Part shown: positions 1 to 53,762 of the stretch, piece after piece | Layout of the letters: the number at the start of each line of letters is the position of its first letter | How positions within the stretch are numbered: position 1 is the first letter of the stretch | From: Opitutaceae bacterium | GTDB lineage: Bacteria; Verrucomicrobiota; Verrucomicrobiia; Opitutales; Opitutaceae | DNA length: 53,762 nt | Assembly: GCA_027482185.1 (NCBI GenBank) | Contig: JAIXWF010000005.1 | Span: 1 to 53,762, forward strand | Direction: 5' to 3' | Made by a program: the position numbers and the translations under genes | The notes under the pieces: model-generated | Seen by the model: only the letters and a program-made list of their open reading frames with translations | Told to the model about the DNA's origin: nothing | The model's database searches: none

Positions 1-78
<78 letters not shown>

Positions 79-223
79 GCAAGGCGCGGATATCATAAGG
101 CCGCCCTCACGCCGAGGGCGACTTCGGTTGTGCGATCGCACGCGCACAGAAGCGCCTTGCTTGGAGGCAAACGCCGGACCTTCGTGCTGAACGCTGAAAG
201 CTGACAGCTGATAGCTTTCAGCT
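79..223. repeat. Core and right arm of the first inverted heptad element
   Basis: This is non-coding sequence before the first gene. It holds nested inverted repeats: GCAAGGCGC at 79-87 against GCGCCTTGC at 152-160, CGCCCTC at 102-108 against GAGGGCG at 114-120, and the perfect palindrome GTGCGATCGCAC at 130-141. The right arm at 186-220 is five degenerate heptads of the form GCTGANA. With the array at 1-77 it forms a potential long cruciform or hairpin. No gene is visible here. Confidence 0.75.
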
Positions 224-238
224 CTTGCCTCTTCTCCC

Positions 239-1258
239 ATGCCACCGGCCGAGTCCGCCTTCGCTCCGCGCCATGCCCCCGTGTTGGTCACCGGGGGCAC
301 AGGCTTTCTCGGCCGGCACTTGGTGGATCGGCTGCTGGCGGCGGGGCGTCCGGTCACCGTGCTCGCGCGCCGGCCGGCGCCGGATCTCGTGGCGCGGGGC
401 GTGCGGTTTGTCGCCGCGGATCTCGACGATGCGGCGGCGGTCGCGGCGGCCTGCGCCGGCGCGGAAACGGTTTTCCACGTCGCGGCCAAGGTCGGCGTCT
501 GGGGCCGCTACGCCGATTTCCACCGCGCCAATGTCCTCGGCACGCGCGCCATCCTTGCCGGTTGCCGGAGCCACGGCGTGAAACACCTCGTGTACACCAG
601 CACGCCGAGCGTGGTCTACAATGGCCGCGACCTCGCCGGCGCCGACGAATCATTGCCGCTCACGACCGCCTGCCCGAGTCCGTATCCGCTGACCAAGGCC
701 GTCGCTGAACGCGAGGTGCTCGCCGCGGATTCGCCCGCGCTGCGCACGGTCGCGCTCCGCCCGCACCTCATCTGGGGCGTCGGCGATCCGCACCTGGTGC
801 CGCGGATCTTGGCCCGCGCCCGCGCCGGGCGCCTGCGCATCGTCGGCCCCGGCCGCAACCGCGTCGACATGGTCCACGTCGCCAACGCCGCCGACGCCCA
901 CCTGGACGCCGAGGCGGCCCTGCGGCGCGGAACCGGCGGGCGGGCGTACTTCATCACCAACGGCGAGCCCGTCGGGTTGTGGGATTGGATCAACGGGTTG
1001 CTGGTCGCGCTCGGCGAGCCGCCGGTCACGCGCCGGATTTCCCTCGGGGCCGCGAGCGCGGTCGGCGGCGTATGCGAGGCGCTGTGGCGCGTGCTCCCGC
1101 TGCGCGGCGAACCGCCGATGACGCGCTTCGTGGCCGCGGAATTGGCGAAAGACCATTGGTTCTCGATCGCCGCGGCGCGGCGCGATCTCGGCTACGAGCC
1201 GAAGGTGACGATGGCGCAGGGCACCGCCGAGTTGGTCGCGAGTCTGCGGTCGCGTTGA
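239..1258 (+). CDS. NAD(P)-dependent epimerase/3beta-HSD-like reductase
   Basis: This is a 339-residue extended short-chain dehydrogenase (Rossmann fold). The nucleotide-binding motif GGTGFLG is at residues 19-25. The catalytic set is Ser121 in the YTSTPSVVY stretch, then Tyr149 and Lys153 in YPLTK, the Y-x3-K pattern of the family. The sequence most resembles the 3beta-hydroxysteroid dehydrogenase/OleD-like branch, which reduces or oxidises hydroxyl groups on lipid-like or sugar-nucleotide substrates; the substrate here is unknown. No oleABC genes lie nearby, so an OleD role is not supported. The ATG at 239 has no clear ribosome binding site, but the Rossmann motif starts soon after it. The gene converges on the RNA methyltransferase across a repeat element. 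Confidence 0.85.
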   Translation: MPPAESAFAPRHAPVLVTGGTGFLGRHLVDRLLAAGRPVTVLARRPAPDLVARGVRFVAADLDDAAAVAAACAGAETVFHVAAKVGVWGRYADFHRANVLGTRAILAGCRSHGVKHLVYTSTPSVVYNGRDLAGADESLPLTTACPSPYPLTKAVAEREVLAADSPALRTVALRPHLIWGVGDPHLVPRILARARAGRLRIVGPGRNRVDMVHVANAADAHLDAEAALRRGTGGRAYFITNGEPVGLWDWINGLLVALGEPPVTRRISLGAASAVGGVCEALWRVLPLRGEPPMTRFVAAELAKDHWFSIAAARRDLGYEPKVTMAQGTAELVASLRSR

Positions 1259-1270
1259 GTCGGCCAAGGC

Positions 1271-1419
1271 AGGGGACAGGATGGACAGGAGACGGGGGAG
1301 CGGATGAACAGGACCTGTTTCTTGAGATTTCGGGAGCAATCCCGCCCCGGACGCGGGAGCAACCTGCAGCCGCTTCCTTCCTGTTAATCAGGATCGTGGT
1401 TCCTGTCCCTCCTGTCCTC
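1271..1419. repeat. Inverted repeat element, GGACAGGA family
   Basis: The left arm, about 1271-1316, contains repeated GGACAGGA-like units (period 8-9 nt). The right arm, about 1381-1419, carries their reverse complement (TCCTGTCC, TCCTGTCCTC). The arms flank a core of about 65 nt. The element fills the gap between two convergent genes, and its right arm begins directly at the stop codon of the minus-strand methyltransferase. Confidence 0.8.
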
Positions 1420-2239
1420 AACTCCGCTGCCGCACCGCTTCGAAGAGCGTGATGATGGTGGCCATGGCGACGTTGAGGGAATCGGCTTGGCCGGCCATGG
1501 GGATGCGCACGGGCAGGTCGGCGTTTTCGAGCCAGAACTTGCTCAGACCGTATTGCTCGCTGCCCATCACGACGGCGAGCGGGCCGCGGAGGTCGGCGTC
1601 GGAATAGATTTTCTCCGCCGCCGGCGTCGTCGCCACGGTGTGGATACCGTTGGCCTTGAGCCAGGCGTGCACGCCGGCGCTGTCGGCGACGACGAGCGGC
1701 ACGGAAAAGAGCACGCCGGTGGAGGCGCGGACGACGTTGGGGTTGAAGATGTCGGTGACGGGATCGCAGACGATCACGGCGTGGCAGCCGGCGGCGTCGG
1801 CGCTGCGCAAAATCGTGCCGAGGTTGCCCGGTTTCTCGATCGCCTCGACGACGAGGAGAAACGGCGCCGGGGGCAGCGCCAGATCGGCGAGGGCGCGGCG
1901 CCACTGCGGGGCGACGGCGAGGAGGCCGTCGGGGCGTTCGCGGTAGGCGACCTTGGCGAAAGCGTCTTTCGACAGTTCGAAGAGCCGCGCGCCGGCGGCC
2001 TCGGCCTGGGCGAGGAGGGCGGGTTCGTTTTCGCCGAGGAACCACCCCGGGGAAAAGTAGAGCTCCTGCAGCGGGACCTGTTTCTCGAGCGCGCGGCGGA
2101 TCTCGCGGTAGCCTTCCACGAGGAAGACGCCCGCTTCGTCGCGGGGCCGGCGGTCGCGCAGCTTCACGAGCTGCTTCACGCGCGGATTCTGGAGGCTGGA
2201 GATGAGTTCGGGGGCGGCCACGTCCGGAACGGAAGACAC
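1418..2239 (-). CDS. TrmH/SpoU-family RNA 2'-O-methyltransferase
   Basis: This is a 273-residue SPOUT methyltransferase that should transfer methyl from S-adenosylmethionine to a ribose 2'-OH in rRNA or tRNA. An N-terminal substrate-binding domain (about residues 10-110) precedes the knotted catalytic domain. All three family motifs are visible: EKPGNLGTILRSADA around 135-149 (with Asn139 and Arg145), GSEQYGLS at 226-233 and IPMAGQADSLNV at 246-257. The layout matches the RlmB/TsnR-like group; the exact target nucleotide cannot be told. It is divergently transcribed from a second RNA methyltransferase 65 nt away, suggesting shared control. Confidence 0.92.
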   Translation of the reverse strand: MSSVPDVAAPELISSLQNPRVKQLVKLRDRRPRDEAGVFLVEGYREIRRALEKQVPLQELYFSPGWFLGENEPALLAQAEAAGARLFELSKDAFAKVAYRERPDGLLAVAPQWRRALADLALPPAPFLLVVEAIEKPGNLGTILRSADAAGCHAVIVCDPVTDIFNPNVVRASTGVLFSVPLVVADSAGVHAWLKANGIHTVATTPAAEKIYSDADLRGPLAVVMGSEQYGLSKFWLENADLPVRIPMAGQADSLNVAMATIITLFEAVRQRS

Positions 2240-2248
2240 GGAATCGGC

Positions 2249-2270
2249 GGAAAAGACAAAATCCTTTTCC
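2249..2270. promoter_or_regulatory. Palindrome in the divergent promoter of two RNA methyltransferase genes
   Basis: GGAAAAG (2249-2255) and CTTTTCC (2264-2270) are perfect inverted 7-nt arms around an A/T-rich spacer of 8 nt. They lie in the only gap between two divergent RNA-modification genes. This could be an operator or simply a promoter-region hairpin; the sequence alone does not decide. Confidence 0.4.
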
Positions 2271-2304
2271 TCGCGGCCGGCGCGGCGGTGTATTCCTTGG
2301 GGCC

Positions 2305-3570
2305 GTGGGCAAAAAGAAATCCAAGTTCAACGACCAGCCGTTCCCGTACCATACGGAGCTCGAGGTCGAGATCGCGACGCTGACGAACCTCGGTTCCGGG
2401 CTCGGCCGCGTCGCGCTGCCGGGCGAGACGGAAGCGAAGTGGGTCGTGATGGTGCCCTTCACGCTGCCCGGCGAGCGCGTGCGCGCCCGGATTTTCCGCA
2501 ACCACAGGAATTTCTCCGAAGCGGACCTCGTGGCCGTGACGTCGCCGTCGCCCCACCGCGTCGTCCCGGTATGCCCGATCTTCGCGCGCTGCGGCGGCTG
2601 CCAATACCAGCACCTCGCCTACGCCGAGCAATTGGCGTGGAAACGCCGCCAGGTGGCGGAGCTGCTGCAGCACATGGCGGGAATCGCGGACTACCCGGTC
2701 GCGCCGGTGGTCGGGTCGCCGCGCGAGCTGCATTACCGCTCGAAGATCACGCCGCACTTCAATCCTCCGCGGGAGGGCCTGCCGCTGCCGATCGGGTTTC
2801 TCCGGCAGGGCACGCGGTTCGATATCGTCGACGTGCCGCAGTGTCCGATCGCGACCGAAGCGATCAACGGGCGGCTGACGGAAGTGCGCGCGCGGGTGCA
2901 GGCGGAGCGCGCCAGCTATTCGCGCGGCGCGACGCTCCTGCTGCGGGAGGCGAGCGGCGAGGTGACGACGGACTACGACGCCGTGATCACCGAGACGGTC
3001 GGCGACCTGAAGCTGCGTTTTCTCGCCCGCGATTTCTTCCAGAACAACCCCTTCATTCTCCCGGCCTTCACGCGCTACGTGCGCGAGCAGGCGGCGGCGA
3101 GCGGGGCGCGTTTCCTCGTCGACGCCTACTGCGGCAGCGGGCTGTTCGCGCTGACGGCGGCGCCGGCCTTCGCGCGCGTCGCGGGGATCGAGATCAGCGC
3201 GACGTCCGTCGATTTCGCGCGGAAAAACGCCGAGGCCAACGGCATCGCGAACGCGACCTTCACGGCGGGCGACGCCGCGGCGATCTTCGCCGGACTCGAT
3301 CCGGCCTTTGTCCCGGCGGAGACGGCCGTGATCATCGACCCGCCGCGGAAGGGCTGCGACGAATCTTTCCTGCGGCAGCTCTTCGCCTTCGGGCCGCGCG
3401 CCGTGGTCTATGTTTCCTGCGATCCGGCGACGCAGATGCGCGACCTGCAGCATTTCCTCGCCGCCGGCTATGCGCTCGAAGCCGCGCAACCCTTCGACCT
3501 GTTCCCGCAGACCCGGCACCTCGAGTGCGTGCTGACCCTGCGGCGGCTGGCGCCGGGCGCAACGGGTTGA
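2305..3570 (+). CDS. TrmA/RumA-family 5-methyluridine RNA methyltransferase
   Basis: This 421-residue protein should methylate C5 of a specific uridine in rRNA or tRNA. An N-terminal TRAM domain covers about 15-80. Cys90, Cys96, Cys99 and Cys180 match the four [4Fe-4S] ligands of RumA (CPIFARCGGC, then VPQC). The SAM motif DAYCGSGLFAL is at 273-283, IDPPRKGC at 344-351, the nucleophile Cys372 is in VSCDP, and the catalytic base is Glu407 in HLEC. The start is GTG at 2305, the only start giving a full TRAM domain without running far into the divergent gene. Whether it acts on rRNA (RlmC/RlmD) or tRNA (TrmA) is open, although the Fe-S cysteines favour the rRNA type. Confidence 0.93.
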   Translation: MGKKKSKFNDQPFPYHTELEVEIATLTNLGSGLGRVALPGETEAKWVVMVPFTLPGERVRARIFRNHRNFSEADLVAVTSPSPHRVVPVCPIFARCGGCQYQHLAYAEQLAWKRRQVAELLQHMAGIADYPVAPVVGSPRELHYRSKITPHFNPPREGLPLPIGFLRQGTRFDIVDVPQCPIATEAINGRLTEVRARVQAERASYSRGATLLLREASGEVTTDYDAVITETVGDLKLRFLARDFFQNNPFILPAFTRYVREQAAASGARFLVDAYCGSGLFALTAAPAFARVAGIEISATSVDFARKNAEANGIANATFTAGDAAAIFAGLDPAFVPAETAVIIDPPRKGCDESFLRQLFAFGPRAVVYVSCDPATQMRDLQHFLAAGYALEAAQPFDLFPQTRHLECVLTLRRLAPGATG

Positions 3571-3662
3571 ACCCGGCGGGCCGGCGGTTTTGCCGCCGCT
3601 GCCCGAGGTGTTGCCAAGCGCGGGGTGGGCCGCAGAGTCGGCGGACTTACCGCACCTTCCCC

Positions 3663-5888
3663 ATGTCCCTCCTCGGCTCCGCTCCCGCTTCCCACACCTG
3701 GAATTTCTTCCGCACCGGCGGACTCGACCAAGTCGCCCTCACGACGGCCGACGACCTGCGCCACCTCGACCAGCTCGATCCCAAGCTTTGGGTCGCGCTG
3801 GCCTGCCCGGTGAAGGGGTTGAACCTCGACGAGAAGACGCTCGCGCTGATCGACAACGACGGCGACAGCCGCATCCGGGTGGCCGAGTTGCTGGCGGCGG
3901 TGAAATGGACCTGCGCGCGGCTCAGGGATCCGGCCGTGATCCTCGCGGGCAAGGACGGTCTGCCGCTGGCCGCGATCGACGAGAGCGACGCGGAGGGCAA
4001 GGCGATCCTTGCTTCCGCCAAACAGATTCTGGCCAACCTCGGCCGCAAGGACGCGACCGAGATCACGGTCGCCGAGGCGGCGGACACGGCGAAGATTTTC
4101 GCGGCCTCGCCGCTGAACGGCGACGGCGTGATCACGCCCGATGCCGCGGCCGACGCGCCGACCAAGCAGGTGATCGGCGAGATCATCGCGAGCCTCGGCG
4201 GCGTGCCGGACCGCGGCGGCGCCGTCGGCATCACGGCGGCGAAGATCGAGACCTTTTACGCGGACCTCGCCGCCTTCGTCGCGTGGTCGGATGCCGGCGC
4301 CAAACCCGAGATCATGCCGCTCGGGGCGGGGACGGCGGCGGCCGCGGCGGCGCTCGCGGCGGTGCGGACCAAGGTCGGCGACTATTTTGCGCGCTGCCGG
4401 CTGGCGGCGTTCGATGCCCGCGCGCTCGCGGCGCTGAACCGCAGCGAATCCGAGTACCTCGCGATCGCGGCGAAGGACATGAAGATCACGAGCGAGGAAG
4501 TCGCCGGGTTCCCGCTGGCCCGGATCGAGGCCGGCCGGCCGCTGCCGCTGCTCGAAGGCGTGAATCCGGCCTGGGCCGGTGCGCTCGCGACGCTGCACGC
4601 CGCGGCGGTGGCGCCGGTGCTGGGCGCGGAGAAGACCGCGTTGACGGAAGCGGATTGGACCGCGCTGCAGGCGAAACTCGCCGCGCACGAGGCCTGGGCC
4701 GCGGCCAAAGCCGGCGGCAGTTGCGAGAAGCTCGGTGCGGCCCGCGCCAAGGAAATCCTCGCCGGCAAGAGCCGCGAGGCGCTGGCGGCGCTGCTCGCGC
4801 AGGACACGGCGCTGGCGCCGGAATTCGCGGCCATCGCGGCCGTCGAGCGGCTCGCGCGCTACCACCGCGACCTGCGGGCGCTGCTCCACAATTTCGTCAA
4901 CTTCGCCGACTTCTACTCGCACGACCGTTGGGCCGTGTTCCAGGCCGGCACGCTCTATCTCGACAGCCGTTCGACGGAGTTCTGCATCCGCGTCGACGGG
5001 CAGAATCCGCTCGCGGCCATGAGCAAGGCCTACATCGCCTACTGCGCGTGCACGCGCCCGGGCTGCGCGCCCATGACCGTCGCCGCCTGCTTCACCCAGG
5101 GCGACAGCGACTACCTCTTCGTCGGCCGCCACGGCGTGTTCTACGACCGGCTGGGCCGCGACTGGGATGTCGTGATAACCGGCATCGTCGACAACCCGAT
5201 CAGCATCCGGCAGGCATTTTTCGCGCCGTACAAGAAATTCGTCCGCTTCATCGAGGAGCAGGTGGCGAAGCGCGCGGCTGCGGCGGATGCGGAAGCGTCC
5301 AGCAAGCTCGCGTCCACGGCAGAGAAGACCGCCAACGCCGACAAGGCGAAGCCCGAAGCCAAGAAGATCGATATCGGCACGGTGGCGGCCCTCGGCGTCG
5401 CCGTCGGCGGCATCACCGCGGCCTTCGGCGCGATCGTCGGCGCTTTCTTCGGCCTCGGGGTCTGGATGCCGGTCGGTATCCTCGGCATCATCCTCGCGAT
5501 CTCCGGTCCCTCGATGATCATCGCGTGGCTGAAGCTGCGCCAGCGCACCGTCGGCCCGATTCTCGAGGGCAACGGCTGGGCGGTGAACGGCCGCGTGAAG
5601 ATCAACATTCCTTTCGGCACGGCGCTGACCGACATGGCGAAACTGCCGCCCGGCTCGCACCGTTCGCTCGAGGATCCGTACGAGGACAAGGAAGCCGCGC
5701 GCCAGCGCCGGCGGATCGTGACCTTCCTCGTGCTCGCCGTGTTGGCCGCGGCCGCGATCTGGATCCGTTGGGATGCGACCAAGCACCGCACGCCCGAGGG
5801 CGAAGCGCGCTATTTCTGGCAGGAGCGGGCCAAACCGGTCGCGGCGACCCCCGCGCCCGCGGCGGCTCCGGCGGAAGCGAAGAAGTAA
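3663..5888 (+). CDS. Large EF-hand-containing membrane protein of unknown function
   Basis: This 741-residue protein has no function that I recognise. Residues 64-75 form a canonical EF-hand loop (DNDGDSRIRVAE: Asp at 1, 3 and 5, Glu at 12). A second, weaker loop near residue 155 (NGDGVIT) is degenerate. A long Ala-rich helical middle part follows. At about 430-540 there is a Cys- and aromatic-rich conserved-looking block with a CACTRPGC motif. Two hydrophobic segments lie at about 570-625 and one at about 684-703, with a Pro/Ala-rich tail. The ATG at 3663 is preceded by 92 non-coding nucleotides after the methyltransferase gene. A calcium-responsive membrane-anchored role is possible but is only inference. 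Confidence 0.85.
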   Translation: MSLLGSAPASHTWNFFRTGGLDQVALTTADDLRHLDQLDPKLWVALACPVKGLNLDEKTLALIDNDGDSRIRVAELLAAVKWTCARLRDPAVILAGKDGLPLAAIDESDAEGKAILASAKQILANLGRKDATEITVAEAADTAKIFAASPLNGDGVITPDAAADAPTKQVIGEIIASLGGVPDRGGAVGITAAKIETFYADLAAFVAWSDAGAKPEIMPLGAGTAAAAAALAAVRTKVGDYFARCRLAAFDARALAALNRSESEYLAIAAKDMKITSEEVAGFPLARIEAGRPLPLLEGVNPAWAGALATLHAAAVAPVLGAEKTALTEADWTALQAKLAAHEAWAAAKAGGSCEKLGAARAKEILAGKSREALAALLAQDTALAPEFAAIAAVERLARYHRDLRALLHNFVNFADFYSHDRWAVFQAGTLYLDSRSTEFCIRVDGQNPLAAMSKAYIAYCACTRPGCAPMTVAACFTQGDSDYLFVGRHGVFYDRLGRDWDVVITGIVDNPISIRQAFFAPYKKFVRFIEEQVAKRAAAADAEASSKLASTAEKTANADKAKPEAKKIDIGTVAALGVAVGGITAAFGAIVGAFFGLGVWMPVGILGIILAISGPSMIIAWLKLRQRTVGPILEGNGWAVNGRVKINIPFGTALTDMAKLPPGSHRSLEDPYEDKEAARQRRRIVTFLVLAVLAAAAIWIRWDATKHRTPEGEARYFWQERAKPVAATPAPAAAPAEAKK

Positions 5889-6242
5889 ACGGCGGCTTTG
5901 TTCAGCCCAAGCTTCGCAAATCCAAGTTCACCACTGAGGCACAGAGAACACGGAGAAAGGCAGTCGGAGGCAAAGGAGGCTCGGGAAACCGATGCACCCT
6001 TGGCGTGAACGTGAACCCAAGGCCCCGTCGTTTCAGCTCGTTTGTCTCCGTGGCCTCCGGGTCTCTGTGGTTCAACTGCGTCGTTGGACTCGGCCGGAAT
6101 CATGCAGTTGAGAGTCCAAAGTTGAGAGTTGAGAGATCGATCCGCCGAGGCACGGACAACCTAGTCGCAGCAAAGTGCGGGCGAAACCGAACGGTTCGTC
6201 TCTCAACTCTCAACCAAGCTCACTCAACTGTATGAGTCCGGC
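5889..6242. repeat. 354-nt convergent gap with two inverted repeat elements
   Basis: There is no gene here. The first element has a left arm at 5927-5959 (CACTGAGGCACAGAGAACAC type) and a right arm at 6041-6075 that is its degenerate reverse complement (CTCCGTGG...TCTCTGTGG). The second has GTTGAGA heptads at 6107-6137 and the inverted TCTCAAC units at 6199-6230, ending at the lipoyl-transferase stop codon. The two elements lie side by side between convergent genes. Confidence 0.85.
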
Positions 6243-6980
6243 TCAGCGCTGCTCGTTCCACTCCGGGGCCGAGTAGCGTTCGGTCAGGCCCGCGACTTCG
6301 TCCTCGTTGAAATCGGGCCACGGCACGGGCTGCGCCTCGGTGCCGAGGGCGGAAGCGAGGCCGGCGACGAAGTCGTTTTCGAATCGGTCCCAGTCGACGG
6401 CGACCGCGCCGACGGCCGGTTGCCAGAGCGAGCCCTGGAAGAGGAGGCCGTGCTTGTTCCGTTTCTGGGCGGCGCCGGCGAGTTTGGCGCCGCTCTGGGC
6501 GTGGACGACGTCGTAGAGTTCGGCGCGCTGGAAACAGACTCCGCCGGGCGCGCAGTCGGCGCCCTCGGGCGGCGGCTCGCACGCGCGTTTCACCTCGGCC
6601 GGGACGCCCTGGGCCGCGAGCGCGGCGGCCAACGCCTCGTGGATGAGACGGTAGCTTTCGGCGGCGCGGACTTCCTCGAGCGGGTGGCCGCGCGGGATGA
6701 CGAGGGCGTAGGTCCAATCCTCGCGGTGGTCGACCACGCCGCCGCCGGTTTGTCGGCGGCAGAGCTCGGGCCGGGCTTCGGGATCACCGGTGAGGGCGGC
6801 GACTTGGTCGCGGACGAAGGCGAGTTTCTGGCTGTAGCCGAAGGTGAAGGCCGGCCGGTGCCAGCCGTAATGCCGGAAGCGCGGGGCCGCGGCCTGCGGG
6901 TAGCGTTGCAGGAGGAGAAAATCGACGGCCATGTTTTCGGCCGCGCCGGCGGAGCGGACGGGCAGGAGTTCGAGCACCAT
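6243..6980 (-). CDS. Lipoate-protein ligase / LipM-like octanoyltransferase family protein
   Basis: This 245-residue member of the biotin/lipoyl ligase fold should attach lipoyl or octanoyl groups to carrier domains of 2-oxoacid dehydrogenases or GcvH. RRQTGGG at 75-81 is the family signature, and Lys166 in SGAKLAGAAQKR is the invariant lysine. Cys149 in VCFQRAELYD sits where LipM/LipL octanoyltransferases carry their catalytic cysteine. A LipM-type octanoyl transferase is therefore at least as likely as an ATP-dependent LplA. The protein is short for LplA and lacks its C-terminal accessory domain. No other lipoate genes are nearby. Confidence 0.82.
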   Translation of the reverse strand: MVLELLPVRSAGAAENMAVDFLLLQRYPQAAAPRFRHYGWHRPAFTFGYSQKLAFVRDQVAALTGDPEARPELCRRQTGGGVVDHREDWTYALVIPRGHPLEEVRAAESYRLIHEALAAALAAQGVPAEVKRACEPPPEGADCAPGGVCFQRAELYDVVHAQSGAKLAGAAQKRNKHGLLFQGSLWQPAVGAVAVDWDRFENDFVAGLASALGTEAQPVPWPDFNEDEVAGLTERYSAPEWNEQR

Positions 6981-7064
6981 GGCGTCAGAGAACAGAGGCG
7001 CGCGATCCGTGCACCAAGCAAATCGGCCGGATGCGGGCCTATGCGGTGCGGCGGGGTCGGCCGC

Positions 7065-7994
7065 TCAAAGTTTGAAGTACCACTCGCGCACGGCCGGCGG
7101 GAGCTGCAGTTCGCCGAGCTGCTCGGCCACGGCCTGCGGGCGCGTTTTCAGTTTTCCGGTGAGGGACGTGCAGGCGAGGGCGAGGCAGGCTTGGCGGCGC
7201 GCGGCGATCTCGGGCACGGCGGCGCGGGCGACGGCCTCGAGCGGGGCCTGCGCGGGCGTGAGTTTGAAGTGGGCGCGGAGCCGTTCGCCGAGTTCGAAGC
7301 GCGACAGCAGGTCCGTGCCGGCCCAGTGGTGCACGCCGCGGAGGTCGGGGCGTTCGCAGAGTTCGACGAGGACCTCGGCGAGATTCTCGGCGGTGCAGGG
7401 CTGGCGGAATTCGTCGGTGAAAAGCCGCGGCGTCTTGCCCGCGGCCCAATCGGCGAGCAGGCGCTCGTGCAGGCTGCGGCGGCCGCCGGGACTGTTGCCC
7501 ATGAGGAGCGGGGCGCGGACCGTGACGGCGAACTCCGGGGCGGCGGCGTGGACGAGGCGTTCGCTTTCGACCTTTTGGCGTCCGTAGAGATTGATGGGGC
7601 GGACGGTGTCGCCGGGCGCGAACGGGGCGGTGCGGGCGCCGTCGAAGACCTGCTCCGAGGAAAGATGGACGAATCGCGCGCTGACGTGGTGCGCGAGGCG
7701 CGCGAGCAGCGCGGGCAGGTCGACGTTGAGGGCCTGGGCGAGGGCGGGGTCGGCGTCGCATTGCTCCGGGACTGAGACGGCGGCGCAGTTGACGATGGCC
7801 TCGGGGAAGGCGTCGAGGACGGCGGACGTCGTCGTCGCGGCATCCGCGAGGTCGAGTTTGAGCCGCTGGGCGAGGCCCTCGAGCGGACCGGCGAAGGACG
7901 CGACGGTGCCGACGACGCGATGGCCGCGGCGGGCGGCGGCGCGGGCAAAGGCGGAGCCGACGAGGCCCGAGGCGCCGGCGAGCAGGATCGTCAT
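7065..7994 (-). CDS. RmlD-like NAD-dependent sugar-nucleotide reductase
   Basis: This 309-residue short-chain dehydrogenase is of the dTDP-4-dehydrorhamnose reductase (RmlD) type. It begins with the Rossmann motif LLAGASGLVG. VHLSSEQVFDG carries the catalytic Ser region, and NLYGRQKVE supplies Tyr and Lys of the Y-x3-K pair. The ATG at 7994 overlaps the stop codon of the upstream sixA-like gene (ATGA), which settles the start and implies translational coupling. No rhamnose biosynthesis genes (rmlABC) are present here, so the substrate is uncertain. SAM-synthetase beta-subunit-like proteins share this fold. Confidence 0.85.
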   Translation of the reverse strand: MTILLAGASGLVGSAFARAAARRGHRVVGTVASFAGPLEGLAQRLKLDLADAATTTSAVLDAFPEAIVNCAAVSVPEQCDADPALAQALNVDLPALLARLAHHVSARFVHLSSEQVFDGARTAPFAPGDTVRPINLYGRQKVESERLVHAAAPEFAVTVRAPLLMGNSPGGRRSLHERLLADWAAGKTPRLFTDEFRQPCTAENLAEVLVELCERPDLRGVHHWAGTDLLSRFELGERLRAHFKLTPAQAPLEAVARAAVPEIAARRQACLALACTSLTGKLKTRPQAVAEQLGELQLPPAVREWYFKL

Positions 7995-8458
7995 TCCCCG
8001 ATCAATCCCGGTTCGATATGCCAGCGCACGATCCAACGGGAGCCGGCGCGTTCGAGCGCGAGGACGGCTGCCTTCTTCATCGCGAAGGCGACGGGCTGGG
8101 CCGAGCCGGTGACGAGCAGCGAGGCCAGACCGCTGAGATGGGGCTCGTGGCCGACCAGGGCGACGGGCCGGCGTTCGTCGGCCAGCAGCGCGAGGACGGC
8201 GGCGGGGTCGTCGTCGGGCGTGATGCCGGGGAGCTCGCGCAGCGGCGTGCGCGTGCGCAGTTCCTGCGTGAGCTGGAGGGCGGTCTCGCGGGCGCGGACG
8301 TAGGGGCTGTGCCAGATTTCCTGCGGGGCGAAGGCGCGGGAGCGGGCGAGGAAGGCGGCGAGCAGATTGACCTGGTGGCGGCCGCGGGCGCTCAGGGCCC
8401 GCGCGGCGTCCGGGATGGAATCCACGGCTTCGGCGTGGCGGATGAGGTAGAGCAGCAT
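7991..8458 (-). CDS. sixA: SixA-like phosphohistidine phosphatase
   Basis: This 155-residue histidine phosphatase of the RHG (phosphoglycerate mutase-like) fold matches SixA length. The catalytic Arg7-His8 is in YLIRHAEA, and the second histidine is in VALVGHEPHLS. SixA removes phosphate from histidines of phosphotransfer domains or PTS proteins. A hybrid histidine kinase lies 90 nt upstream on the same strand, which fits a phosphorelay role but does not prove it. The gene overlaps the reductase gene downstream by 4 nt. Confidence 0.85.
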   Translation of the reverse strand: MLLYLIRHAEAVDSIPDAARALSARGRHQVNLLAAFLARSRAFAPQEIWHSPYVRARETALQLTQELRTRTPLRELPGITPDDDPAAVLALLADERRPVALVGHEPHLSGLASLLVTGSAQPVAFAMKKAAVLALERAGSRWIVRWHIEPGLIGE

Positions 8459-8487
8459 GGCGGACGGGAAAGCGGGAGGCTCGGCGG

Positions 8488-8503
8488 GAGTCCGTTCGGA
8501 CTC
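8488..8503 (-). terminator. Small hairpin between the histidine kinase and sixA
   Basis: GAGTCC-GTTC-GGACTC is a perfect 6-bp stem (7 bp if the loop closes further) in the 90-nt gap. It lacks a U-tract, so termination is uncertain; it could be a processing or attenuation hairpin. Confidence 0.35.
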
Positions 8504-8548
8504 AAGCCGCGGTGCGGCTGGGCGGGGTTGGGATCGGCGCCGGCGCGG

Positions 8549-10156
8549 TCATGCGTCGAGCAGCTTGCGGGTGGCGCGCAGCAGTTGGCTCAGCGCGTAG
8601 GGTTTGTTGAGCATGGCCTGGCGGCCTGCCGGCAGCCAATCGACGGGCAGGCGGACATCGTGCTGGCTCGTGCAGAGGATGCGAAGGGCGGGGCAGGTGC
8701 CGAGGAGCTTGCGGGCGAAGCGTTCGCCTTCGCCGGCGAGGGTCGCGATGAGAATCTGGTAGGGCCGGGCGGGCGCGGGCTCGCGCGCGGCGTCGGCGAA
8801 CGATTTCGCGGCGGTGACGCGGTAGCCGTCGGCGGTGAGCATGCCCTCGACCATCTTGCGGACGACGTCGTCGTCCTCGACGAGCAGCACGCTTTCGTTG
8901 CCGCGCAGCGAGGGCAGGGGCTCGACAGGCGGGGGCGGGGCCTCGACGGGTTCGCCCGTGACCGGGAGCAAAATCTCGAACGTGGAGCCGACGAGCACGG
9001 CGCTGCGCACCGAGATGTAGCCGCCGCTTTGCTGGACAACGCCGTAAACGAGGGCGAGACCGAGGCCGGTGCCTTTGCCCTCGGGTTTGGTGGTGAAGAA
9101 CGGCTCGAAGAGATGCTTCTGCGTTTCGGCGTCCATGCCGGTGCCGTTGTCGGTGACGGTGAGCGCGACGTAGCGGCCGGGCGGCGTGTCGGTGGTGCGG
9201 CGGTTCTGCCCCGGCTTGATTTCGCGGTTGGCGGTGGAGACGACGATGCGGCCCTTGTCGCGCAGGGCGTCGCGCGCATTGATGACGAGGTTGAGGACGA
9301 CCTGCTGGAACTGCGCGGGGTCGGTGCGGACGTTGCCGAGCTGCGGGGCGAGATCGAGGTGGAGTTCGCCGGCGTCGCCGATGAGGCGGCGGAGGATGGG
9401 GGCGTTTTCCTGCACGAGCGCGCCGAGGTTGATGACGCGGGCGTTGAGCGGCTGGCGGCGGCTGAAGGCGAGGAGCTGCTGCGTGAGCGTGGCGGCTTTG
9501 CGGCCGGCGTGGTGGATCTCCGCGACCTCGCGCAGGGCCTGCGGGTTGGCGGCGACGTGCGCGGCGAGCATCTCGCAGTAGCCGTTGATGACGGAGAGCA
9601 GGTTGTTGAAATCGTGGGCCACGCCGCCGGCGAGGCGGCCGACGGCGTCGAGCCGCTGCGCGTGCACGAGCGCCTCCTGGAGCCGGCGCTTCTCGGTCTG
9701 GTCGCGGTAGGTGGCGACGATGTGCGTCACTTTGCCCGCGGCGTCGGCGAGCGGGTCGAAGCTCCAGGCGGTGCCGACCGTGGTGCCGTCGCGGCGCAGG
9801 AGGAAGCCCTCGCCGACGAGCGGTTGGCCGGGCAGGGCCTTGGGCAGCCAGCGTTTCAGGCGGTCGAGTTCCGCGCGGTCGGCGTGCAGAATGCCGTGCG
9901 GCTGGCCGACGAGTTGCGACGCGGCGTGGCCGGTCATCGCGCAGAAGGCGTCGTTGGCGAAAAGGATGCGCAGGCCGCGCGGGCCGAGTTGCCGGCGGGC
10001 GATGAAGACGCCCTCGCTCTGCGCCCGCAGTGCGTCGGCCAGCAACGTGGCCGGCACGCGTTCGGCGCGGGGCGGGCAGACGGACCGGGAACGTTTTTTC
10101 GCGGCGGGCACGGGCGGGAGACGAGCAGACCGCGGCCGGGCCGCGGGTGACAGCAA
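8549..10156 (-). CDS. PAS-domain hybrid histidine kinase with degenerate receiver
   Basis: This is a 535-residue sensor kinase with no membrane segment, so it is probably cytoplasmic. A basic N-terminus is followed by a PAS domain (about 40-155), a HisKA helix with phospho-acceptor His181 in [11 protein letters not shown], and a HATPase domain (N box [12 protein letters not shown] near 287-298, TDNGTGMD near 335-342, [11 protein letters not shown] near 362-372). A C-terminal receiver-like domain covers 421-535. That receiver keeps the acidic cluster (Glu427-Asp429) and Lys518 in NKPY, but the strand that should carry the phospho-acceptor Asp reads [12 protein letters not shown] (467-477) with no aspartate. 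Its output is therefore probably not by classical phosphotransfer. No cognate regulator gene is adjacent. Confidence 0.92.
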
Positions 10157-10187
10157 AAAAGCGGCCCGGCGGCCCGGACAATAGTAC

Positions 10188-10823
10188 CTACGGCGCGAGC
10201 CGCTCGACGGTCCAGCCGTCCTGATGCCGCCGATACCGGAGCCGGTCGTGCAATCGGCTGCGGCGGCCCTGCCAGAATTCGACCGTCTCGGGCGCCACGC
10301 GCCAGCCGCCCCAGTGGGGCGGGAGCGGCACCTCGGCTCCGGCGTACTTCTTCTCGAGGGCCTTCATGCTTTCCTCGAGCACGCTGCGGCCGGAGATGAT
10401 CGCGCTCTGCTGCGAGACCCAGGCGCCGAGCTGGCTCGCGCGGGGCCGCGAGTGGAAATAGGCGTCGCTCTCTTCGCGCGAGATCTTCGTCACCGTGCCT
10501 TCGACGAGCACCTGGCGCTCGAGGGCGATCCAGGGAAACACGAGCGACACGTGCGGGTTGAGCTCCAGTTCGCGGCCCTTGCGGGATTCGTAGTTGGAGA
10601 AAAACGTGAAGCCGCGGCCGTCGAGGCCCTTCAGGAGCACGGTGCGCGCGGACGGGCGGCCGTCTTTGCCGACGGTCGCGAGGGTCATCGCGTTGGGCTC
10701 GGTCAACTTGGCGGCTTCCGCTTCCTGGAACCACTTCTCGAATTGGCGGAACGGATCGCGCGCGAGGTCCTTCTCCACGAGGCCCGCGAGCGAGTATTCC
10801 TTCCTGAGGTCGGCCAGAGTCAC
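10188..10823 (-). CDS. pdxH: Pyridoxamine 5'-phosphate oxidase
   Basis: This 211-residue FMN flavoprotein oxidises pyridoxamine/pyridoxine 5'-phosphate to pyridoxal 5'-phosphate. It is colinear with the family: [13 protein letters not shown] near the N-terminus, [11 protein letters not shown] and [10 protein letters not shown] for FMN and substrate binding, [16 protein letters not shown] in the middle, and the diagnostic C-terminal [22 protein letters not shown] and WTVERLAP. The length is normal for PdxH. It is probably transcribed alone or with the downstream histidine kinase (31-nt gap). Confidence 0.97.
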
Positions 10824-10861
10824 GCCCGGAACGTGGCCGCCGGCTCAGGCCCTGTCAAAAG

Positions 10862-11350
10862 TCATCGCGTCAACGCGCGGATCAGCGCCGCCGCCGCGGG
10901 ATAGCGCGCGAGCAAAGCGGCGCGGTCCGCGATTTCCGAACCGGCCGCGGTCCACGCCGGCGTGCAGGTGCAGCCGACGAGGGCCCAGCCGTGCCGGCCG
11001 CCGACGGCGAGGCGCGCGCCTTGCCAGACTCCGGCCGGCACGCGCACCTGGGGGACTTCGCCGCGGGCGAACGCGGTTCCCAGCCGCACGACCGTGGGCG
11101 CGCGCCCGGGTCGGCCGAGGCACACGTGCTCGACCGCGTCGCCCGCGTGGAAATGCCAGATCTCGTGCGTGTCGATGCGGTGCAGCGCGGAAAAATCGCG
11201 GCGCGTGAGCAAAAAGTAGATCGCCGAGGCCGCGGGGCGGCCGCCGCGCCGGGCCGGCGGTGCGACCCAGAGCCGCCGGAAAAATCCGCCTTCGCCCGGC
11301 AATGGCCGGAGCCCGAGGGCGGCGACGAGCCGGCGGGCCGCGGCGTTCAA
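10862..11350 (-). CDS. DUF985-family cupin
   Basis: This 162-residue single-domain cupin is of the DUF985 type. Family marks are LRPLPGEGGFFRRLW near residues 14-28, AIYFLLT, SALHRIDTHEIWHFHAGD (metal-site type histidines at 57, 62, 66 and 68), VPAGVWQGARL and the closing VGCTCTPAWT. No ATG gives a full domain. The natural start is TTG at 11350, which overlaps the TGA of the upstream gene (TTGA), implying coupled translation. The exact reaction of DUF985 proteins is unclear; some are annotated as epimerase-like or carbohydrate-binding. Confidence 0.82.
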   Translation of the reverse strand: MNAAARRLVAALGLRPLPGEGGFFRRLWVAPPARRGGRPAASAIYFLLTRRDFSALHRIDTHEIWHFHAGDAVEHVCLGRPGRAPTVVRLGTAFARGEVPQVRVPAGVWQGARLAVGGRHGWALVGCTCTPAWTAAGSEIADRAALLARYPAAAALIRALTR

Positions 11351-11700
11351 TCGCCGCCTCCGCTGCGGCGCCGTTCCTGCAGTTGCTGCGGGGAAACGCC
11401 GCTCGGGAAGAACGGCGCGATCTTCTCGACCACCGGCGTCAGGAACTTCGGCTCCGCGCGCTCGTAGATCCAGTAGAAGCAAATCAGCACGAAGGCCACG
11501 AACGCCGCGATGTAGGGCAGGAAATCGTTCATGCTCTTCAGCAGTTTCCAGACTTTCACGATCACGATCACCGTGAGCACGCAGATCGCGAGATTGATCC
11601 AGGTCTGCTTCGGGACGCGCTGCAGCTGCTCCCAGGGCGTGGCCTGGGCGGCGGCGAGCGGCAGCGCGAGCAGCGATTGCATGACCAGTGATTTGTCCAC
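11347..11700 (-). CDS. Small two-helix membrane protein, unknown function
   Basis: This 117-residue protein has two strong hydrophobic stretches, about 34-53 (TWINLAICVLTVIVIV) and about 60-80 (FLPYIAAFVAFVLICFY), and a charged C-terminus ending in Gly and Asp. The N-terminus is also hydrophobic and may be a signal anchor. I recognise no family. Its stop codon overlaps the cupin start, so the two form one unit. Confidence 0.75.
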   Translation of the reverse strand: MDKSLVMQSLLALPLAAAQATPWEQLQRVPKQTWINLAICVLTVIVIVKVWKLLKSMNDFLPYIAAFVAFVLICFYWIYERAEPKFLTPVVEKIAPFFPSGVSPQQLQERRRSGGGD

Positions 11701-11783
11701 GGCGCCGCGCGGTGCAAGCCGTTCGCGGTTTTCCGCGGCCCGATCCCCAAGGACCGTTTTCCGTTTTTCCGGGGTTGTGATCG

Positions 11784-11920
11784 GTCACGGAGGGCACGGA
11801 GGAGAAAGCGGAGGTCACCGCGCGAGTTCTGCCGTGCTCCGGAGCGACTCCCCGCGGGGCGAAAATGCTGCGGGCACAACGTGATCCCGGAATCCCTCCG
11901 TGTCCTCTGTGTCCGATGGG
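11784..11920. repeat. Inverted repeat element, CACGGAG family, upstream of nadA
   Basis: The left arm at 11784-11819 contains GTCACGG, GGCACGGAGG and GCGGAGG units. The right arm at 11891-11920 (CCCTCCGTGTCC, TCTGTGTCC) is the degenerate reverse complement. Unlike most others in the window, this copy sits in a divergent gap, between the small membrane protein gene and nadA. It ends about 50-70 nt before the nadA start, where it could affect transcription. Confidence 0.75.
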
Positions 11921-11971
11921 TTTCCGGAATGACAGCTCCGCGGCTTGAAATAGCCCGGGGGGTGGCCGACT

Positions 11972-13036
11972 GTGTCGGTTCCTCTCCCGCCGATGATCGC
12001 TCCCGCCGCCACGCTCGAAGCCGAGGCCGACCGCCTCCTCAAGGCGCTGCTGCACGTCGACTGCGAGCCCTCCGGCCGGCGTTGGAACTACGAGACTTGC
12101 CTCGCCCTCGCGCCGCTCACGCTCGAAATCAACCGTCTGAAACGGGAGAAGGACGCCGTCATCCTCACGCATTCGTACGTCGACCCCGAGATCGTCTACG
12201 GCGTCGGCGATTTCAAAGGCGATTCCTACTTCCTCAGCCTCGCCGCCAAGCAGGCCAAGGCGAAGGTCATCTTGTTCGCCGGCGTCGTCTTCATGGCCGA
12301 GACGGCGAAGATCCTTTCGCCCGACGCCACCGTCATCGTGCCCGACCGCGGCTCCGGTTGCTCGCTGGCGGATTCAATTACCGGAGAGGAATTGCGCCGG
12401 TTGAAGGCGCTGTACCCCGACGCCACCGTCGTCTGCTACATCAACAGCACCGCGGAAGTGAAGGCCGAGTCCGATGTCTGCGTCACCTCGGGCAACGTCT
12501 ACCACATCGTGGCCAATTTGCCGGCGCGCCGCATCCTCTTCGTGCCCGACCGCCTCATGGGCCAGAACGTGCGCGACGAACTCCGCCGCCGCGGCGTCGA
12601 CAAGGAAATCATCACCTCCGACGGCACCTGCATGGTGCACGACCAATTCTCGCCGGCCGATATCGCGGCCGCGCGCGCGCAATTCCCCGGCCTCAAGGTC
12701 GTCGCCCATCCCGAATGCACGGCGGAGGTCGCGGCCGCCGCCGATTTCGTGGGCAGCACGGGCGCGATGATGAAGTTCGTGAAGACCAGCGGCGCGCCGT
12801 ACTACCTGATGCTGACGGAATGCGGGCTCGTCGGACGCCTGCAGGTCGAGGCGCCGGAAAAAAACTTCATCGGCGGCTGCCGCCTCTGCCCGTACATGAA
12901 GCTGAATTCGCTGGAGAAGATCCGCGACGCGCTCGCGACCCCGCGGCCCGACCAGATCGTGACGCTCGACGAAGGCATGCGTCGGCGCGCGGCGCGCTGC
13001 ATCGAGCGCATGTTCGAACTTTCGCCGACCGACTGA
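11972..13036 (+). CDS. nadA: Quinolinate synthase
   Basis: This is a 354-residue [4Fe-4S] enzyme that condenses iminoaspartate with dihydroxyacetone phosphate to quinolinate. The three cluster ligands of the family are visible as Cys130 (GSGCSLAD), Cys249 (HPECTAEV) and Cys306 (GGCRLCPYMKLN). ILTHSYVDPEIV and GVVFMAETAKIL are family blocks. Two starts are possible: GTG at 11972 (used here, after a G-rich stretch) or ATG at 11993, seven codons in. It is the first gene of nadA-nadC-nadB, followed by nadC after 14 nt. Confidence 0.97.
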   Translation: MSVPLPPMIAPAATLEAEADRLLKALLHVDCEPSGRRWNYETCLALAPLTLEINRLKREKDAVILTHSYVDPEIVYGVGDFKGDSYFLSLAAKQAKAKVILFAGVVFMAETAKILSPDATVIVPDRGSGCSLADSITGEELRRLKALYPDATVVCYINSTAEVKAESDVCVTSGNVYHIVANLPARRILFVPDRLMGQNVRDELRRRGVDKEIITSDGTCMVHDQFSPADIAAARAQFPGLKVVAHPECTAEVAAAADFVGSTGAMMKFVKTSGAPYYLMLTECGLVGRLQVEAPEKNFIGGCRLCPYMKLNSLEKIRDALATPRPDQIVTLDEGMRRRAARCIERMFELSPTD

Positions 13037-13050
13037 GCCGGCGCCCGCCC

Positions 13051-13923
13051 ATGATTTCCCCCCGGACCGACCACTTGATCGACCTCGCCCTCGAGGAGGA
13101 CGCCGGCCTGGGCGACGTCACCAGCCGCGCGATCTTCGTACCGAGCCACCGTTCCCGCGCCTTCATCGACGCGAAGCAGGACCTCGTCCTCTGCGGCCTG
13201 GCCGTGGCGGCGCGGGTGTTCGCGCGGACCGATCCGGAGCTGAAGGTAAAACTGCTGGCCGCGGACGGCGACCGCGTCCGCGCCGGCGCGCGCGTGCTGG
13301 CGGTCGCGGGGCCGACGGCGTCGTTGCTCACCGCGGAACGCACGGCGCTCAATTTCCTGCAGCGGCTTTCGGGCATCGCGACGAAAGCGCGGCACTACGC
13401 CGCGGCCGTCGCGGGCACCGGCGTCCGGATCGTGGATACGCGCAAGACGACGCCGGGCTGGCGCGCGCTCGAGAAATACGCGGTGCGCTGCGGCGGCTGC
13501 GCCAACCACCGCTCGTCCCTGGGCGAACACGTTTTGATCAAGGACAACCACATCGCCGCCGCCGGCTCCATCGCGGCCGCGGTGGCCAAGGCCCGCGCGG
13601 CCGCCCCGCACCTCGCGAAGATCGAGGTCGAGGCAAAGACTCTTGCCGAAGTGAACGCGGCGCTGCGCGCGGCGGCCGACGTGATTCTGCTCGATAACAT
13701 GACGCCGGACCAGGTCCGCGCCGCGGTGGCGACGATCGCGGGGGCGGCGACGGTGGAGGTGTCCGGCGGCGTGCGCTACGAGACCCTGCGCGCCTACGCT
13801 ATGCCCGGTGTCGACGTGATCAGCATCGGCGCGCTCACGCATTCCGCGACCGCGGTCGACCTCAGCCTCGATCTCGTGGCCGCCGCGCCCGCGAGGAAGT
13901 CCGCGCCGAAGCGCCGCCGCTGA
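13051..13923 (+). CDS. nadC: Nicotinate-nucleotide pyrophosphorylase (carboxylating)
   Basis: This 290-residue quinolinate phosphoribosyltransferase makes nicotinate mononucleotide from quinolinate and PRPP. Typical features are EEDAGLGDVTS near the N-terminus, ERTALNFLQRLSGIAT, DTRKTTPGWRALEKYAVRCGG with the substrate-binding Arg and Lys residues, HVLIKDNH, EVEAKTL, and the C-terminal barrel strands EVSGGV and DVISIGALTHS. The last residues are a short basic tail (KSAPKRRR). The TGA of this gene overlaps the nadB ATG. Confidence 0.97.
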   Translation: MISPRTDHLIDLALEEDAGLGDVTSRAIFVPSHRSRAFIDAKQDLVLCGLAVAARVFARTDPELKVKLLAADGDRVRAGARVLAVAGPTASLLTAERTALNFLQRLSGIATKARHYAAAVAGTGVRIVDTRKTTPGWRALEKYAVRCGGCANHRSSLGEHVLIKDNHIAAAGSIAAAVAKARAAAPHLAKIEVEAKTLAEVNAALRAAADVILLDNMTPDQVRAAVATIAGAATVEVSGGVRYETLRAYAMPGVDVISIGALTHSATAVDLSLDLVAAAPARKSAPKRRR

Positions 13924-15479
13924 TGCAGATTCTGCGCACCGACTGCCTCGTGATCGGGGCCGGCCTGGCCGGCTCGGCCTATGCGCTGCGCGCGGCCGGG
14001 CTCGGGTTGTCGGTGGAACTGCTGTCGCTGTCCGAACCGCTGGCGGCGAACAGCGACTGGGCCCAGGGCGGCATCATCTACGACACCGCGCCGGCGCCCG
14101 AGGCCCTCGCCCGCGACATCCACGAGGCGAGCGACCGCACGGCCAACCCGGCGGCGGTGGCCCACCTCGTCCGCGAAGGCCCGGCCGCGGTGAAGGAATT
14201 GCTGCTGGACGAACTGCAGGTCGGCTTCGACCGCGACGCCGCCGGCGAACTCGATCTCACGCGCGAGGGCGGGCACAGCGAACGCCGCATCATCCACGCG
14301 AAGGACACGACCGGCCACGCGATCCTCGCGGCGGTGGCGGCGAAGGTGGATGCGACGCCGCGGATCCGCCGCCGCGCGGGCTGCGTCGCGATCGACCTGC
14401 TGACGCTGTCGCACAATTCCGCCGACCTGGCCGACCGCTACGAACCGCTGACGTGTTTCGGCGCCTACGTGCTCGATACGCGCACGGGCGAGACGATCGC
14501 GATCGTGGCGAAGAAGACGGTGCTGGCGACCGGCGGTCTCGGGCAGATTTTCCTGCACACAACGAATCAGCCCGGCAGCGTCGGGCACGGCGTGGCGATG
14601 GCCTACCGCGTCGGCGCGCGCCTCATCGACCTCGAGTACGTGCAGTTCCACCCGACGGTCTTCGCGAAGAAGAACGCGCCGCGTTTCCTGATCACCGAGG
14701 CGCTGCGCGGCGAGGGCGCGGTGCTGCGCAACGCGCGGGGCGAGGCTTTCATGGACGCGGTGGACCCGCGGGGCTCGCTGGCTTCGCGCGACGTCGTGGC
14801 CCGGGCGATCAAGCACGAGTTGGCGGCGAGCGGGGAGCCCTGCGCGTTTCTCGATCTTTCCGCCCTGGCGCCGGACTTCGTGCGCACGCGGTTTCCCGCG
14901 ATTTATGCGCGCTGCCTGGAACACGGCGTGGACATCACCCGCGAGCCGATCCCGGTCGTGCCGGCGGCGCATTTCGCGTGCGGCGGCGTGCACACCGACC
15001 TCGACGGCCGGACGAGCGTGCGCAACCTGTCCGCGATCGGCGAAACCGGCTGCACGGGCCTGCACGGCGCGAACCGGCTCGCGAGCACCTCGCTGCTCGA
15101 ATGCCTGGTGAGCGCGAAGTTCGCGGCGTTGGCCGACGGCACCGACATCGCGCGCGGTGGATTCCGTCTCCCGGATCCGCGCGAGTGGGAGAGCCCGACG
15201 CGCGAGGCCGATCCGGTGCTGATCCGCCAGGACATGCTGCAGATCCAGCATACGATGTGGAACTACGCGGGCGTGGTGCGTTCGCCGAAGCGGCTGACCC
15301 GCGCGCGCCGCATCTTGATCGAGCTGCGGGAGGAGATCCAAAGTTTCTACCGCGGCTGCCGGCTGACGCGGGAGCTGATCGAATTGCGCAACGCGGTGCA
15401 GACCGCGCTGCTCGTCGTGCATGCCGCCGCGCTCAACCCGCGCAGCAAGGGCTGCCACTTTGTGACCGAGGAAGAGTAA
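13923..15479 (+). CDS. nadB: L-aspartate oxidase
   Basis: This 518-residue FAD enzyme oxidises L-aspartate to iminoaspartate, the substrate of NadA. The FAD motif VIGAGLAGSAYALRAA is at the N-terminus, followed by NSDWAQGGI, HAKDTTGHAI, VLATGGLGQIF, the active-site region QFHPTVF and LITEALRGEGA, and PAAHFACGGVHTDLDGRTSV with GETGCTGLHGANRLASTSLLE. A helical C-terminal domain follows. Its ATG overlaps the nadC stop (TGATG), so the operon order A-C-B is tightly coupled. The three genes together convert aspartate to nicotinate mononucleotide. Confidence 0.96.
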   Translation: MQILRTDCLVIGAGLAGSAYALRAAGLGLSVELLSLSEPLAANSDWAQGGIIYDTAPAPEALARDIHEASDRTANPAAVAHLVREGPAAVKELLLDELQVGFDRDAAGELDLTREGGHSERRIIHAKDTTGHAILAAVAAKVDATPRIRRRAGCVAIDLLTLSHNSADLADRYEPLTCFGAYVLDTRTGETIAIVAKKTVLATGGLGQIFLHTTNQPGSVGHGVAMAYRVGARLIDLEYVQFHPTVFAKKNAPRFLITEALRGEGAVLRNARGEAFMDAVDPRGSLASRDVVARAIKHELAASGEPCAFLDLSALAPDFVRTRFPAIYARCLEHGVDITREPIPVVPAAHFACGGVHTDLDGRTSVRNLSAIGETGCTGLHGANRLASTSLLECLVSAKFAALADGTDIARGGFRLPDPREWESPTREADPVLIRQDMLQIQHTMWNYAGVVRSPKRLTRARRILIELREEIQSFYRGCRLTRELIELRNAVQTALLVVHAAALNPRSKGCHFVTEEE

Positions 15480-15508
15480 GGCGCGCTCCGGCGCGCTTTC
15501 GCTCGCAG

Positions 15509-15605
15509 GTGAAAGTTGAAAGTCCGAAGTTGAAAGATCGGAACCGAACCGGCCTCAGCGCCGGAGGGGGTCCGGGACCGTTCTTTCAACCTTCAACTTT
15601 CAACC
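15509..15605. repeat. Inverted heptad element, GTTGAAA family
   Basis: The left arm at 15509-15541 is GTGAAA, GTTGAAA, GTCCGAA, GTTGAAA followed by GATCGG. The right arm at 15578-15605 reads CCGTTCTTTCAACC, then TTCAACTTTCAACC. The core between them contains a further GC hairpin (CCGGCCTCAGCGCCGG). The element fills the 125-nt gap between the convergent nadB and gmk genes and ends at the gmk stop codon. Confidence 0.9.
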
Positions 15606-16237
15606 TAGTCCGCCCGCGGCGCAGCGCCGGCCTTCACGCGCGCGAGCCCGACGATGCGGAGCAGTTCGGCGAAGTCTTCGTCGCGGGTGCGGCTCTCGAT
15701 GCGGAAATCGAATTTCGGCGCCTCCTGCAGTTCGCGTTCCGCGGTGCGCATCCGGCCGGCGATCTCGGCCTCGTTGTCCTGCGCGCGGTCGCGCATGCGG
15801 GCGACGAGGCGCTCGTGGTCGACGACGATGAAGACGGTCGTGAGGTGGCGGGCGAGGAGCGGGTTGATCCGGGCGGCGCGGCGGAAGCTCTCCACGCCCT
15901 GCACATCGACGCTCATGACGAGGTTGCGGCCGGCGGCGAGCGGCTCGAGCACGGACGCGGCGAGCGTGCCGTAGCGGCGGTGCGCGTCCTTGCCATGGAC
16001 CTGGGCCCACTCGAGGAAGGCGCCGGCCTGCACGCGCTGTTCGAATTCCTCCGGCGTGAAGAAGTGGTAGTGGATGCCGTTGACCTCGCCCGGGCGGGGC
16101 GGGCGCGTGGTGCTGGTGACGACGCGGGAAAACTCGGGGCATTCGGCCACCAGTCGGTCGCAGAGCGTGCTCTTCCCAGAACCGGCAGGCCCGGCCAGGA
16201 CGATCAGCACGGGAGGGACGGAAGCGGGGGCGGACAT
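15605..16237 (-). CDS. gmk: Guanylate kinase
   Basis: This 210-residue kinase phosphorylates GMP to GDP. The P-loop GPAGSGKS is at 16-23, and the GMP-binding region STTRPPRPGEVNGIHYHF lies at about 41-58. Further family blocks are FLEWAQVHG, YGTL, SVDVQGV and the lid arginines in GRMRTAERELQEA. The ATG at 16237 is chosen because the usual short leader precedes the P-loop; a longer frame upstream would duplicate the neighbour's coding strand. It is 7 nt downstream of a membrane-protein gene and convergent with nadB. Confidence 0.95.
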   Translation of the reverse strand: MSAPASVPPVLIVLAGPAGSGKSTLCDRLVAECPEFSRVVTSTTRPPRPGEVNGIHYHFFTPEEFEQRVQAGAFLEWAQVHGKDAHRRYGTLAASVLEPLAAGRNLVMSVDVQGVESFRRAARINPLLARHLTTVFIVVDHERLVARMRDRAQDNEAEIAGRMRTAERELQEAPKFDFRIESRTRDEDFAELLRIVGLARVKAGAAPRAD

Positions 16238-16244
16238 GCGCGGC

Positions 16245-16784
16245 TCAGTAGGTGAAGGAAACACCCGCGAGCAGCAGGCCGTAGCCGGCGCAGGCCCCGC
16301 CGAAACCGGCGGCGCGGCCGGGCCGCGCGAAGAGCCAGGCGATGAAGTCGCGCAGGCGCCACGGCTGCGCGCCGAGCCAGATCGCGGCGCTGAGGGCGAC
16401 ATAGACGATCGTCACCATGAAGAGCCGCTGCGGTTTCGCGTACTCCATGTAGGCGGCCTCGAGCAGCGGCATCGCGCCGAGCAGCACGAGCGTGGCCAGC
16501 CCGCGCACGGCGAGGAAGTCCGGCACGCATTTGAACGAGAGCACCGCGACCGCGAGGAAACCGATGAAGAGGTAGGTGCGGTATTCGCCGAAGTCCGCGG
16601 GCGAGAGGTGCCAGATCTGATAGAGGAACCAGGCGGCGCCGGCGCCGAAGAACACGTAGGCGGCGGGCGTCGAGCGCGGGAAGGCCTTGAGCATCGCGGC
16701 GAAACCCGAATGCCGCAGGAGCAACGGAACGCCGAGCGCCAGCAGCAGCAGGCCGGGAATGAGGGTGGCGAGGGAGAGGGACAT
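16245..16784 (-). CDS. Polytopic membrane protein, unknown function
   Basis: This 179-residue protein has about six hydrophobic segments (near 5-24, 40-60, 70-92, 96-113, 118-140 and 158-177) and few charged residues. I cannot assign a family. It lies between miaB (35-nt gap) and gmk (7-nt gap) on the same strand, so it is probably co-transcribed with both. Its role in that company is unknown. Confidence 0.75.
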   Translation of the reverse strand: MSLSLATLIPGLLLLALGVPLLLRHSGFAAMLKAFPRSTPAAYVFFGAGAAWFLYQIWHLSPADFGEYRTYLFIGFLAVAVLSFKCVPDFLAVRGLATLVLLGAMPLLEAAYMEYAKPQRLFMVTIVYVALSAAIWLGAQPWRLRDFIAWLFARPGRAAGFGGACAGYGLLLAGVSFTY

Positions 16785-16819
16785 CCGGAAAAGGGAATTC
16801 GTTGGGCGAGGGCCGGGCT

Positions 16820-18208
16820 TCAGGTTTCGACCCCGGCGAGCACGAGCTGGCCGTACAGCGTGCTGACCGTGGCGCGCTCGATTTTCAAAGGCACGAGCTG
16901 GCCGACGAGGCGCGGGTCGGCGTCGAATACGCAGACGCGGTTGCCGCGGGTGCGGCCGGTGAAATGCAGCCCGCTCTTGTCGCGGCCTTCGACGAGCACT
17001 TCCTCGTTCGTGCCGATCAGGCGCGCGGTGCGGCGGAGGGAATTGGCCTGGAGGACTTCGAGGAGGATGCGGTTGCGTTCTTCCTTCACTTCGTCGGGGA
17101 CTTGGTCGCCGAGCTCCGCGGCCGGCGTGCCGGTGCGGATGCTGTATTTGAAGATGTAGGCCATGTCGAAATCGCAGGTTTCGAACAGCTCGCGCGTCTG
17201 CGCGAAATCCTCCTCGGTCTCGCCCGGGAAGCCGACGATGACATCGGTCGAGAAATACATGTCCGGCTGCACCGCGCGGAGGGCGGCGACGATCTCGCGG
17301 TAGCGATCGCGCGTGTAGGGCCGGTTCATCGCGCGGAGAATCCGGTCGCTGCCGCTCTGCATCGGCAGGTGCACGTAGGGACAGAGTTTCGGCAGGCGGC
17401 CGTAGGCGGCGACGAGGTCGTCCTTGAAACCGCGGGGATGCGGCGAGGTGAACCGGATGCGTTCGATGCCGTCGAGGGCGTGTACGCGTTCCAGCAATTG
17501 CACGAAGGGCGTGATCCCGCCGGTGTGCGCGTAGTCGCGGCGGCCGTAGCTGGTGACGATCTGGCCGAGCAGCGTGATCTCGCGCACGCCGCGGTCGGCG
17601 AGGGCGCGGCACTCGGCGACGATGTCGTCCATCGGCCGCGAGCGTTCGTCGCCGCGCGTTTTCGGCACGATGCAGAAGGCGCAGTCCATGTTGCAGCCCT
17701 GCTGGATCGAAACAAAGGCGCTGACCTGCCGGTCCGTCTCAGCGGCGTCCGCGGCGATCTCGGGCAGGAGGTGGTCCTTGATCGTGTTTTGCGAACCGGC
17801 TTCCTCGGCGATGTCGACGATGCTGCGGCCGATCGGCACGCCGGCCTCGCGGGCGGCGCGGAGGTTGTCGAGGTAGCCGGGGACCTGGTGGAATTTCTGG
17901 GTGCCGACGATGAGATCGACGTCGGGCAATTGCTCCAGAAGCGAGGCGCCGCGGTTCTGCGCCATGCAGCCGAGGATCCCGAGGACGAAGTCGGGCTGCT
18001 TTTTCTTCCGTTGCTGGAGGTAGGCGGCCTTGCCGATGGCCTTTTGCTCGGCGGCATCGCGCACGCTGCAGGTGTTGAGCAGGAGGATGTCGCAGTCGTG
18101 TTCGTCCGGCACGATCCGGTACCCGCGGGCGCGCAGCATCGCCGCGACAGCCTCGCTGTCGCGCTCGTTCATCTGACACCCGTAGGTTTTGATGTGGACG
18201 CGGTTCAC
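16820..18208 (-). CDS. miaB: tRNA-2-methylthio-N6-dimethylallyladenosine synthase
   Basis: This 462-residue radical-SAM methylthiotransferase adds a methylthio group to isopentenyl-A37 of tRNAs. The N-terminal UPF0004 domain has Cys11 (TYGCQMN), Cys47 (NTCSVR) and Cys81 (GCMAQ) for the auxiliary [4Fe-4S] cluster. The radical-SAM triad Cys173, Cys177 and Cys180 is in QQGCNMDCAFC. A C-terminal TRAM domain ends the protein. The order of motifs and the NTCSVRDAAEQKA sequence fit MiaB rather than RimO or MtaB. It is the first gene of miaB - membrane protein - gmk. Confidence 0.95.
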   Translation of the reverse strand: MNRVHIKTYGCQMNERDSEAVAAMLRARGYRIVPDEHDCDILLLNTCSVRDAAEQKAIGKAAYLQQRKKKQPDFVLGILGCMAQNRGASLLEQLPDVDLIVGTQKFHQVPGYLDNLRAAREAGVPIGRSIVDIAEEAGSQNTIKDHLLPEIAADAAETDRQVSAFVSIQQGCNMDCAFCIVPKTRGDERSRPMDDIVAECRALADRGVREITLLGQIVTSYGRRDYAHTGGITPFVQLLERVHALDGIERIRFTSPHPRGFKDDLVAAYGRLPKLCPYVHLPMQSGSDRILRAMNRPYTRDRYREIVAALRAVQPDMYFSTDVIVGFPGETEEDFAQTRELFETCDFDMAYIFKYSIRTGTPAAELGDQVPDEVKEERNRILLEVLQANSLRRTARLIGTNEEVLVEGRDKSGLHFTGRTRGNRVCVFDADPRLVGQLVPLKIERATVSTLYGQLVLAGVET

Positions 18209-18285
18209 TTCCGGGAAGGGTCCTAGGTAGCCGGCAGGGCGGAGGGGTCAACGCGGGAAACCGGCCGCGCCCCGGGGCGCATTGC

Positions 18286-18337
18286 GTAGGGGCGCGGCTT
18301 GTCCGCGCCCGGGGGCGCGCACGAGGCGCGCCCCTAC
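18286..18337. repeat. GC-rich hairpin element, GTAGGGGCGCG arms
   Basis: GTAGGGGCGCG (18286-18296) and CGCGCCCCTAC (18327-18337) are perfect 11-nt inverted arms. Between them are CTTGTCCGCGCCC and GGGGGCGCGCACGAG, which form a second inverted layer. The element sits in the roughly 200-nt divergent gap between miaB and the metallophosphatase gene; nothing else is visible in that gap. It is a different family from the heptad elements. Confidence 0.85.
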
Positions 18338-18409
18338 GGCGGAGTGGGCGGAACGGATTCCCGCGCCTCGGGGCTCGCCTGCGGCCCGGCGGTTTCCTCA
18401 ACTCGCCGG

Positions 18410-19774
18410 ATGCGCGCCATGTTTCGTCTTGGTTTAGCCGGAATCGGGTTGGCCTGCCTGCTCCACGCCGGAGCCGCGGCCGCCCCCGAGGCACGACTGC
18501 TCGTGGTCGGCGACGCGCATTCGGCGTACGAGCGGTCAGCCCAAGTGCTCGGGCTGGTTGATCGTCTGAAGGCGCAGGAGCCCGGTGTGCCGCTGGCGAT
18601 GCTGATCAACGGCGACGCTTTGGAATACGGCAACTTGGTGGCGCGGCGGACGGCCGGGGCGCTTGATTTCGCATGGTTCAAGGCCTTGGCCGACCGCGTG
18701 CCGACCGTGATCAATCTTGGGAACCACGAACCGGAGTTCCACGATGTCGCGGAAACCGTGCGGCGGCTCGAGGCCGCAGGTTTGAAAGTGATCAGCGGCA
18801 ATTTGCGCAATCCGGCGACCGGCCAGCCCTATGCGCCGGCGACGATGACGTTGGTTCTGGGGCAACACGAATTGACGCTCGTCGGTATCACAACCGACCG
18901 GCTGAACACCTTCCGCGTCGCGATCCGGCCGCAATTGGATCTGGCGGATCCCGTCGTGTGGGGCCGCGCCAATTTCCCGGCGCTGTTCCGCGGGGCGCGA
19001 CTGCCCGTGGTGCTGAGCCACGCGGGGCTGAAGGCGGACCGCGCGTTGTTCGGCGCGGTGCCGGCGGGCACGTTGTTCGCCGGGGCGCACGACCACCTGC
19101 GGCTCGTGCATCGCGAACCGGGCGGACCGCTCTATTTCCATTCCGGCAGTTGGCTTGAAACCGTATCCGTGGCCGAGCTGCGGCGTGAAACGGCCGGCAG
19201 CGCGCCGGCGTGGCACGTGGAGTCGCGGGTGCTGCGGGCCGACGATCCCGCGGATCCGGACTTCGCCCGGCGGATCGCGGCGACGCTGGCGGAACATCTG
19301 ACCGCGGAGGAAACGGCCGCGGTCGGCCGCACGGCGCGGGCGCTGGGGCCGAGCGAAGCGGCGGCGTTTGCGGTGGCGGCGGCGCGGGCGGCGGCCGGGG
19401 CGGACGTCGCCATTGTGGGCGCGACGACGTTCGGCGCGGGATTGCCGGCGGGCGAAGTTTCACGGTTCGCGTTCGATGCCTGCGTGCGGTTCGACGGGCC
19501 GCTGTTCGCGGCGGAGGTCGACGGGGCCTGGCTGCGGCGGCTGGTTGCGCGCTGCAACCACGGTCCGGATACGCCGTTCGCGGCGCGGACGGGCGAGAAT
19601 CTCGTGGCGGCGGCCGGGCCGCAGGCGTTCGAGGACGGACGGCGTTACCGTTTCGTCACGACCGACTGGATCGCGAAGAACGCCGCGCAATACCTCGGCG
19701 AGAATCCGCCGGCGCTGGCGGAGGTGCCCGGGCTGCGGCTGAAGGCGGCGGTGTTGCGGGCGCTGGCGCCGTGA
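18410..19774 (+). CDS. Secreted metallophosphatase / 5'-nucleotidase-like protein
   Basis: This 454-residue protein has a signal peptide ending around AAAAPEA. Its calcineurin-type metallophosphatase domain shows all ligand motifs: Asp35 and His37 (GDAHSAY), NGDALEYG, the catalytic NLGNHEPEF, LSHAGLKAD and GAHDHLRL. A C-terminal 5'-nucleotidase domain follows, shorter than usual (about residues 300-454, with GENLVAAA and YRFVTTDWIA). It probably hydrolyses nucleotides or phosphate esters in the periplasm. Two ATGs, 18410 and 18419, are both compatible with the signal peptide; the first was taken because it adds a positive residue. Confidence 0.85.
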   Translation: MRAMFRLGLAGIGLACLLHAGAAAAPEARLLVVGDAHSAYERSAQVLGLVDRLKAQEPGVPLAMLINGDALEYGNLVARRTAGALDFAWFKALADRVPTVINLGNHEPEFHDVAETVRRLEAAGLKVISGNLRNPATGQPYAPATMTLVLGQHELTLVGITTDRLNTFRVAIRPQLDLADPVVWGRANFPALFRGARLPVVLSHAGLKADRALFGAVPAGTLFAGAHDHLRLVHREPGGPLYFHSGSWLETVSVAELRRETAGSAPAWHVESRVLRADDPADPDFARRIAATLAEHLTAEETAAVGRTARALGPSEAAAFAVAAARAAAGADVAIVGATTFGAGLPAGEVSRFAFDACVRFDGPLFAAEVDGAWLRRLVARCNHGPDTPFAARTGENLVAAAGPQAFEDGRRYRFVTTDWIAKNAAQYLGENPPALAEVPGLRLKAAVLRALAP

Positions 19775-19825
19775 CCGGCCGGCGCGGGGCTTGAAGCGGG
19801 CGGGGGGCTGGGGCATGGATGCGGC

Positions 19826-20938
19826 GTGCGCCTCGGGCCCTACGAACTTTCGTCGAATCTGTTTCTGTCGCCGCTGGCGGGTTACACCAACCTGCCGATG
19901 CGGCTGACGGTGCGCGAACTCGGCGGGCTAGGCTGGGCGACGACGGATCTCGTGAACGCGCGCTCGTTGCTCGAGCGCAATCCCACCGCGCTCAAGCTCG
20001 TCGCGTCGGCGACGGCGGACCGGCCCCTGGCGATCCAGCTCTTCGGCAGCGTGCCGGAAGAAATGCGCGACGCCGCCGTGATGTGCCAGGAGCTCGGCGC
20101 CGAATCCGTCGACATCAACATGGGCTGCCCCGTGAAGAAGGTCGTGAAGATCGGCGGCGGCTCCGCGATGATGACCGAGCTCGACAAGACCGCGGCGCTG
20201 GTCCGCGGCATGGTCGCGGCGGTGAAGATTCCCGTGACGGCGAAGATGCGGCTCGGCTGGGACGACGACAACCTGACCGCGCCCGATCTGGCCCAGGTCC
20301 TCGAGGATGTCGGCGTGGCGGCGATCTTTGTCCACGGGCGGACGCGCGCGCAGGGCTTTGCCGGCACCGTCAATCTCGCGGGTATCCGAAGCGTGGTGAC
20401 GGCGGTGCGCCGGATTCCGGTGATCGGCAACGGCGACGTCACGACCCCCGAGGCCGCGCAGCACATGCTCGCCGAGACGGGCTGCGCGGGCGTGAGCATC
20501 GGGCGCGGGGCGTTCTACGATCCGTGGATTTTCCGGCGCACGCGGCATTATCTGCGGACCGGAGAGCTGTTGCCGGAGCCGGATTTCGCGGAGCGCCTGC
20601 GGGTGCTGCGGCGGCATTTCGAGCGCTACGTCGAATTCTACGGCGAGGAGCACGGCGCGCGGCTGTTCCGCAAGGTGGCGCCGTGGTACGCGAAGCGGTT
20701 CGGCCCGGCGAAGCCGTTCAAGAACCGGATCATCACGATCGTGTCGCGGGCGGATTTCGAGGCGGCGATCGCCGAGTACACGGCGTGGCGCGCGCAGTTC
20801 TGCGACGAGCGCGGCGAGTTGCTGGCGAAGTTTGCCCCGGCGCCGCTGACGGCGTCGTTTCTCCGCGATCCCGACGAGCCCGCGAGCACGGCGCGCGAGG
20901 CGATCCCGGTCCCGAAGGGGCCGATCGACACCTGGTGA
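19826..20938 (+). CDS. tRNA-dihydrouridine synthase (DusB-like)
   Basis: This 370-residue FMN enzyme reduces uridines in tRNA to dihydrouridine. The family pattern is clear: LSPLAGYTNLPMR near the N-terminus, VDINMGCPVKKVVKIGGGSAMM with catalytic Cys101, VTAKMRLGWDD, FVHGRTRAQGFAGT, VIGNGDVTTPE, and GVSIGRGAFYDPWIF for FMN phosphate binding. The C-terminal extension of about 60 residues is ordinary. The start is GTG at 19826; nearby ATGs at 19815 and 19819 are out of frame. It is followed by marC after 28 nt on the same strand. Confidence 0.93.
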   Translation: MRLGPYELSSNLFLSPLAGYTNLPMRLTVRELGGLGWATTDLVNARSLLERNPTALKLVASATADRPLAIQLFGSVPEEMRDAAVMCQELGAESVDINMGCPVKKVVKIGGGSAMMTELDKTAALVRGMVAAVKIPVTAKMRLGWDDDNLTAPDLAQVLEDVGVAAIFVHGRTRAQGFAGTVNLAGIRSVVTAVRRIPVIGNGDVTTPEAAQHMLAETGCAGVSIGRGAFYDPWIFRRTRHYLRTGELLPEPDFAERLRVLRRHFERYVEFYGEEHGARLFRKVAPWYAKRFGPAKPFKNRIITIVSRADFEAAIAEYTAWRAQFCDERGELLAKFAPAPLTASFLRDPDEPASTAREAIPVPKGPIDTW

Positions 20939-20966
20939 ACGCCGGCCCGCCGCTTCCTCCGACCCC

Positions 20967-21650
20967 ATGCAAAACGTCAGTCATTTCTGGGAACTGATCC
21001 TCGGCACGATCATCGCGCTGCTGCCGCTGATCAATCCGCTCGCCTCGGCGCCGACGTTCCTCGCGATCACGGAAGGCGATTCGCACGAGCGCCGCATGCA
21101 GCAGCTGCGGCACGCGTGCTTCTACATGGTGGCGATCCTCGTGAGTTTCCTGATCGGCGGGACCTTCATCATGGGCTTCTTCGGCATTTCGATTCCCGGA
21201 TTGCGAATCGCTGGCGGCCTGTTGGTGGCGGGCATCGGTTCGACGATGCTGATGGGCCCGGCGCGCGGTTCGAACAAAGGCGACTCCGTCGCCGAGGCCG
21301 AGGCGCGGGCGAAGCGCGATATTTCGTTTTCACCGCTCGCGATGCCGATGCTAAGCGGCCCCGGCTCGATCGCCGTGACGATCGGGTTCACGTCGTTGGC
21401 GACGCATTGGTCCGACTACGTCGCGATCATCCTCGGCATCGTGATCGTGGCGCTGATCTCCTACGCGACGTTGGCCCTGTCGGAACGCGTGGTGCGCGTG
21501 ATCGGCGTCAACGGCATGAACGCGCTCTCGAAGGTGATGGGTTTCCTGATCCTGTGCATCGGCATCCAGTTCGTCGTGAACGGCGTGCTCGGCGTCGCAA
21601 CCGACCCCGCCGTCGTGCGCGCGATCCGCGATGCGGTTTTGCAGAAATGA
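20967..21650 (+). CDS. MarC-family integral membrane protein
   Basis: This 227-residue protein has six predicted hydrophobic segments, typical of the MarC/YchE family. It opens with LLPLINPLASAPTFLAIT, the conserved first helix with NP, and contains SFSPLAMPMLSGPGSIAVTIG, the hallmark internal motif with PxxxGPG. The transport function of MarC proteins is unproven; an old link to multiple antibiotic resistance was not upheld. Its stop codon lies inside a perfect 13-bp hairpin. Confidence 0.92.
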   Translation: MQNVSHFWELILGTIIALLPLINPLASAPTFLAITEGDSHERRMQQLRHACFYMVAILVSFLIGGTFIMGFFGISIPGLRIAGGLLVAGIGSTMLMGPARGSNKGDSVAEAEARAKRDISFSPLAMPMLSGPGSIAVTIGFTSLATHWSDYVAIILGIVIVALISYATLALSERVVRVIGVNGMNALSKVMGFLILCIGIQFVVNGVLGVATDPAVVRAIRDAVLQK

Positions 21651-21670
21651 GCGGCGGCTCATTTCTGCAG
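21641..21670 (+). terminator. Perfect 13-bp hairpin spanning the marC stop codon
   Basis: TGCAGAAATGAGC (21641-21653) and its exact reverse complement (21658-21670) flank a GGCG loop. The marC TGA is in the left arm. There is no U-tract directly after it; instead the GTTGAAA heptads begin. Such a stable structure over a stop codon suggests termination or mRNA 3'-end protection. Confidence 0.7.
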
Positions 21671-21765
21671 TTGAAAGCGGCAAGTTGAAAGTTGAAGGAC
21701 CGGAGATCAAACCGCGCAGATTTCCAGTTTCCGATCTTTCAACTTTCACCTTTCAACCTTCAACC
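21669..21765. repeat. Inverted heptad element, GTTGAAA family
   Basis: The left arm at 21669-21704 is GTTGAAA, GCGGCAA, GTTGAAA, GTTGAAG, then GACCGGA. The right arm at 21731-21765 is CCGATCTTTCAAC, then TTTCACC, TTTCAACC, TTCAACC. The core is about 26 nt. It lies between the convergent marC and ABC-permease genes and is the closest relative of the element at 15509-15605. Confidence 0.9.
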
Positions 21766-21798
21766 GCGCGGCCTTCGGCCGCGCCGCACCGGCCGCGC

Positions 21799-22932
21799 TC
21801 AGTCCAGTGTCTGCCGGTAGCGTTTCACGCCGATGGTCATCGCGACGGCGAGGAACAGCAGCAGCGGCCAGAGCTCCGGGGCGATGTCGGAAAAATCGCT
21901 CCCCTTGAGCATGATCCCGCGGACGATGCGGAGGAAATGCGTCAGCGGCAGAATGCTGCCGATCCACTGCGCCCACTCGGGCATGCCGCGGAAAGGAAAC
22001 ATGAAACCCGAGAGCAAAATCGAAGGCAGGAAGAAGAAGAACGCCATCTGCACCGCCTGCAGTTGGTTCCGCGCCAAGGTCGAGAACGTCACGCCGACGG
22101 CGAGGCTCGCGGTGATGAAGAGGAAGGCCACGCCGTAGATGAGCGGGAGGCTGCCGACCATCGGCACCTGGAAGAGGAAGCGTGCCGCGACCAGGATCAG
22201 CGTCACCTGGATGTAGCCGACGATGATGTACGGGATGATTTTCCCGACCATGACTTCGGCGGGACGCACCGGCGTCGCGAGCAGGTTTTCCATCGTGCCG
22301 CGCTCGCGTTCGCGGGTGATCGCGAGGGCCGTGATCACGACCATCGTCATGGTCAGCACGACGCCCATGAGGCCGGGCACGATGTTGTACTGCGTGATGT
22401 TCTCCGGGTTGTAGTGGGCGTGGACCTGGAGGTCGACCGGGCCGGGCCGGCCGCGCAGGGCGACAAGCGGCCCCTGCAGGTCGCGGTCGAAGACATTGCC
22501 GGCGAGCACGCGTGCGGCGGCGACGGCGGGGCCCGTTGCGGCCGGATCCGTGGCGTCGGCTTCGAGCAGAATCGTCGGCCGTTCGCCGCGCAGCAGGCGC
22601 CGCGTGAAGTCCTCGGGAATGTTGATCACGAACTGCACCTCGCCCCGCTGGAGCAGGCGCGCGGCTTCCGCCTCGGTGGCGGCCTCGCGGGTGATCGCGA
22701 AGTAGTCGCTCTGGCGCAGCGCGGCGACGAAGGTGCGCACATAGGGCCCTTGGTCGCCGAGGCGCAGCGCGGTCGGCAGATGGCGCGGGTCGGAATTGAT
22801 CGCGAACCCGAAGAGCATCAGCTGCAGCAGCGGGATGCCGACCATCATGCCGAAGGTCACGCGGTCGCGCCGCATCTGGATGAACTCCTTCAGCACGATG
22901 GCCCAGAGGCGATGGAAGGTGAAACGGCGCAT
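21799..22932 (-). CDS. ABC-2 type efflux permease
   Basis: This 377-residue ABC-2 permease has one N-terminal transmembrane helix, a large extracytoplasmic domain (about residues 50-165) and five C-terminal helices. RERERGTMENLLATPV in the middle is the diagnostic loop of YhhJ/YbhR-type permeases. The ATG at 22932 is preferred; the in-frame alternative 15 nt upstream is a TTG inside the ATPase gene. It is last in the minus-strand order TetR, HlyD, ATPase, permease. Only one permease gene is present, so it probably works as a homodimer, whereas E. coli uses a YbhS/YbhR pair. Confidence 0.92.
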   Translation of the reverse strand: MRRFTFHRLWAIVLKEFIQMRRDRVTFGMMVGIPLLQLMLFGFAINSDPRHLPTALRLGDQGPYVRTFVAALRQSDYFAITREAATEAEAARLLQRGEVQFVINIPEDFTRRLLRGERPTILLEADATDPAATGPAVAAARVLAGNVFDRDLQGPLVALRGRPGPVDLQVHAHYNPENITQYNIVPGLMGVVLTMTMVVITALAITRERERGTMENLLATPVRPAEVMVGKIIPYIIVGYIQVTLILVAARFLFQVPMVGSLPLIYGVAFLFITASLAVGVTFSTLARNQLQAVQMAFFFFLPSILLSGFMFPFRGMPEWAQWIGSILPLTHFLRIVRGIMLKGSDFSDIAPELWPLLLFLAVAMTIGVKRYRQTLD

Positions 22933-22939
22933 CGCGGGT

Positions 22940-23863
22940 TCAGGCAAAGTTGTCTTGGGCGGCGTCCATCAGGCCGATGAACACATCCTCGAGCCCGGCT
23001 TGGCCGCGGGTCCAGGTGTGGCGGTCGGTCCGCGCGGCGGCGACGGACGCCTCGAGTTGCGCCGCGTCGCGGCCGCTGACGTGGAGGGTGTTGCCGAAGG
23101 CGACGACCTGTTCGACGCCGGGCCGGCCGCGGAGAGCGGCGGCGAGGGTGGGCAGGTCGGGGCCGCGCACGATCCAAGTCGTGAGCTGCGCGGATGCCAC
23201 GACCTCGGCCACCGTGCCGCGGGCGAGCAAATTGCCGTAGGCGAGATAGGCGAGCCGGTGGCAACGCTCGGCCTCGTCCATGTAGTGCGTGGTGATGAGA
23301 ACGGTGAGGCCGGTCGCGGCGAGGCCGTGGATCTCGTCCCAGAATTCGCGGCGCGCCTTCGGGTCGACGCCGGCGGTGGGCTCGTCGAGGAGCAGGAGTT
23401 GCGGCGCGTGGATGAGGCTGGCGGCGAGGGCGAGGCGCTGTTTCCAGCCGCCGGACAACTGGCCGGCGAGCTGATGGCTGCGGTTGGCGAGGCCGAGGCG
23501 CTCGAGGCTGCGTTCGACGGCGTCGCGGCGGTTGGGCACGGCGTAGATGCGGGCGATGAAGTCGAGGTTTTCGCGGATGCTGAGGTCCTCGTAGTAGCTG
23601 AAACGCTGCGTCATGTAGCCGACCTGGCGCTTGATCTCGGCCTGCTGCGTGAGGACATCGAAACCGAGGCACGTGCCGCGGCCGGCGTCGGGCGTGAGCA
23701 GGCCGCAGAGCATGCGGATGAAGGTCGTCTTGCCCGAGCCGTTGGGGCCGAGGAAGCCGTAGATCTCGCCGCGGCGGACCTGGAGGTCGACCTGGTTGAC
23801 GACGGTCTTGGCGCCGAAGCGCTTGGTGACGCCCGCGACGTCGATGGCGAGCTCCCCGGTCAT
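22940..23863 (-). CDS. ABC transporter ATP-binding protein
   Basis: This 307-residue ATPase has Walker A GPNGSGKT at 39-46, signature LSGGW at 136-140, and Walker B LLLLD with catalytic Glu161 in DEPTAGVD. A C-terminal extension of about 90 residues is typical of drug- or polymer-type ABC-2 ATPases. Its ATG overlaps the HlyD gene stop (ATGA), and the permease starts 7 nt after its stop. It powers efflux through the ABC-2 permease downstream. Confidence 0.95.
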   Translation of the reverse strand: MTGELAIDVAGVTKRFGAKTVVNQVDLQVRRGEIYGFLGPNGSGKTTFIRMLCGLLTPDAGRGTCLGFDVLTQQAEIKRQVGYMTQRFSYYEDLSIRENLDFIARIYAVPNRRDAVERSLERLGLANRSHQLAGQLSGGWKQRLALAASLIHAPQLLLLDEPTAGVDPKARREFWDEIHGLAATGLTVLITTHYMDEAERCHRLAYLAYGNLLARGTVAEVVASAQLTTWIVRGPDLPTLAAALRGRPGVEQVVAFGNTLHVSGRDAAQLEASVAAARTDRHTWTRGQAGLEDVFIGLMDAAQDNFA

Positions 23864-24828
23864 GGGGCGGCGAGAGCGACGTCGGCCGGCTGGCCGGGGT
23901 TGAGATCCGGGGCCGCGCCGGCGGCGAAGAGCGCCTCGGCCATGAACACCAGCTTCGCGCGGTTGGCGCGGTTGTAGAGGACGGGCGGCGTGTATTCGGG
24001 CTTCGGCGACACGTAGGCGACGGTGGCGGCGAACGGGGCCGCGCGGCCTGAGACCGAGACCTGCACGCGGGCGCCGGGGCGGAGGCGGGCGAGGTCGGCC
24101 TCGGGGACGAAAAAGCGCACCTTGAGATTTTCCGGGGGAAGCAGGGAGACGACGGGCTGGCCGGCGCCGGCGAACTCGCCCGGGCGGAAGAGCGTGTCGT
24201 GCACGAGCGCGGCGGCCGGCGCGGCTTGGCTCTTCTGGGCGACGGCCCAGGCGGCGCGTTCGCGGGCGGCTCCGGCGGCGGCGGCGTCCGCGGCGGCGGC
24301 GGCGAGGGCATCGGCCCGGCCGCCGAGGCGCGCGGTGGCAAGCTGGGCGGCGGTTTCCTCGACGGCGCGGAGGTTGCGTTCGTGGGTGAGCCGCGCGCGG
24401 TCGAGGTCGCTGGCCGGCAGGGCGCCCGATTTGAACAGGTCCTCCTGGCGCCGCAGGTCGCGCTGGGCGAGTTCGGCGGCGGCGCGGTTCTGCTCGAGCC
24501 GGGCTTCGAGGGCGGCGAGCTCGGAGGGCCGGGCGCCGAGGCGCAGGTCGGCGAGGCGGGCCTCGGCGGCGCGGAGGCGGTCCTCGGTCTCGCGCAAGGC
24601 GGCGGCTTCGGCGGCGTGCTCGAGGACGAAGAGCGGGGCGCCGGCGGCGACGCGGTCGCCGCGGCGGACGGCGAGGCTTTCCACGCGGCCGGCGAGCGGG
24701 GCGGCGACGTGGACGAATTCGCCTTCGAGGTAGCCCTGCCAGCCGGCGGGCGTTTCGCGGGTGCAGGCGCCGAGCAGGAACAGGACGGCGGCCGCGGCGG
24801 CGGCCCTAGCGGGGAGCGAGTTTTTCAT
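23860..24828 (-). CDS. HlyD-family membrane fusion lipoprotein
   Basis: This 322-residue periplasmic adaptor has an N-terminal signal with Cys22 in FLLGAC, which looks like a lipoprotein box. A barrel-sandwich lipoyl half motif follows (VAAPLAGRVESLAVRRGDRV), then a long Ala/Arg/Glu-rich coiled coil (about 85-210), the second half (LFRPGEFAGAGQPVVSLL) and a beta-barrel domain. It resembles YbhG/EmrA-type adaptors that link an inner-membrane ABC pump to an outer-membrane channel. The ATG at 24828 lies 23 nt inside the end of the TetR gene, so translation is coupled. Confidence 0.9.
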   Translation of the reverse strand: MKNSLPARAAAAAAVLFLLGACTRETPAGWQGYLEGEFVHVAAPLAGRVESLAVRRGDRVAAGAPLFVLEHAAEAAALRETEDRLRAAEARLADLRLGARPSELAALEARLEQNRAAAELAQRDLRRQEDLFKSGALPASDLDRARLTHERNLRAVEETAAQLATARLGGRADALAAAAADAAAAGAARERAAWAVAQKSQAAPAAALVHDTLFRPGEFAGAGQPVVSLLPPENLKVRFFVPEADLARLRPGARVQVSVSGRAAPFAATVAYVSPKPEYTPPVLYNRANRAKLVFMAEALFAAGAAPDLNPGQPADVALAAP

Positions 24829-25450
24829 ACTGCTTGCGGCCGGCGGGGGTGAGGAGACCGCCGAAAAAGAGATCGATGCCGGCGCCGAGCACGGCGGGCG
24901 GCGCCAGTTGCAGGCGCTCAAGGACGGCGGGCTGGAGCAGCCCCTGCATCGCATGGAGAAAGTACTCGATCGCGAAGCCGGGCGGCAGGTCGGTGCGGAC
25001 CAGGCCCTCCTGCTGGCCGGCGGCGACGAAGCGGCCGAAGACGTAGGGGAGGGTGCGCGCGCGCATTTCCTCGATCCGCCGGTACAGCGCGGGCGCGAAA
25101 CGCTGGAGCTCGCGCAAGGTCTGCGGCTGCACGGCGGCCATGCGCCGCGCCATGCCGGCGACGAAGCCGCGGAGCTTCTCCGCGAAGTTCAGGTCCGGGT
25201 TCGCCAGCAGCGCCTCCGCCTCGGCCCGGATCTCGACGGCGAGGTCGTCGACGACCGCGGCGAGGATCTCGTCCTTGCCGGCAAAGTGCACGTAGAGGGT
25301 CTTTTTGCTCAGACCCAACTCGGCGGCGAGGTCGTCCATCGTGCAGCGCGCGTAGCCGTGCGTGAAGAGGAAGACCCGGGCCTGCCGCAAAATGCGGGCG
25401 CGGAGGTCGGGCGCGGCGGCGACAGCGAGCGGTGGGTCGACTTTGGCCAT
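24806..25450 (-). CDS. TetR-family transcriptional regulator of the efflux operon
   Basis: This is a 214-residue TetR regulator. The helix-turn-helix TMDDLAAELGLSKKTLYVHFAGKDEIL is described by its position, residues 37-63. A C-terminal ligand domain of CecR/TetR_C type follows (FAIEYFLHAMQGLLQP). It is first in the operon and overlaps the HlyD gene, as CecR (YbiH) does in front of ybhGFSR in E. coli. It is therefore probably an autorepressor of the pump that responds to a transported compound. The inverted repeat just upstream of its start is a good operator candidate. Confidence 0.92.
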   Translation of the reverse strand: MAKVDPPLAVAAAPDLRARILRQARVFLFTHGYARCTMDDLAAELGLSKKTLYVHFAGKDEILAAVVDDLAVEIRAEAEALLANPDLNFAEKLRGFVAGMARRMAAVQPQTLRELQRFAPALYRRIEEMRARTLPYVFGRFVAAGQQEGLVRTDLPPGFAIEYFLHAMQGLLQPAVLERLQLAPPAVLGAGIDLFFGGLLTPAGRKQYEKLAPR

Positions 25451-25451
25451 A

Positions 25452-25487
25452 GAAACTATGGAAACTGATAAAGTATTTTAAGTTTCC
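25452..25487. promoter_or_regulatory. Candidate TetR operator in the divergent promoter
   Basis: GGAAACT (25460-25466) and AGTTTCC (25481-25487) are perfect inverted arms with a 14-nt A/T-rich spacer. An extra direct GAAACT copy is at 25452-25457. The site lies directly upstream of the TetR start (25450) and covers AT-rich sequence suitable for a minus-strand -10 (TAAAAT). The position and symmetry fit autorepression. Confidence 0.5.
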
Positions 25488-25584
25488 TTGGCAATCGGCA
25501 AGTTTGCCCGGCCGCGTTCCCGGAACGGAAAGTCGCGTCACTTGACGGACCCCGCAGCCGTCCTAATGGTCCGTGTCCCCGCCC

Positions 25585-26220
25585 ATGCGTTGCCGTTTGC
25601 CCACGTCGATTCTGCGTCCCGCCCTGTTCGCCGGGGCGTTCGCGGCGGCGGGTCCGGCGTTGGCGGCCGAGGGCGCGCGTTCGCCGTTTATGCCCGCGGC
25701 CGGGGCCGCCGCGGCGGCTCCGACGGCCGGGGCGCCGCTCGAGTACCGCGGCTACATCGAATCTTCCGACGGTGTGCAGTTCCGCATCTACAGCCCGACG
25801 CGCAAGGCCGGCGTCTGGTTGAAGCTCAACGAACGCAACGCCGAGTTCGACGTCACGGCGAAATCCCACGGGGAGAACTACCGCACGCTGACGCTCGAGC
25901 ACCAGGGCCGGACGATCACGTTGGCGGAACGCGAGGCCAAGGTCGTCTCCGCCGGCAGCGCGGCCGCGATGCCGCCGCCCGCGGCGGTGCCGATGCCCGC
26001 CCAAAACGTCGCGCCGGCCGTGACCCAGAGTGTGGTCCTGAATCCGACTCCGGCCGACGAACAGCGCCGGCTCGAGGCCGTCGCCTCCGAAGTGGCGCGG
26101 CGCCGGGCCCTGCGCGAGCAGGCGGCCCAGCAGATCCAGGCGATGCCCGCCGCCAATGCGGCGCCCGCGGCCCCCGTCGGGGTGCCGGCCGGCCGGGCGA
26201 GTCCGCCGCCGCCGCGCTGA
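25585..26220 (+). CDS. Secreted Ala/Pro-rich hypothetical protein
   Basis: This 211-residue protein has a signal peptide ending near GPALAAEG. A compact region (about residues 50-125) looks like a small beta domain (EYRGYIESSDGVQFRIYS, KAGVWLKLNERNAEF). An Ala/Pro-rich linker, a short helical segment with many Arg and Glu, and a Pro-rich end follow. I recognise no family; pilus or secretion accessory proteins have similar layouts, but nothing proves that here. The ATG at 25585 is preferred over GTG at 25573 because it gives a normal signal peptide. It is divergent from the TetR operon and followed by a strong palindrome. Confidence 0.75.
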   Translation: MRCRLPTSILRPALFAGAFAAAGPALAAEGARSPFMPAAGAAAAAPTAGAPLEYRGYIESSDGVQFRIYSPTRKAGVWLKLNERNAEFDVTAKSHGENYRTLTLEHQGRTITLAEREAKVVSAGSAAAMPPPAAVPMPAQNVAPAVTQSVVLNPTPADEQRRLEAVASEVARRRALREQAAQQIQAMPAANAAPAAPVGVPAGRASPPPPR

Positions 26221-26225
26221 GCGCC

Positions 26226-26252
26226 TCCGCGGCCCGGGCCGCGGAAATATTT
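26226..26252 (+). terminator. 20-bp perfect palindrome followed by AAATATTT
   Basis: TCCGCGGCC-CG-GGCCGCGGA (26226-26245) is a perfect palindrome directly followed by A/T-rich AATATTT. It lies in the 70-nt gap before the ABC exporter genes. It may terminate the upstream gene; the run after the stem is mixed A/T, not pure T. Confidence 0.5.
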
Positions 26253-26290
26253 CGTGCGCCGGCGGGCGCGGCGGTTACCTTGGCCGACCT

Positions 26291-28162
26291 ATGTCCGCCG
26301 CCGCACCGCCACCGACCGCCCCCGGGCCGTCGAACGCGGCCTTGGTCCGGCGGCTCTTCGCCCTCGCCTGGCGGTACCGGCTGCATTGCGTGCAGGTTCT
26401 CGCGATCCAGCTCGTCCTCCTGACGATGGGTATCGGCGGCCTGAGCCTGACGGGCGTCGGCATCGATTACATCCGCCACAAGATCGACGGCACGCCGCTC
26501 GGGGACAATGCGCTCCACCTCACGTTGCCCGAGGCGTGGGCCTACTGGCAGGTGCTGGCCCTGCTGGCGGGACTGATTCTGCTGCTCGCCTTCTGCCGCG
26601 CGTACCTGAATTACACCTACGCCGTTTCGGTCAACCGGCTCGTGCAGCAGCGCCTCGTCGTCGACCTGCGGGGCGAGGTTTACGACAAGCTGCAGCGGCT
26701 CAGTTTCCGGTTCTTCGACGCCAACACCACCAGTTCGATCATCACGCGGGTGACGAGCGACGTGCAGAGCGTGCGCATGTTCGTCGACCAGGTGCTGATC
26801 CAGAGCGTGATCATGGTCATCTCGCTCACGGTCTACGTCGTCTACATGGTGAGCCTGAGCCCGTCGCTGACCGTCGCCTGCCTCGCGACCACGCCGCTGC
26901 TCTGGGTGCTCTCCGCCTGGCACACGCGCAAGACCCAGCCGGAGTACGCGCAGAACCGCACGCTGGTGGAGAAAATGGTGCAGATCTTCGTGGAGAGCAT
27001 CCAGGGCATCGCCGTGACGAAGGCCTTCGGCCGCGAGGCCGAGGACCGGGCGCGCTTCGAGGCGGCGAACAACGCCGTGCTCGCGCAGCAGAACATCATC
27101 TTCTGGCGCGTGAGCCTGTTTTCGCCGGCGGTCGGCTTCCTGACCCGGATCAACATGATGGTGCTGCTGGGCTACGGCGGCTGGCTCGTGATCCACGGGC
27201 AGCTGCCGCTCGGCGCCGGTCTCGTGGTGTTCGCCGGCCTGCTCGAGCAGTTCTCCGGGCAGGTGAACAACGTCGCGACGATCGTGAACTCCGTGCAGCA
27301 GTCGCTGATCGGGGCGCGGCGCGTTTTCGAGATCCTCGACGCGCCCGTCGAGGTGAAGTCGCCGCCGCAACCGGTGCGGCGGCCGCGGCTGACGGGCGCG
27401 GTGCGGTTCGAAAACGTCTCCTTCGCCTACGGCGGCGCCGAGGCGGTGGTGCGCGACATCGACCTCGAGGTGCAGCCGGGCCAGTGCGTCGCGATTCTCG
27501 GTGCCACCGGCGCGGGCAAGAGCGTGCTGATGAGCCTGGTACCGCGGTTTTTCGACCCGACGGCGGGCCGGGTGCTGATCGACGGCATCGACCTCCGGCA
27601 GCTCGACCTCGACGACCTGCGGCGGAACATCGGCCTCGTTTTCCAGGAAAGCTTCCTGTTCTCCAACACCGTCGCGGCCAACATCGCCTTCGGTCACCCG
27701 GAGGCAACGCCGGCGCAGATCGAAAAGGCCGCCCGGATCGCGGCGGCGCACGACTTCATCGTGAAGCTGCCGCAGGGCTACGACACGGTGCTCGGGGAGA
27801 GCGGCAACAGCCTTTCCGGCGGGCAGCGCCAGCGGCTCGCGATCGCGCGCGCAGTGCTGCTCGAACCGGCGATTTTGCTGCTCGACGATCCCACCGCGGC
27901 GATCGACAGCGAGACGGAGCACGAGATCTTCGAGGCGCTGGACCGGGCCATTGCCGGGCGGACGACGTTCATCGTCGCCCACCGGCTGAGCACGCTGCGC
28001 CGGGCGGACTTCATCATCGTGCTCGAGCGCGGCCGGATCGTGCAGCGCGGCACGCACGAGCAGCTGATGCGCGAGACCGGGCCCTACCAGCACGTCGCCA
28101 GCCTGCAGCTGGTCGACGGCCGCGAACTGCAGCCGCCGAAGGCCGGGGAGGGCGCCGCATGA
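26291..28162 (+). CDS. Heterodimeric ABC exporter subunit with non-canonical Walker B
   Basis: This 623-residue half-transporter has six transmembrane helices (about 20-340) fused to an ATPase domain. Walker A GATGAGKS is at 404-411, the Q-loop Gln at 452, and a canonical signature LSGGQ at 508-512. Walker B (ILLLD, 528-532) is followed by Asp533 instead of the catalytic Glu (DDPTAAID). This is the pattern of the degenerate-site subunit in heterodimeric exporters such as TM287/288. Its stop codon overlaps the start of the second subunit (ATGA). The substrate is unknown; lipids or drugs are typical. Confidence 0.95.
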   Translation: MSAAAPPPTAPGPSNAALVRRLFALAWRYRLHCVQVLAIQLVLLTMGIGGLSLTGVGIDYIRHKIDGTPLGDNALHLTLPEAWAYWQVLALLAGLILLLAFCRAYLNYTYAVSVNRLVQQRLVVDLRGEVYDKLQRLSFRFFDANTTSSIITRVTSDVQSVRMFVDQVLIQSVIMVISLTVYVVYMVSLSPSLTVACLATTPLLWVLSAWHTRKTQPEYAQNRTLVEKMVQIFVESIQGIAVTKAFGREAEDRARFEAANNAVLAQQNIIFWRVSLFSPAVGFLTRINMMVLLGYGGWLVIHGQLPLGAGLVVFAGLLEQFSGQVNNVATIVNSVQQSLIGARRVFEILDAPVEVKSPPQPVRRPRLTGAVRFENVSFAYGGAEAVVRDIDLEVQPGQCVAILGATGAGKSVLMSLVPRFFDPTAGRVLIDGIDLRQLDLDDLRRNIGLVFQESFLFSNTVAANIAFGHPEATPAQIEKAARIAAAHDFIVKLPQGYDTVLGESGNSLSGGQRQRLAIARAVLLEPAILLLDDPTAAIDSETEHEIFEALDRAIAGRTTFIVAHRLSTLRRADFIIVLERGRIVQRGTHEQLMRETGPYQHVASLQLVDGRELQPPKAGEGAA

Positions 28163-30042
28163 AGCCGGCCGAACCCGTACCCGCGCCCGTCCCGGGCGGC
28201 ATCCGCGACCTCGGCCTCGTGCGGCGCATCCGCGACGAGGACGACGACGAGCCGATGCTCCAGCCGCTCGAGTGGTCGCTGATCCGGCGGATGTTCGGCT
28301 ACGCCGCGCCCGTGCGGCGGAAACTCACGGCCCTCACCGTGCTCACCGTGATCCGCGCGGCGCAGCTGCCGGCCCTGGTCTGGCTGACCTCGCTCATCAT
28401 CAACGGCCCCGTGACCCGCGGCGACACCGCGGCGCTCGCGCTCGGCGTCGCCGGCTACGCGCTGCTCGCGCTGACGACAGACGGGCTCTTCCACTACCGG
28501 CAGCGCTACGCGCTCGAGATCGGCGAGACGGTGGTCAACGGCCTGCGGGCGGAGGTCTTCGCGCGCGTGCAGCGCCAGCCGATGGGTTTTTTCCACCGCG
28601 TGAAACTCGGGCGGATCATCGGCCGCGTGACGAGCGACGTGGAGGCGCTGCGCGTGGGCATCCAGGACGTGCTGTTTGTCAGCGCGATCCAGGCGGGGCA
28701 GATGCTGTTCGCGGCGGCGGTGATGGCGTGGTCGGACTGGGTGCTGTTCCTCGTGGTGCTCGGGCTGGCGCCGATCCTGTGGGTGCTGAACCGCCATTTC
28801 CGCGTGAAGCTCAGCCACTACTCGCGCGCGGCGAGCGACAGCTTCTCGCGCATCACGGCGACGCTGGCGGAGTCGGTGAACGGCATCCGCGTGACGCAGG
28901 GCTTCGTCCGGCAGGAGCACAACGCCGGGCTGTTCCGGCACCTGCTGTCGGACCATTCGCGCTTCAGCATCGCGCTGGCGCGGACCTCGGCGATCCTCAC
29001 GCCGCTGCTGGAGCTGAACAGCCAGTTCTTCGTCGCGATTCTGCTCATGTTCGGCGGTTGGCGCGTGGCGCACGGCGACATGGGCGTCGGCGACCTGATC
29101 ACGTTCTTCCTGCTGGCGAACCAGTTCTTCGCCCCGATCGCGATCATCGGCAACCAGTACAACCAGGCGCTGATCGCGATGGCGGGCGCCGAGCGCGTCT
29201 TCCGTCTGATCGATACGAAGCCCGACTGGGAGGAACCCGCGGACGTCGCGGACCTGCCGGATCCGCGGCGGGCGCCGGGCGCGGCCGGGACGGAGGCGGC
29301 CGGACTCCGGGTGGAGTTCCGCGGCGTGACTTTCGGCTACGACCCGGCGCGGCCCGTCCTGCACGACGTGACCTTCACGGCCGAGCCCGGGAAGACGGTC
29401 GCGCTGGTGGGCCACACCGGCAGCGGCAAGAGCTCGATCATCAACCTCGTGTCGAAATTCTACCTGCCGACGGCGGGCGAACTCCTGGTCGACGGCCGCG
29501 AGATCCGCGCGGTGCGCGGGCAGTCGCTGCACCGGCAGACGGGCATGGTGCTGCAGCAGAACTTCCTCTTCAGCGGCACGGTCCTGGAGAACATCCGCAT
29601 GGCGCGGCCGGAGGCGACGGACGCCGAGGTGCGCGCGGCGGCGGCGGCGCTCGACATCCTCGACCTGCTCGAGGCCCTGCCGCAGGGCCTGCACACCGAC
29701 GCCGGCGAGCGCGGCGCCGCGCTCTCGACCGGCCAGCGCCAGCTGGTGTGCTTCACGCGGGCGATGCTGGCGGACCCGCGCCTCGTGATCCTCGACGAGG
29801 CGACGAGCGCGATCGACGCGCTGACGGAGGCGCGGCTGCAGCGCGCGCTGGCGGCGCTGCTGCGCGGGCGCACGAGCTTCGTGGTGGCGCACCGGCTGAG
29901 CACGATCCGGCACGCGGACCTGGTGCTCGTGCTCGACCAGGGCCGTATCCAGGAACGGGGTACGCATGCGGAATTGCTCGCGCGGGGCGGGCGCTACGCG
30001 CAGCTCTACCGGCAGTTCGTGCAGGTCGACGAGGGGGCCTGA
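28159..30042 (+). CDS. Heterodimeric ABC exporter subunit with altered signature motif
   Basis: This 627-residue half-transporter has an acidic N-terminal extension (RIRDEDDDEPM, 23-33), six helices and an ATPase domain. Walker A GHTGSGKS is at 418-425, and Walker B LVILD with canonical Glu547 is in DEATSAID. The signature is LSTGQ (522-526) instead of LSGGQ. Together with the first subunit, this gives one intact ATP site (this Walker B with the partner's LSGGQ) and one degenerate site (partner's Asp533 with this LSTGQ). The 4-nt overlap with the partner gene supports 1:1 synthesis. Confidence 0.95.
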   Translation: MKPAEPVPAPVPGGIRDLGLVRRIRDEDDDEPMLQPLEWSLIRRMFGYAAPVRRKLTALTVLTVIRAAQLPALVWLTSLIINGPVTRGDTAALALGVAGYALLALTTDGLFHYRQRYALEIGETVVNGLRAEVFARVQRQPMGFFHRVKLGRIIGRVTSDVEALRVGIQDVLFVSAIQAGQMLFAAAVMAWSDWVLFLVVLGLAPILWVLNRHFRVKLSHYSRAASDSFSRITATLAESVNGIRVTQGFVRQEHNAGLFRHLLSDHSRFSIALARTSAILTPLLELNSQFFVAILLMFGGWRVAHGDMGVGDLITFFLLANQFFAPIAIIGNQYNQALIAMAGAERVFRLIDTKPDWEEPADVADLPDPRRAPGAAGTEAAGLRVEFRGVTFGYDPARPVLHDVTFTAEPGKTVALVGHTGSGKSSIINLVSKFYLPTAGELLVDGREIRAVRGQSLHRQTGMVLQQNFLFSGTVLENIRMARPEATDAEVRAAAAALDILDLLEALPQGLHTDAGERGAALSTGQRQLVCFTRAMLADPRLVILDEATSAIDALTEARLQRALAALLRGRTSFVVAHRLSTIRHADLVLVLDQGRIQERGTHAELLARGGRYAQLYRQFVQVDEGA

Positions 30043-30183
30043 GGCGGCGGCGGGGCGTTTTCCCGAGGGCGGCCGGCGGGCCGCTCCTCTGAAAAATTGC
30101 AGATTTTCCTAGGCAAACGCGGAGTTTTCGCTCTAAAAGAGCCTCCGAGTCCAAGGGACAAAACAAAAAACACCCGAAATATT
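30043..30183 (+). promoter_or_regulatory. Leader and promoter region of the SWIB gene
   Basis: This 141-nt gap starts with a GC hairpin (GCGGCC-GGCG-GGCCGC, about 30070-30085) that may end the ABC operon. It then turns unusually A/T-rich for this window. GCTCT-AAA-AGAGC at 30130-30142 is a small perfect inverted repeat. No well-spaced sigma-70 promoter stands out, although TTGCAG at 30097-30102 could serve as a -35. The base composition suggests a strongly expressed downstream gene. Confidence 0.4.
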
Positions 30184-30453
30184 ATGGCTAAAAAATCAGC
30201 TCGTAAACCGAATGCTGCGTTCATGAAACCCGTTACGCCCGATGCCGCGCTCGCCGCGATCGTCGGCGCGAACCCGCTCCCCCGCACGGAGCTCACCAAG
30301 AAGCTGTGGGCCTACATCAAGAAGAACGGCCTCCAGGACAAGAAGGTGAAGACCCAGATCAACGCCGACGAGAAGCTCCTCCCGATCTTCAACAAGAAGA
30401 AGTCGGTTTCGATGTTCGAGATGACCAAGCTCGTCTCGGGCCACGTTTCCTGA
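30184..30453 (+). CDS. Small SWIB/MDM2-domain protein
   Basis: This 89-residue basic protein consists of a short Lys-rich N-terminus (MAKKSARKP) and one SWIB domain (MKPVTPDAALAAIVG, LTKKLWAYIKKNGLQD, INADEKLLPIF, FEMTKLVSGHVS). SWIB domains occur in eukaryotic chromatin remodellers and in chlamydial and some other bacterial proteins that bind DNA or topoisomerase. The ATG at 30184 was chosen because the upstream in-frame codons lie in the A/T-rich leader. A strong terminator follows 21 nt after the stop. A single-gene, well-terminated unit and biased codons suggest high expression, possibly as a nucleoid protein; that is inference. Confidence 0.92.
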   Translation: MAKKSARKPNAAFMKPVTPDAALAAIVGANPLPRTELTKKLWAYIKKNGLQDKKVKTQINADEKLLPIFNKKKSVSMFEMTKLVSGHVS

Positions 30454-30474
30454 GTCGGAAATCCGTTTTCCCGG

Positions 30475-30506
30475 CCGCCGCACTTTACGGTGCGGCGGTT
30501 TTTTTT
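30475..30506 (+). terminator. Rho-independent terminator after the SWIB gene
   Basis: CCGCCGCAC (30475-30483) pairs with GTGCGGCGG (30490-30498) around a TTTACG loop and is followed by eight T residues (30499-30506). It is the only textbook intrinsic terminator I found in this window. Confidence 0.95.
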
Positions 30507-30571
30507 CGCCCGGACGGAACGGAGCGGTTTCCCGTTTGCGCCGGAGGCGCCGGCCGGTGCACGGTGCGGGG

Positions 30572-32410
30572 ATGCCGAGATTCCCCGTTGGCTGGCTCCC
30601 GTTGGTCCTGCTCTGCGCGTGCCTGGCGGGGTGCGCGTCGGGTCCGGAGCGCGGGCCTGCCGCCGAAACGGCGGCGCCACCGGCCGGGGCCGGGCCGCGA
30701 GTGTACGTGCTGCTGTCCGGCGGCGGCACGCCGCTGAGCAACAATTACTCGCAGTACCTGCAGGCAAAGGGCGTCTCCGAGTACTTCGCCCGCGAATTGC
30801 CGGGGGCGAAAACCTGGACGTTTTTCGGGGCCGGCAACCGGCCCGACGCACCGGCAGTGCTGGCCGACGTGCGGCGCGAGACCAAGACGGATGGCCGGCT
30901 CGTGCAGTCCTGGCTGCCCGGCGTGCTGCCGGACAACCGGCCCGCGACCCGGGCGGTGCTGCTGAAGGCCTTGCGCGAGGAAATTCTTCCCGCGGTGCGC
31001 GACGGCGGGACGCTGTTCCTCTTCGTCGGCGACCACGGCGAACTCGCCGGCGCCGAGGGCAAAAAGGAAAGCGCGATCACGCTCTGGCAGCTGAAGCGCA
31101 ACCGTCGCGGCGACGGCTGGTTCACCGACGGCCGGGAAATCCTCGGCGTCGCGGAACTGCGGCGCGAATTGGCGGCGGGGCTCGGCCGGGGCCGCGTGGT
31201 CTTCTGCATGACGCAGTGCCATTCCGGCGGCTTCCATGATCTGGGCGCCGGCGCGGGCGTCGCGCTGCCGGCGGGTTGGTTTGCGGCCGGGGCGGAACGG
31301 CCGCCGGCGCCGGCGGCGGGGCCGAAACTCCCGGTGGCGGGGTTCACGGCGACGATCGCGGCGCTGCCGGCGGCGGGCTGCGTGGCGGATCCGGATCCGG
31401 ACCGCTGGGCCGGGTACGAACGGTTTTTCCCGGAGGCGTTGGCCGGCCGGGATCTGATGTCCGGGGCGGCCAAGGGCACCGGGCAGCCGACGTTCGCGGC
31501 GGCGCATGCCGCGGCGACGTTGGTCGACCGGACGATCGACCAGCCGCGGGCGACGTCGGAGCACCGGCTCGAGGCCTGGGCCGAGGCGATCGAAACGCAC
31601 CTCGCCCGAACGCTGGCCGTAACCGCGCGGACGCAGGCGGCGGTCGCCGCGTATCATCGAACGATGGATACGGGCCGGGTGTCGGCCTCCGATCCGGCGC
31701 TGCGGGCGAAGGCGGAGCAATTTGCCGGATTCACGGCGGCGTGGGGCGAGGCGGTGCCGGCGGCGCGGACGGTGCTGACCGGCGGCACGCGGGCGCAGCT
31801 GGAGGCGGCGCGCGAGGAACGGGGTGGCGGCGGATCCCGCGGACCGGGCCGCCGGGGCCGGGCCGGGGAAGCGCGCACGGCCTGGAACACCGCGCTGCGG
31901 CCGGCGTGGCGCGCGGCGGTCGAGCGGGGCGACGCGCCCGTGCCGGCGGCGGCGCTGGCGTTCGAACGCGCGCTGACGAAGGCCGAGGCCGACGGGAAAG
32001 ATTTCCTCCTGCGGGCGGCGGACAGCACCGCGATGCTGAACGAGATCTACTGGGCTTCGGGCTATGCGGAGCCGGCGAAGACAAATCCGGCGGTTGCCGC
32101 CGCGGTCACGCGGTGGGCGGCGGAACGGCGCGCGGCGATCGTGGCCTGGGGCAAAGCGGCTGCGGATCCGGCGCTGCGGGCGGCGGCGGAGAAGGTCGGG
32201 CCGGGCCCGCAGTTTGCCGAAGGCGAACCGGAGCCGATGAGCCGGAAGACGGCGGCGGAGCGGGTGCTGTTTTACCGCCGCGTGCTGGCGGCTTGGGAAT
32301 TCCTGCTGGCGATGGACCAACGCGAGGCGCTGGCGGAGATTCGCGCGCTGCAAGCGCTGGAGGAGCTGCCGGTGAAGCCGGCGGCCGGAGGGCCGGCCGC
32401 CGGCAGTTGA
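30572..32410 (+). CDS. Lipoprotein with legumain/caspase-like cysteine peptidase dyad
   Basis: This 612-residue protein starts with a lipoprotein signal (lipobox LAGC, Cys21). The N-terminal half looks like a clan CD cysteine peptidase. Strand RVYVLLSGGG (43-52) is followed by LSNNYSQYLQ, as in C13 enzymes. Strand LFLFVGDHGE carries His155, and strand VVFCMTQCHSGGF carries Cys216 with the CHSGG context known from metacaspases. The remaining ~390 residues are Ala/Arg-rich helices of unknown role, with an RGGGGSRGPGRRGR linker near residues 416-430. The stop TGA is the first TGA of a GTTGAAA repeat. The peptidase call rests on motifs only; no homologue was searched. Confidence 0.7.
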   Translation: MPRFPVGWLPLVLLCACLAGCASGPERGPAAETAAPPAGAGPRVYVLLSGGGTPLSNNYSQYLQAKGVSEYFARELPGAKTWTFFGAGNRPDAPAVLADVRRETKTDGRLVQSWLPGVLPDNRPATRAVLLKALREEILPAVRDGGTLFLFVGDHGELAGAEGKKESAITLWQLKRNRRGDGWFTDGREILGVAELRRELAAGLGRGRVVFCMTQCHSGGFHDLGAGAGVALPAGWFAAGAERPPAPAAGPKLPVAGFTATIAALPAAGCVADPDPDRWAGYERFFPEALAGRDLMSGAAKGTGQPTFAAAHAAATLVDRTIDQPRATSEHRLEAWAEAIETHLARTLAVTARTQAAVAAYHRTMDTGRVSASDPALRAKAEQFAGFTAAWGEAVPAARTVLTGGTRAQLEAAREERGGGGSRGPGRRGRAGEARTAWNTALRPAWRAAVERGDAPVPAAALAFERALTKAEADGKDFLLRAADSTAMLNEIYWASGYAEPAKTNPAVAAAVTRWAAERRAAIVAWGKAAADPALRAAAEKVGPGPQFAEGEPEPMSRKTAAERVLFYRRVLAAWEFLLAMDQREALAEIRALQALEELPVKPAAGGPAAGS

Positions 32411-32637
32411 AAGTTGAAAGTTGAAAGACTTAAGTTGAAGGACCGGAAGTTTCCCGGTTCCCGCAGGTAGGTTGGGTCACGGAGATCACCGAGGGCGGCA
32501 CCGAGTTCACGGAGCAGGAATTGCCGGACCGGAGGTGGAGACCGCGCGAGGCACGGGCCCCGGCGAGGCGATCGATCCTGTCCTTCCCATGCCTCCTCCG
32601 TGCCGCTCCGGTTGGCCTCTGTGTCCTCTGTGAACCA
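32406..32637. repeat. GTTGAAA heptads plus a CACGGAG-family inverted element
   Basis: GTTGAAA units run from 32406 (three perfect copies, then GACTTAA, GTTGAAG and GACCGGAAG) without a matching right arm. An inverted pair of the CACGGAG family follows: left arm 32473-32518 (GGTCACGGAG, ATCACCGAG, TTCACGGAGCAGG) and right arm 32591-32637 (CCTCCTCCGTGCC, TCTGTGTCCTCTGTGAACC). Together they fill the 242-nt gap between two convergent genes. The GTTGAAA array looks like a half element invaded by, or placed next to, another family. Confidence 0.85.
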
Positions 32638-32652
32638 AGGCCTGGGCCGGGA

Positions 32653-33582
32653 TTATTCCGCGGCGGCGAAGAGGCGGGTGGAATAGTAGCGTTCGGCGCG
32701 GTCGCAGAGGATGGTGACGACGCGGGCCTCCGGGCCGCGGGCGGCGGCGAGACGGAGGGCGGCGACGATGTTGGCGCCGCTGGAGGTGCCGACGAGCAGG
32801 CCGAATTCGCGGCTGAGGCGGCGGGCCATGGCGAGGGCGTCGGCGCTGGCGACCTTCTCGACGCGGTCGATGGGAGCATCGCGCAGAAGGGGCGGCACGT
32901 AGCCGCCGGCGACGCCCTCGATGAAGTGGCAGCAGGGGCTTTCGCCCGAGAGCAGGGCGGCTTCGGCGGGTTCCATCGCGACGACTTCGATTTCCGGATA
33001 CGCGGCGCGGAGGGCGCGGCCGCAGCCGGTGAGGGTGCCGCCGGTGCCGTAGCCGGCGACGAAAGCGTGGGCGGGAGCGCCGAGCTGGGCGACGATCTCG
33101 GGGCCGGTGTGGAGCTCGTGGTCGAGGGCGTTGAGCGGATTCTCGAATTGCCGCGGGAGGAAAATGCGCGGGTCGCGGGCGGCGAGTTCGCGGGAGAGTT
33201 CGATCCCGGTGCCGTAGCCCTGGCGGGCGGCGAAGAGCTCGACCTCGCCGCCGAGCTGGCGGATGAGGTGGCGCCGCTCGACGCTGGCGGATTCGCTCAT
33301 GAGGATGCGGACGCGGTAGCCCTTGGCGGCGCCGACCATGGCGAAGGCGATGCCGGTGTTGCCGCTGGTGCATTCGAGGATGATCGAATCGGGCCGGAGC
33401 AAGCCGCGGCGCTCGGCGTCCTCGACGATGGTGAGCGCGAGGCGGTCCTTGATGGAGCCGGAGGGATTGAGGAATTCGGCTTTGGCGAAAACCGTCAGGT
33501 TTTCCGGCCGGAACTGCAGCCGCAGGAGCGGCGTGCGGCCGATGAGATCGAGGACGGGCGGGCGGGCGGGGAGGGAAGACAT
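32653..33582 (-). CDS. PLP-dependent cysteine synthase
   Basis: This 309-residue fold-type II PLP enzyme makes cysteine from O-acetylserine (or O-phosphoserine) and sulfide. Lys45 in NPSGSIKDR holds PLP. TSGNTG (72-77) binds substrate, GYGTGGTLTG binds the PLP phosphate, and SSGAN is the late serine motif. The order and length match CysK/CysM; the two cannot be separated by eye here. It stands alone, convergent with the peptidase-like lipoprotein and divergent from the first ECF sigma gene. Confidence 0.92.
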   Translation of the reverse strand: MSSLPARPPVLDLIGRTPLLRLQFRPENLTVFAKAEFLNPSGSIKDRLALTIVEDAERRGLLRPDSIILECTSGNTGIAFAMVGAAKGYRVRILMSESASVERRHLIRQLGGEVELFAARQGYGTGIELSRELAARDPRIFLPRQFENPLNALDHELHTGPEIVAQLGAPAHAFVAGYGTGGTLTGCGRALRAAYPEIEVVAMEPAEAALLSGESPCCHFIEGVAGGYVPPLLRDAPIDRVEKVASADALAMARRLSREFGLLVGTSSGANIVAALRLAAARGPEARVVTILCDRAERYYSTRLFAAAE

Positions 33583-33707
33583 GGCCGAAGCGGCACCGTG
33601 TGAGACGGACCGGCGGGCTGCACCCGTAAAGTTGCGGCGGCGGGCGCGGCAAGAATCCGCTCGACTTGCTTTCCGGCCGGGCGGACGACCTTTCCCCGCA
33701 AGCCGGG

Positions 33708-34235
33708 ATGGAAAACGACGCCGACAATCTGGGCCGCTGGTTCGAGACGGAGGTGCAACCGCACCGTCCGGCGGTGCGCGGCTGGCTGCTGGCGCGGTTC
33801 CCGACGCTGCCGGATGTGGACGATCTCGTGCAGGAGGCGTTCGTGCGGGTGTTGCGGGCGCGGCAGGCCGGTCCGCTCCGGTCCACCCGCGCGTTGCTTT
33901 ACACGACGGCGCGCAACCTGGCGCTCGACGCCGTCCGCCGGCAACGCGTGGTGGCCTTCGAACCGCTTACGGAAAGCGACGACTCGTTCGTCTTAGCCGA
34001 CACCGCCGATGTATTCGCCGCCGTCAGCAAACGCCAGGAACTCGAGCTCTTGACCCGCGCCATCCAGCACCTGCCCGGCCGCTGCCGGGAAATTCTAACC
34101 CTGCGCACCGCCTACGGCCTGCCGCAGAAGGAAATCGCGGCCAAACTGGGCGTGTCGGAGAGCACCGTCGAGAAGCAGATGGCCCTCGGTATCCGGCTCT
34201 GCGCGGCGTATTTTGCGTCCGGCGGCCCGCGTTGA
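33708..34235 (+). CDS. ECF RNA polymerase sigma factor (first module)
   Basis: This 175-residue ECF sigma factor is of the FecI-like group. Region 2 reads DVDDLVQEAFVRVLRA and LYTTARNLALDAVRR. Region 4 reads LPGRCREILTLRTAYGLPQKEIAAKLGVSESTVEKQ, given by position at residues 122-156. The ATG at 33708 follows a G-rich Shine-Dalgarno-like stretch; an upstream in-frame TTG at 33666 is less likely. FecR follows after 12 nt and a TonB receptor with STN domain after that, the standard surface-signalling arrangement. Confidence 0.93.
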   Translation: MENDADNLGRWFETEVQPHRPAVRGWLLARFPTLPDVDDLVQEAFVRVLRARQAGPLRSTRALLYTTARNLALDAVRRQRVVAFEPLTESDDSFVLADTADVFAAVSKRQELELLTRAIQHLPGRCREILTLRTAYGLPQKEIAAKLGVSESTVEKQMALGIRLCAAYFASGGPR

Positions 34236-34247
34236 ACGCTCCCTCCG

Positions 34248-35273
34248 ATGGCCGACGCCAACGACCCCGTTTCGTCTTCAAGATCCGGCAGTGCCGCCGA
34301 GCAGGCTTCGTTGTGGCTGGCGCGGCGTGACCGCGGGTTGAGCGCGGCGGAGCAGGACGACTACCTGCGTTGGCTGCAGGCGTCGCCCGAGCATGCGGCG
34401 GCGGTCGCGCAGCAGGCCGCCGCGCTCGAGCGCATGATGCGGCTTTACGAATGGCAACCGTCGCACACGGCGGAACCCAATCCGGCGCTCTTTGCGCCGG
34501 CAGCTGCGTCGCGCCGGCCGTGGCGTTTGGCCGCCGCCGTGGGCCTCGCGGCGGCCCTGGTCGCCGGCGTTTTGGCGGTCTTCGGCCCGGATAACCCGCC
34601 GGCGGCGCCGGCGGCCGCGCCGCGGTCCTACTTGAAGGTGAACGAGCGGCTCGCGTTGCCCGACGGATCGCGGGCGGAATTGCGCGACGGCAGCGCGGTG
34701 GTGGTGCAGTATTCGGAGACCGAGCGCCGCGTGCGGCTCACCGGCGGCGAAGCCCATTTCACGGTGTGGAAAGATCCGTCGCGGCCCTTTGTGGTCGAAG
34801 CGGGCGGCGTGACGGTCCGGGCGGTCGGGACGGCGTTTGCCGTCCGTCTGGGCGGGGCGGCCGTCGAGGTGCTGGTCACGGAAGGCCGGGTGAAGGTGGC
34901 GGCGACCGGGCCGGCGGATTCGGAACTGGGGGCCGGCGATCGCGCCACCGTGGTCCGGCCGACGGAGACCGCGGCGCCGCCTGCGGCGCCCGTCGTGGTG
35001 GCGGTTTCCGGCGAGGAGATCCGGCAGGAATTGGCGTGGCAGGCGCCGCGGTTGCAGTTCGACGAGACGCCGTTGGCGGCGGCGATCGCGGAGTTCAACC
35101 GGCTGAACCGCCGGCAATTGGTCCTGGGCGATGCGGCGTTGGCGACGGTGCTGATCGGCGGCACCTTCCGGCCCGACAACGTGGAGGGCTTCGTGCGGCT
35201 GCTCGGCACCACGCATGGGATTGTGGCGGAAGCCGGTCCCGACGGCTCGCTTCGGCTGCGGGGTCCGCGCTGA
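34248..35273 (+). CDS. FecR-family anti-sigma factor (first module)
   Basis: This is a 341-residue inner-membrane signal transducer. The cytoplasmic N-terminus (AEQASLWLARRDRGLSAAEQ) binds the sigma factor, and a transmembrane helix lies at about 87-110. The periplasmic FecR domain (LPDGSRAELRDGSAVVV, LTGGEAHFTV, RPFVVEAGGVTVRAVGTAFAV) follows, then a C-terminal STN-like domain (FDETPLAAAIAEFN). It transmits ligand binding by the TonB receptor to the ECF factor encoded just upstream. It parallels the FecR at 41471. Confidence 0.93.
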   Translation: MADANDPVSSSRSGSAAEQASLWLARRDRGLSAAEQDDYLRWLQASPEHAAAVAQQAAALERMMRLYEWQPSHTAEPNPALFAPAAASRRPWRLAAAVGLAAALVAGVLAVFGPDNPPAAPAAAPRSYLKVNERLALPDGSRAELRDGSAVVVQYSETERRVRLTGGEAHFTVWKDPSRPFVVEAGGVTVRAVGTAFAVRLGGAAVEVLVTEGRVKVAATGPADSELGAGDRATVVRPTETAAPPAAPVVVAVSGEEIRQELAWQAPRLQFDETPLAAAIAEFNRLNRRQLVLGDAALATVLIGGTFRPDNVEGFVRLLGTTHGIVAEAGPDGSLRLRGPR

Positions 35274-35376
35274 GGGGGAAACGGACGGCGCCGGGCCGGC
35301 CAACTTTCCCGCGCGAATCCTTACGGCTGCGGACCGGCGGTTCGTCTAAGAGCGCGCCGGGCATCCCGGCTTTCGC

Positions 35377-38300
35377 ATGCAATCCGTTTCCTTGGTCCGG
35401 GTTTTCCACGTGTTGGCCGCCTTGCTGGCGGCGCTGGCCACCGCCGCGGCGGCGGACGAAGTCCGGAAGGACTTCGATATTCCGGCCGGCGAGGCGGGGC
35501 CGGCCCTGCGGCAATTCGCGACGGCCACGGGCCGGGAGACGCTCTTTGCGGCGGAGATCGTGCGCGGGGTGAAGACTCCGGCCGTGAAGGGCCGCTACAC
35601 GGCCGCCGAGGCGCTGGAGGCGCTGTTGGCCGGCACCGGCCTGACGGCCGCGGTCGATCCCGCGACCGGCGCCGTCGCGGTGCGGCGCCAAACGGCCGCC
35701 CCGGCGGAAAAAAACGCCGGTCGCCCGGCCGCTGACGCCTCGGCCGGGCCGATCGTGAAGATGCAGGAGCTCGAGGTCACCGGCACCCGCCTCCGCGGCC
35801 TGCTCGCCGGGGCGACGGCCCAGCCCATCTTCTCCCTTGGCGCGGCCGAGATCGACCGCACCGGCGCCCAGTCGCTCGGCGACCTCCTGCGCTACATTCC
35901 GCAGGTCTCGACGTTCACGACCGGCCAGGCCGCGACGATGCCGACGCGCAATCTCCTGCTCAACACCGTCACCGGCGCCACCACGCAGACGGCCGGCTCG
36001 ACGCAGATCGACGGCGCGGCGGGCCGCACGACGGCGACGCTGCGCGGCGCGCCGGCCGGCGGCACGCTGCTGCTCATCGACGGCCGACGCGCGCCCAAGA
36101 ACAACCAGGCCCGCAGCAACGACGGCTACGATCTCAACGGCATCCCGCTCGCGGCCATCGAGCGTGTCGAGGTGCTGCTCGACGGGGCGAGTTCGATCTA
36201 CGGGGCCGACGCGATCGGCGGCGTGATCAACATCGTCCTCAAGAAAAACTACCGCGGTACCGAGGTGCGTCTCGGTTACGAAAACACCTTCGACGGCGAC
36301 GCCGGCATCGTGAGCGGCAGCCTTACGCACGGTTTCGGCGCGGGCAAACTCAGCGGGCTCATCACCGTGTCCGCCGAGAAATCCAACACCATGGCCATGC
36401 GCGACCGCGCCTTCACCGCCAGCTGGGATCGCCGGCCCTACGGCGGTTTCGACCTGCGGCCGGCGATCGCCGGCGGGGCCGGCCAGGTCTCGCGGACGGG
36501 GACCGTGCCGCTGCCCGGGTTGGCGACCACGGCCGCCGCGGTGCCGCCGGGCACGTCCGGCACCGGCCTGACGGTCGCGGACTACGCCGCGGCCGGGGCG
36601 CCGCCGGGACCGCTCGATCTGGGCGCCTATGTCGACTACGCCGCCGCCTACCGGCGCAGCGCGGCGGTGGCGGTCTTCAATTACCGGCATCGCACGTGGC
36701 TCGAGCCGTACCTCGAGCTCCGCTTCGCGCGGAACCGCAACACCTCCCTCCCGCAGCCGATCCAGGCGCGCAACCTCGCCGTGCCGGCCGGCTACCCCGG
36801 CAATCCCTTCGGCATCGCGGTCACGCTGAACCGCTACTTCACCGACCTGCAGCCGGAGCGGGTGGCGACCGACGACACGGCCGCGGCGGTGCTCGGCGCC
36901 CGCGGCGACCTTCCGCGCGACTGGCGGTACGATGTGTTCGTGGGCCGTGTCGAGGGCCGCACCCGCAGCGACGCCGACGCCGGCGTCGAGATCACCGCGG
37001 CCGCCCTCGCGGCGGCGATCGCGGCGGGCCGCACGCCGAACCTGTTCTACGACGGCCGCACGGTCGCGAACCCCAACGCGCCGGGCGTGCTCGAGGCCCT
37101 GACCTCGCCGACGGTCGACGAAGAGCGGGCCGAAACCTGGTCCTACGAGGCGCAGGCCAACGGCCCGGTCTTCGCCCTGCCCGCGGGCGCCGTGCGCCTC
37201 GCGCTCGGGGCCGAGCGGCGCGAGGAGTACACGGATTTCCCCCGGCGCGCCGCCACCGACACCGCGAGCGCCCGCGACGGCGCCCAGCGGGTGACGGCCT
37301 TTTTCGCCGAGGCCAACGTGCCGGTCTTCGGCGAAGGCAAACGCCTCCCGCTGCTGCACCAGCTGAATTTCTCCGGCTCGTATCGGCGCGAAGACTACAG
37401 CACCGGCGGCGCCACGGCCAATCCCCGCGGCGGCGTCGCCTGGCGGCCGGCGGCGTGGCTGCTGGTGCGCGGCAGTTACGGCGAGGGCTTCAAGGTGCCC
37501 ACGCTGGCGCAGCGCAACGCGCCGACGACCGTGACCACGGCTTCGCTGGGCGTGACGGCGACGTCGTTCGATCCCCTGCGCGGCAACACCCTCAATCCCG
37601 GCGCCGCCCAGATCACCCGCGGCGGCAACCCCGGGCTGCGGCCCGAGAAATCGGAGAACACGACCTTCGGCCTCGTGCTCGACGTGCCGGCCGTGGCCGG
37701 GCTCTCGGTTTCGTTCGACCACTTCGACAACGTCTTCGCCGACCGCATCGGCACGCTGCTCTTCGGGCAGATGGCGCAGTTCTACCCGGCCCGCATCACG
37801 CGCGGGGCCAATCTGCCGACCGATCCCGCCGGTTGGGCGGGCGTCGTGACGGCGGCCGACCTCCGCGCCGTGAACATCAACGAGAGCCGCACGACGGGCT
37901 ACGATCTCGGTCTCCGTTACGACCGCGCGCTCGCGGGCGGCCGATTGCAGGCCGCCCTCGGCGGCACGAAGTACACGCGCAACGAATTCGTGCCCGTGCC
38001 CGGTCTCGCCGCCGCCGCCACCGTCAACACGGACAGCCTGCCGGTGCAGCTCAGCGGCTCCGCGTTCTTCACGCGCGGGGCCTGGGGCGCCGGCGTGCTC
38101 ACGACCTACCGGGCGGCGAACCGCGCCCGGCCCGACGTGCGGCCGACGCCGTCGGCCATCCGCTGGGACCTTCAGGGCAACTGCGACCTCGGCCGTCTTG
38201 CCTGGGTGAAGGCCGGGCGCGACCGCTGGTACGGGCGGGCCTTCGCGAATACCAAGCTGAGCCTCACGGTGTTCAACGTCCTCAACGACGTGCCGCCTTT

Positions 38301-38382
38301 CGATTTCTACTTCATGCCCGACAACACCGTGCTCGATTCGCGCCTGCGCCGGTACGCGCTGTCGCTCCGCCGGCAATTCTGA
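35377..38382 (+). CDS. TonB-dependent outer-membrane receptor with STN domain (first module)
   Basis: This 1001-residue receptor has a signal peptide cleaved near AAAADE. An STN signalling domain (about 30-105, FDIPAGEAGPALRQFA) binds FecR in family members. A plug domain follows (QSLGDLLRYIPQVSTF, LIDGRRAP, YGADAIGGVINIVLKK), then a 22-strand barrel ending in the aromatic C-terminus LRRQF. The transported ligand is unknown: no siderophore or sugar genes are adjacent, only a triple-thioredoxin protein 14 nt downstream. The STN domain and upstream ECF/FecR indicate ligand-induced transcription. Confidence 0.94.
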   Translation: MQSVSLVRVFHVLAALLAALATAAAADEVRKDFDIPAGEAGPALRQFATATGRETLFAAEIVRGVKTPAVKGRYTAAEALEALLAGTGLTAAVDPATGAVAVRRQTAAPAEKNAGRPAADASAGPIVKMQELEVTGTRLRGLLAGATAQPIFSLGAAEIDRTGAQSLGDLLRYIPQVSTFTTGQAATMPTRNLLLNTVTGATTQTAGSTQIDGAAGRTTATLRGAPAGGTLLLIDGRRAPKNNQARSNDGYDLNGIPLAAIERVEVLLDGASSIYGADAIGGVINIVLKKNYRGTEVRLGYENTFDGDAGIVSGSLTHGFGAGKLSGLITVSAEKSNTMAMRDRAFTASWDRRPYGGFDLRPAIAGGAGQVSRTGTVPLPGLATTAAAVPPGTSGTGLTVADYAAAGAPPGPLDLGAYVDYAAAYRRSAAVAVFNYRHRTWLEPYLELRFARNRNTSLPQPIQARNLAVPAGYPGNPFGIAVTLNRYFTDLQPERVATDDTAAAVLGARGDLPRDWRYDVFVGRVEGRTRSDADAGVEITAAALAAAIAAGRTPNLFYDGRTVANPNAPGVLEALTSPTVDEERAETWSYEAQANGPVFALPAGAVRLALGAERREEYTDFPRRAATDTASARDGAQRVTAFFAEANVPVFGEGKRLPLLHQLNFSGSYRREDYSTGGATANPRGGVAWRPAAWLLVRGSYGEGFKVPTLAQRNAPTTVTTASLGVTATSFDPLRGNTLNPGAAQITRGGNPGLRPEKSENTTFGLVLDVPAVAGLSVSFDHFDNVFADRIGTLLFGQMAQFYPARITRGANLPTDPAGWAGVVTAADLRAVNINESRTTGYDLGLRYDRALAGGRLQAALGGTKYTRNEFVPVPGLAAAATVNTDSLPVQLSGSAFFTRGAWGAGVLTTYRAANRARPDVRPTPSAIRWDLQGNCDLGRLAWVKAGRDRWYGRAFANTKLSLTVFNVLNDVPPFDFYFMPDNTVLDSRLRRYALSLRRQF

Positions 38383-38396
38383 ACCGCCCCGCCGCC

Positions 38397-40793
38397 ATGC
38401 ACCTTCGTTCCCTCTTCCCGACCTGTCTGGTCTGCCTGTTTGCCGCCGCCCCCTTGGTCGGCCAGGGGACGGCTCCGGCCCCCGCGGCGGCCGTCGCCGC
38501 GCCCATGCTGGGAGCCGGCGCGATGGCGCCCGATTTCGTCTCGCACGACCTCGCGGGCAAGACCGTGCGCGTGGCCGACTACCGCGGGCAGGTGCTGGTG
38601 CTCGATTTCTGGGCGACCTGGTGCTCGCCCTGCCTCGCGTCGATGCCGCACACGCAGGAGATCGCCGCCAAGTACGCCGACCAGGGCGTCGCGGTGCTCG
38701 CCGTCTGCACGGGCGACAAGCGGCGCAAGTTCGAGGACTGGGTGAAGCTCAAGGCGAAGTCGTATCCGAACCTCCGATTCACCAGCGATCCCTACGAGCA
38801 GGACACGCCGCTCGAGGGCAACCGCGCCTCGGTGGCGCTCTACCGCGTGCCGGCGATTCCCGCCCAGTTCGTGATCGGCCGCGACGGCCGCATCGTCGCG
38901 ACGATCGAGGGCTATGTGGCCGGCGACAACCGGCTCGAGGCGGCCCTGGCCAAGGCGGGCATCCGGGTCGGGGCGGACGCGCCGGCGCAGGCCGCGGCCA
39001 CGGAGGCGAAACTCGCGGCCGCGCGCGGCGCGGCGCCGGCGGCGTCGGCGACGCGGGTCGTGCCGCCCCCGTTCACCGAAGACGCGGTGCGGCTGAAGGC
39101 CGGGACGGCGCTTGCGGATCTCGCGGTGCGCGCGGCCGACGGCACGGAACTCCGGCTCTCGTCCCTCCGCGGCCGGCCGCTGGTGCTCAGCTTCTCGCCG
39201 GCCGAATCGATCCCGGGGGAATTTCTCGACGCGGCGTTGGCGCGCTACGGGGACCAGGGCCTGCGGACGCTGGCGTTGGTCGTGCGCGACACACCGGAGA
39301 ATTACCGGGACTGGCAGGAACTGCACCGCGGCCGGCACCGTTTCCCGACGGCCTTCGATCCGGCCGGGGCGGCGGCGGTGCGCGAGTCGGCGCTGTTTCT
39401 CGCGATCGGCATGATCACGCCGATGCCCGTCGTGCTCGTGCTCGATGCCGAGGGCCGGCTGCTCGGCAAGGTCGCCCCGAAGGTGGCGACGTCGACGCAG
39501 GGGCTGGCGGAGTTGGTGCGGCGGGCGGGCCTCAAGGTGAAGCCCGAGGACCTGCCGACCCCGGAGATGATGGCGTTGGTGGCGAAAGCGGCGGCGTCCG
39601 CCGCGGCGGTCGCTCCGGCCAAGGCGGCGGCTCCCCAAGCGGCGGCCGGCGCGGCGCCCGCGGAGAAGCCGGCGGACCGTGCCTATGCGGCGTTCGTCGC
39701 GCTGCGGGCCGAGCGCCCGCCCGGCAATCCGAAGGAGATGGGCGGGATGGAAAAGTATTTCGTGTGGGTGGACGCCAAGGCGAAGGAAGTCACGGCGGCG
39801 GCGCTGGCCTTCCACGCGGCGTATCCGGAGGACCCGCGGCGGTGGGATGTCGTGATGACCCTGCTCGGCCGGGTACCGATTTTCATGAAGGGATTCGTCC
39901 CGCAGGAAGGGAAGCAGCAGAGCATCGCGGACGTGATCGTCGACGAGCCGGCGAAGGCGGCGTGGCAGGCGCAGGCGGATCGGCTGAAGCAGGCGCTGGC
40001 CGCGGCGCCGGACAGCACGGCCGAGCAGCGGGAAGCGATCGCGTTTGCGGATTTCGCGGCGGAATCGCGCGGCTTGCGGGCGCGTTTGAAATCGGGCGAA
40101 GCATCGGACGCGCGGGCGGCGTGGCTGGGCCTGCGGGCGAAATTCGACGCGCACGTGGCGCGCTACGCCGGCAACGCGCGGCTGGCGGGCGAGGCGGAGA
40201 ATTTCCTGAACGCCTGGAAGGACGCCGTGCCCGGCTCGCTGGAGGAGGGCTGCCGCCATTTTCTGACGGCGCCGGATGCCGGGGTGCGGGCGTTTGCGGA
40301 GGAGAAATTGAAATCGCTGGAACGGCTGGCGAAGCCGCTGGAGCTGGCGTTTACGGCGGTGGACGGGCGCGCGGTCGACCTGCGGGCGCTGCGGGGCAAG
40401 GTCGTGCTGGTGGATTTCTGGGCAACCTGGTGCGGCCCGTGCATCGCGGAGTTGCCGAACATCAAGCGCGTCTACGCGGAGCTGCACGCGAAAGGGTTCG
40501 AGATCATCGGCATCACGCTCGAGAATGCGCGCCTGCTGCCCGGCGACACGGCGGAGCAGACGGCGGCAAAATTGGAAAAAGCGAAGAAGGTGCTGAACGA
40601 TTTCACGGCCAAGGAACAGATGCCGTGGCCGCAGCATTTCGACGGCCGGTATTGGAAAAACGAACTCGCGACGAAGTACGGCATCGGCGCGATCCCGGCG
40701 ATGTTCCTGATCGACCAGGAAGGCCGGGTGGTGAGCACCAACGCCCGCGGCGAGGCGCTGGAGCGCGAAGTGCGGCGACTGTTGAAACTCTGA
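38397..40793 (+). CDS. Secreted protein with three thioredoxin-like domains
   Basis: This 798-residue exported protein has a signal peptide ending near LVGQG. Domain 1 (about 40-190) is TlpA/ResA-like with active site WCSPC (Cys76, Cys79). Domain 2 (about 235-380) keeps the fold outline, but the active-site place reads SFSPAES with no cysteine. A helical Ala-rich linker (about 390-640) follows. Domain 3 (about 645-798) has WCGPC (Cys679, Cys682). It probably reduces disulfides in the periplasm. It sits 14 nt after the TonB receptor, so it is in the same operon. Two active domains around one inactive fold are unusual. Confidence 0.88.
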   Translation: MHLRSLFPTCLVCLFAAAPLVGQGTAPAPAAAVAAPMLGAGAMAPDFVSHDLAGKTVRVADYRGQVLVLDFWATWCSPCLASMPHTQEIAAKYADQGVAVLAVCTGDKRRKFEDWVKLKAKSYPNLRFTSDPYEQDTPLEGNRASVALYRVPAIPAQFVIGRDGRIVATIEGYVAGDNRLEAALAKAGIRVGADAPAQAAATEAKLAAARGAAPAASATRVVPPPFTEDAVRLKAGTALADLAVRAADGTELRLSSLRGRPLVLSFSPAESIPGEFLDAALARYGDQGLRTLALVVRDTPENYRDWQELHRGRHRFPTAFDPAGAAAVRESALFLAIGMITPMPVVLVLDAEGRLLGKVAPKVATSTQGLAELVRRAGLKVKPEDLPTPEMMALVAKAAASAAAVAPAKAAAPQAAAGAAPAEKPADRAYAAFVALRAERPPGNPKEMGGMEKYFVWVDAKAKEVTAAALAFHAAYPEDPRRWDVVMTLLGRVPIFMKGFVPQEGKQQSIADVIVDEPAKAAWQAQADRLKQALAAAPDSTAEQREAIAFADFAAESRGLRARLKSGEASDARAAWLGLRAKFDAHVARYAGNARLAGEAENFLNAWKDAVPGSLEEGCRHFLTAPDAGVRAFAEEKLKSLERLAKPLELAFTAVDGRAVDLRALRGKVVLVDFWATWCGPCIAELPNIKRVYAELHAKGFEIIGITLENARLLPGDTAEQTAAKLEKAKKVLNDFTAKEQMPWPQHFDGRYWKNELATKYGIGAIPAMFLIDQEGRVVSTNARGEALEREVRRLLKL

Positions 40794-40822
40794 GCCGGGT
40801 TGGGCCGCGGGGCGCAACAAAC

Positions 40823-40848
40823 GGAGGTCGATCCGAGAACGACCGTCC
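40823..40848 (+). terminator. Hairpin after the triple-thioredoxin gene
   Basis: GGAGGTCG (40823-40830) and CGACCGTCC (40840-40848) can pair around a 9-nt loop, with one bulge. There is no T-tract. It may mark the end of the first module before the second. Confidence 0.35.
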
Positions 40849-40878
40849 GGCAGCCGAGCGTGCCGGCGCGCGGCGGAT

Positions 40879-40912
40879 TTGTTTAGCGGAATCGCCGCGT
40901 TCGGGTGTTGTG
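40879..40912 (+). promoter_or_regulatory. Candidate ECF promoter of the second sigma gene
   Basis: TTGTTTAGCGGAATCG here is almost identical to TTGTTTTAGCGGAAATCG in front of the second TonB receptor (42559-42577). In both, GGAA(A)T is followed 16-17 nt later by GTG or GTC, which resembles the FecI-type GGAAAT-spacer-GTC promoter. It lies about 20-44 nt before the GTG start at 40932. Confidence 0.5.
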
Positions 40913-40931
40913 GGGGAAGGAAACTGCCGCC

Positions 40932-41474
40932 GTGTCCGCTCCCTCTCCCGATCAAGCACGCTGGTTCGCCCTCGAGGTGCTCCCCCACGAGGCGAAGCTC
41001 CGCGCGTGGCTGCGCGGACGGTTTCCCGCGATTCGGGACACGGACGACCTCGTGCAGGAGGCGTATGCGCGGCTGCTGCAGGCCTATGCCACGGGACCGA
41101 TCGCCTGCCCGCGGGCGCTGCTCTTCGTGACGGCGCGCAATCTGGCGCTGAACCAGCTCCGCCACCGGCGGGTGGAGCGGCCGGACGGGGCCGCGGAGAT
41201 CGATGCGCTGGCGGTGGCCGACGAGCGCGAAGGCGCGCCGGAGGCGCTGGCGCAGGCGGAGGACTTCCAGCTGCTGATCCGGGCGATCGAGGCGTTGCCG
41301 GAGCGTTGCCGGCAGATCGTGACGCTGCGGAAAATCTACGGCCTCTCGCAGCAGGAAATCGCGGTCCGCCTCGGCATTTCCGAGCACACCGTCGAGGCGC
41401 AGGGCGGCATCGGGCTGCGCAAGTGCATCGAGTACTTCCGGCGCCACGGCTACCGCCCGAAACCCCGTCCATGA
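40932..41474 (+). CDS. ECF RNA polymerase sigma factor (second module)
   Basis: This 180-residue ECF sigma factor is paralogous to that at 33708. Region 2 contains DTDDLVQEAYARLLQA and LFVTARNLALNQLRHRR. Region 4 contains LPERCRQIVTLRKIYGLSQ and QEIAVRLGISEHTVE. The GTG at 40932 is chosen because GGGGGAAGGAAA, an excellent ribosome binding site, lies 8-10 nt before it; an earlier GTG at 40905 would put the promoter-like motif inside the gene. It overlaps the FecR gene by 4 nt (ATGA). Confidence 0.92.
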   Translation: MSAPSPDQARWFALEVLPHEAKLRAWLRGRFPAIRDTDDLVQEAYARLLQAYATGPIACPRALLFVTARNLALNQLRHRRVERPDGAAEIDALAVADEREGAPEALAQAEDFQLLIRAIEALPERCRQIVTLRKIYGLSQQEIAVRLGISEHTVEAQGGIGLRKCIEYFRRHGYRPKPRP

Positions 41475-42514
41475 ATTCCTCCCCGCAAAACCCGACTCCG
41501 TCCGCGGAGATCGCCGAAACCGCCGCCCGCTGGGTGCTGCGGCGCGACCGCGGCCTGACCGCCGCCGAGCAGGACGAGCTGTCGCAATGGCTGGCGGCCG
41601 ATCCGCGGCACGGCGAGGCGCTGGCGCTGCACCGCTGGGGCTGGGACGAACTCGACCGCCTGACCGGCCTGCAGACTTCGCTCGGGGCGGTGCCGGATCC
41701 GGATCTCTTCGCCCCGCGGGCCCGGGCGCGTTCGCGCCGGTGGTGGCAGTGGGCGGGAGGGGCGACGCTCGCGGCGATGGCGGCGGCGGCGATCGGTCTG
41801 ATTTTTCTGCCCGGCCGGAAAACCGATTCCGCATTTCCGCCCGCCTCGGCAACGCCGCTGCCGCCGACCGCGCTCGCGGCGCCCTGCGAACGCCGGACGC
41901 TCGCAGACGGCTCCGTCGTCGACCTGAACCGCGGCGCGGTGCTCGAGACGGCGTTCGCCGCGGGCGAGCGCCGCGTGACCCTGGTGCGGGGCGAGGCGAA
42001 TTTCACCGTCGCCCGCGACGTGGCGCGGCCGTTCATCGTGACGGCCGCGGGCGTCTCGGTTCGGGCGGTCGGGACGGTTTTCAACGTGCGCCTCGACCGC
42101 GCCGGCGTGGAGGTCGTGGTGGCCGAGGGCAAGGTGCGGGTCGATCCGCCGGCCGGCGGCGCGGCCGAGACGTCGTTGCTGACCGTGGGCCAGAGCACGG
42201 TCGTACCTTTGGCCGAGGCCGCGGCGGCGCCGCGGGTCGTCACCTTGAACGCAGAGGAGTTGGCGGCCCGGTTGGCCTGGCAGCCGCGCCTGCTCGATTT
42301 CACGGACGCGCCGCTGGGCGAGATCGTGGCGGAGTTCAACCGGCGCAACCCGGTCCGGCTGCGGGTCGACGAGCCGGAGGTCGCGGCGCTGCGGCTGAGC
42401 GCGGCGTTCCGTTCCGACAACGTCGAGGGTTTCGTGCGCCTGATGGAATCGGATTTCGGCCTGCGGGCGGAGTGGCGGAGCGGGGGCGAGATCGTGCTGC
42501 GGCGGGCGAAGTAG
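41471..42514 (+). CDS. FecR-family anti-sigma factor (second module)
   Basis: This is a 347-residue membrane anti-sigma factor. The N-terminal AARWVLRRDRGLTAAEQDELSQW is the sigma-binding region, given as residues 19-41. A transmembrane helix lies near 95-115. The FecR domain (LADGSVVDLNRGAVLET, VRGEANFTVARDVARPF, VSVRAVGTVFNVR) and a C-terminal STN-like domain (FTDAPLGEIVAEFN) follow. The start overlaps the sigma stop codon, so both are made together. It should pair with the sigma factor at 40932 and the receptor at 42620. Confidence 0.93.
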   Translation: MNSSPQNPTPSAEIAETAARWVLRRDRGLTAAEQDELSQWLAADPRHGEALALHRWGWDELDRLTGLQTSLGAVPDPDLFAPRARARSRRWWQWAGGATLAAMAAAAIGLIFLPGRKTDSAFPPASATPLPPTALAAPCERRTLADGSVVDLNRGAVLETAFAAGERRVTLVRGEANFTVARDVARPFIVTAAGVSVRAVGTVFNVRLDRAGVEVVVAEGKVRVDPPAGGAAETSLLTVGQSTVVPLAEAAAAPRVVTLNAEELAARLAWQPRLLDFTDAPLGEIVAEFNRRNPVRLRVDEPEVAALRLSAAFRSDNVEGFVRLMESDFGLRAEWRSGGEIVLRRAK

Positions 42515-42569
42515 GCGGCGTCGGGTCGCGTTGCGGTGACGAAGCGCAGGCGCGCGAAATTGTTTTAGC

Positions 42570-42594
42570 GGAAATCGGGCGGTGGCGGTTTGTC
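42570..42594 (+). promoter_or_regulatory. Candidate FecI-type promoter of the second TonB receptor
   Basis: GGAAAT (42570-42575), a 16-nt spacer and GTC (42592-42594) match the known FecI-type promoter layout. It is embedded in TTGTTTTAGCGGAAATCG, shared with the sigma-gene upstream region. Transcription would start near 42600, leaving a short leader before the ATG at 42620. Confidence 0.55.
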
Positions 42595-42619
42595 TCTCCG
42601 AATCCGCACCGCCTACGCC

Positions 42620-45600
42620 ATGCACCTTGCTCCGTTTCCCTTCCTGCGCCGTCTGCTCGGGCGCCTGTTTCCGCTTGCGGCGGCCGTTTTGGCCGCCGCC
42701 GTGCCCGTCCGCGCGGCCGAAGCCGCAGCCCGGGTCTTCGACGTCCCGGCCGGCGAGGCCGCCCAGACGCTGAAGCAGTTCGCCGCCCAGGCCGGGAGCG
42801 AGATCGTGTTTTCGCCCGACGTCGTCGGCGCCGTGCGCACGCGGGCCGTGCAGGGCCGGCTCACGCCGCGCGAGGCGCTCGAGGCCATGCTGGCCGACAC
42901 GGGCCTGGCCGCGGGCCAGGAGCAGAAGACCGGGGCGTTCGCCGTGCGCCGCAAGGCGGGGAGCGAACCGGAAAAAAACGGCCCAAGCCCGGCGGCGAAG
43001 CGCGACGCGACCGCTGACGGGCCGGCGGTGGCGATGGCGGCCTTCGAAGTCACCGGTTCCCATATCCGGCGGCTCGATCGCGAAGGTCCCCAGCCGATCG
43101 CGGCGTTTCCCAAGGAAGACATCGACGCCCGCGGTTTCCAGACGACCGGCGATTTCCTGCAGAGCCTTTCCTTCAACAACGGCACGACCAACTCCATCGG
43201 CGTGCCGGCGGCGAATCCCGTGAGCAACGTGCCCTTCGCGCGCGGCGCCGTGACGCTGAATCCCCGCGGCCTCGGCGCGGGCCGTTTCCTCGTGCTGCTC
43301 GACGGCAAGCGGCCCTCGAGCTACGGCCTGCCGGACAACCGCGGCGGCGCGGTCTTCGACCTCAACAGCATCCCGACCGAGGCGATCGCGAGCATCGAGT
43401 ACCTCAAGGACGGCGCCTCGGCCATCTACGGCACCGACGCCATCGCCGGCGTGATGAACATTCGCCTGCGCCCGAACTACAGCGGTTTCACGACCACCGC
43501 GATGTACGGCAACACCCTCGGCCACGACACCGGCACCGCCAGCCTCAGCCTGCTCACCGGCGAGACGACGGCGAAGGGTTCGTATCTGCTCAACGTGAAT
43601 TGGTTCCGGCAAAACTCCAATTTCGCCGGCGACTACGGCCGGTCGAAGACCACCGACTACCTCGCGGCCTTCGGCCCGGTGAAGGGCCAGAACAACAACA
43701 GCCCGTCGAATTTCCCGTTCAACCTCACGCTCACGGCGGCGCAGGCGGCCGCGGCCGGGTTCGCCAACGGGGCGGGCTTCTACGTCGTCGCCGGCGGGGT
43801 GCCGGCGGCGACCCCGCGCGTATCCGGTTTTGCTTACGCCGGCGCCAACCAGAACGCCGCGACCAACGCCAACCGCTACGACTTCGCCCCGACCACGCAG
43901 CTCACGCCCGACCAGGAAAACCTGTCGCTGATGTTCGGCGCGAAACGCGAACTCACCTCCACGCTCCGGGCCTCGGTCCAGGTGCTCGCGAACCAGAACC
44001 GCACCGGCATCGTCTACACGCCGATCTCCATCAACAGCCAGTCGATCGTCAACGCCGACGGTTCATTCCTCACGATCCCGGCCGCCAATCCGTACAACCC
44101 CTTCGGCTTTGCGCTGAACAATTTCCGCGGCCGCGGGAATTTCGGCCCGACGCGCCTCTTCGACGTCGAAACCACGGGCGCGACCACGATCCTCGGGCTG
44201 GCCGGCAACCTCGCCGCCGACTGGACGTGGCACGCCGGTTTCATCTACGGCACGAGCCGCTTCGACCAGGTCGCGGGCAACCAGATCCGCACCGCGGACA
44301 TGCAGGCGGCGCTCAACGGCACGCTCGCCGGATTCGCCGGACAGTACTTCAACCCCTTCGGCCCGTCCGCCAATCCCGCGCTGGTCAACGCGCTCTTCGT
44401 CACCTCCACTGCGAATTCGCGCAGCAGCACGCTCGGCTACGACCTCTCGGCCACCGGCCCGCTCTTCGAGATGCCGGCGCTGCTCGGCGGCAAATCCGCG
44501 GGCAAGGTTGCCCTCGCCGTCGGCGTGGAAAACCGCGAGGACGACCTCGACAACAACTCCGACCCCGTCGGCTACCTGGTGACCGTCGGCGACCTGCCCT
44601 ACGCGGGCGAGCGGTCGGTGCGTTCGGGCTACGCCGAACTCGAGGTGCCCGTGTTGCCGAAGTACCTGACCCTGCAGGTCGCGGGCCGCTACGACCGCTA
44701 CGATTCCTTCGGCTCCACCGTGAATCCGAAGTACGCCGTCGTTTCCCAGCCCGTCGATTTCCTCAAAGTCCGCGGCTCGTACTCCACGTCCTTCAAGGCG
44801 CCCGATATCGGCCAGCTGTACCAGCCGGCGATCACGACGTTCACCGCGGCCATCGCCGACCCGCGCAACCCCGCCGCCGGTCTCAACACCTATCCCTTCG
44901 TCGCTTCCGGCAACCGCGGGCTCCAGCCCGAGAAGGGCCGCGTTTGGTACGGCGGCATCGTGCTCGACGCGGGCCGCCTCGCGAAGGGGCTGAGTTTCTC
45001 CGCCGACTACTTCGACCTCGCGCTGACGAACGTGATCACGGCGTTCACGACGCCGACGACGTTCTTCAATTTCTTCCCGGAGCGCGTCGTGCGCAATGCG
45101 GCCGGCGGAATCCAGTATTTCGACGCCCGCACCATCAATGCCGCCGGCTACAAATGGAAAGGCGTCGATGTCGGCGCCGACTACCGGCTGCGCCGCACGC
45201 GCCTCGGCGATTTCAACTTCAGCGCACAGATCACCTACACCGACTACTTCGCCCTCAACGCCGGCAGCGGCGCCGGCTACGTCAATTCCGCCGGCCGCTA
45301 CAACACGCCCCGGCTCGCCGGCTCCGGCCAGGTGGGTTGGAAAAAGGACAAGGTCGGCGCCACCCTCGGCACGCAGTTCAAGGGCCACTACCGCATGGAC
45401 CAATTTGCGCCGGCCTGGGACGAGAACGCCCAGTTCCTCTTCAACGGCACGGTGTCCGTCGACGTGCCGTGGGGTCTCAAGGTCACCCTCGGTTGCAACA
45501 ATCTGCTCGGCACCGAGCCGCCGAAAAACGGCAAAGCGATCCCGAGCTACGGCTTCGACATCGCGACGTACTCGGCTTGGTCGCTCGGCCGTTTCGTCTA

Positions 45601-45625
45601 CGTGCGCGTCAAAAAAGAATTCTGA
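42620..45625 (+). CDS. TonB-dependent outer-membrane receptor with STN domain (second module)
   Basis: This 1001-residue receptor has a signal peptide cleaved near VRAAEA. An STN domain (about 38-110, FDVPAGEAAQTLKQFA), a plug (FQTTGDFLQSLSFNN, VLLDGKRPSSYG, YGTDAIAGVMNIRLR) and a barrel ending in RVKKEF follow. ATG 42620 is preferred over TTG 42590, which would lie inside the promoter-like element. It has the same length and architecture as the first receptor, but the sequences differ widely. A secreted phytase-like esterase follows 14 nt downstream, which may hint at a phosphorylated or esterified ligand; that is only inference. Confidence 0.94.
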   Translation: MHLAPFPFLRRLLGRLFPLAAAVLAAAVPVRAAEAAARVFDVPAGEAAQTLKQFAAQAGSEIVFSPDVVGAVRTRAVQGRLTPREALEAMLADTGLAAGQEQKTGAFAVRRKAGSEPEKNGPSPAAKRDATADGPAVAMAAFEVTGSHIRRLDREGPQPIAAFPKEDIDARGFQTTGDFLQSLSFNNGTTNSIGVPAANPVSNVPFARGAVTLNPRGLGAGRFLVLLDGKRPSSYGLPDNRGGAVFDLNSIPTEAIASIEYLKDGASAIYGTDAIAGVMNIRLRPNYSGFTTTAMYGNTLGHDTGTASLSLLTGETTAKGSYLLNVNWFRQNSNFAGDYGRSKTTDYLAAFGPVKGQNNNSPSNFPFNLTLTAAQAAAAGFANGAGFYVVAGGVPAATPRVSGFAYAGANQNAATNANRYDFAPTTQLTPDQENLSLMFGAKRELTSTLRASVQVLANQNRTGIVYTPISINSQSIVNADGSFLTIPAANPYNPFGFALNNFRGRGNFGPTRLFDVETTGATTILGLAGNLAADWTWHAGFIYGTSRFDQVAGNQIRTADMQAALNGTLAGFAGQYFNPFGPSANPALVNALFVTSTANSRSSTLGYDLSATGPLFEMPALLGGKSAGKVALAVGVENREDDLDNNSDPVGYLVTVGDLPYAGERSVRSGYAELEVPVLPKYLTLQVAGRYDRYDSFGSTVNPKYAVVSQPVDFLKVRGSYSTSFKAPDIGQLYQPAITTFTAAIADPRNPAAGLNTYPFVASGNRGLQPEKGRVWYGGIVLDAGRLAKGLSFSADYFDLALTNVITAFTTPTTFFNFFPERVVRNAAGGIQYFDARTINAAGYKWKGVDVGADYRLRRTRLGDFNFSAQITYTDYFALNAGSGAGYVNSAGRYNTPRLAGSGQVGWKKDKVGATLGTQFKGHYRMDQFAPAWDENAQFLFNGTVSVDVPWGLKVTLGCNNLLGTEPPKNGKAIPSYGFDIATYSAWSLGRFVYVRVKKEF

Positions 45626-45639
45626 GTCCGCCCGCCGCG

Positions 45640-46770
45640 ATGCCGTCCTTCCGTTCCGTGCTCCGCCGCGGTCTGCTCGCCGCCGCGCTGGCCGTCCCGG
45701 CGGCGGCGGCCCCGCCGGAGCTGCGGCTGATCGGCGTCGCGGCCCTGCCCGCGGCCGCGGTTTTTGCCGGCACGCCGGTCGGGGGTCTCTCCGGGCTCGA
45801 CTACGATGCCGCGGCCGACCGCTGGGTCGCGATCAGCGACGACCGCGCCGAGCACGGCCCGGCCCGTGTCTACACGGTGAAACTGGACTACGGCGCCGAC
45901 GGCGTCCGCGGCGCGGAAATTGTCGGCGTCACGGAACTCCGGCAACCCGACGGCTCCGCCTATGCGGGCCGCGGCGCACGTCCCGCCCGCGGCGGGGAGG
46001 TGCCGGATTGCGAAGCCGTGCGCCTCGATCCGCGCGACGGCGCCCTGTGGTACGCCAGCGAGGGCGACCGCGCGCTCGGCTGCGATCCGTTTGTCCGGCG
46101 GGCGTCGCGCGACGGTGCCTGGACCGCGACGCTGCCCTTGCCGGAGGCATGGCGGTTCCGGGCGGACGGCACCGCCGGCCCGCGGCCCAACCTGGCGCTC
46201 GAGTCGCTCGCGTTCGCGCCCGACGGCGCGTCGCTCTGGACCGCCACCGAAGCGCCGCTGTTCGCCGACGGACCCGTGGCGACGCGGACGGAGGGCGGCG
46301 TGGTCCGGCTCACGCGCCTCGCGCGCGACGGCCGCGTTTTGGCCCAGCAGGCGTACCATCTGGACCCGTGGCAGCTCGAGCCGGCGGCGGGACTTAGGGC
46401 GGACAACGGCCTGGCGGAATTGCTCGCGTGGCCGGACGGCCGGCTGCTCGCACTTGAACGCTCGGGGGCCGAGCGCGCGCCGGACACGTGGCGCTTTGCG
46501 GCGCGGCTTTATTTGGCGGACTTGGCCGGGGCGACGGACGTGGCGGATCGGCCTGCGTTGGCCGTGCGGCCCGGGGTGAAGCCGGCCGCCAAACGCCTGC
46601 TGTACGATTTCGCGCCGCCCGGCGACTCGCCGGGCGACAACCTCGAGGGCTTGGCGTGGGGCCGCCGCTTGCCGGACGGCCGCGCGACGCTCGTCGTGGT
46701 CTCCGACAACAATTTCTCTCCCGCGACCGAAACCCGTTTCTGGATCTTCGCCGTTTCCTTCCCGCCATGA
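45640..46770 (+). CDS. Secreted esterase-like protein of the phytase-like family
   Basis: This 376-residue exported protein has a signal peptide ending near AAAAPPE. The body looks like the 'esterase-like activity of phytase' beta-propeller family: GGLSGLDYDAAADRWVAISDDRA, DCEAVRLDPRDGALWYASEG, LESLAFAPDGASLWTATEA, LERSG, DNLEGLAWG and the end VVVSDNNFSPATETRFWIFAV. Enzymatic activity is poorly proven for this family. It follows the second TonB receptor after 14 nt and overlaps the NADAR gene by 4 nt, so all are likely one transcript. Confidence 0.87.
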   Translation: MPSFRSVLRRGLLAAALAVPAAAAPPELRLIGVAALPAAAVFAGTPVGGLSGLDYDAAADRWVAISDDRAEHGPARVYTVKLDYGADGVRGAEIVGVTELRQPDGSAYAGRGARPARGGEVPDCEAVRLDPRDGALWYASEGDRALGCDPFVRRASRDGAWTATLPLPEAWRFRADGTAGPRPNLALESLAFAPDGASLWTATEAPLFADGPVATRTEGGVVRLTRLARDGRVLAQQAYHLDPWQLEPAAGLRADNGLAELLAWPDGRLLALERSGAERAPDTWRFAARLYLADLAGATDVADRPALAVRPGVKPAAKRLLYDFAPPGDSPGDNLEGLAWGRRLPDGRATLVVVSDNNFSPATETRFWIFAVSFPP

Positions 46771-47336
46771 CTACCCTCCGCGTCTTCCTCTTCTGTTCCC
46801 TGATCTGCTCGGCCTGGGCCCAGACCCCGTCCGCCCCGGCAGCCCGCAAACCGAACTGGGACGAACCGTTTCCCGGCGTCGTGCACAACGACACCAAGAT
46901 CGGCGGCTTCGTCGGCGAGTACCGCTGGCTCAGCAATTTCTACCCCGCGCGCGTCGAGTGGGAGGGCCGCGTGTACGGTTCCTCCGAGGCCGCGTATCAA
47001 TCGGGAAAATACCCGCCCGCCGAGCGCGACGTTTTCACCACGCTCGACCCGGATCCCGCGAAGAAGCTGTCGCGCACCAAGCCCTACGACACGGCGGCGT
47101 GGGAACTGCGGAAGGAACGCACGATGAAGGAAGTGCTCTGGGCCAAGTTTTCGCAGAATCCGGAGTTGGCCAAAAAGCTCGCGGCCACCGGCGACCGCGT
47201 GCTGGAGGAAACGAATTGGTGGGGCGACCGCATCTGGGGCGTGCACGAGGGCCAGGGGAAGAACCTGCTCGGGCTCCAGCTGATGGAGATCCGGGCGCGG
47301 TTGGCCAAAGAAGCCGCGGCGCGGCCCGCGAAGTGA
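46767..47336 (+). CDS. NADAR/YbiA-family N-glycosidase-like protein with signal peptide
   Basis: This 189-residue protein matches the NADAR fold over residues 46-180: YRWLSNFYPARVEWEG, SSEAAYQSGKY (Glu74 and Lys81), MKEVLWAKFSQNPELAKKL, TGDRVLEETNWWGDRIWGV and GKNLLGLQLMEIR. NADAR enzymes cleave N-glycosidic bonds in riboflavin intermediates or remove ADP-ribose from nucleobases, and they are normally cytosolic. Here a clear signal peptide (LRVFLFCSLICSAWAQT) precedes the domain, so export is predicted. The ATG overlaps the upstream stop (ATGA). An AMP nucleosidase gene follows 19 nt downstream. Confidence 0.88.
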   Translation: MTTLRVFLFCSLICSAWAQTPSAPAARKPNWDEPFPGVVHNDTKIGGFVGEYRWLSNFYPARVEWEGRVYGSSEAAYQSGKYPPAERDVFTTLDPDPAKKLSRTKPYDTAAWELRKERTMKEVLWAKFSQNPELAKKLAATGDRVLEETNWWGDRIWGVHEGQGKNLLGLQLMEIRARLAKEAAARPAK

Positions 47337-47355
47337 GCGGCGGCCGGACCGGCGC

Positions 47356-48126
47356 ATGAAGTCGCGGCGCGACATCGTCGAGAACTGGCTGCCCCGGTAC
47401 ACCGGCGTGCCGCTGGCGGAGTTCGGCGGCTACGTGTTGCTGACGAATTTCGACCGCTATGTGCGGCTTTTCGCGGAGTGGCACGGCGTGCCGGTTCGCG
47501 GCGCCGGCAAACCGATGCCCAGCGCGACGGCGGGGGAAATCACGATCGTGAATTTCGGCATGGGCAGCGCGACGGCGGCCACGGTGATGGACTTGCTCAG
47601 CGCGATCCGGCCGAAGGCGGTGCTGTTTCTCGGCAAATGCGGCGGGCTCAAACCGCGCGCCGCGCTCGGCGACTTGATTCTGCCGATTGCCGCGATCCGC
47701 GGCGAGGGCACGAGCAACGACTACTTCCCGCCCGAGGTCCCGGCGCTGCCCGCGTTCGCGTTGCAGAAGGCGATCTCGACGACGATCCGCGACCACGCGC
47801 GCGACTATTGGACGGGCACGGTGTTCACGACCAACCGCCGGGTCTGGGAGCACGACGAGGAATTCAAGCAGCGCCTGCGGCGGATGCGCGCGCTGGCGAT
47901 CGATATGGAGACGGCGACGATCTTCATGACCGGTTTCTACAACGGCATCCCGACCGGCGCGCTGCTGCTCGTTTCCGATCAGCCGATGACGCCCGAGGGC
48001 GTGAAGACGGCGGAGAGCGACCGGCAGATCGACACGACCTTCGTCGACGCGCACCTGCGGATCGGCCTCGATTCCCTGAAGCAGCTGATCAACCGCGGCC
48101 TGACCGTGAAGCACCTGCAGTTCTGA
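47356..48126 (+). CDS. amn: AMP nucleosidase (short form)
   Basis: This 256-residue nucleoside-phosphorylase-fold enzyme hydrolyses AMP to adenine and ribose 5-phosphate. It is the short form common in Bacteroidetes and relatives, without the N-terminal domain of E. coli Amn. Strong marks are IVENWLPRYTG at the start, VNFGMGSATAATVMDLL, VLFLGKCGGLK, GEGTSNDYFPPEVPALP, VFTTNRRVWEHDEEF, IDMETATIF and LLLVSDQPM. It has no signal peptide, so it is cytosolic, unlike its NADAR neighbour. Confidence 0.95.
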   Translation: MKSRRDIVENWLPRYTGVPLAEFGGYVLLTNFDRYVRLFAEWHGVPVRGAGKPMPSATAGEITIVNFGMGSATAATVMDLLSAIRPKAVLFLGKCGGLKPRAALGDLILPIAAIRGEGTSNDYFPPEVPALPAFALQKAISTTIRDHARDYWTGTVFTTNRRVWEHDEEFKQRLRRMRALAIDMETATIFMTGFYNGIPTGALLLVSDQPMTPEGVKTAESDRQIDTTFVDAHLRIGLDSLKQLINRGLTVKHLQF

Positions 48127-48136
48127 ACCGAAGCCG

Positions 48137-48169
48137 CCGCGGGCGCCGTCGCGCTCGCGAGGCCCGCGG
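48137..48169 (+). terminator. GC hairpin between amn and the MFS gene
   Basis: CCGCGGGC (48137-48144) and GCCCGCGG (48162-48169) are perfect 8-nt inverted arms, with further pairing inside the 17-nt loop. There is no T-tract, so termination is plausible but unproven. Confidence 0.45.
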
Positions 48170-48192
48170 ACCCCGACCCCGAAGCTCAGCGC

Positions 48193-49545
48193 ATGAATCC
48201 GGCCCGACCCCCGTCCATTTTCGCCCGCCTCGCGGCTGAGCTCCGCGCGCAGCCCGCCCGGCCCGTCGTGCTGCCGCCGGCGGAGGTGGACCGGCTGTAC
48301 CGCCACTGGCGGTTGCGCGTGATGTACGCGATGACGACGGGCTACGCGCTCTTCTATTTCCTGCGGAAGAACCTCTCGATGGCGGCGAAGGCGATCACGG
48401 ACGAATTCCATTTTTCCAACACGCAGTGGGGCGTGGTGCTGAGTGTCGCGACGATCGTGTATGCGGGTTCGAAATTTCTCAGCGGCGTGATCGGCGACCG
48501 CGCCAATCCGCGCTACCTGCTCGCGCTGGGCCTGCTGCTCTCCGCGCTCGTCAACGTGGCCTTCGGCTTCGGCGCCAGTCTCGGATTCTTCGTCGCGTTC
48601 TGGGCGCTGAACAACCTCTTCCAGGGGGCGGGCGTGCCGCCGTGCGTGCGGCTGCTCACCGCGTGGTTCAGCCCGAAGGAAATCGGCCGCGCGTGGGGCG
48701 TGTGGAACGCGTCCCACCAGATCGGCGGCGCGATCATCGTCGTGTGGGCGGGTTGGCTCGTGACGCATTGGGGCTGGCGGACGGCGTTCTGGGTGCCCGC
48801 GGCGGTCTGCCTCGTCGGCGCCTTTTGGCTCTACGAACGGCTCACCGATTCGCCGGAGGCCTTGGGGCTGCCGCCGGTGGAAGTGTATCGCGAGGGCGCG
48901 CCGGCGGGGACGGTGGCGGAGACGGGCGCGCCGTTCTGGGGCGTGTTCCGGCGCTACGTGCTCGCGAACCCGTGGGTCTGGGTCGTGAGCATCGCGAACT
49001 TCTTCGTCTACATCGTGCGCATCGGCATTCTCGATTGGGCGCCGAAGTACCTGCAGGAGGCGAAGGGCTTCGATCTGAAGAGCGCGGGCTGGTCGCTTTC
49101 CGGCTTCGAGTTGGCGGGCATTTTCGGCGCCTACGCCGCGGGTTGGATTTCCGACACCGTGTTCAAGGGCCGGCGCGGCCCGGTGTCGGTGGCGTTCATG
49201 CTGTTCGTGATCGCGAGCGTGGCGGCGTTGTTCACCGTGCCGCGGGGCGAGGTCGGCACGATGGCGGCGGTTTTCGTGGCGCTCGGTTTCTTTGTCTACG
49301 GGCCGCAGATGTTGATCGCGGTGGCGGCGGCGGACTTCGCGACCAAGGCGGCTTCGTCGAGCGCCGTCGGACTGACCGGGCTTTTCGGCTACCTCGGGGC
49401 GTCGCTCTGCGGCGTGGCGACGGGCGTGCTGGCGGACCGCAGCGGCTGGGACGGCGTGCTTTGGTTTTACGCGGGTTCGGCTTTGATCGGTGCGGCGTTG
49501 CTGGCGACGGTGGGGCGCGCCGAGGCCGCACGCGGCCGACGTTGA
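48193..49545 (+). CDS. MFS transporter, organophosphate:phosphate antiporter type
   Basis: This 450-residue carrier has 12 hydrophobic segments. YALFYFLRKNLSMAAKAI in the first helix and SGVIGDRANPRYLL after the second resemble the GlpT/UhpT/UhpC family. GVPPCVRLLTAWFSPKEIGRAWGVWNASHQIGG is the conserved region of helices 4-5, named by position at residues 144-176. It probably exchanges a sugar or glycerol phosphate for phosphate, or senses one as UhpC does. The substrate is unknown. A 66-nt gap with a hairpin separates it from amn. Confidence 0.9.
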   Translation: MNPARPPSIFARLAAELRAQPARPVVLPPAEVDRLYRHWRLRVMYAMTTGYALFYFLRKNLSMAAKAITDEFHFSNTQWGVVLSVATIVYAGSKFLSGVIGDRANPRYLLALGLLLSALVNVAFGFGASLGFFVAFWALNNLFQGAGVPPCVRLLTAWFSPKEIGRAWGVWNASHQIGGAIIVVWAGWLVTHWGWRTAFWVPAAVCLVGAFWLYERLTDSPEALGLPPVEVYREGAPAGTVAETGAPFWGVFRRYVLANPWVWVVSIANFFVYIVRIGILDWAPKYLQEAKGFDLKSAGWSLSGFELAGIFGAYAAGWISDTVFKGRRGPVSVAFMLFVIASVAALFTVPRGEVGTMAAVFVALGFFVYGPQMLIAVAAADFATKAASSSAVGLTGLFGYLGASLCGVATGVLADRSGWDGVLWFYAGSALIGAALLATVGRAEAARGRR

Positions 49546-49576
49546 CCGGCGGCGGCCGGGGCGCAGGGTGGGGACG

Positions 49577-50569
49577 ATGAAAAAACGGCGCTTCGGAAAA
49601 ACCGGCCGGCAGGTCGGCGAGGTCGGGCTCGGCACGTGGCAGCTCGGCGCGGGCTGGGGCGACGTTTCGGAGGCGGATGCGCTCGCGACGCTGCGCGCGG
49701 CGTGGGAAGCAGGCACGACGCTCTTCGACACGGCGGACGTGTACGGCATGGGCCGCGCGGAAACGCTGATCGGCCGGTTTCTCAAGGAAACGCCGTCGGC
49801 CCGCGGCCGGGTTTGCGTCGCGACGAAGCTGGGCCGTTTTTCGCCGCCGGGGTGGCCGGAGAACTTTTCCCGCGCGGGCATCCGGCAGCACACGGAGGCG
49901 TCGCTGCGGCGCCTCGGCGTCGACGCGCTCGACCTGACGCAGCTGCACTGCGTGCCGTTCGCGGTGCTCAAACAGGGCGAGGTGTTCGCGCACCTGCGCG
50001 AATTGCAAAGCGAGGGGAAGATCCGTGCCTTCGGCGTGAGCGTGGAGTCGATGGCAGAAGCGGATTTCTGCGTGCGCACCGACGGCGTCGCGGCCCTGCA
50101 GATCATTTTCTCGATCTTCCGGCAGAAGCCGATCGCGACCCTGTTCGAGGAAGCGAAACGCCGGCAGGTGGCGTTGCTGGTGCGCCTGCCGCTCGCGAGC
50201 GGATTGCTCGGCGGCAAGATGACCAAGGCGACGGTGTTTCCCGCCGACGACCACCGGAATTTCAACCGCGACGGCGCCCGCTTCAACGTGGGCGAGACCT
50301 TCGCGGGGCTGCCGTTCGAGACGGGCGTGGAATTGGCGGATGCGCTCAAACCCATGGTGCCGGCGGGCATGGCGATGAGCGATTTTGCGCTGCGGTGGTG
50401 CCTGGATTTCGACGCGGTGAGCACGATTATTCCCGGGGCGCGCAATCCGGCGCAGGCGCAGGCGAATGCGCGCGTGTCCGACCTTGCGCCGTTGTCGGCG
50501 GAGCTGCATGCGCAGCTGGCGGCTTTCTATCGGGAACGCGTTTCGGCGCGCATCCGCGGACCGTATTGA
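49577..50569 (+). CDS. Aldo/keto reductase
   Basis: This 330-residue (alpha/beta)8 NADPH-dependent oxidoreductase has the catalytic tetrad Asp51 and Tyr56 (FDTADVYG), Lys84 (VATKLG) and His124 (LTQLHC). LGTWQLGAGWGDV and LRWCLDFDAVSTIIPGARNPAQAQAN near the C-terminus are typical of the AKR11/general-stress YdhF/IolS-like branch. The ATG at 49577 follows a G-rich ribosome binding site (GGGTGGGGAC). It starts 31 nt after the MFS gene, so co-transcription is likely. The substrate is unknown. Confidence 0.93.
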   Translation: MKKRRFGKTGRQVGEVGLGTWQLGAGWGDVSEADALATLRAAWEAGTTLFDTADVYGMGRAETLIGRFLKETPSARGRVCVATKLGRFSPPGWPENFSRAGIRQHTEASLRRLGVDALDLTQLHCVPFAVLKQGEVFAHLRELQSEGKIRAFGVSVESMAEADFCVRTDGVAALQIIFSIFRQKPIATLFEEAKRRQVALLVRLPLASGLLGGKMTKATVFPADDHRNFNRDGARFNVGETFAGLPFETGVELADALKPMVPAGMAMSDFALRWCLDFDAVSTIIPGARNPAQAQANARVSDLAPLSAELHAQLAAFYRERVSARIRGPY

Positions 50570-51016
50570 GCGCCGCGCAGGCGGCGCTCGGGTTTTTGCG
50601 GTCTCTGCAATTCGGCCCGTTGGATTGCCGCAAAGAAACGCAGAATGCGCAAAAACGGCGGTCGAGGCCGTCGGCTTCTTGCGCCCTTTGCGCCTCTTTG
50701 CGGCGATGTCCCTGCCGGTATTGGAGGGAGCAACGCAGCGGCGCGTTCTTCAGCGACTCATTGGGTTTGGGGCCGGGGTCTTGGGTCTGGGGGCGATCGA
50801 TATGAGTTCTGGGTTTTGAGTTTTGGGTTTTGGGTTGAGGCTGAGTTTGGAGTTTGGGGTTTGGAGTTCGGGGTTTTGGGATGCGGAGAGGAGTTGGGGG
50901 ATTGCAGCGGATCGGTCTTTCAACTTTCAACCTTCGACCCATGCCGCCGGCCTGCGGCCGGCGGCATTGATTGACACCTTTTCCGCAGCGTGAACGTCTT
51001 GCGGGCTTCGTTCCCC
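50570..51016. repeat. Roughly 450-nt gap packed with three repeat blocks
   Basis: There is no convincing gene here. Block 1 has a left arm at 50622-50655 (CGCAAAG, CGCAGAA, GCGCAAA units) and a right arm at 50673-50703 (TTGCGCC, TTTGCGCC, TTTGCGG), again inverted. Block 2, about 50759-50885, is a degenerate G/T-rich heptad run (GGGTTTT, GAGTTTT, GTTTGGA, GTTTGGG, GTTCGGG). Block 3, 50915-50940, is a right-arm CTTTCAAC type (CTTTCAACTTTCAACC). A short GC palindrome (GCCGGCCTGCGGCCGGC) lies at about 50947-50963. The two flanking genes run in the same direction. Confidence 0.85.
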
Positions 51017-53659
51017 ATGCTGCGAATTCTTCGTACCCTGCCTTGCGTCGTGATGTTGGCTGCGCCGGTGTTTGCCCAGAACGGCGACCGGGCCGGCGAG
51101 GAACAGGCGCCGTTGCCGGCCCACATCGTGGTGCCGCCGGCGCCGGTGCTCACGCCGGAGCAGGAGGCGGCGACGTTCAAATTGGCGCCGGGCTTCCGGG
51201 CGGAATTGGTGGCGGCGGATCCGCTGCTCGGCGATCCGGTGGCGATGCAGTTCGGGCCCGACGGCCGGCTCTGGGTCGTCGAGATGCGCGGCTACATGCC
51301 GAATCCGGCGGCCGAGGGCGAAACGGATCCCGTCGGCGTGATCGCGGTGCTGACGGATACGGACGGCGACGGGCGCTACGACAAGCGCAGCGTGTTCGCC
51401 GACGGGCTGGCGATGCCGCGCGCGCTCGCGCTCGTGGGCGACGGCGTGCTGGTGGCGGCGCCGCCGCAGCTCTGGTTCATGCGCGACACGGACGGCGACG
51501 GCAAAGCCGATGCCCGGACCGAAGTGGCGAACGACTACGCCGACCTCAAGAATCCCGAGCACAATGCCAACGGCCTGATGTGGGCGATGGACAATTGGAT
51601 TTACTCCGCGAATTACACGGGCCGGTTCCGCTATCTCGGCGACGGCAAGTTCCAGCGCGAGGCGACGGTGACGCGCGGGCAATGGGGCATTTCGCAGGAC
51701 GACACCGGCCGCATTTTCTACAACAGCAACAGCGACCCGCTGCGCCACGACCCGATTCCTTCGGCGTACCTGAAACGCCATTCCGGTTTCCAGGCGGCCG
51801 GGACCAACGTCGCCGTCGTGCCGTCGAATCTGCGCATCTGGCCGGGCCGCGTGACGCCGGGCGTGAACCGCGGCTACCGGATTCTCGATGAGACGGGCCG
51901 CATCACGTCGATGACGGCGGCGTCGGGCCCGGTCGTCTACCGCGGTACGTTGTTTCCGGCGGAATTCCGCGGCGACGCCTTTGTGCCGGAGCCGTCGGCG
52001 AATCTGATCAAGCGGATCAAGGTGCAGGAAAAGGACGGCGTGGTCGTCGGGGCCAATGCCTACGAAGGCACGGAGTTCATGACGTCGACGGACGAACGGT
52101 TCCGTCCGGTCAATCTGTACAACGGCCCCGACGGCGCGCTCTACGTCGTCGATTTCTACCGCGGCCTGATCCAGCACCGCATCTACCTGACGTCGTTTCT
52201 GCGGCAGCAGGTGGAGGCGCGCGGGTTGGCGGAGGGCCGGGGCCGCGGGCGCATCTGGCGCATCGTGCCGGAGGGCGCGCCGCGGGCGAAGTTCGATGCC
52301 GGCCTGGCCAAGCAGGCGCCGGCGGCGTTGGTCGCGAAATTGGCGGCGGCGGACGGCTGGGTGCGCGACACGGCGCAGCGGCTGTTGGTCGAGCGCAAGG
52401 ACGCGGCGGCGGTGGCGCCGCTGCGGGCGCTGGCGACGGCGGCGGGGCAACCGGCGTTGGCGCGGGTGCATGCGCTGTGGACGCTGGACGGCTTCGGCGG
52501 CGAAGCGCTGGACCGGGCGACGGTGCTGGCGGCGCTGGGCGACGCGGATGCGCGCGTGGCGGCGGCGGCGGTGCGCGTGGGCGAGCGGTTTTTGAAGACC
52601 CCGTCGGATCCGGTTGTGCTGGAGCGCACGATCGCGCTGGCGGCGCGGCCGGAGCCGGCGCTGCGGTTGCAGCTGGCGCTGACGCTGGGCGAGACGCGTG
52701 AGGCCAAGGCGGATACGGCGCTGGCGGCGTTGGTCGCGGCGGCGGCGGCGCAGCCGTTTTTCACCGATGCGGTGGTGAGCGGATTGGCGGGCCGCGAGGC
52801 GGCGTTCATCGCGGGGCTGGCGGCGCGGGCGGCGGCCGGCGCGACGGTCGGCGACGTGATCGCGACGGCGACGGCGGCGGCGTTGCGGACGGGCCAGGCG
52901 GCGCGGATCGATGCGGTGCTGTCGCTGGTGGCCGCGGAAACGATGCCGGCGTGGGCGCGGACGGCGGTGGTGGCGGGCGTGAAGCAGTTTCTGCCGCGTT
53001 CGTCGGACGGCCGGGCGTTGAAGGCCTTTTTGCCGGTGGAGCCGAAGGCGTTGGTCGCGTTGGCGGCGGGGACGGGGCCGGACGCGGCGGCGGTGCGGCC
53101 GATGCTGGACCAGTTGAAGTGGCCGGGCAAAGTCGGCCAGGGCGATCCGGTGCGGCCGCTGACTGCGGCGGAGACGGCGCTCTTCGAGCAGGGGAAAACG
53201 CAATTCGCGGCGCTGTGCGCGGCGTGCCACCAGCCGAACGGGCAGGGGCTGGCGGGATTGGCGCCGTCGTTGGTTTATTCGAAGTGGGTGCTGGGCGACG
53301 ACCGGCTGCTCGCGCGGATCGTGCTCAACGGCAAGGTGCAGGAGAATCTCGTGATGCCGCCGTGGAAGGCGGCGTTGGACGACCAGCAGATCGCGGCGGT
53401 GCTGACCTTTGTGCGGCGCTCGTGGGGCCACGAGGAAGACCCGGTGACGCCGGCGACGGTGGCGACGGCGCGGACGGCGACGGCCTCGCGCGCGGAGCCG
53501 TTTACGGATGCGGATCTGGAAGATGCGGCGCGGCAGTTGCGGCGTGGGCGGGGCCCGCGGCCGGGCGGCGGCGGACCCGGCGGTGCGCCGGGCGGGGAAG
53601 CCGGAATGCGGAGACCGGAGGGTCGAGACCGGAATGCGGAGACCGGAAACCGGAACTGA
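51017..53659 (+). CDS. PVC-type secreted dehydrogenase with HEAT-like repeats and c-type haem site
   Basis: This 880-residue exported protein has a signal peptide cleaved near APVFAQ. An N-terminal six-bladed propeller of the glucose/sorbosone dehydrogenase-like type follows (FGPDGRLWVVEMRGYMPNP, calcium-like DTDGDG twice, GPDGALYVVDFYRG). Ala-rich HEAT-like helices span about 430-700. A C-terminal cytochrome c domain has CAACH and a likely Met ligand in VMPPW. Such 'membrane-bound dehydrogenase' proteins are expanded in Planctomycetes and Verrucomicrobia and probably oxidise sugars or alcohols. GTG at 50990 is an alternative start. The last ~20 residues are encoded by degenerate GGAGACCGGAA repeats. 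Confidence 0.9.
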   Translation: MLRILRTLPCVVMLAAPVFAQNGDRAGEEQAPLPAHIVVPPAPVLTPEQEAATFKLAPGFRAELVAADPLLGDPVAMQFGPDGRLWVVEMRGYMPNPAAEGETDPVGVIAVLTDTDGDGRYDKRSVFADGLAMPRALALVGDGVLVAAPPQLWFMRDTDGDGKADARTEVANDYADLKNPEHNANGLMWAMDNWIYSANYTGRFRYLGDGKFQREATVTRGQWGISQDDTGRIFYNSNSDPLRHDPIPSAYLKRHSGFQAAGTNVAVVPSNLRIWPGRVTPGVNRGYRILDETGRITSMTAASGPVVYRGTLFPAEFRGDAFVPEPSANLIKRIKVQEKDGVVVGANAYEGTEFMTSTDERFRPVNLYNGPDGALYVVDFYRGLIQHRIYLTSFLRQQVEARGLAEGRGRGRIWRIVPEGAPRAKFDAGLAKQAPAALVAKLAAADGWVRDTAQRLLVERKDAAAVAPLRALATAAGQPALARVHALWTLDGFGGEALDRATVLAALGDADARVAAAAVRVGERFLKTPSDPVVLERTIALAARPEPALRLQLALTLGETREAKADTALAALVAAAAAQPFFTDAVVSGLAGREAAFIAGLAARAAAGATVGDVIATATAAALRTGQAARIDAVLSLVAAETMPAWARTAVVAGVKQFLPRSSDGRALKAFLPVEPKALVALAAGTGPDAAAVRPMLDQLKWPGKVGQGDPVRPLTAAETALFEQGKTQFAALCAACHQPNGQGLAGLAPSLVYSKWVLGDDRLLARIVLNGKVQENLVMPPWKAALDDQQIAAVLTFVRRSWGHEEDPVTPATVATARTATASRAEPFTDADLEDAARQLRRGRGPRPGGGGPGGAPGGEAGMRRPEGRDRNAETGNRN

Positions 53660-53762
53660 GGACAAGACCGGAGTTCGGAGTTCGGAGTTCGGAGTTCGGA
53701 GTTCGGAGTTCGGAGTTCGGAGTTCGGAGTTCGGAGTTCGGAGTTCGGAGTTCGGAGTTCGG
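53600..53762. repeat. Degenerate GGAGACCGGAA repeats running into a pure GGAGTTC array
   Basis: From about 53600, units such as ATGCGGAGACCGGA recur with variation inside the 3' end of the coding region. From 53670 to the window end there are 13 exact copies of the 7-nt unit GGAGTTC plus two bases. No right arm is visible, because the window ends inside the array. Confidence 0.95.

Follow-up and report, generated by a model that had tools for sequence, protein, structure and literature searches.

The window examined here is a whole contig (C17) of 53,762 nt from the genome of an Opitutaceae bacterium (G000; 6.43 Mb, 69.9% G+C), for which a self-trained codon model, and no annotation, supplied the gene calls. 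The gap that follows the gene at 13923-15479 holds an element made of two arms of tandem heptads in inverse orientation around a core, and its right arm ends one base ahead of the stop codon of the right-hand gene (CTA, 15605-15607). This element and a second one at 21669, the left arm of which lies one base from a hairpin, both belong to the TTGAAAG (A) subtype of a wider family, TTGARRG; their parts are collected in Table 1 with the other features of the window. In genome G002 (L066), the region 3′ of the orthologue of gene 13923-15479 contains inverted elements with CGCGAATNN (9-nt) and GGTGAGAC (8-nt) units.

Table 1. Heptad-armed elements, related arrays and adjoining features in the window.
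Feature	Position	Strand	Remark
TCAGCGG heptad array, contig start	1-78	+	
Inverse AGCTGAN heptads	186-223	-	
Left arm, 9-nt GGACAGGAN element	1274-1290	+	
Right arm, 9-nt GGACAGGAN element	1401-1417	-	
Left arm, weak 9-nt CACAGAGAA array	5931-5957	+	
Right arm, weak 9-nt CACAGAGAA array	6046-6074	-	
150-nt MITE-like element	6093-6242	.	includes interval 6107-6230
Left terminal inverted repeat GCCGGAATCATGCAG	6093-6107	+	flanking 3-mer TCG at 6090-6092
Left arm, four heptads TTGAGAG TCCAAAG TTGAGAG TTGAGAG	6108-6135	+	
Right arm, four inverse heptads	6200-6227	-	
Right terminal inverted repeat	6228-6242	-	followed by TCA (6243-6245), which serves gene 6243-6980 as stop codon
Left arm, CACGGAGG-type inverted element	11780-11802	+	divergent gap; absent from the first-pass annotation
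Right arm, CACGGAGG-type inverted element	11895-11917	-	divergent gap
TAA stop codon of left gene (13923-15479)	15477-15479	+	
Short GC hairpin, stop codon to left arm	15481-15496	.	RNA fold; abutting-hairpin score just 3
Left arm, four heptads GTGAAAG TTGAAAG TCCGAAG TTGAAAG	15509-15536	+	
Core, begins ATCGGAACCG	15537-15582	.	
Right arm, three inverse heptads CTTTCAA CCTTCAA CTTTCAA	15583-15603	-	
13-bp hairpin	21640-21669	.	5′ arm coincides with the 3′ end of gene 20967-21650, including TGA
Left arm, four heptads TTGAAAG CGGCAAG TTGAAAG TTGAAGG	21671-21698	+	
Right arm, four inverse heptads	21736-21763	-	
GC hairpin	21766-21784	.	2 nt beyond right arm of the 21669 element
TTGAAAG arm	32407-32441	+	beside 12-bp hairpin in the coding end of a gene; TGA stop from heptad
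Left arm, GCAAAGAAA-type element (marginal)	50624-50655	+	
Right arm, GCAAAGAAA-type element (marginal)	50676-50707	-	

The first-pass annotation of this DNA had proposed that seven gaps share one architecture, with two inverted arms of short tandem units around a unique core. When each interval was compared with 200 dinucleotide shuffles, the inverted-arm score was reached by none of the 200 for 1-223, 1271-1419, 6107-6230, 15509-15605 and 21669-21765, and the proposal stands for these five; interval 50622-50703 was marginal (0.02 for inverted and 0.04 for tandem structure) and 5927-6075 was weak (0.065 and 0.045, respectively). Elements at 11780-11917 and 32407-32652, as well as one array in the gap 50570-51067, had been missed. 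The observation of inverted, heptad-armed gap elements is thus confirmed as real. No Rfam family matched the window at gathering thresholds. The contig itself starts within a heptad array, and its end may therefore be an assembly break in a repeat.

To these data we added positions 1-1,200,000 of contig C3 of the same genome, so that 1.25 Mb, about one fifth of the genome, was covered in full, and scored tandem runs of period 6-10 in 552 gaps of 60-700 nt. Runs reaching the cut-off score of at least 10 were found in 46 of 98 convergent gaps (0.4 after shuffling), 47 of 327 co-directional gaps (3.6) and 4 of 127 divergent gaps (2.2), which bears out the claimed preference for convergent gaps, and the period was 7 in 74 of the 97 best runs. 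The units fall into the families TTGARRG, GCTGANN, GGAGTTC, ACCGGAN, GCGRATT and GGGTTYT, besides an 8-mer (GGGACCAA) and the 9-mers GGACAGGAN, CACGGAGNN, CACTGATGN and GGGACGGAT. Arms within a gap paired beyond chance: inverted agreement of at least 0.6 occurred in 22 of the 54 gaps with several arrays, against 4.2 expected by re-pairing arms between gaps, and agreement in direct orientation occurred in 3, against 0.9. The two arms of an element, said to agree throughout, do so on average and not in every gap, many of the remaining multi-array gaps showing mixed unit types; likewise, the unit differs between elements, as had been noted, partly because several unit families occur in the same gaps. 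Arrays are also polar: read from the edge of the gap, the G-rich strand points into the gap in 64 of 70 arrays where genes converge, in 24 of 31 and 43 of 61 where they are co-directional, and in 5 of 6 where they diverge. TTGARRG arrays numbered 78 in the 552 gaps (0.4 after shuffling) and 82 across the 1.25 Mb, and adjacent ones 10-260 nt apart were arranged +- in 23 cases, ++ in 1, -- in 2 and -+ in none, so that 23 of 26 pairs point inward.

Pairing and core sharing are both partial. There was no strict partner for 57 of 105 arrays, and single arms are common. With the arrays masked, 20 of 112 array gaps shared at least 60 nt with another gap, a figure that is an undercount since masking also shortens the MITE-like form; the unmasked whole-gap similarity (96 of 112) was dropped as support on account of that masked figure. 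The mostly unshared cores outside the MITE-like form are below what whole-element copying leads one to expect and, together with the partnerless arrays, leave room for arms placed or grown singly. A single convergent gap of G000 (C3:52870-53337) contains three successive CACTGATG-armed copies with a common core.

Distribution of these arrays is patchy. Within the genus, a double heptad was present in 9 of 25 genomes (8 of 24 besides G000), three of them with a single hit; there were 55 hits in G006, the sister genome and closest relative found, 44 in G013 and none in 16 same-genus genomes. The exact paired TTGAAAG pattern was found in 108 stretches of the species collection (far loci), and the 80 that were listed include records from Bacteroides, Parabacteroides and Chitinophagaceae, as well as assembled genomes titled Acidobacteriota, Chloroflexi, Planctomycetales, Gammaproteobacteria, Chamaesiphon, Oscillospiraceae and Desulfurivibrionaceae. 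The strict paired pattern occurred in 1 of 288 genomes of the phylum of G000; G000 itself has no strict-pattern match, and strict patterns thus undercount. Four viral contigs of IMG/VR (L309-L312), so titled, also carry the strict TTGAAAG pair. Among the arrays of far loci that lie outside the chosen pairs, 10 of 14 neighbouring pairs point inward. In two loci from Oscillospiraceae and Ruminococcaceae (L140 and L149), TTGAAAG elements have a near-identical core, which points to transfer or shared ancestry. AACTCCG was considered as a second cross-phylum unit and rejected, being present in just 2 of 16 far genomes.

Some of the families prefer arms of one length. Counting units in phase, with at least 6 of 7 letters matching, exactly four units were found in 51 of 75 TTGARRG arms from G000 and 44 of 59 from G006, and in 160 of 282 arms from the 108 far loci, where unit counts are biased because the loci were picked by an exact two-unit pair; by record title, the four-unit arms of the 80 listed far loci amounted to 70 of 116 in Bacteroidota and 45 of 95 in the others. 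The preference extends to ACCGGAN (10 of 12) and GCGRATT (5 of 6), and not to GGAGTTC and GCTGANN, whose arrays are broad in length and unit number. Additionally, in contiguous strict four-unit arms, base 1 varies in units 2-3, where it is often C or G, and hardly varies in units 1 and 4, where it is mostly T (20 arms from G000, p=0.004; 19 arms from G006, p=3.4e-5). With units specific to their position, the arms resemble whole inherited modules rather than products of free slippage. A reading of the arrays as G-quadruplexes was discarded, as only 1 of 92 period-7 arrays has canonical quadruplex potential.

The element at 6093-6242 exemplifies a 150-nt form in which a core lies between an arm of four heptads and one of four inverse heptads, with a terminal repeat (GCCGGAATCATGCAG at the left) outside each arm; taken together with the target 3-mer, the ends read TSA-GCCGGRNTCATGCAG. 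A search within the genus retrieved at least 31 dispersed long matches each from G000 and G006, and there were more copies on C3; matches in G013 and others were shorter. We aligned 65 copies, 25 from stretches covering at least 120 nt and 40 taken singly, leaving out 13 matches of less than 120 nt to the 150-nt element and inverse self-matches. The 3-mers flanking the two ends were identical in 34 of the 65 copies, against 0-6 of 65 at offsets of 1-8 outward (in the window copy they are unequal, TCG and TCA). These identical 3-mers were TCA (17), TGA (13), TTA (2), TAA (1) and CGG (1), while the inverted TGA/TCA combination, which a TSA included in the terminal repeat would give, occurred in 3 copies; the excess of direct over inverted combinations indicates a direct target duplication of 3 bp. 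Having both terminal inverted repeats and a target-site duplication (TSD), this form is clearly a mobile, MITE-like element. Insertion sequences with TNA duplications exist, none of them linked here to this element. We found neither an autonomous copy nor a transposase with these ends among the matches listed, with about one fifth of the genome covered in full, and four intervals of 400-3500 nt with inward arms, inspected for an autonomous element, had no protein in common.

The placement of this form is closely tied to gene ends. For 28 of the 34 copies, the duplicated 3-mer coincides exactly with the stop codon of an adjacent gene, and 42 of the 65 have an end that abuts a stop codon, in agreement with the claim that elements end at or near stop codons; none of the 65 copies is internal to a called gene, and 31 occupy convergent gaps, compared with 1 in a divergent gap. 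The target reads C-TSA-G, with C in 32 of 33 and G in 26 of 33 copies, and CTSAG sites that break no gene comprise 188 TGA stops and 145 other sites. Against this null the excess at stop codons is moderate (28 of 30 TCA/TGA copies versus 56%, p=1e-5; p=5e-4 with n=33), and most of the placement can be accounted for by the target preference together with the loss of harmful insertions. As the stop-codon placement of the 6093-6242 form is a target-site duplication, it need not mean function.

The TTGAAAG form differs in its surroundings. The CATGCAG end of the terminal repeat accompanies 3 of 44 A-subtype arms in G000 and 3 of 38 in G006, and 16 of 35 and 11 of 21 G-subtype arms, respectively; the element at 15509 lacks a terminal repeat and a definable TSD. 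Instead, a GC-rich hairpin with a stem of at least 6 bp abuts 23 of 44 A-subtype arms in G000 and 21 of 38 in G006, compared with 1.4 and 3.4 after shuffling and with 9.2% of 336 post-stop windows. This result is post hoc, obtained after the subtype split and a restriction to hairpins that abut the arm, and was seen separately in G006; when all families had been taken together beforehand, the signal was weak (24 of 71 versus 21.6% of control windows). The hairpin sequence is locus-specific, different at each A-subtype arm, and its distance from the arm is 2 nt in 15 and 1 nt in 4 of the 23 cases. In 9 of them the hairpin follows the stop codon and in 2 it includes this codon; in 3 the codon is at the foot of the hairpin, in 6 it comes after the hairpin, the coding end being folded, and 3 have no gene end nearby. 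For G-subtype arms the figures are 5 of 35 in G000 (1.8 shuffled) and 7 of 21 in G006 (0.4), and at far loci the association is weak (15 of 276 versus 8.3 shuffled; 12 versus 2.7 for stems of at least 7). The hairpin at 21640-21669 is kept in G006, with one compensated inner pair. Twenty-five genomes gave a hit to this locus and, after four partial or distant ones were left out, the element was present at 2 of 21 orthologous loci; the other 19 lack it, and their best stem is of 7 or less. At the places listed for G013, TTGAAAG heptads mostly come next to the CATGCAG end, on its inner side, and one copy (L326) has CATGCAG/TTGAAAG ends on both sides, adjoining CAG/CTCAG, which ties the 6093-6242 form to the TTGAAAG form. 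Judging from the common arm and the placement, the TTGAAAG form would be mobile and of the same kind as the 6093-6242 type.

Alignment of 22 orthologous gaps between G000 and G006, 11 of them with an array in at least one species, revealed both gain or loss of arms and change in place. An element or arm is present in G006 alone at C3:291763, 295094 and 298378, and an arm in G000 alone at C3:407059. At C3:405902 the left arm differs between the sisters and the right arm is identical, the two arms being of different subtype in either sister. The arrays at 437284 and 58460 keep their position while their units are replaced, an in-place turnover which indicates that slippage also acts. At C3:405110-405271, two ACGGGCG direct repeats of G000 flank an additional inner arm that is absent from G006 (L288), owing either to nested insertion in G000 or to deletion from G006.

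We propose that TTGARRG elements are small non-autonomous inserts, akin to MITEs or REPINs, with ends formed by inverted four-heptad arms (28 nt), each with a short motif on its inner side, a proposal to which we give an even chance. Elements of the 6093-6242 type insert at CTSAG sites and duplicate 3 bp. Both arms would be present at the birth of the element, which would be why they agree, and each would drift separately afterwards; the location at gene ends would follow from the CTSAG target being common as C-TGA-G stops and from the loss of insertions that break genes or promoters. A more tentative extension, which we consider rather improbable, is that the 28-nt arm is a cross-phylum recognition module of a mobilising enzyme, with forms that land on stop codons and forms that settle after hairpins; in the latter, the hairpin was possibly made by fold-back copying of the gene end. 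The main competitor is in-place slippage with a favoured 7-nt step, already raised for other heptamers (PMC4692102 and PMC4679880, in the excerpts available), which would make long simple repeats tolerated at gene ends. The dominance of period 7 (74 of 97), the kept positions with turned-over units at 437284 and 58460, the broad unit numbers of GGAGTTC and GCTGANN arrays and the sharing of masked cores by just 20 of 112 array gaps all suit it; however, slippage alone does not lead one to expect four-unit arms, position-specific units and inward pairing, nor the terminal repeats and TSDs of the 6093-6242 form, and we think it unlikely to be the whole account. Somewhat less probable still is a selected function at 3′ ends, with bidirectional hairpins that halt transcription or protect RNA between convergent genes. 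The preference for convergent gaps agrees with this, as do the arm pairs themselves, which fold strongly as RNA (mean z of -4.1, 21 of 23 below -2 versus shuffles, one of the 24 pairs being left out for exceeding 260 nt); yet none of the 23 pairs has a T run of at least 5 within 20 nt outside the arms on either strand, so these are not intrinsic terminators and a bidirectional terminator of that type, as suggested in the first-pass annotation, is not supported. The unmirrored order of units (see below), the patchiness within the genus (9 of 25 genomes), the many single arms and a target site that explains the placement of the MITE-like form also weigh against it. The hairpins may have a role at mRNA 3′ ends, and in our proposal a strong hairpin may affect these ends secondarily. 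A variant in which each gene end bears its own arm as a tag would accommodate single arms and was abandoned because the inward rule holds in co-directional gaps too (24 of 31 and 43 of 61 arrays).

Two further explanations appear very unlikely. Agreement between arms had been attributed to correction of one arm against the other or to copying by template switching, and paired arms are indeed closer in A/G subtype than re-paired ones (p=0.014 with 24 TTGARRG pairs, two of which share one right arm; p=0.006 with 23); the hairpin at 21640-21669, moreover, resembles an inverted copy of the 3′ end of the gene, and one of its pairs is compensated in G006; the flanking hairpin may thus be subject to fold-back copying. 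Unit order, on the contrary, is not mirrored between arms, with 339 of 406 letters identical when counted from the outer end (shuffling the order gives 341.9 +- 2.8) and 336 from the inner end (341.7 +- 3.3), and at C3:405902 the left arm changed while the right one stayed identical; this unmirrored order and one-sided change leave the correction model unsupported, and we accord it a very small probability. Mobilisation as REPINs by a RAYT (Y1) transposase is equally hard to credit. The gross layout is that of REPINs, as far as described in the excerpts of PMC3116915, with an inverted doublet that forms a hairpin, and Y1_Tnp occurs in 13 of 17 far element genomes, in 23 of 27 genomes of the genus and once in G000. 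Against this, a TTGARRG array was found at none of 60 RAYT loci, 9 of which lack a usable frame; 7-9-nt arrays were not enriched in the flanks (8 of 51, versus 91 of 300 random C3 genes); and 4 of the 17 element genomes, one represented by a Bacteroides salyersiae record, gave no Y1_Tnp match. A 3-bp TSD is not what Y1 enzymes are known to produce. The sole RAYT/Y1 gene of G000, at about 1370-2435 of L051 (G000:C20:426281-429607), is bracketed by a 21-nt inverted repeat, GTCACGTCCGGAATCCGGAAT, which includes two CCGGAAT heptads; a very similar 21-nt repeat flanks the RAYT of G016 at L217, and several other RAYTs have GGGGTCA-type flanks. The L051 repeat had looked supportive of a RAYT/Y1 mover, which the counts from the RAYT loci and their flanks ruled against.

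Comparison with described repeats, following the available excerpts of each source, places the non-autonomous inserts proposed here among known types in variant form, and they are not a new class of genetic system. Rehm et al. (2015; PMC4692102) describe GGGAATC/GGGGAYT heptamer arrays in Xanthomonas and Nostoc, with 70 and 75 inverted pairs in two Xanthomonas genomes and no known function; a preference for four units was linked there to G-quadruplexes, the G-rich strand coincides with the sense strand in arrays up to 50 bp from stop codons, arrays are rare between divergent genes, and they generally lack association with mobile elements and occupy a more stable setting. The elements of G000 share with them the heptamers, the four-unit preference (in TTGARRG, ACCGGAN and GCGRATT, not in GGAGTTC or GCTGANN), the inverted pairs, the orientation of the G-rich strand near stop codons and the scarcity in divergent gaps, whereas they differ in that 1 of 92 arrays is quadruplex-capable, one form has terminal repeats and TSDs, and many unit families coexist in one genome. 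The TAACTGA repeats of MacGregor (2015; PMC4679880) are also intergenic heptamers, patchy across distant phyla, for which horizontal transfer was suggested; however, the main genome of that study has 169 direct sets and one indirect, most of them just before start codons, unlike the inverted arms near gene ends seen here. REPINs (Bertels and Rainey, 2011; PMC3116915) are likewise dispersed, extragenic, hairpin-forming inverted doublets with a spacer, but the arms here are tandem heptads without a RAYT link, and one form has a 3-bp TSD. The MITE-like form resembles ERIC, RUP and YPAL/RU-2 (PMC2229807) in its size below 200 nt, terminal inverted repeats and TSD, and the TTGAAAG arms, which adjoin hairpins, recall YPAL, whose targets span or adjoin dyad symmetry; most elements in that source are A+T-rich, whereas the form here is G+C-rich, with a CTSAG target, a stop-codon TSD and subterminal heptads. 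In the literature available in this partial form we found none on heptad-armed MITEs or stop-codon TSDs in bacteria, which is not proof of absence.

The pattern in the window is thus partly explained as mobile elements, with a rule of four heptads per arm. At least one heptad-bearing form is mobile, which offers a testable origin for part of the "heptameric repeats" of bacteria; arms count to four without G-quadruplexes, and placement at stop codons can arise as an effect of the target site. Together, this would show how repeats can fill the gene ends of a dense genome without breaking genes.
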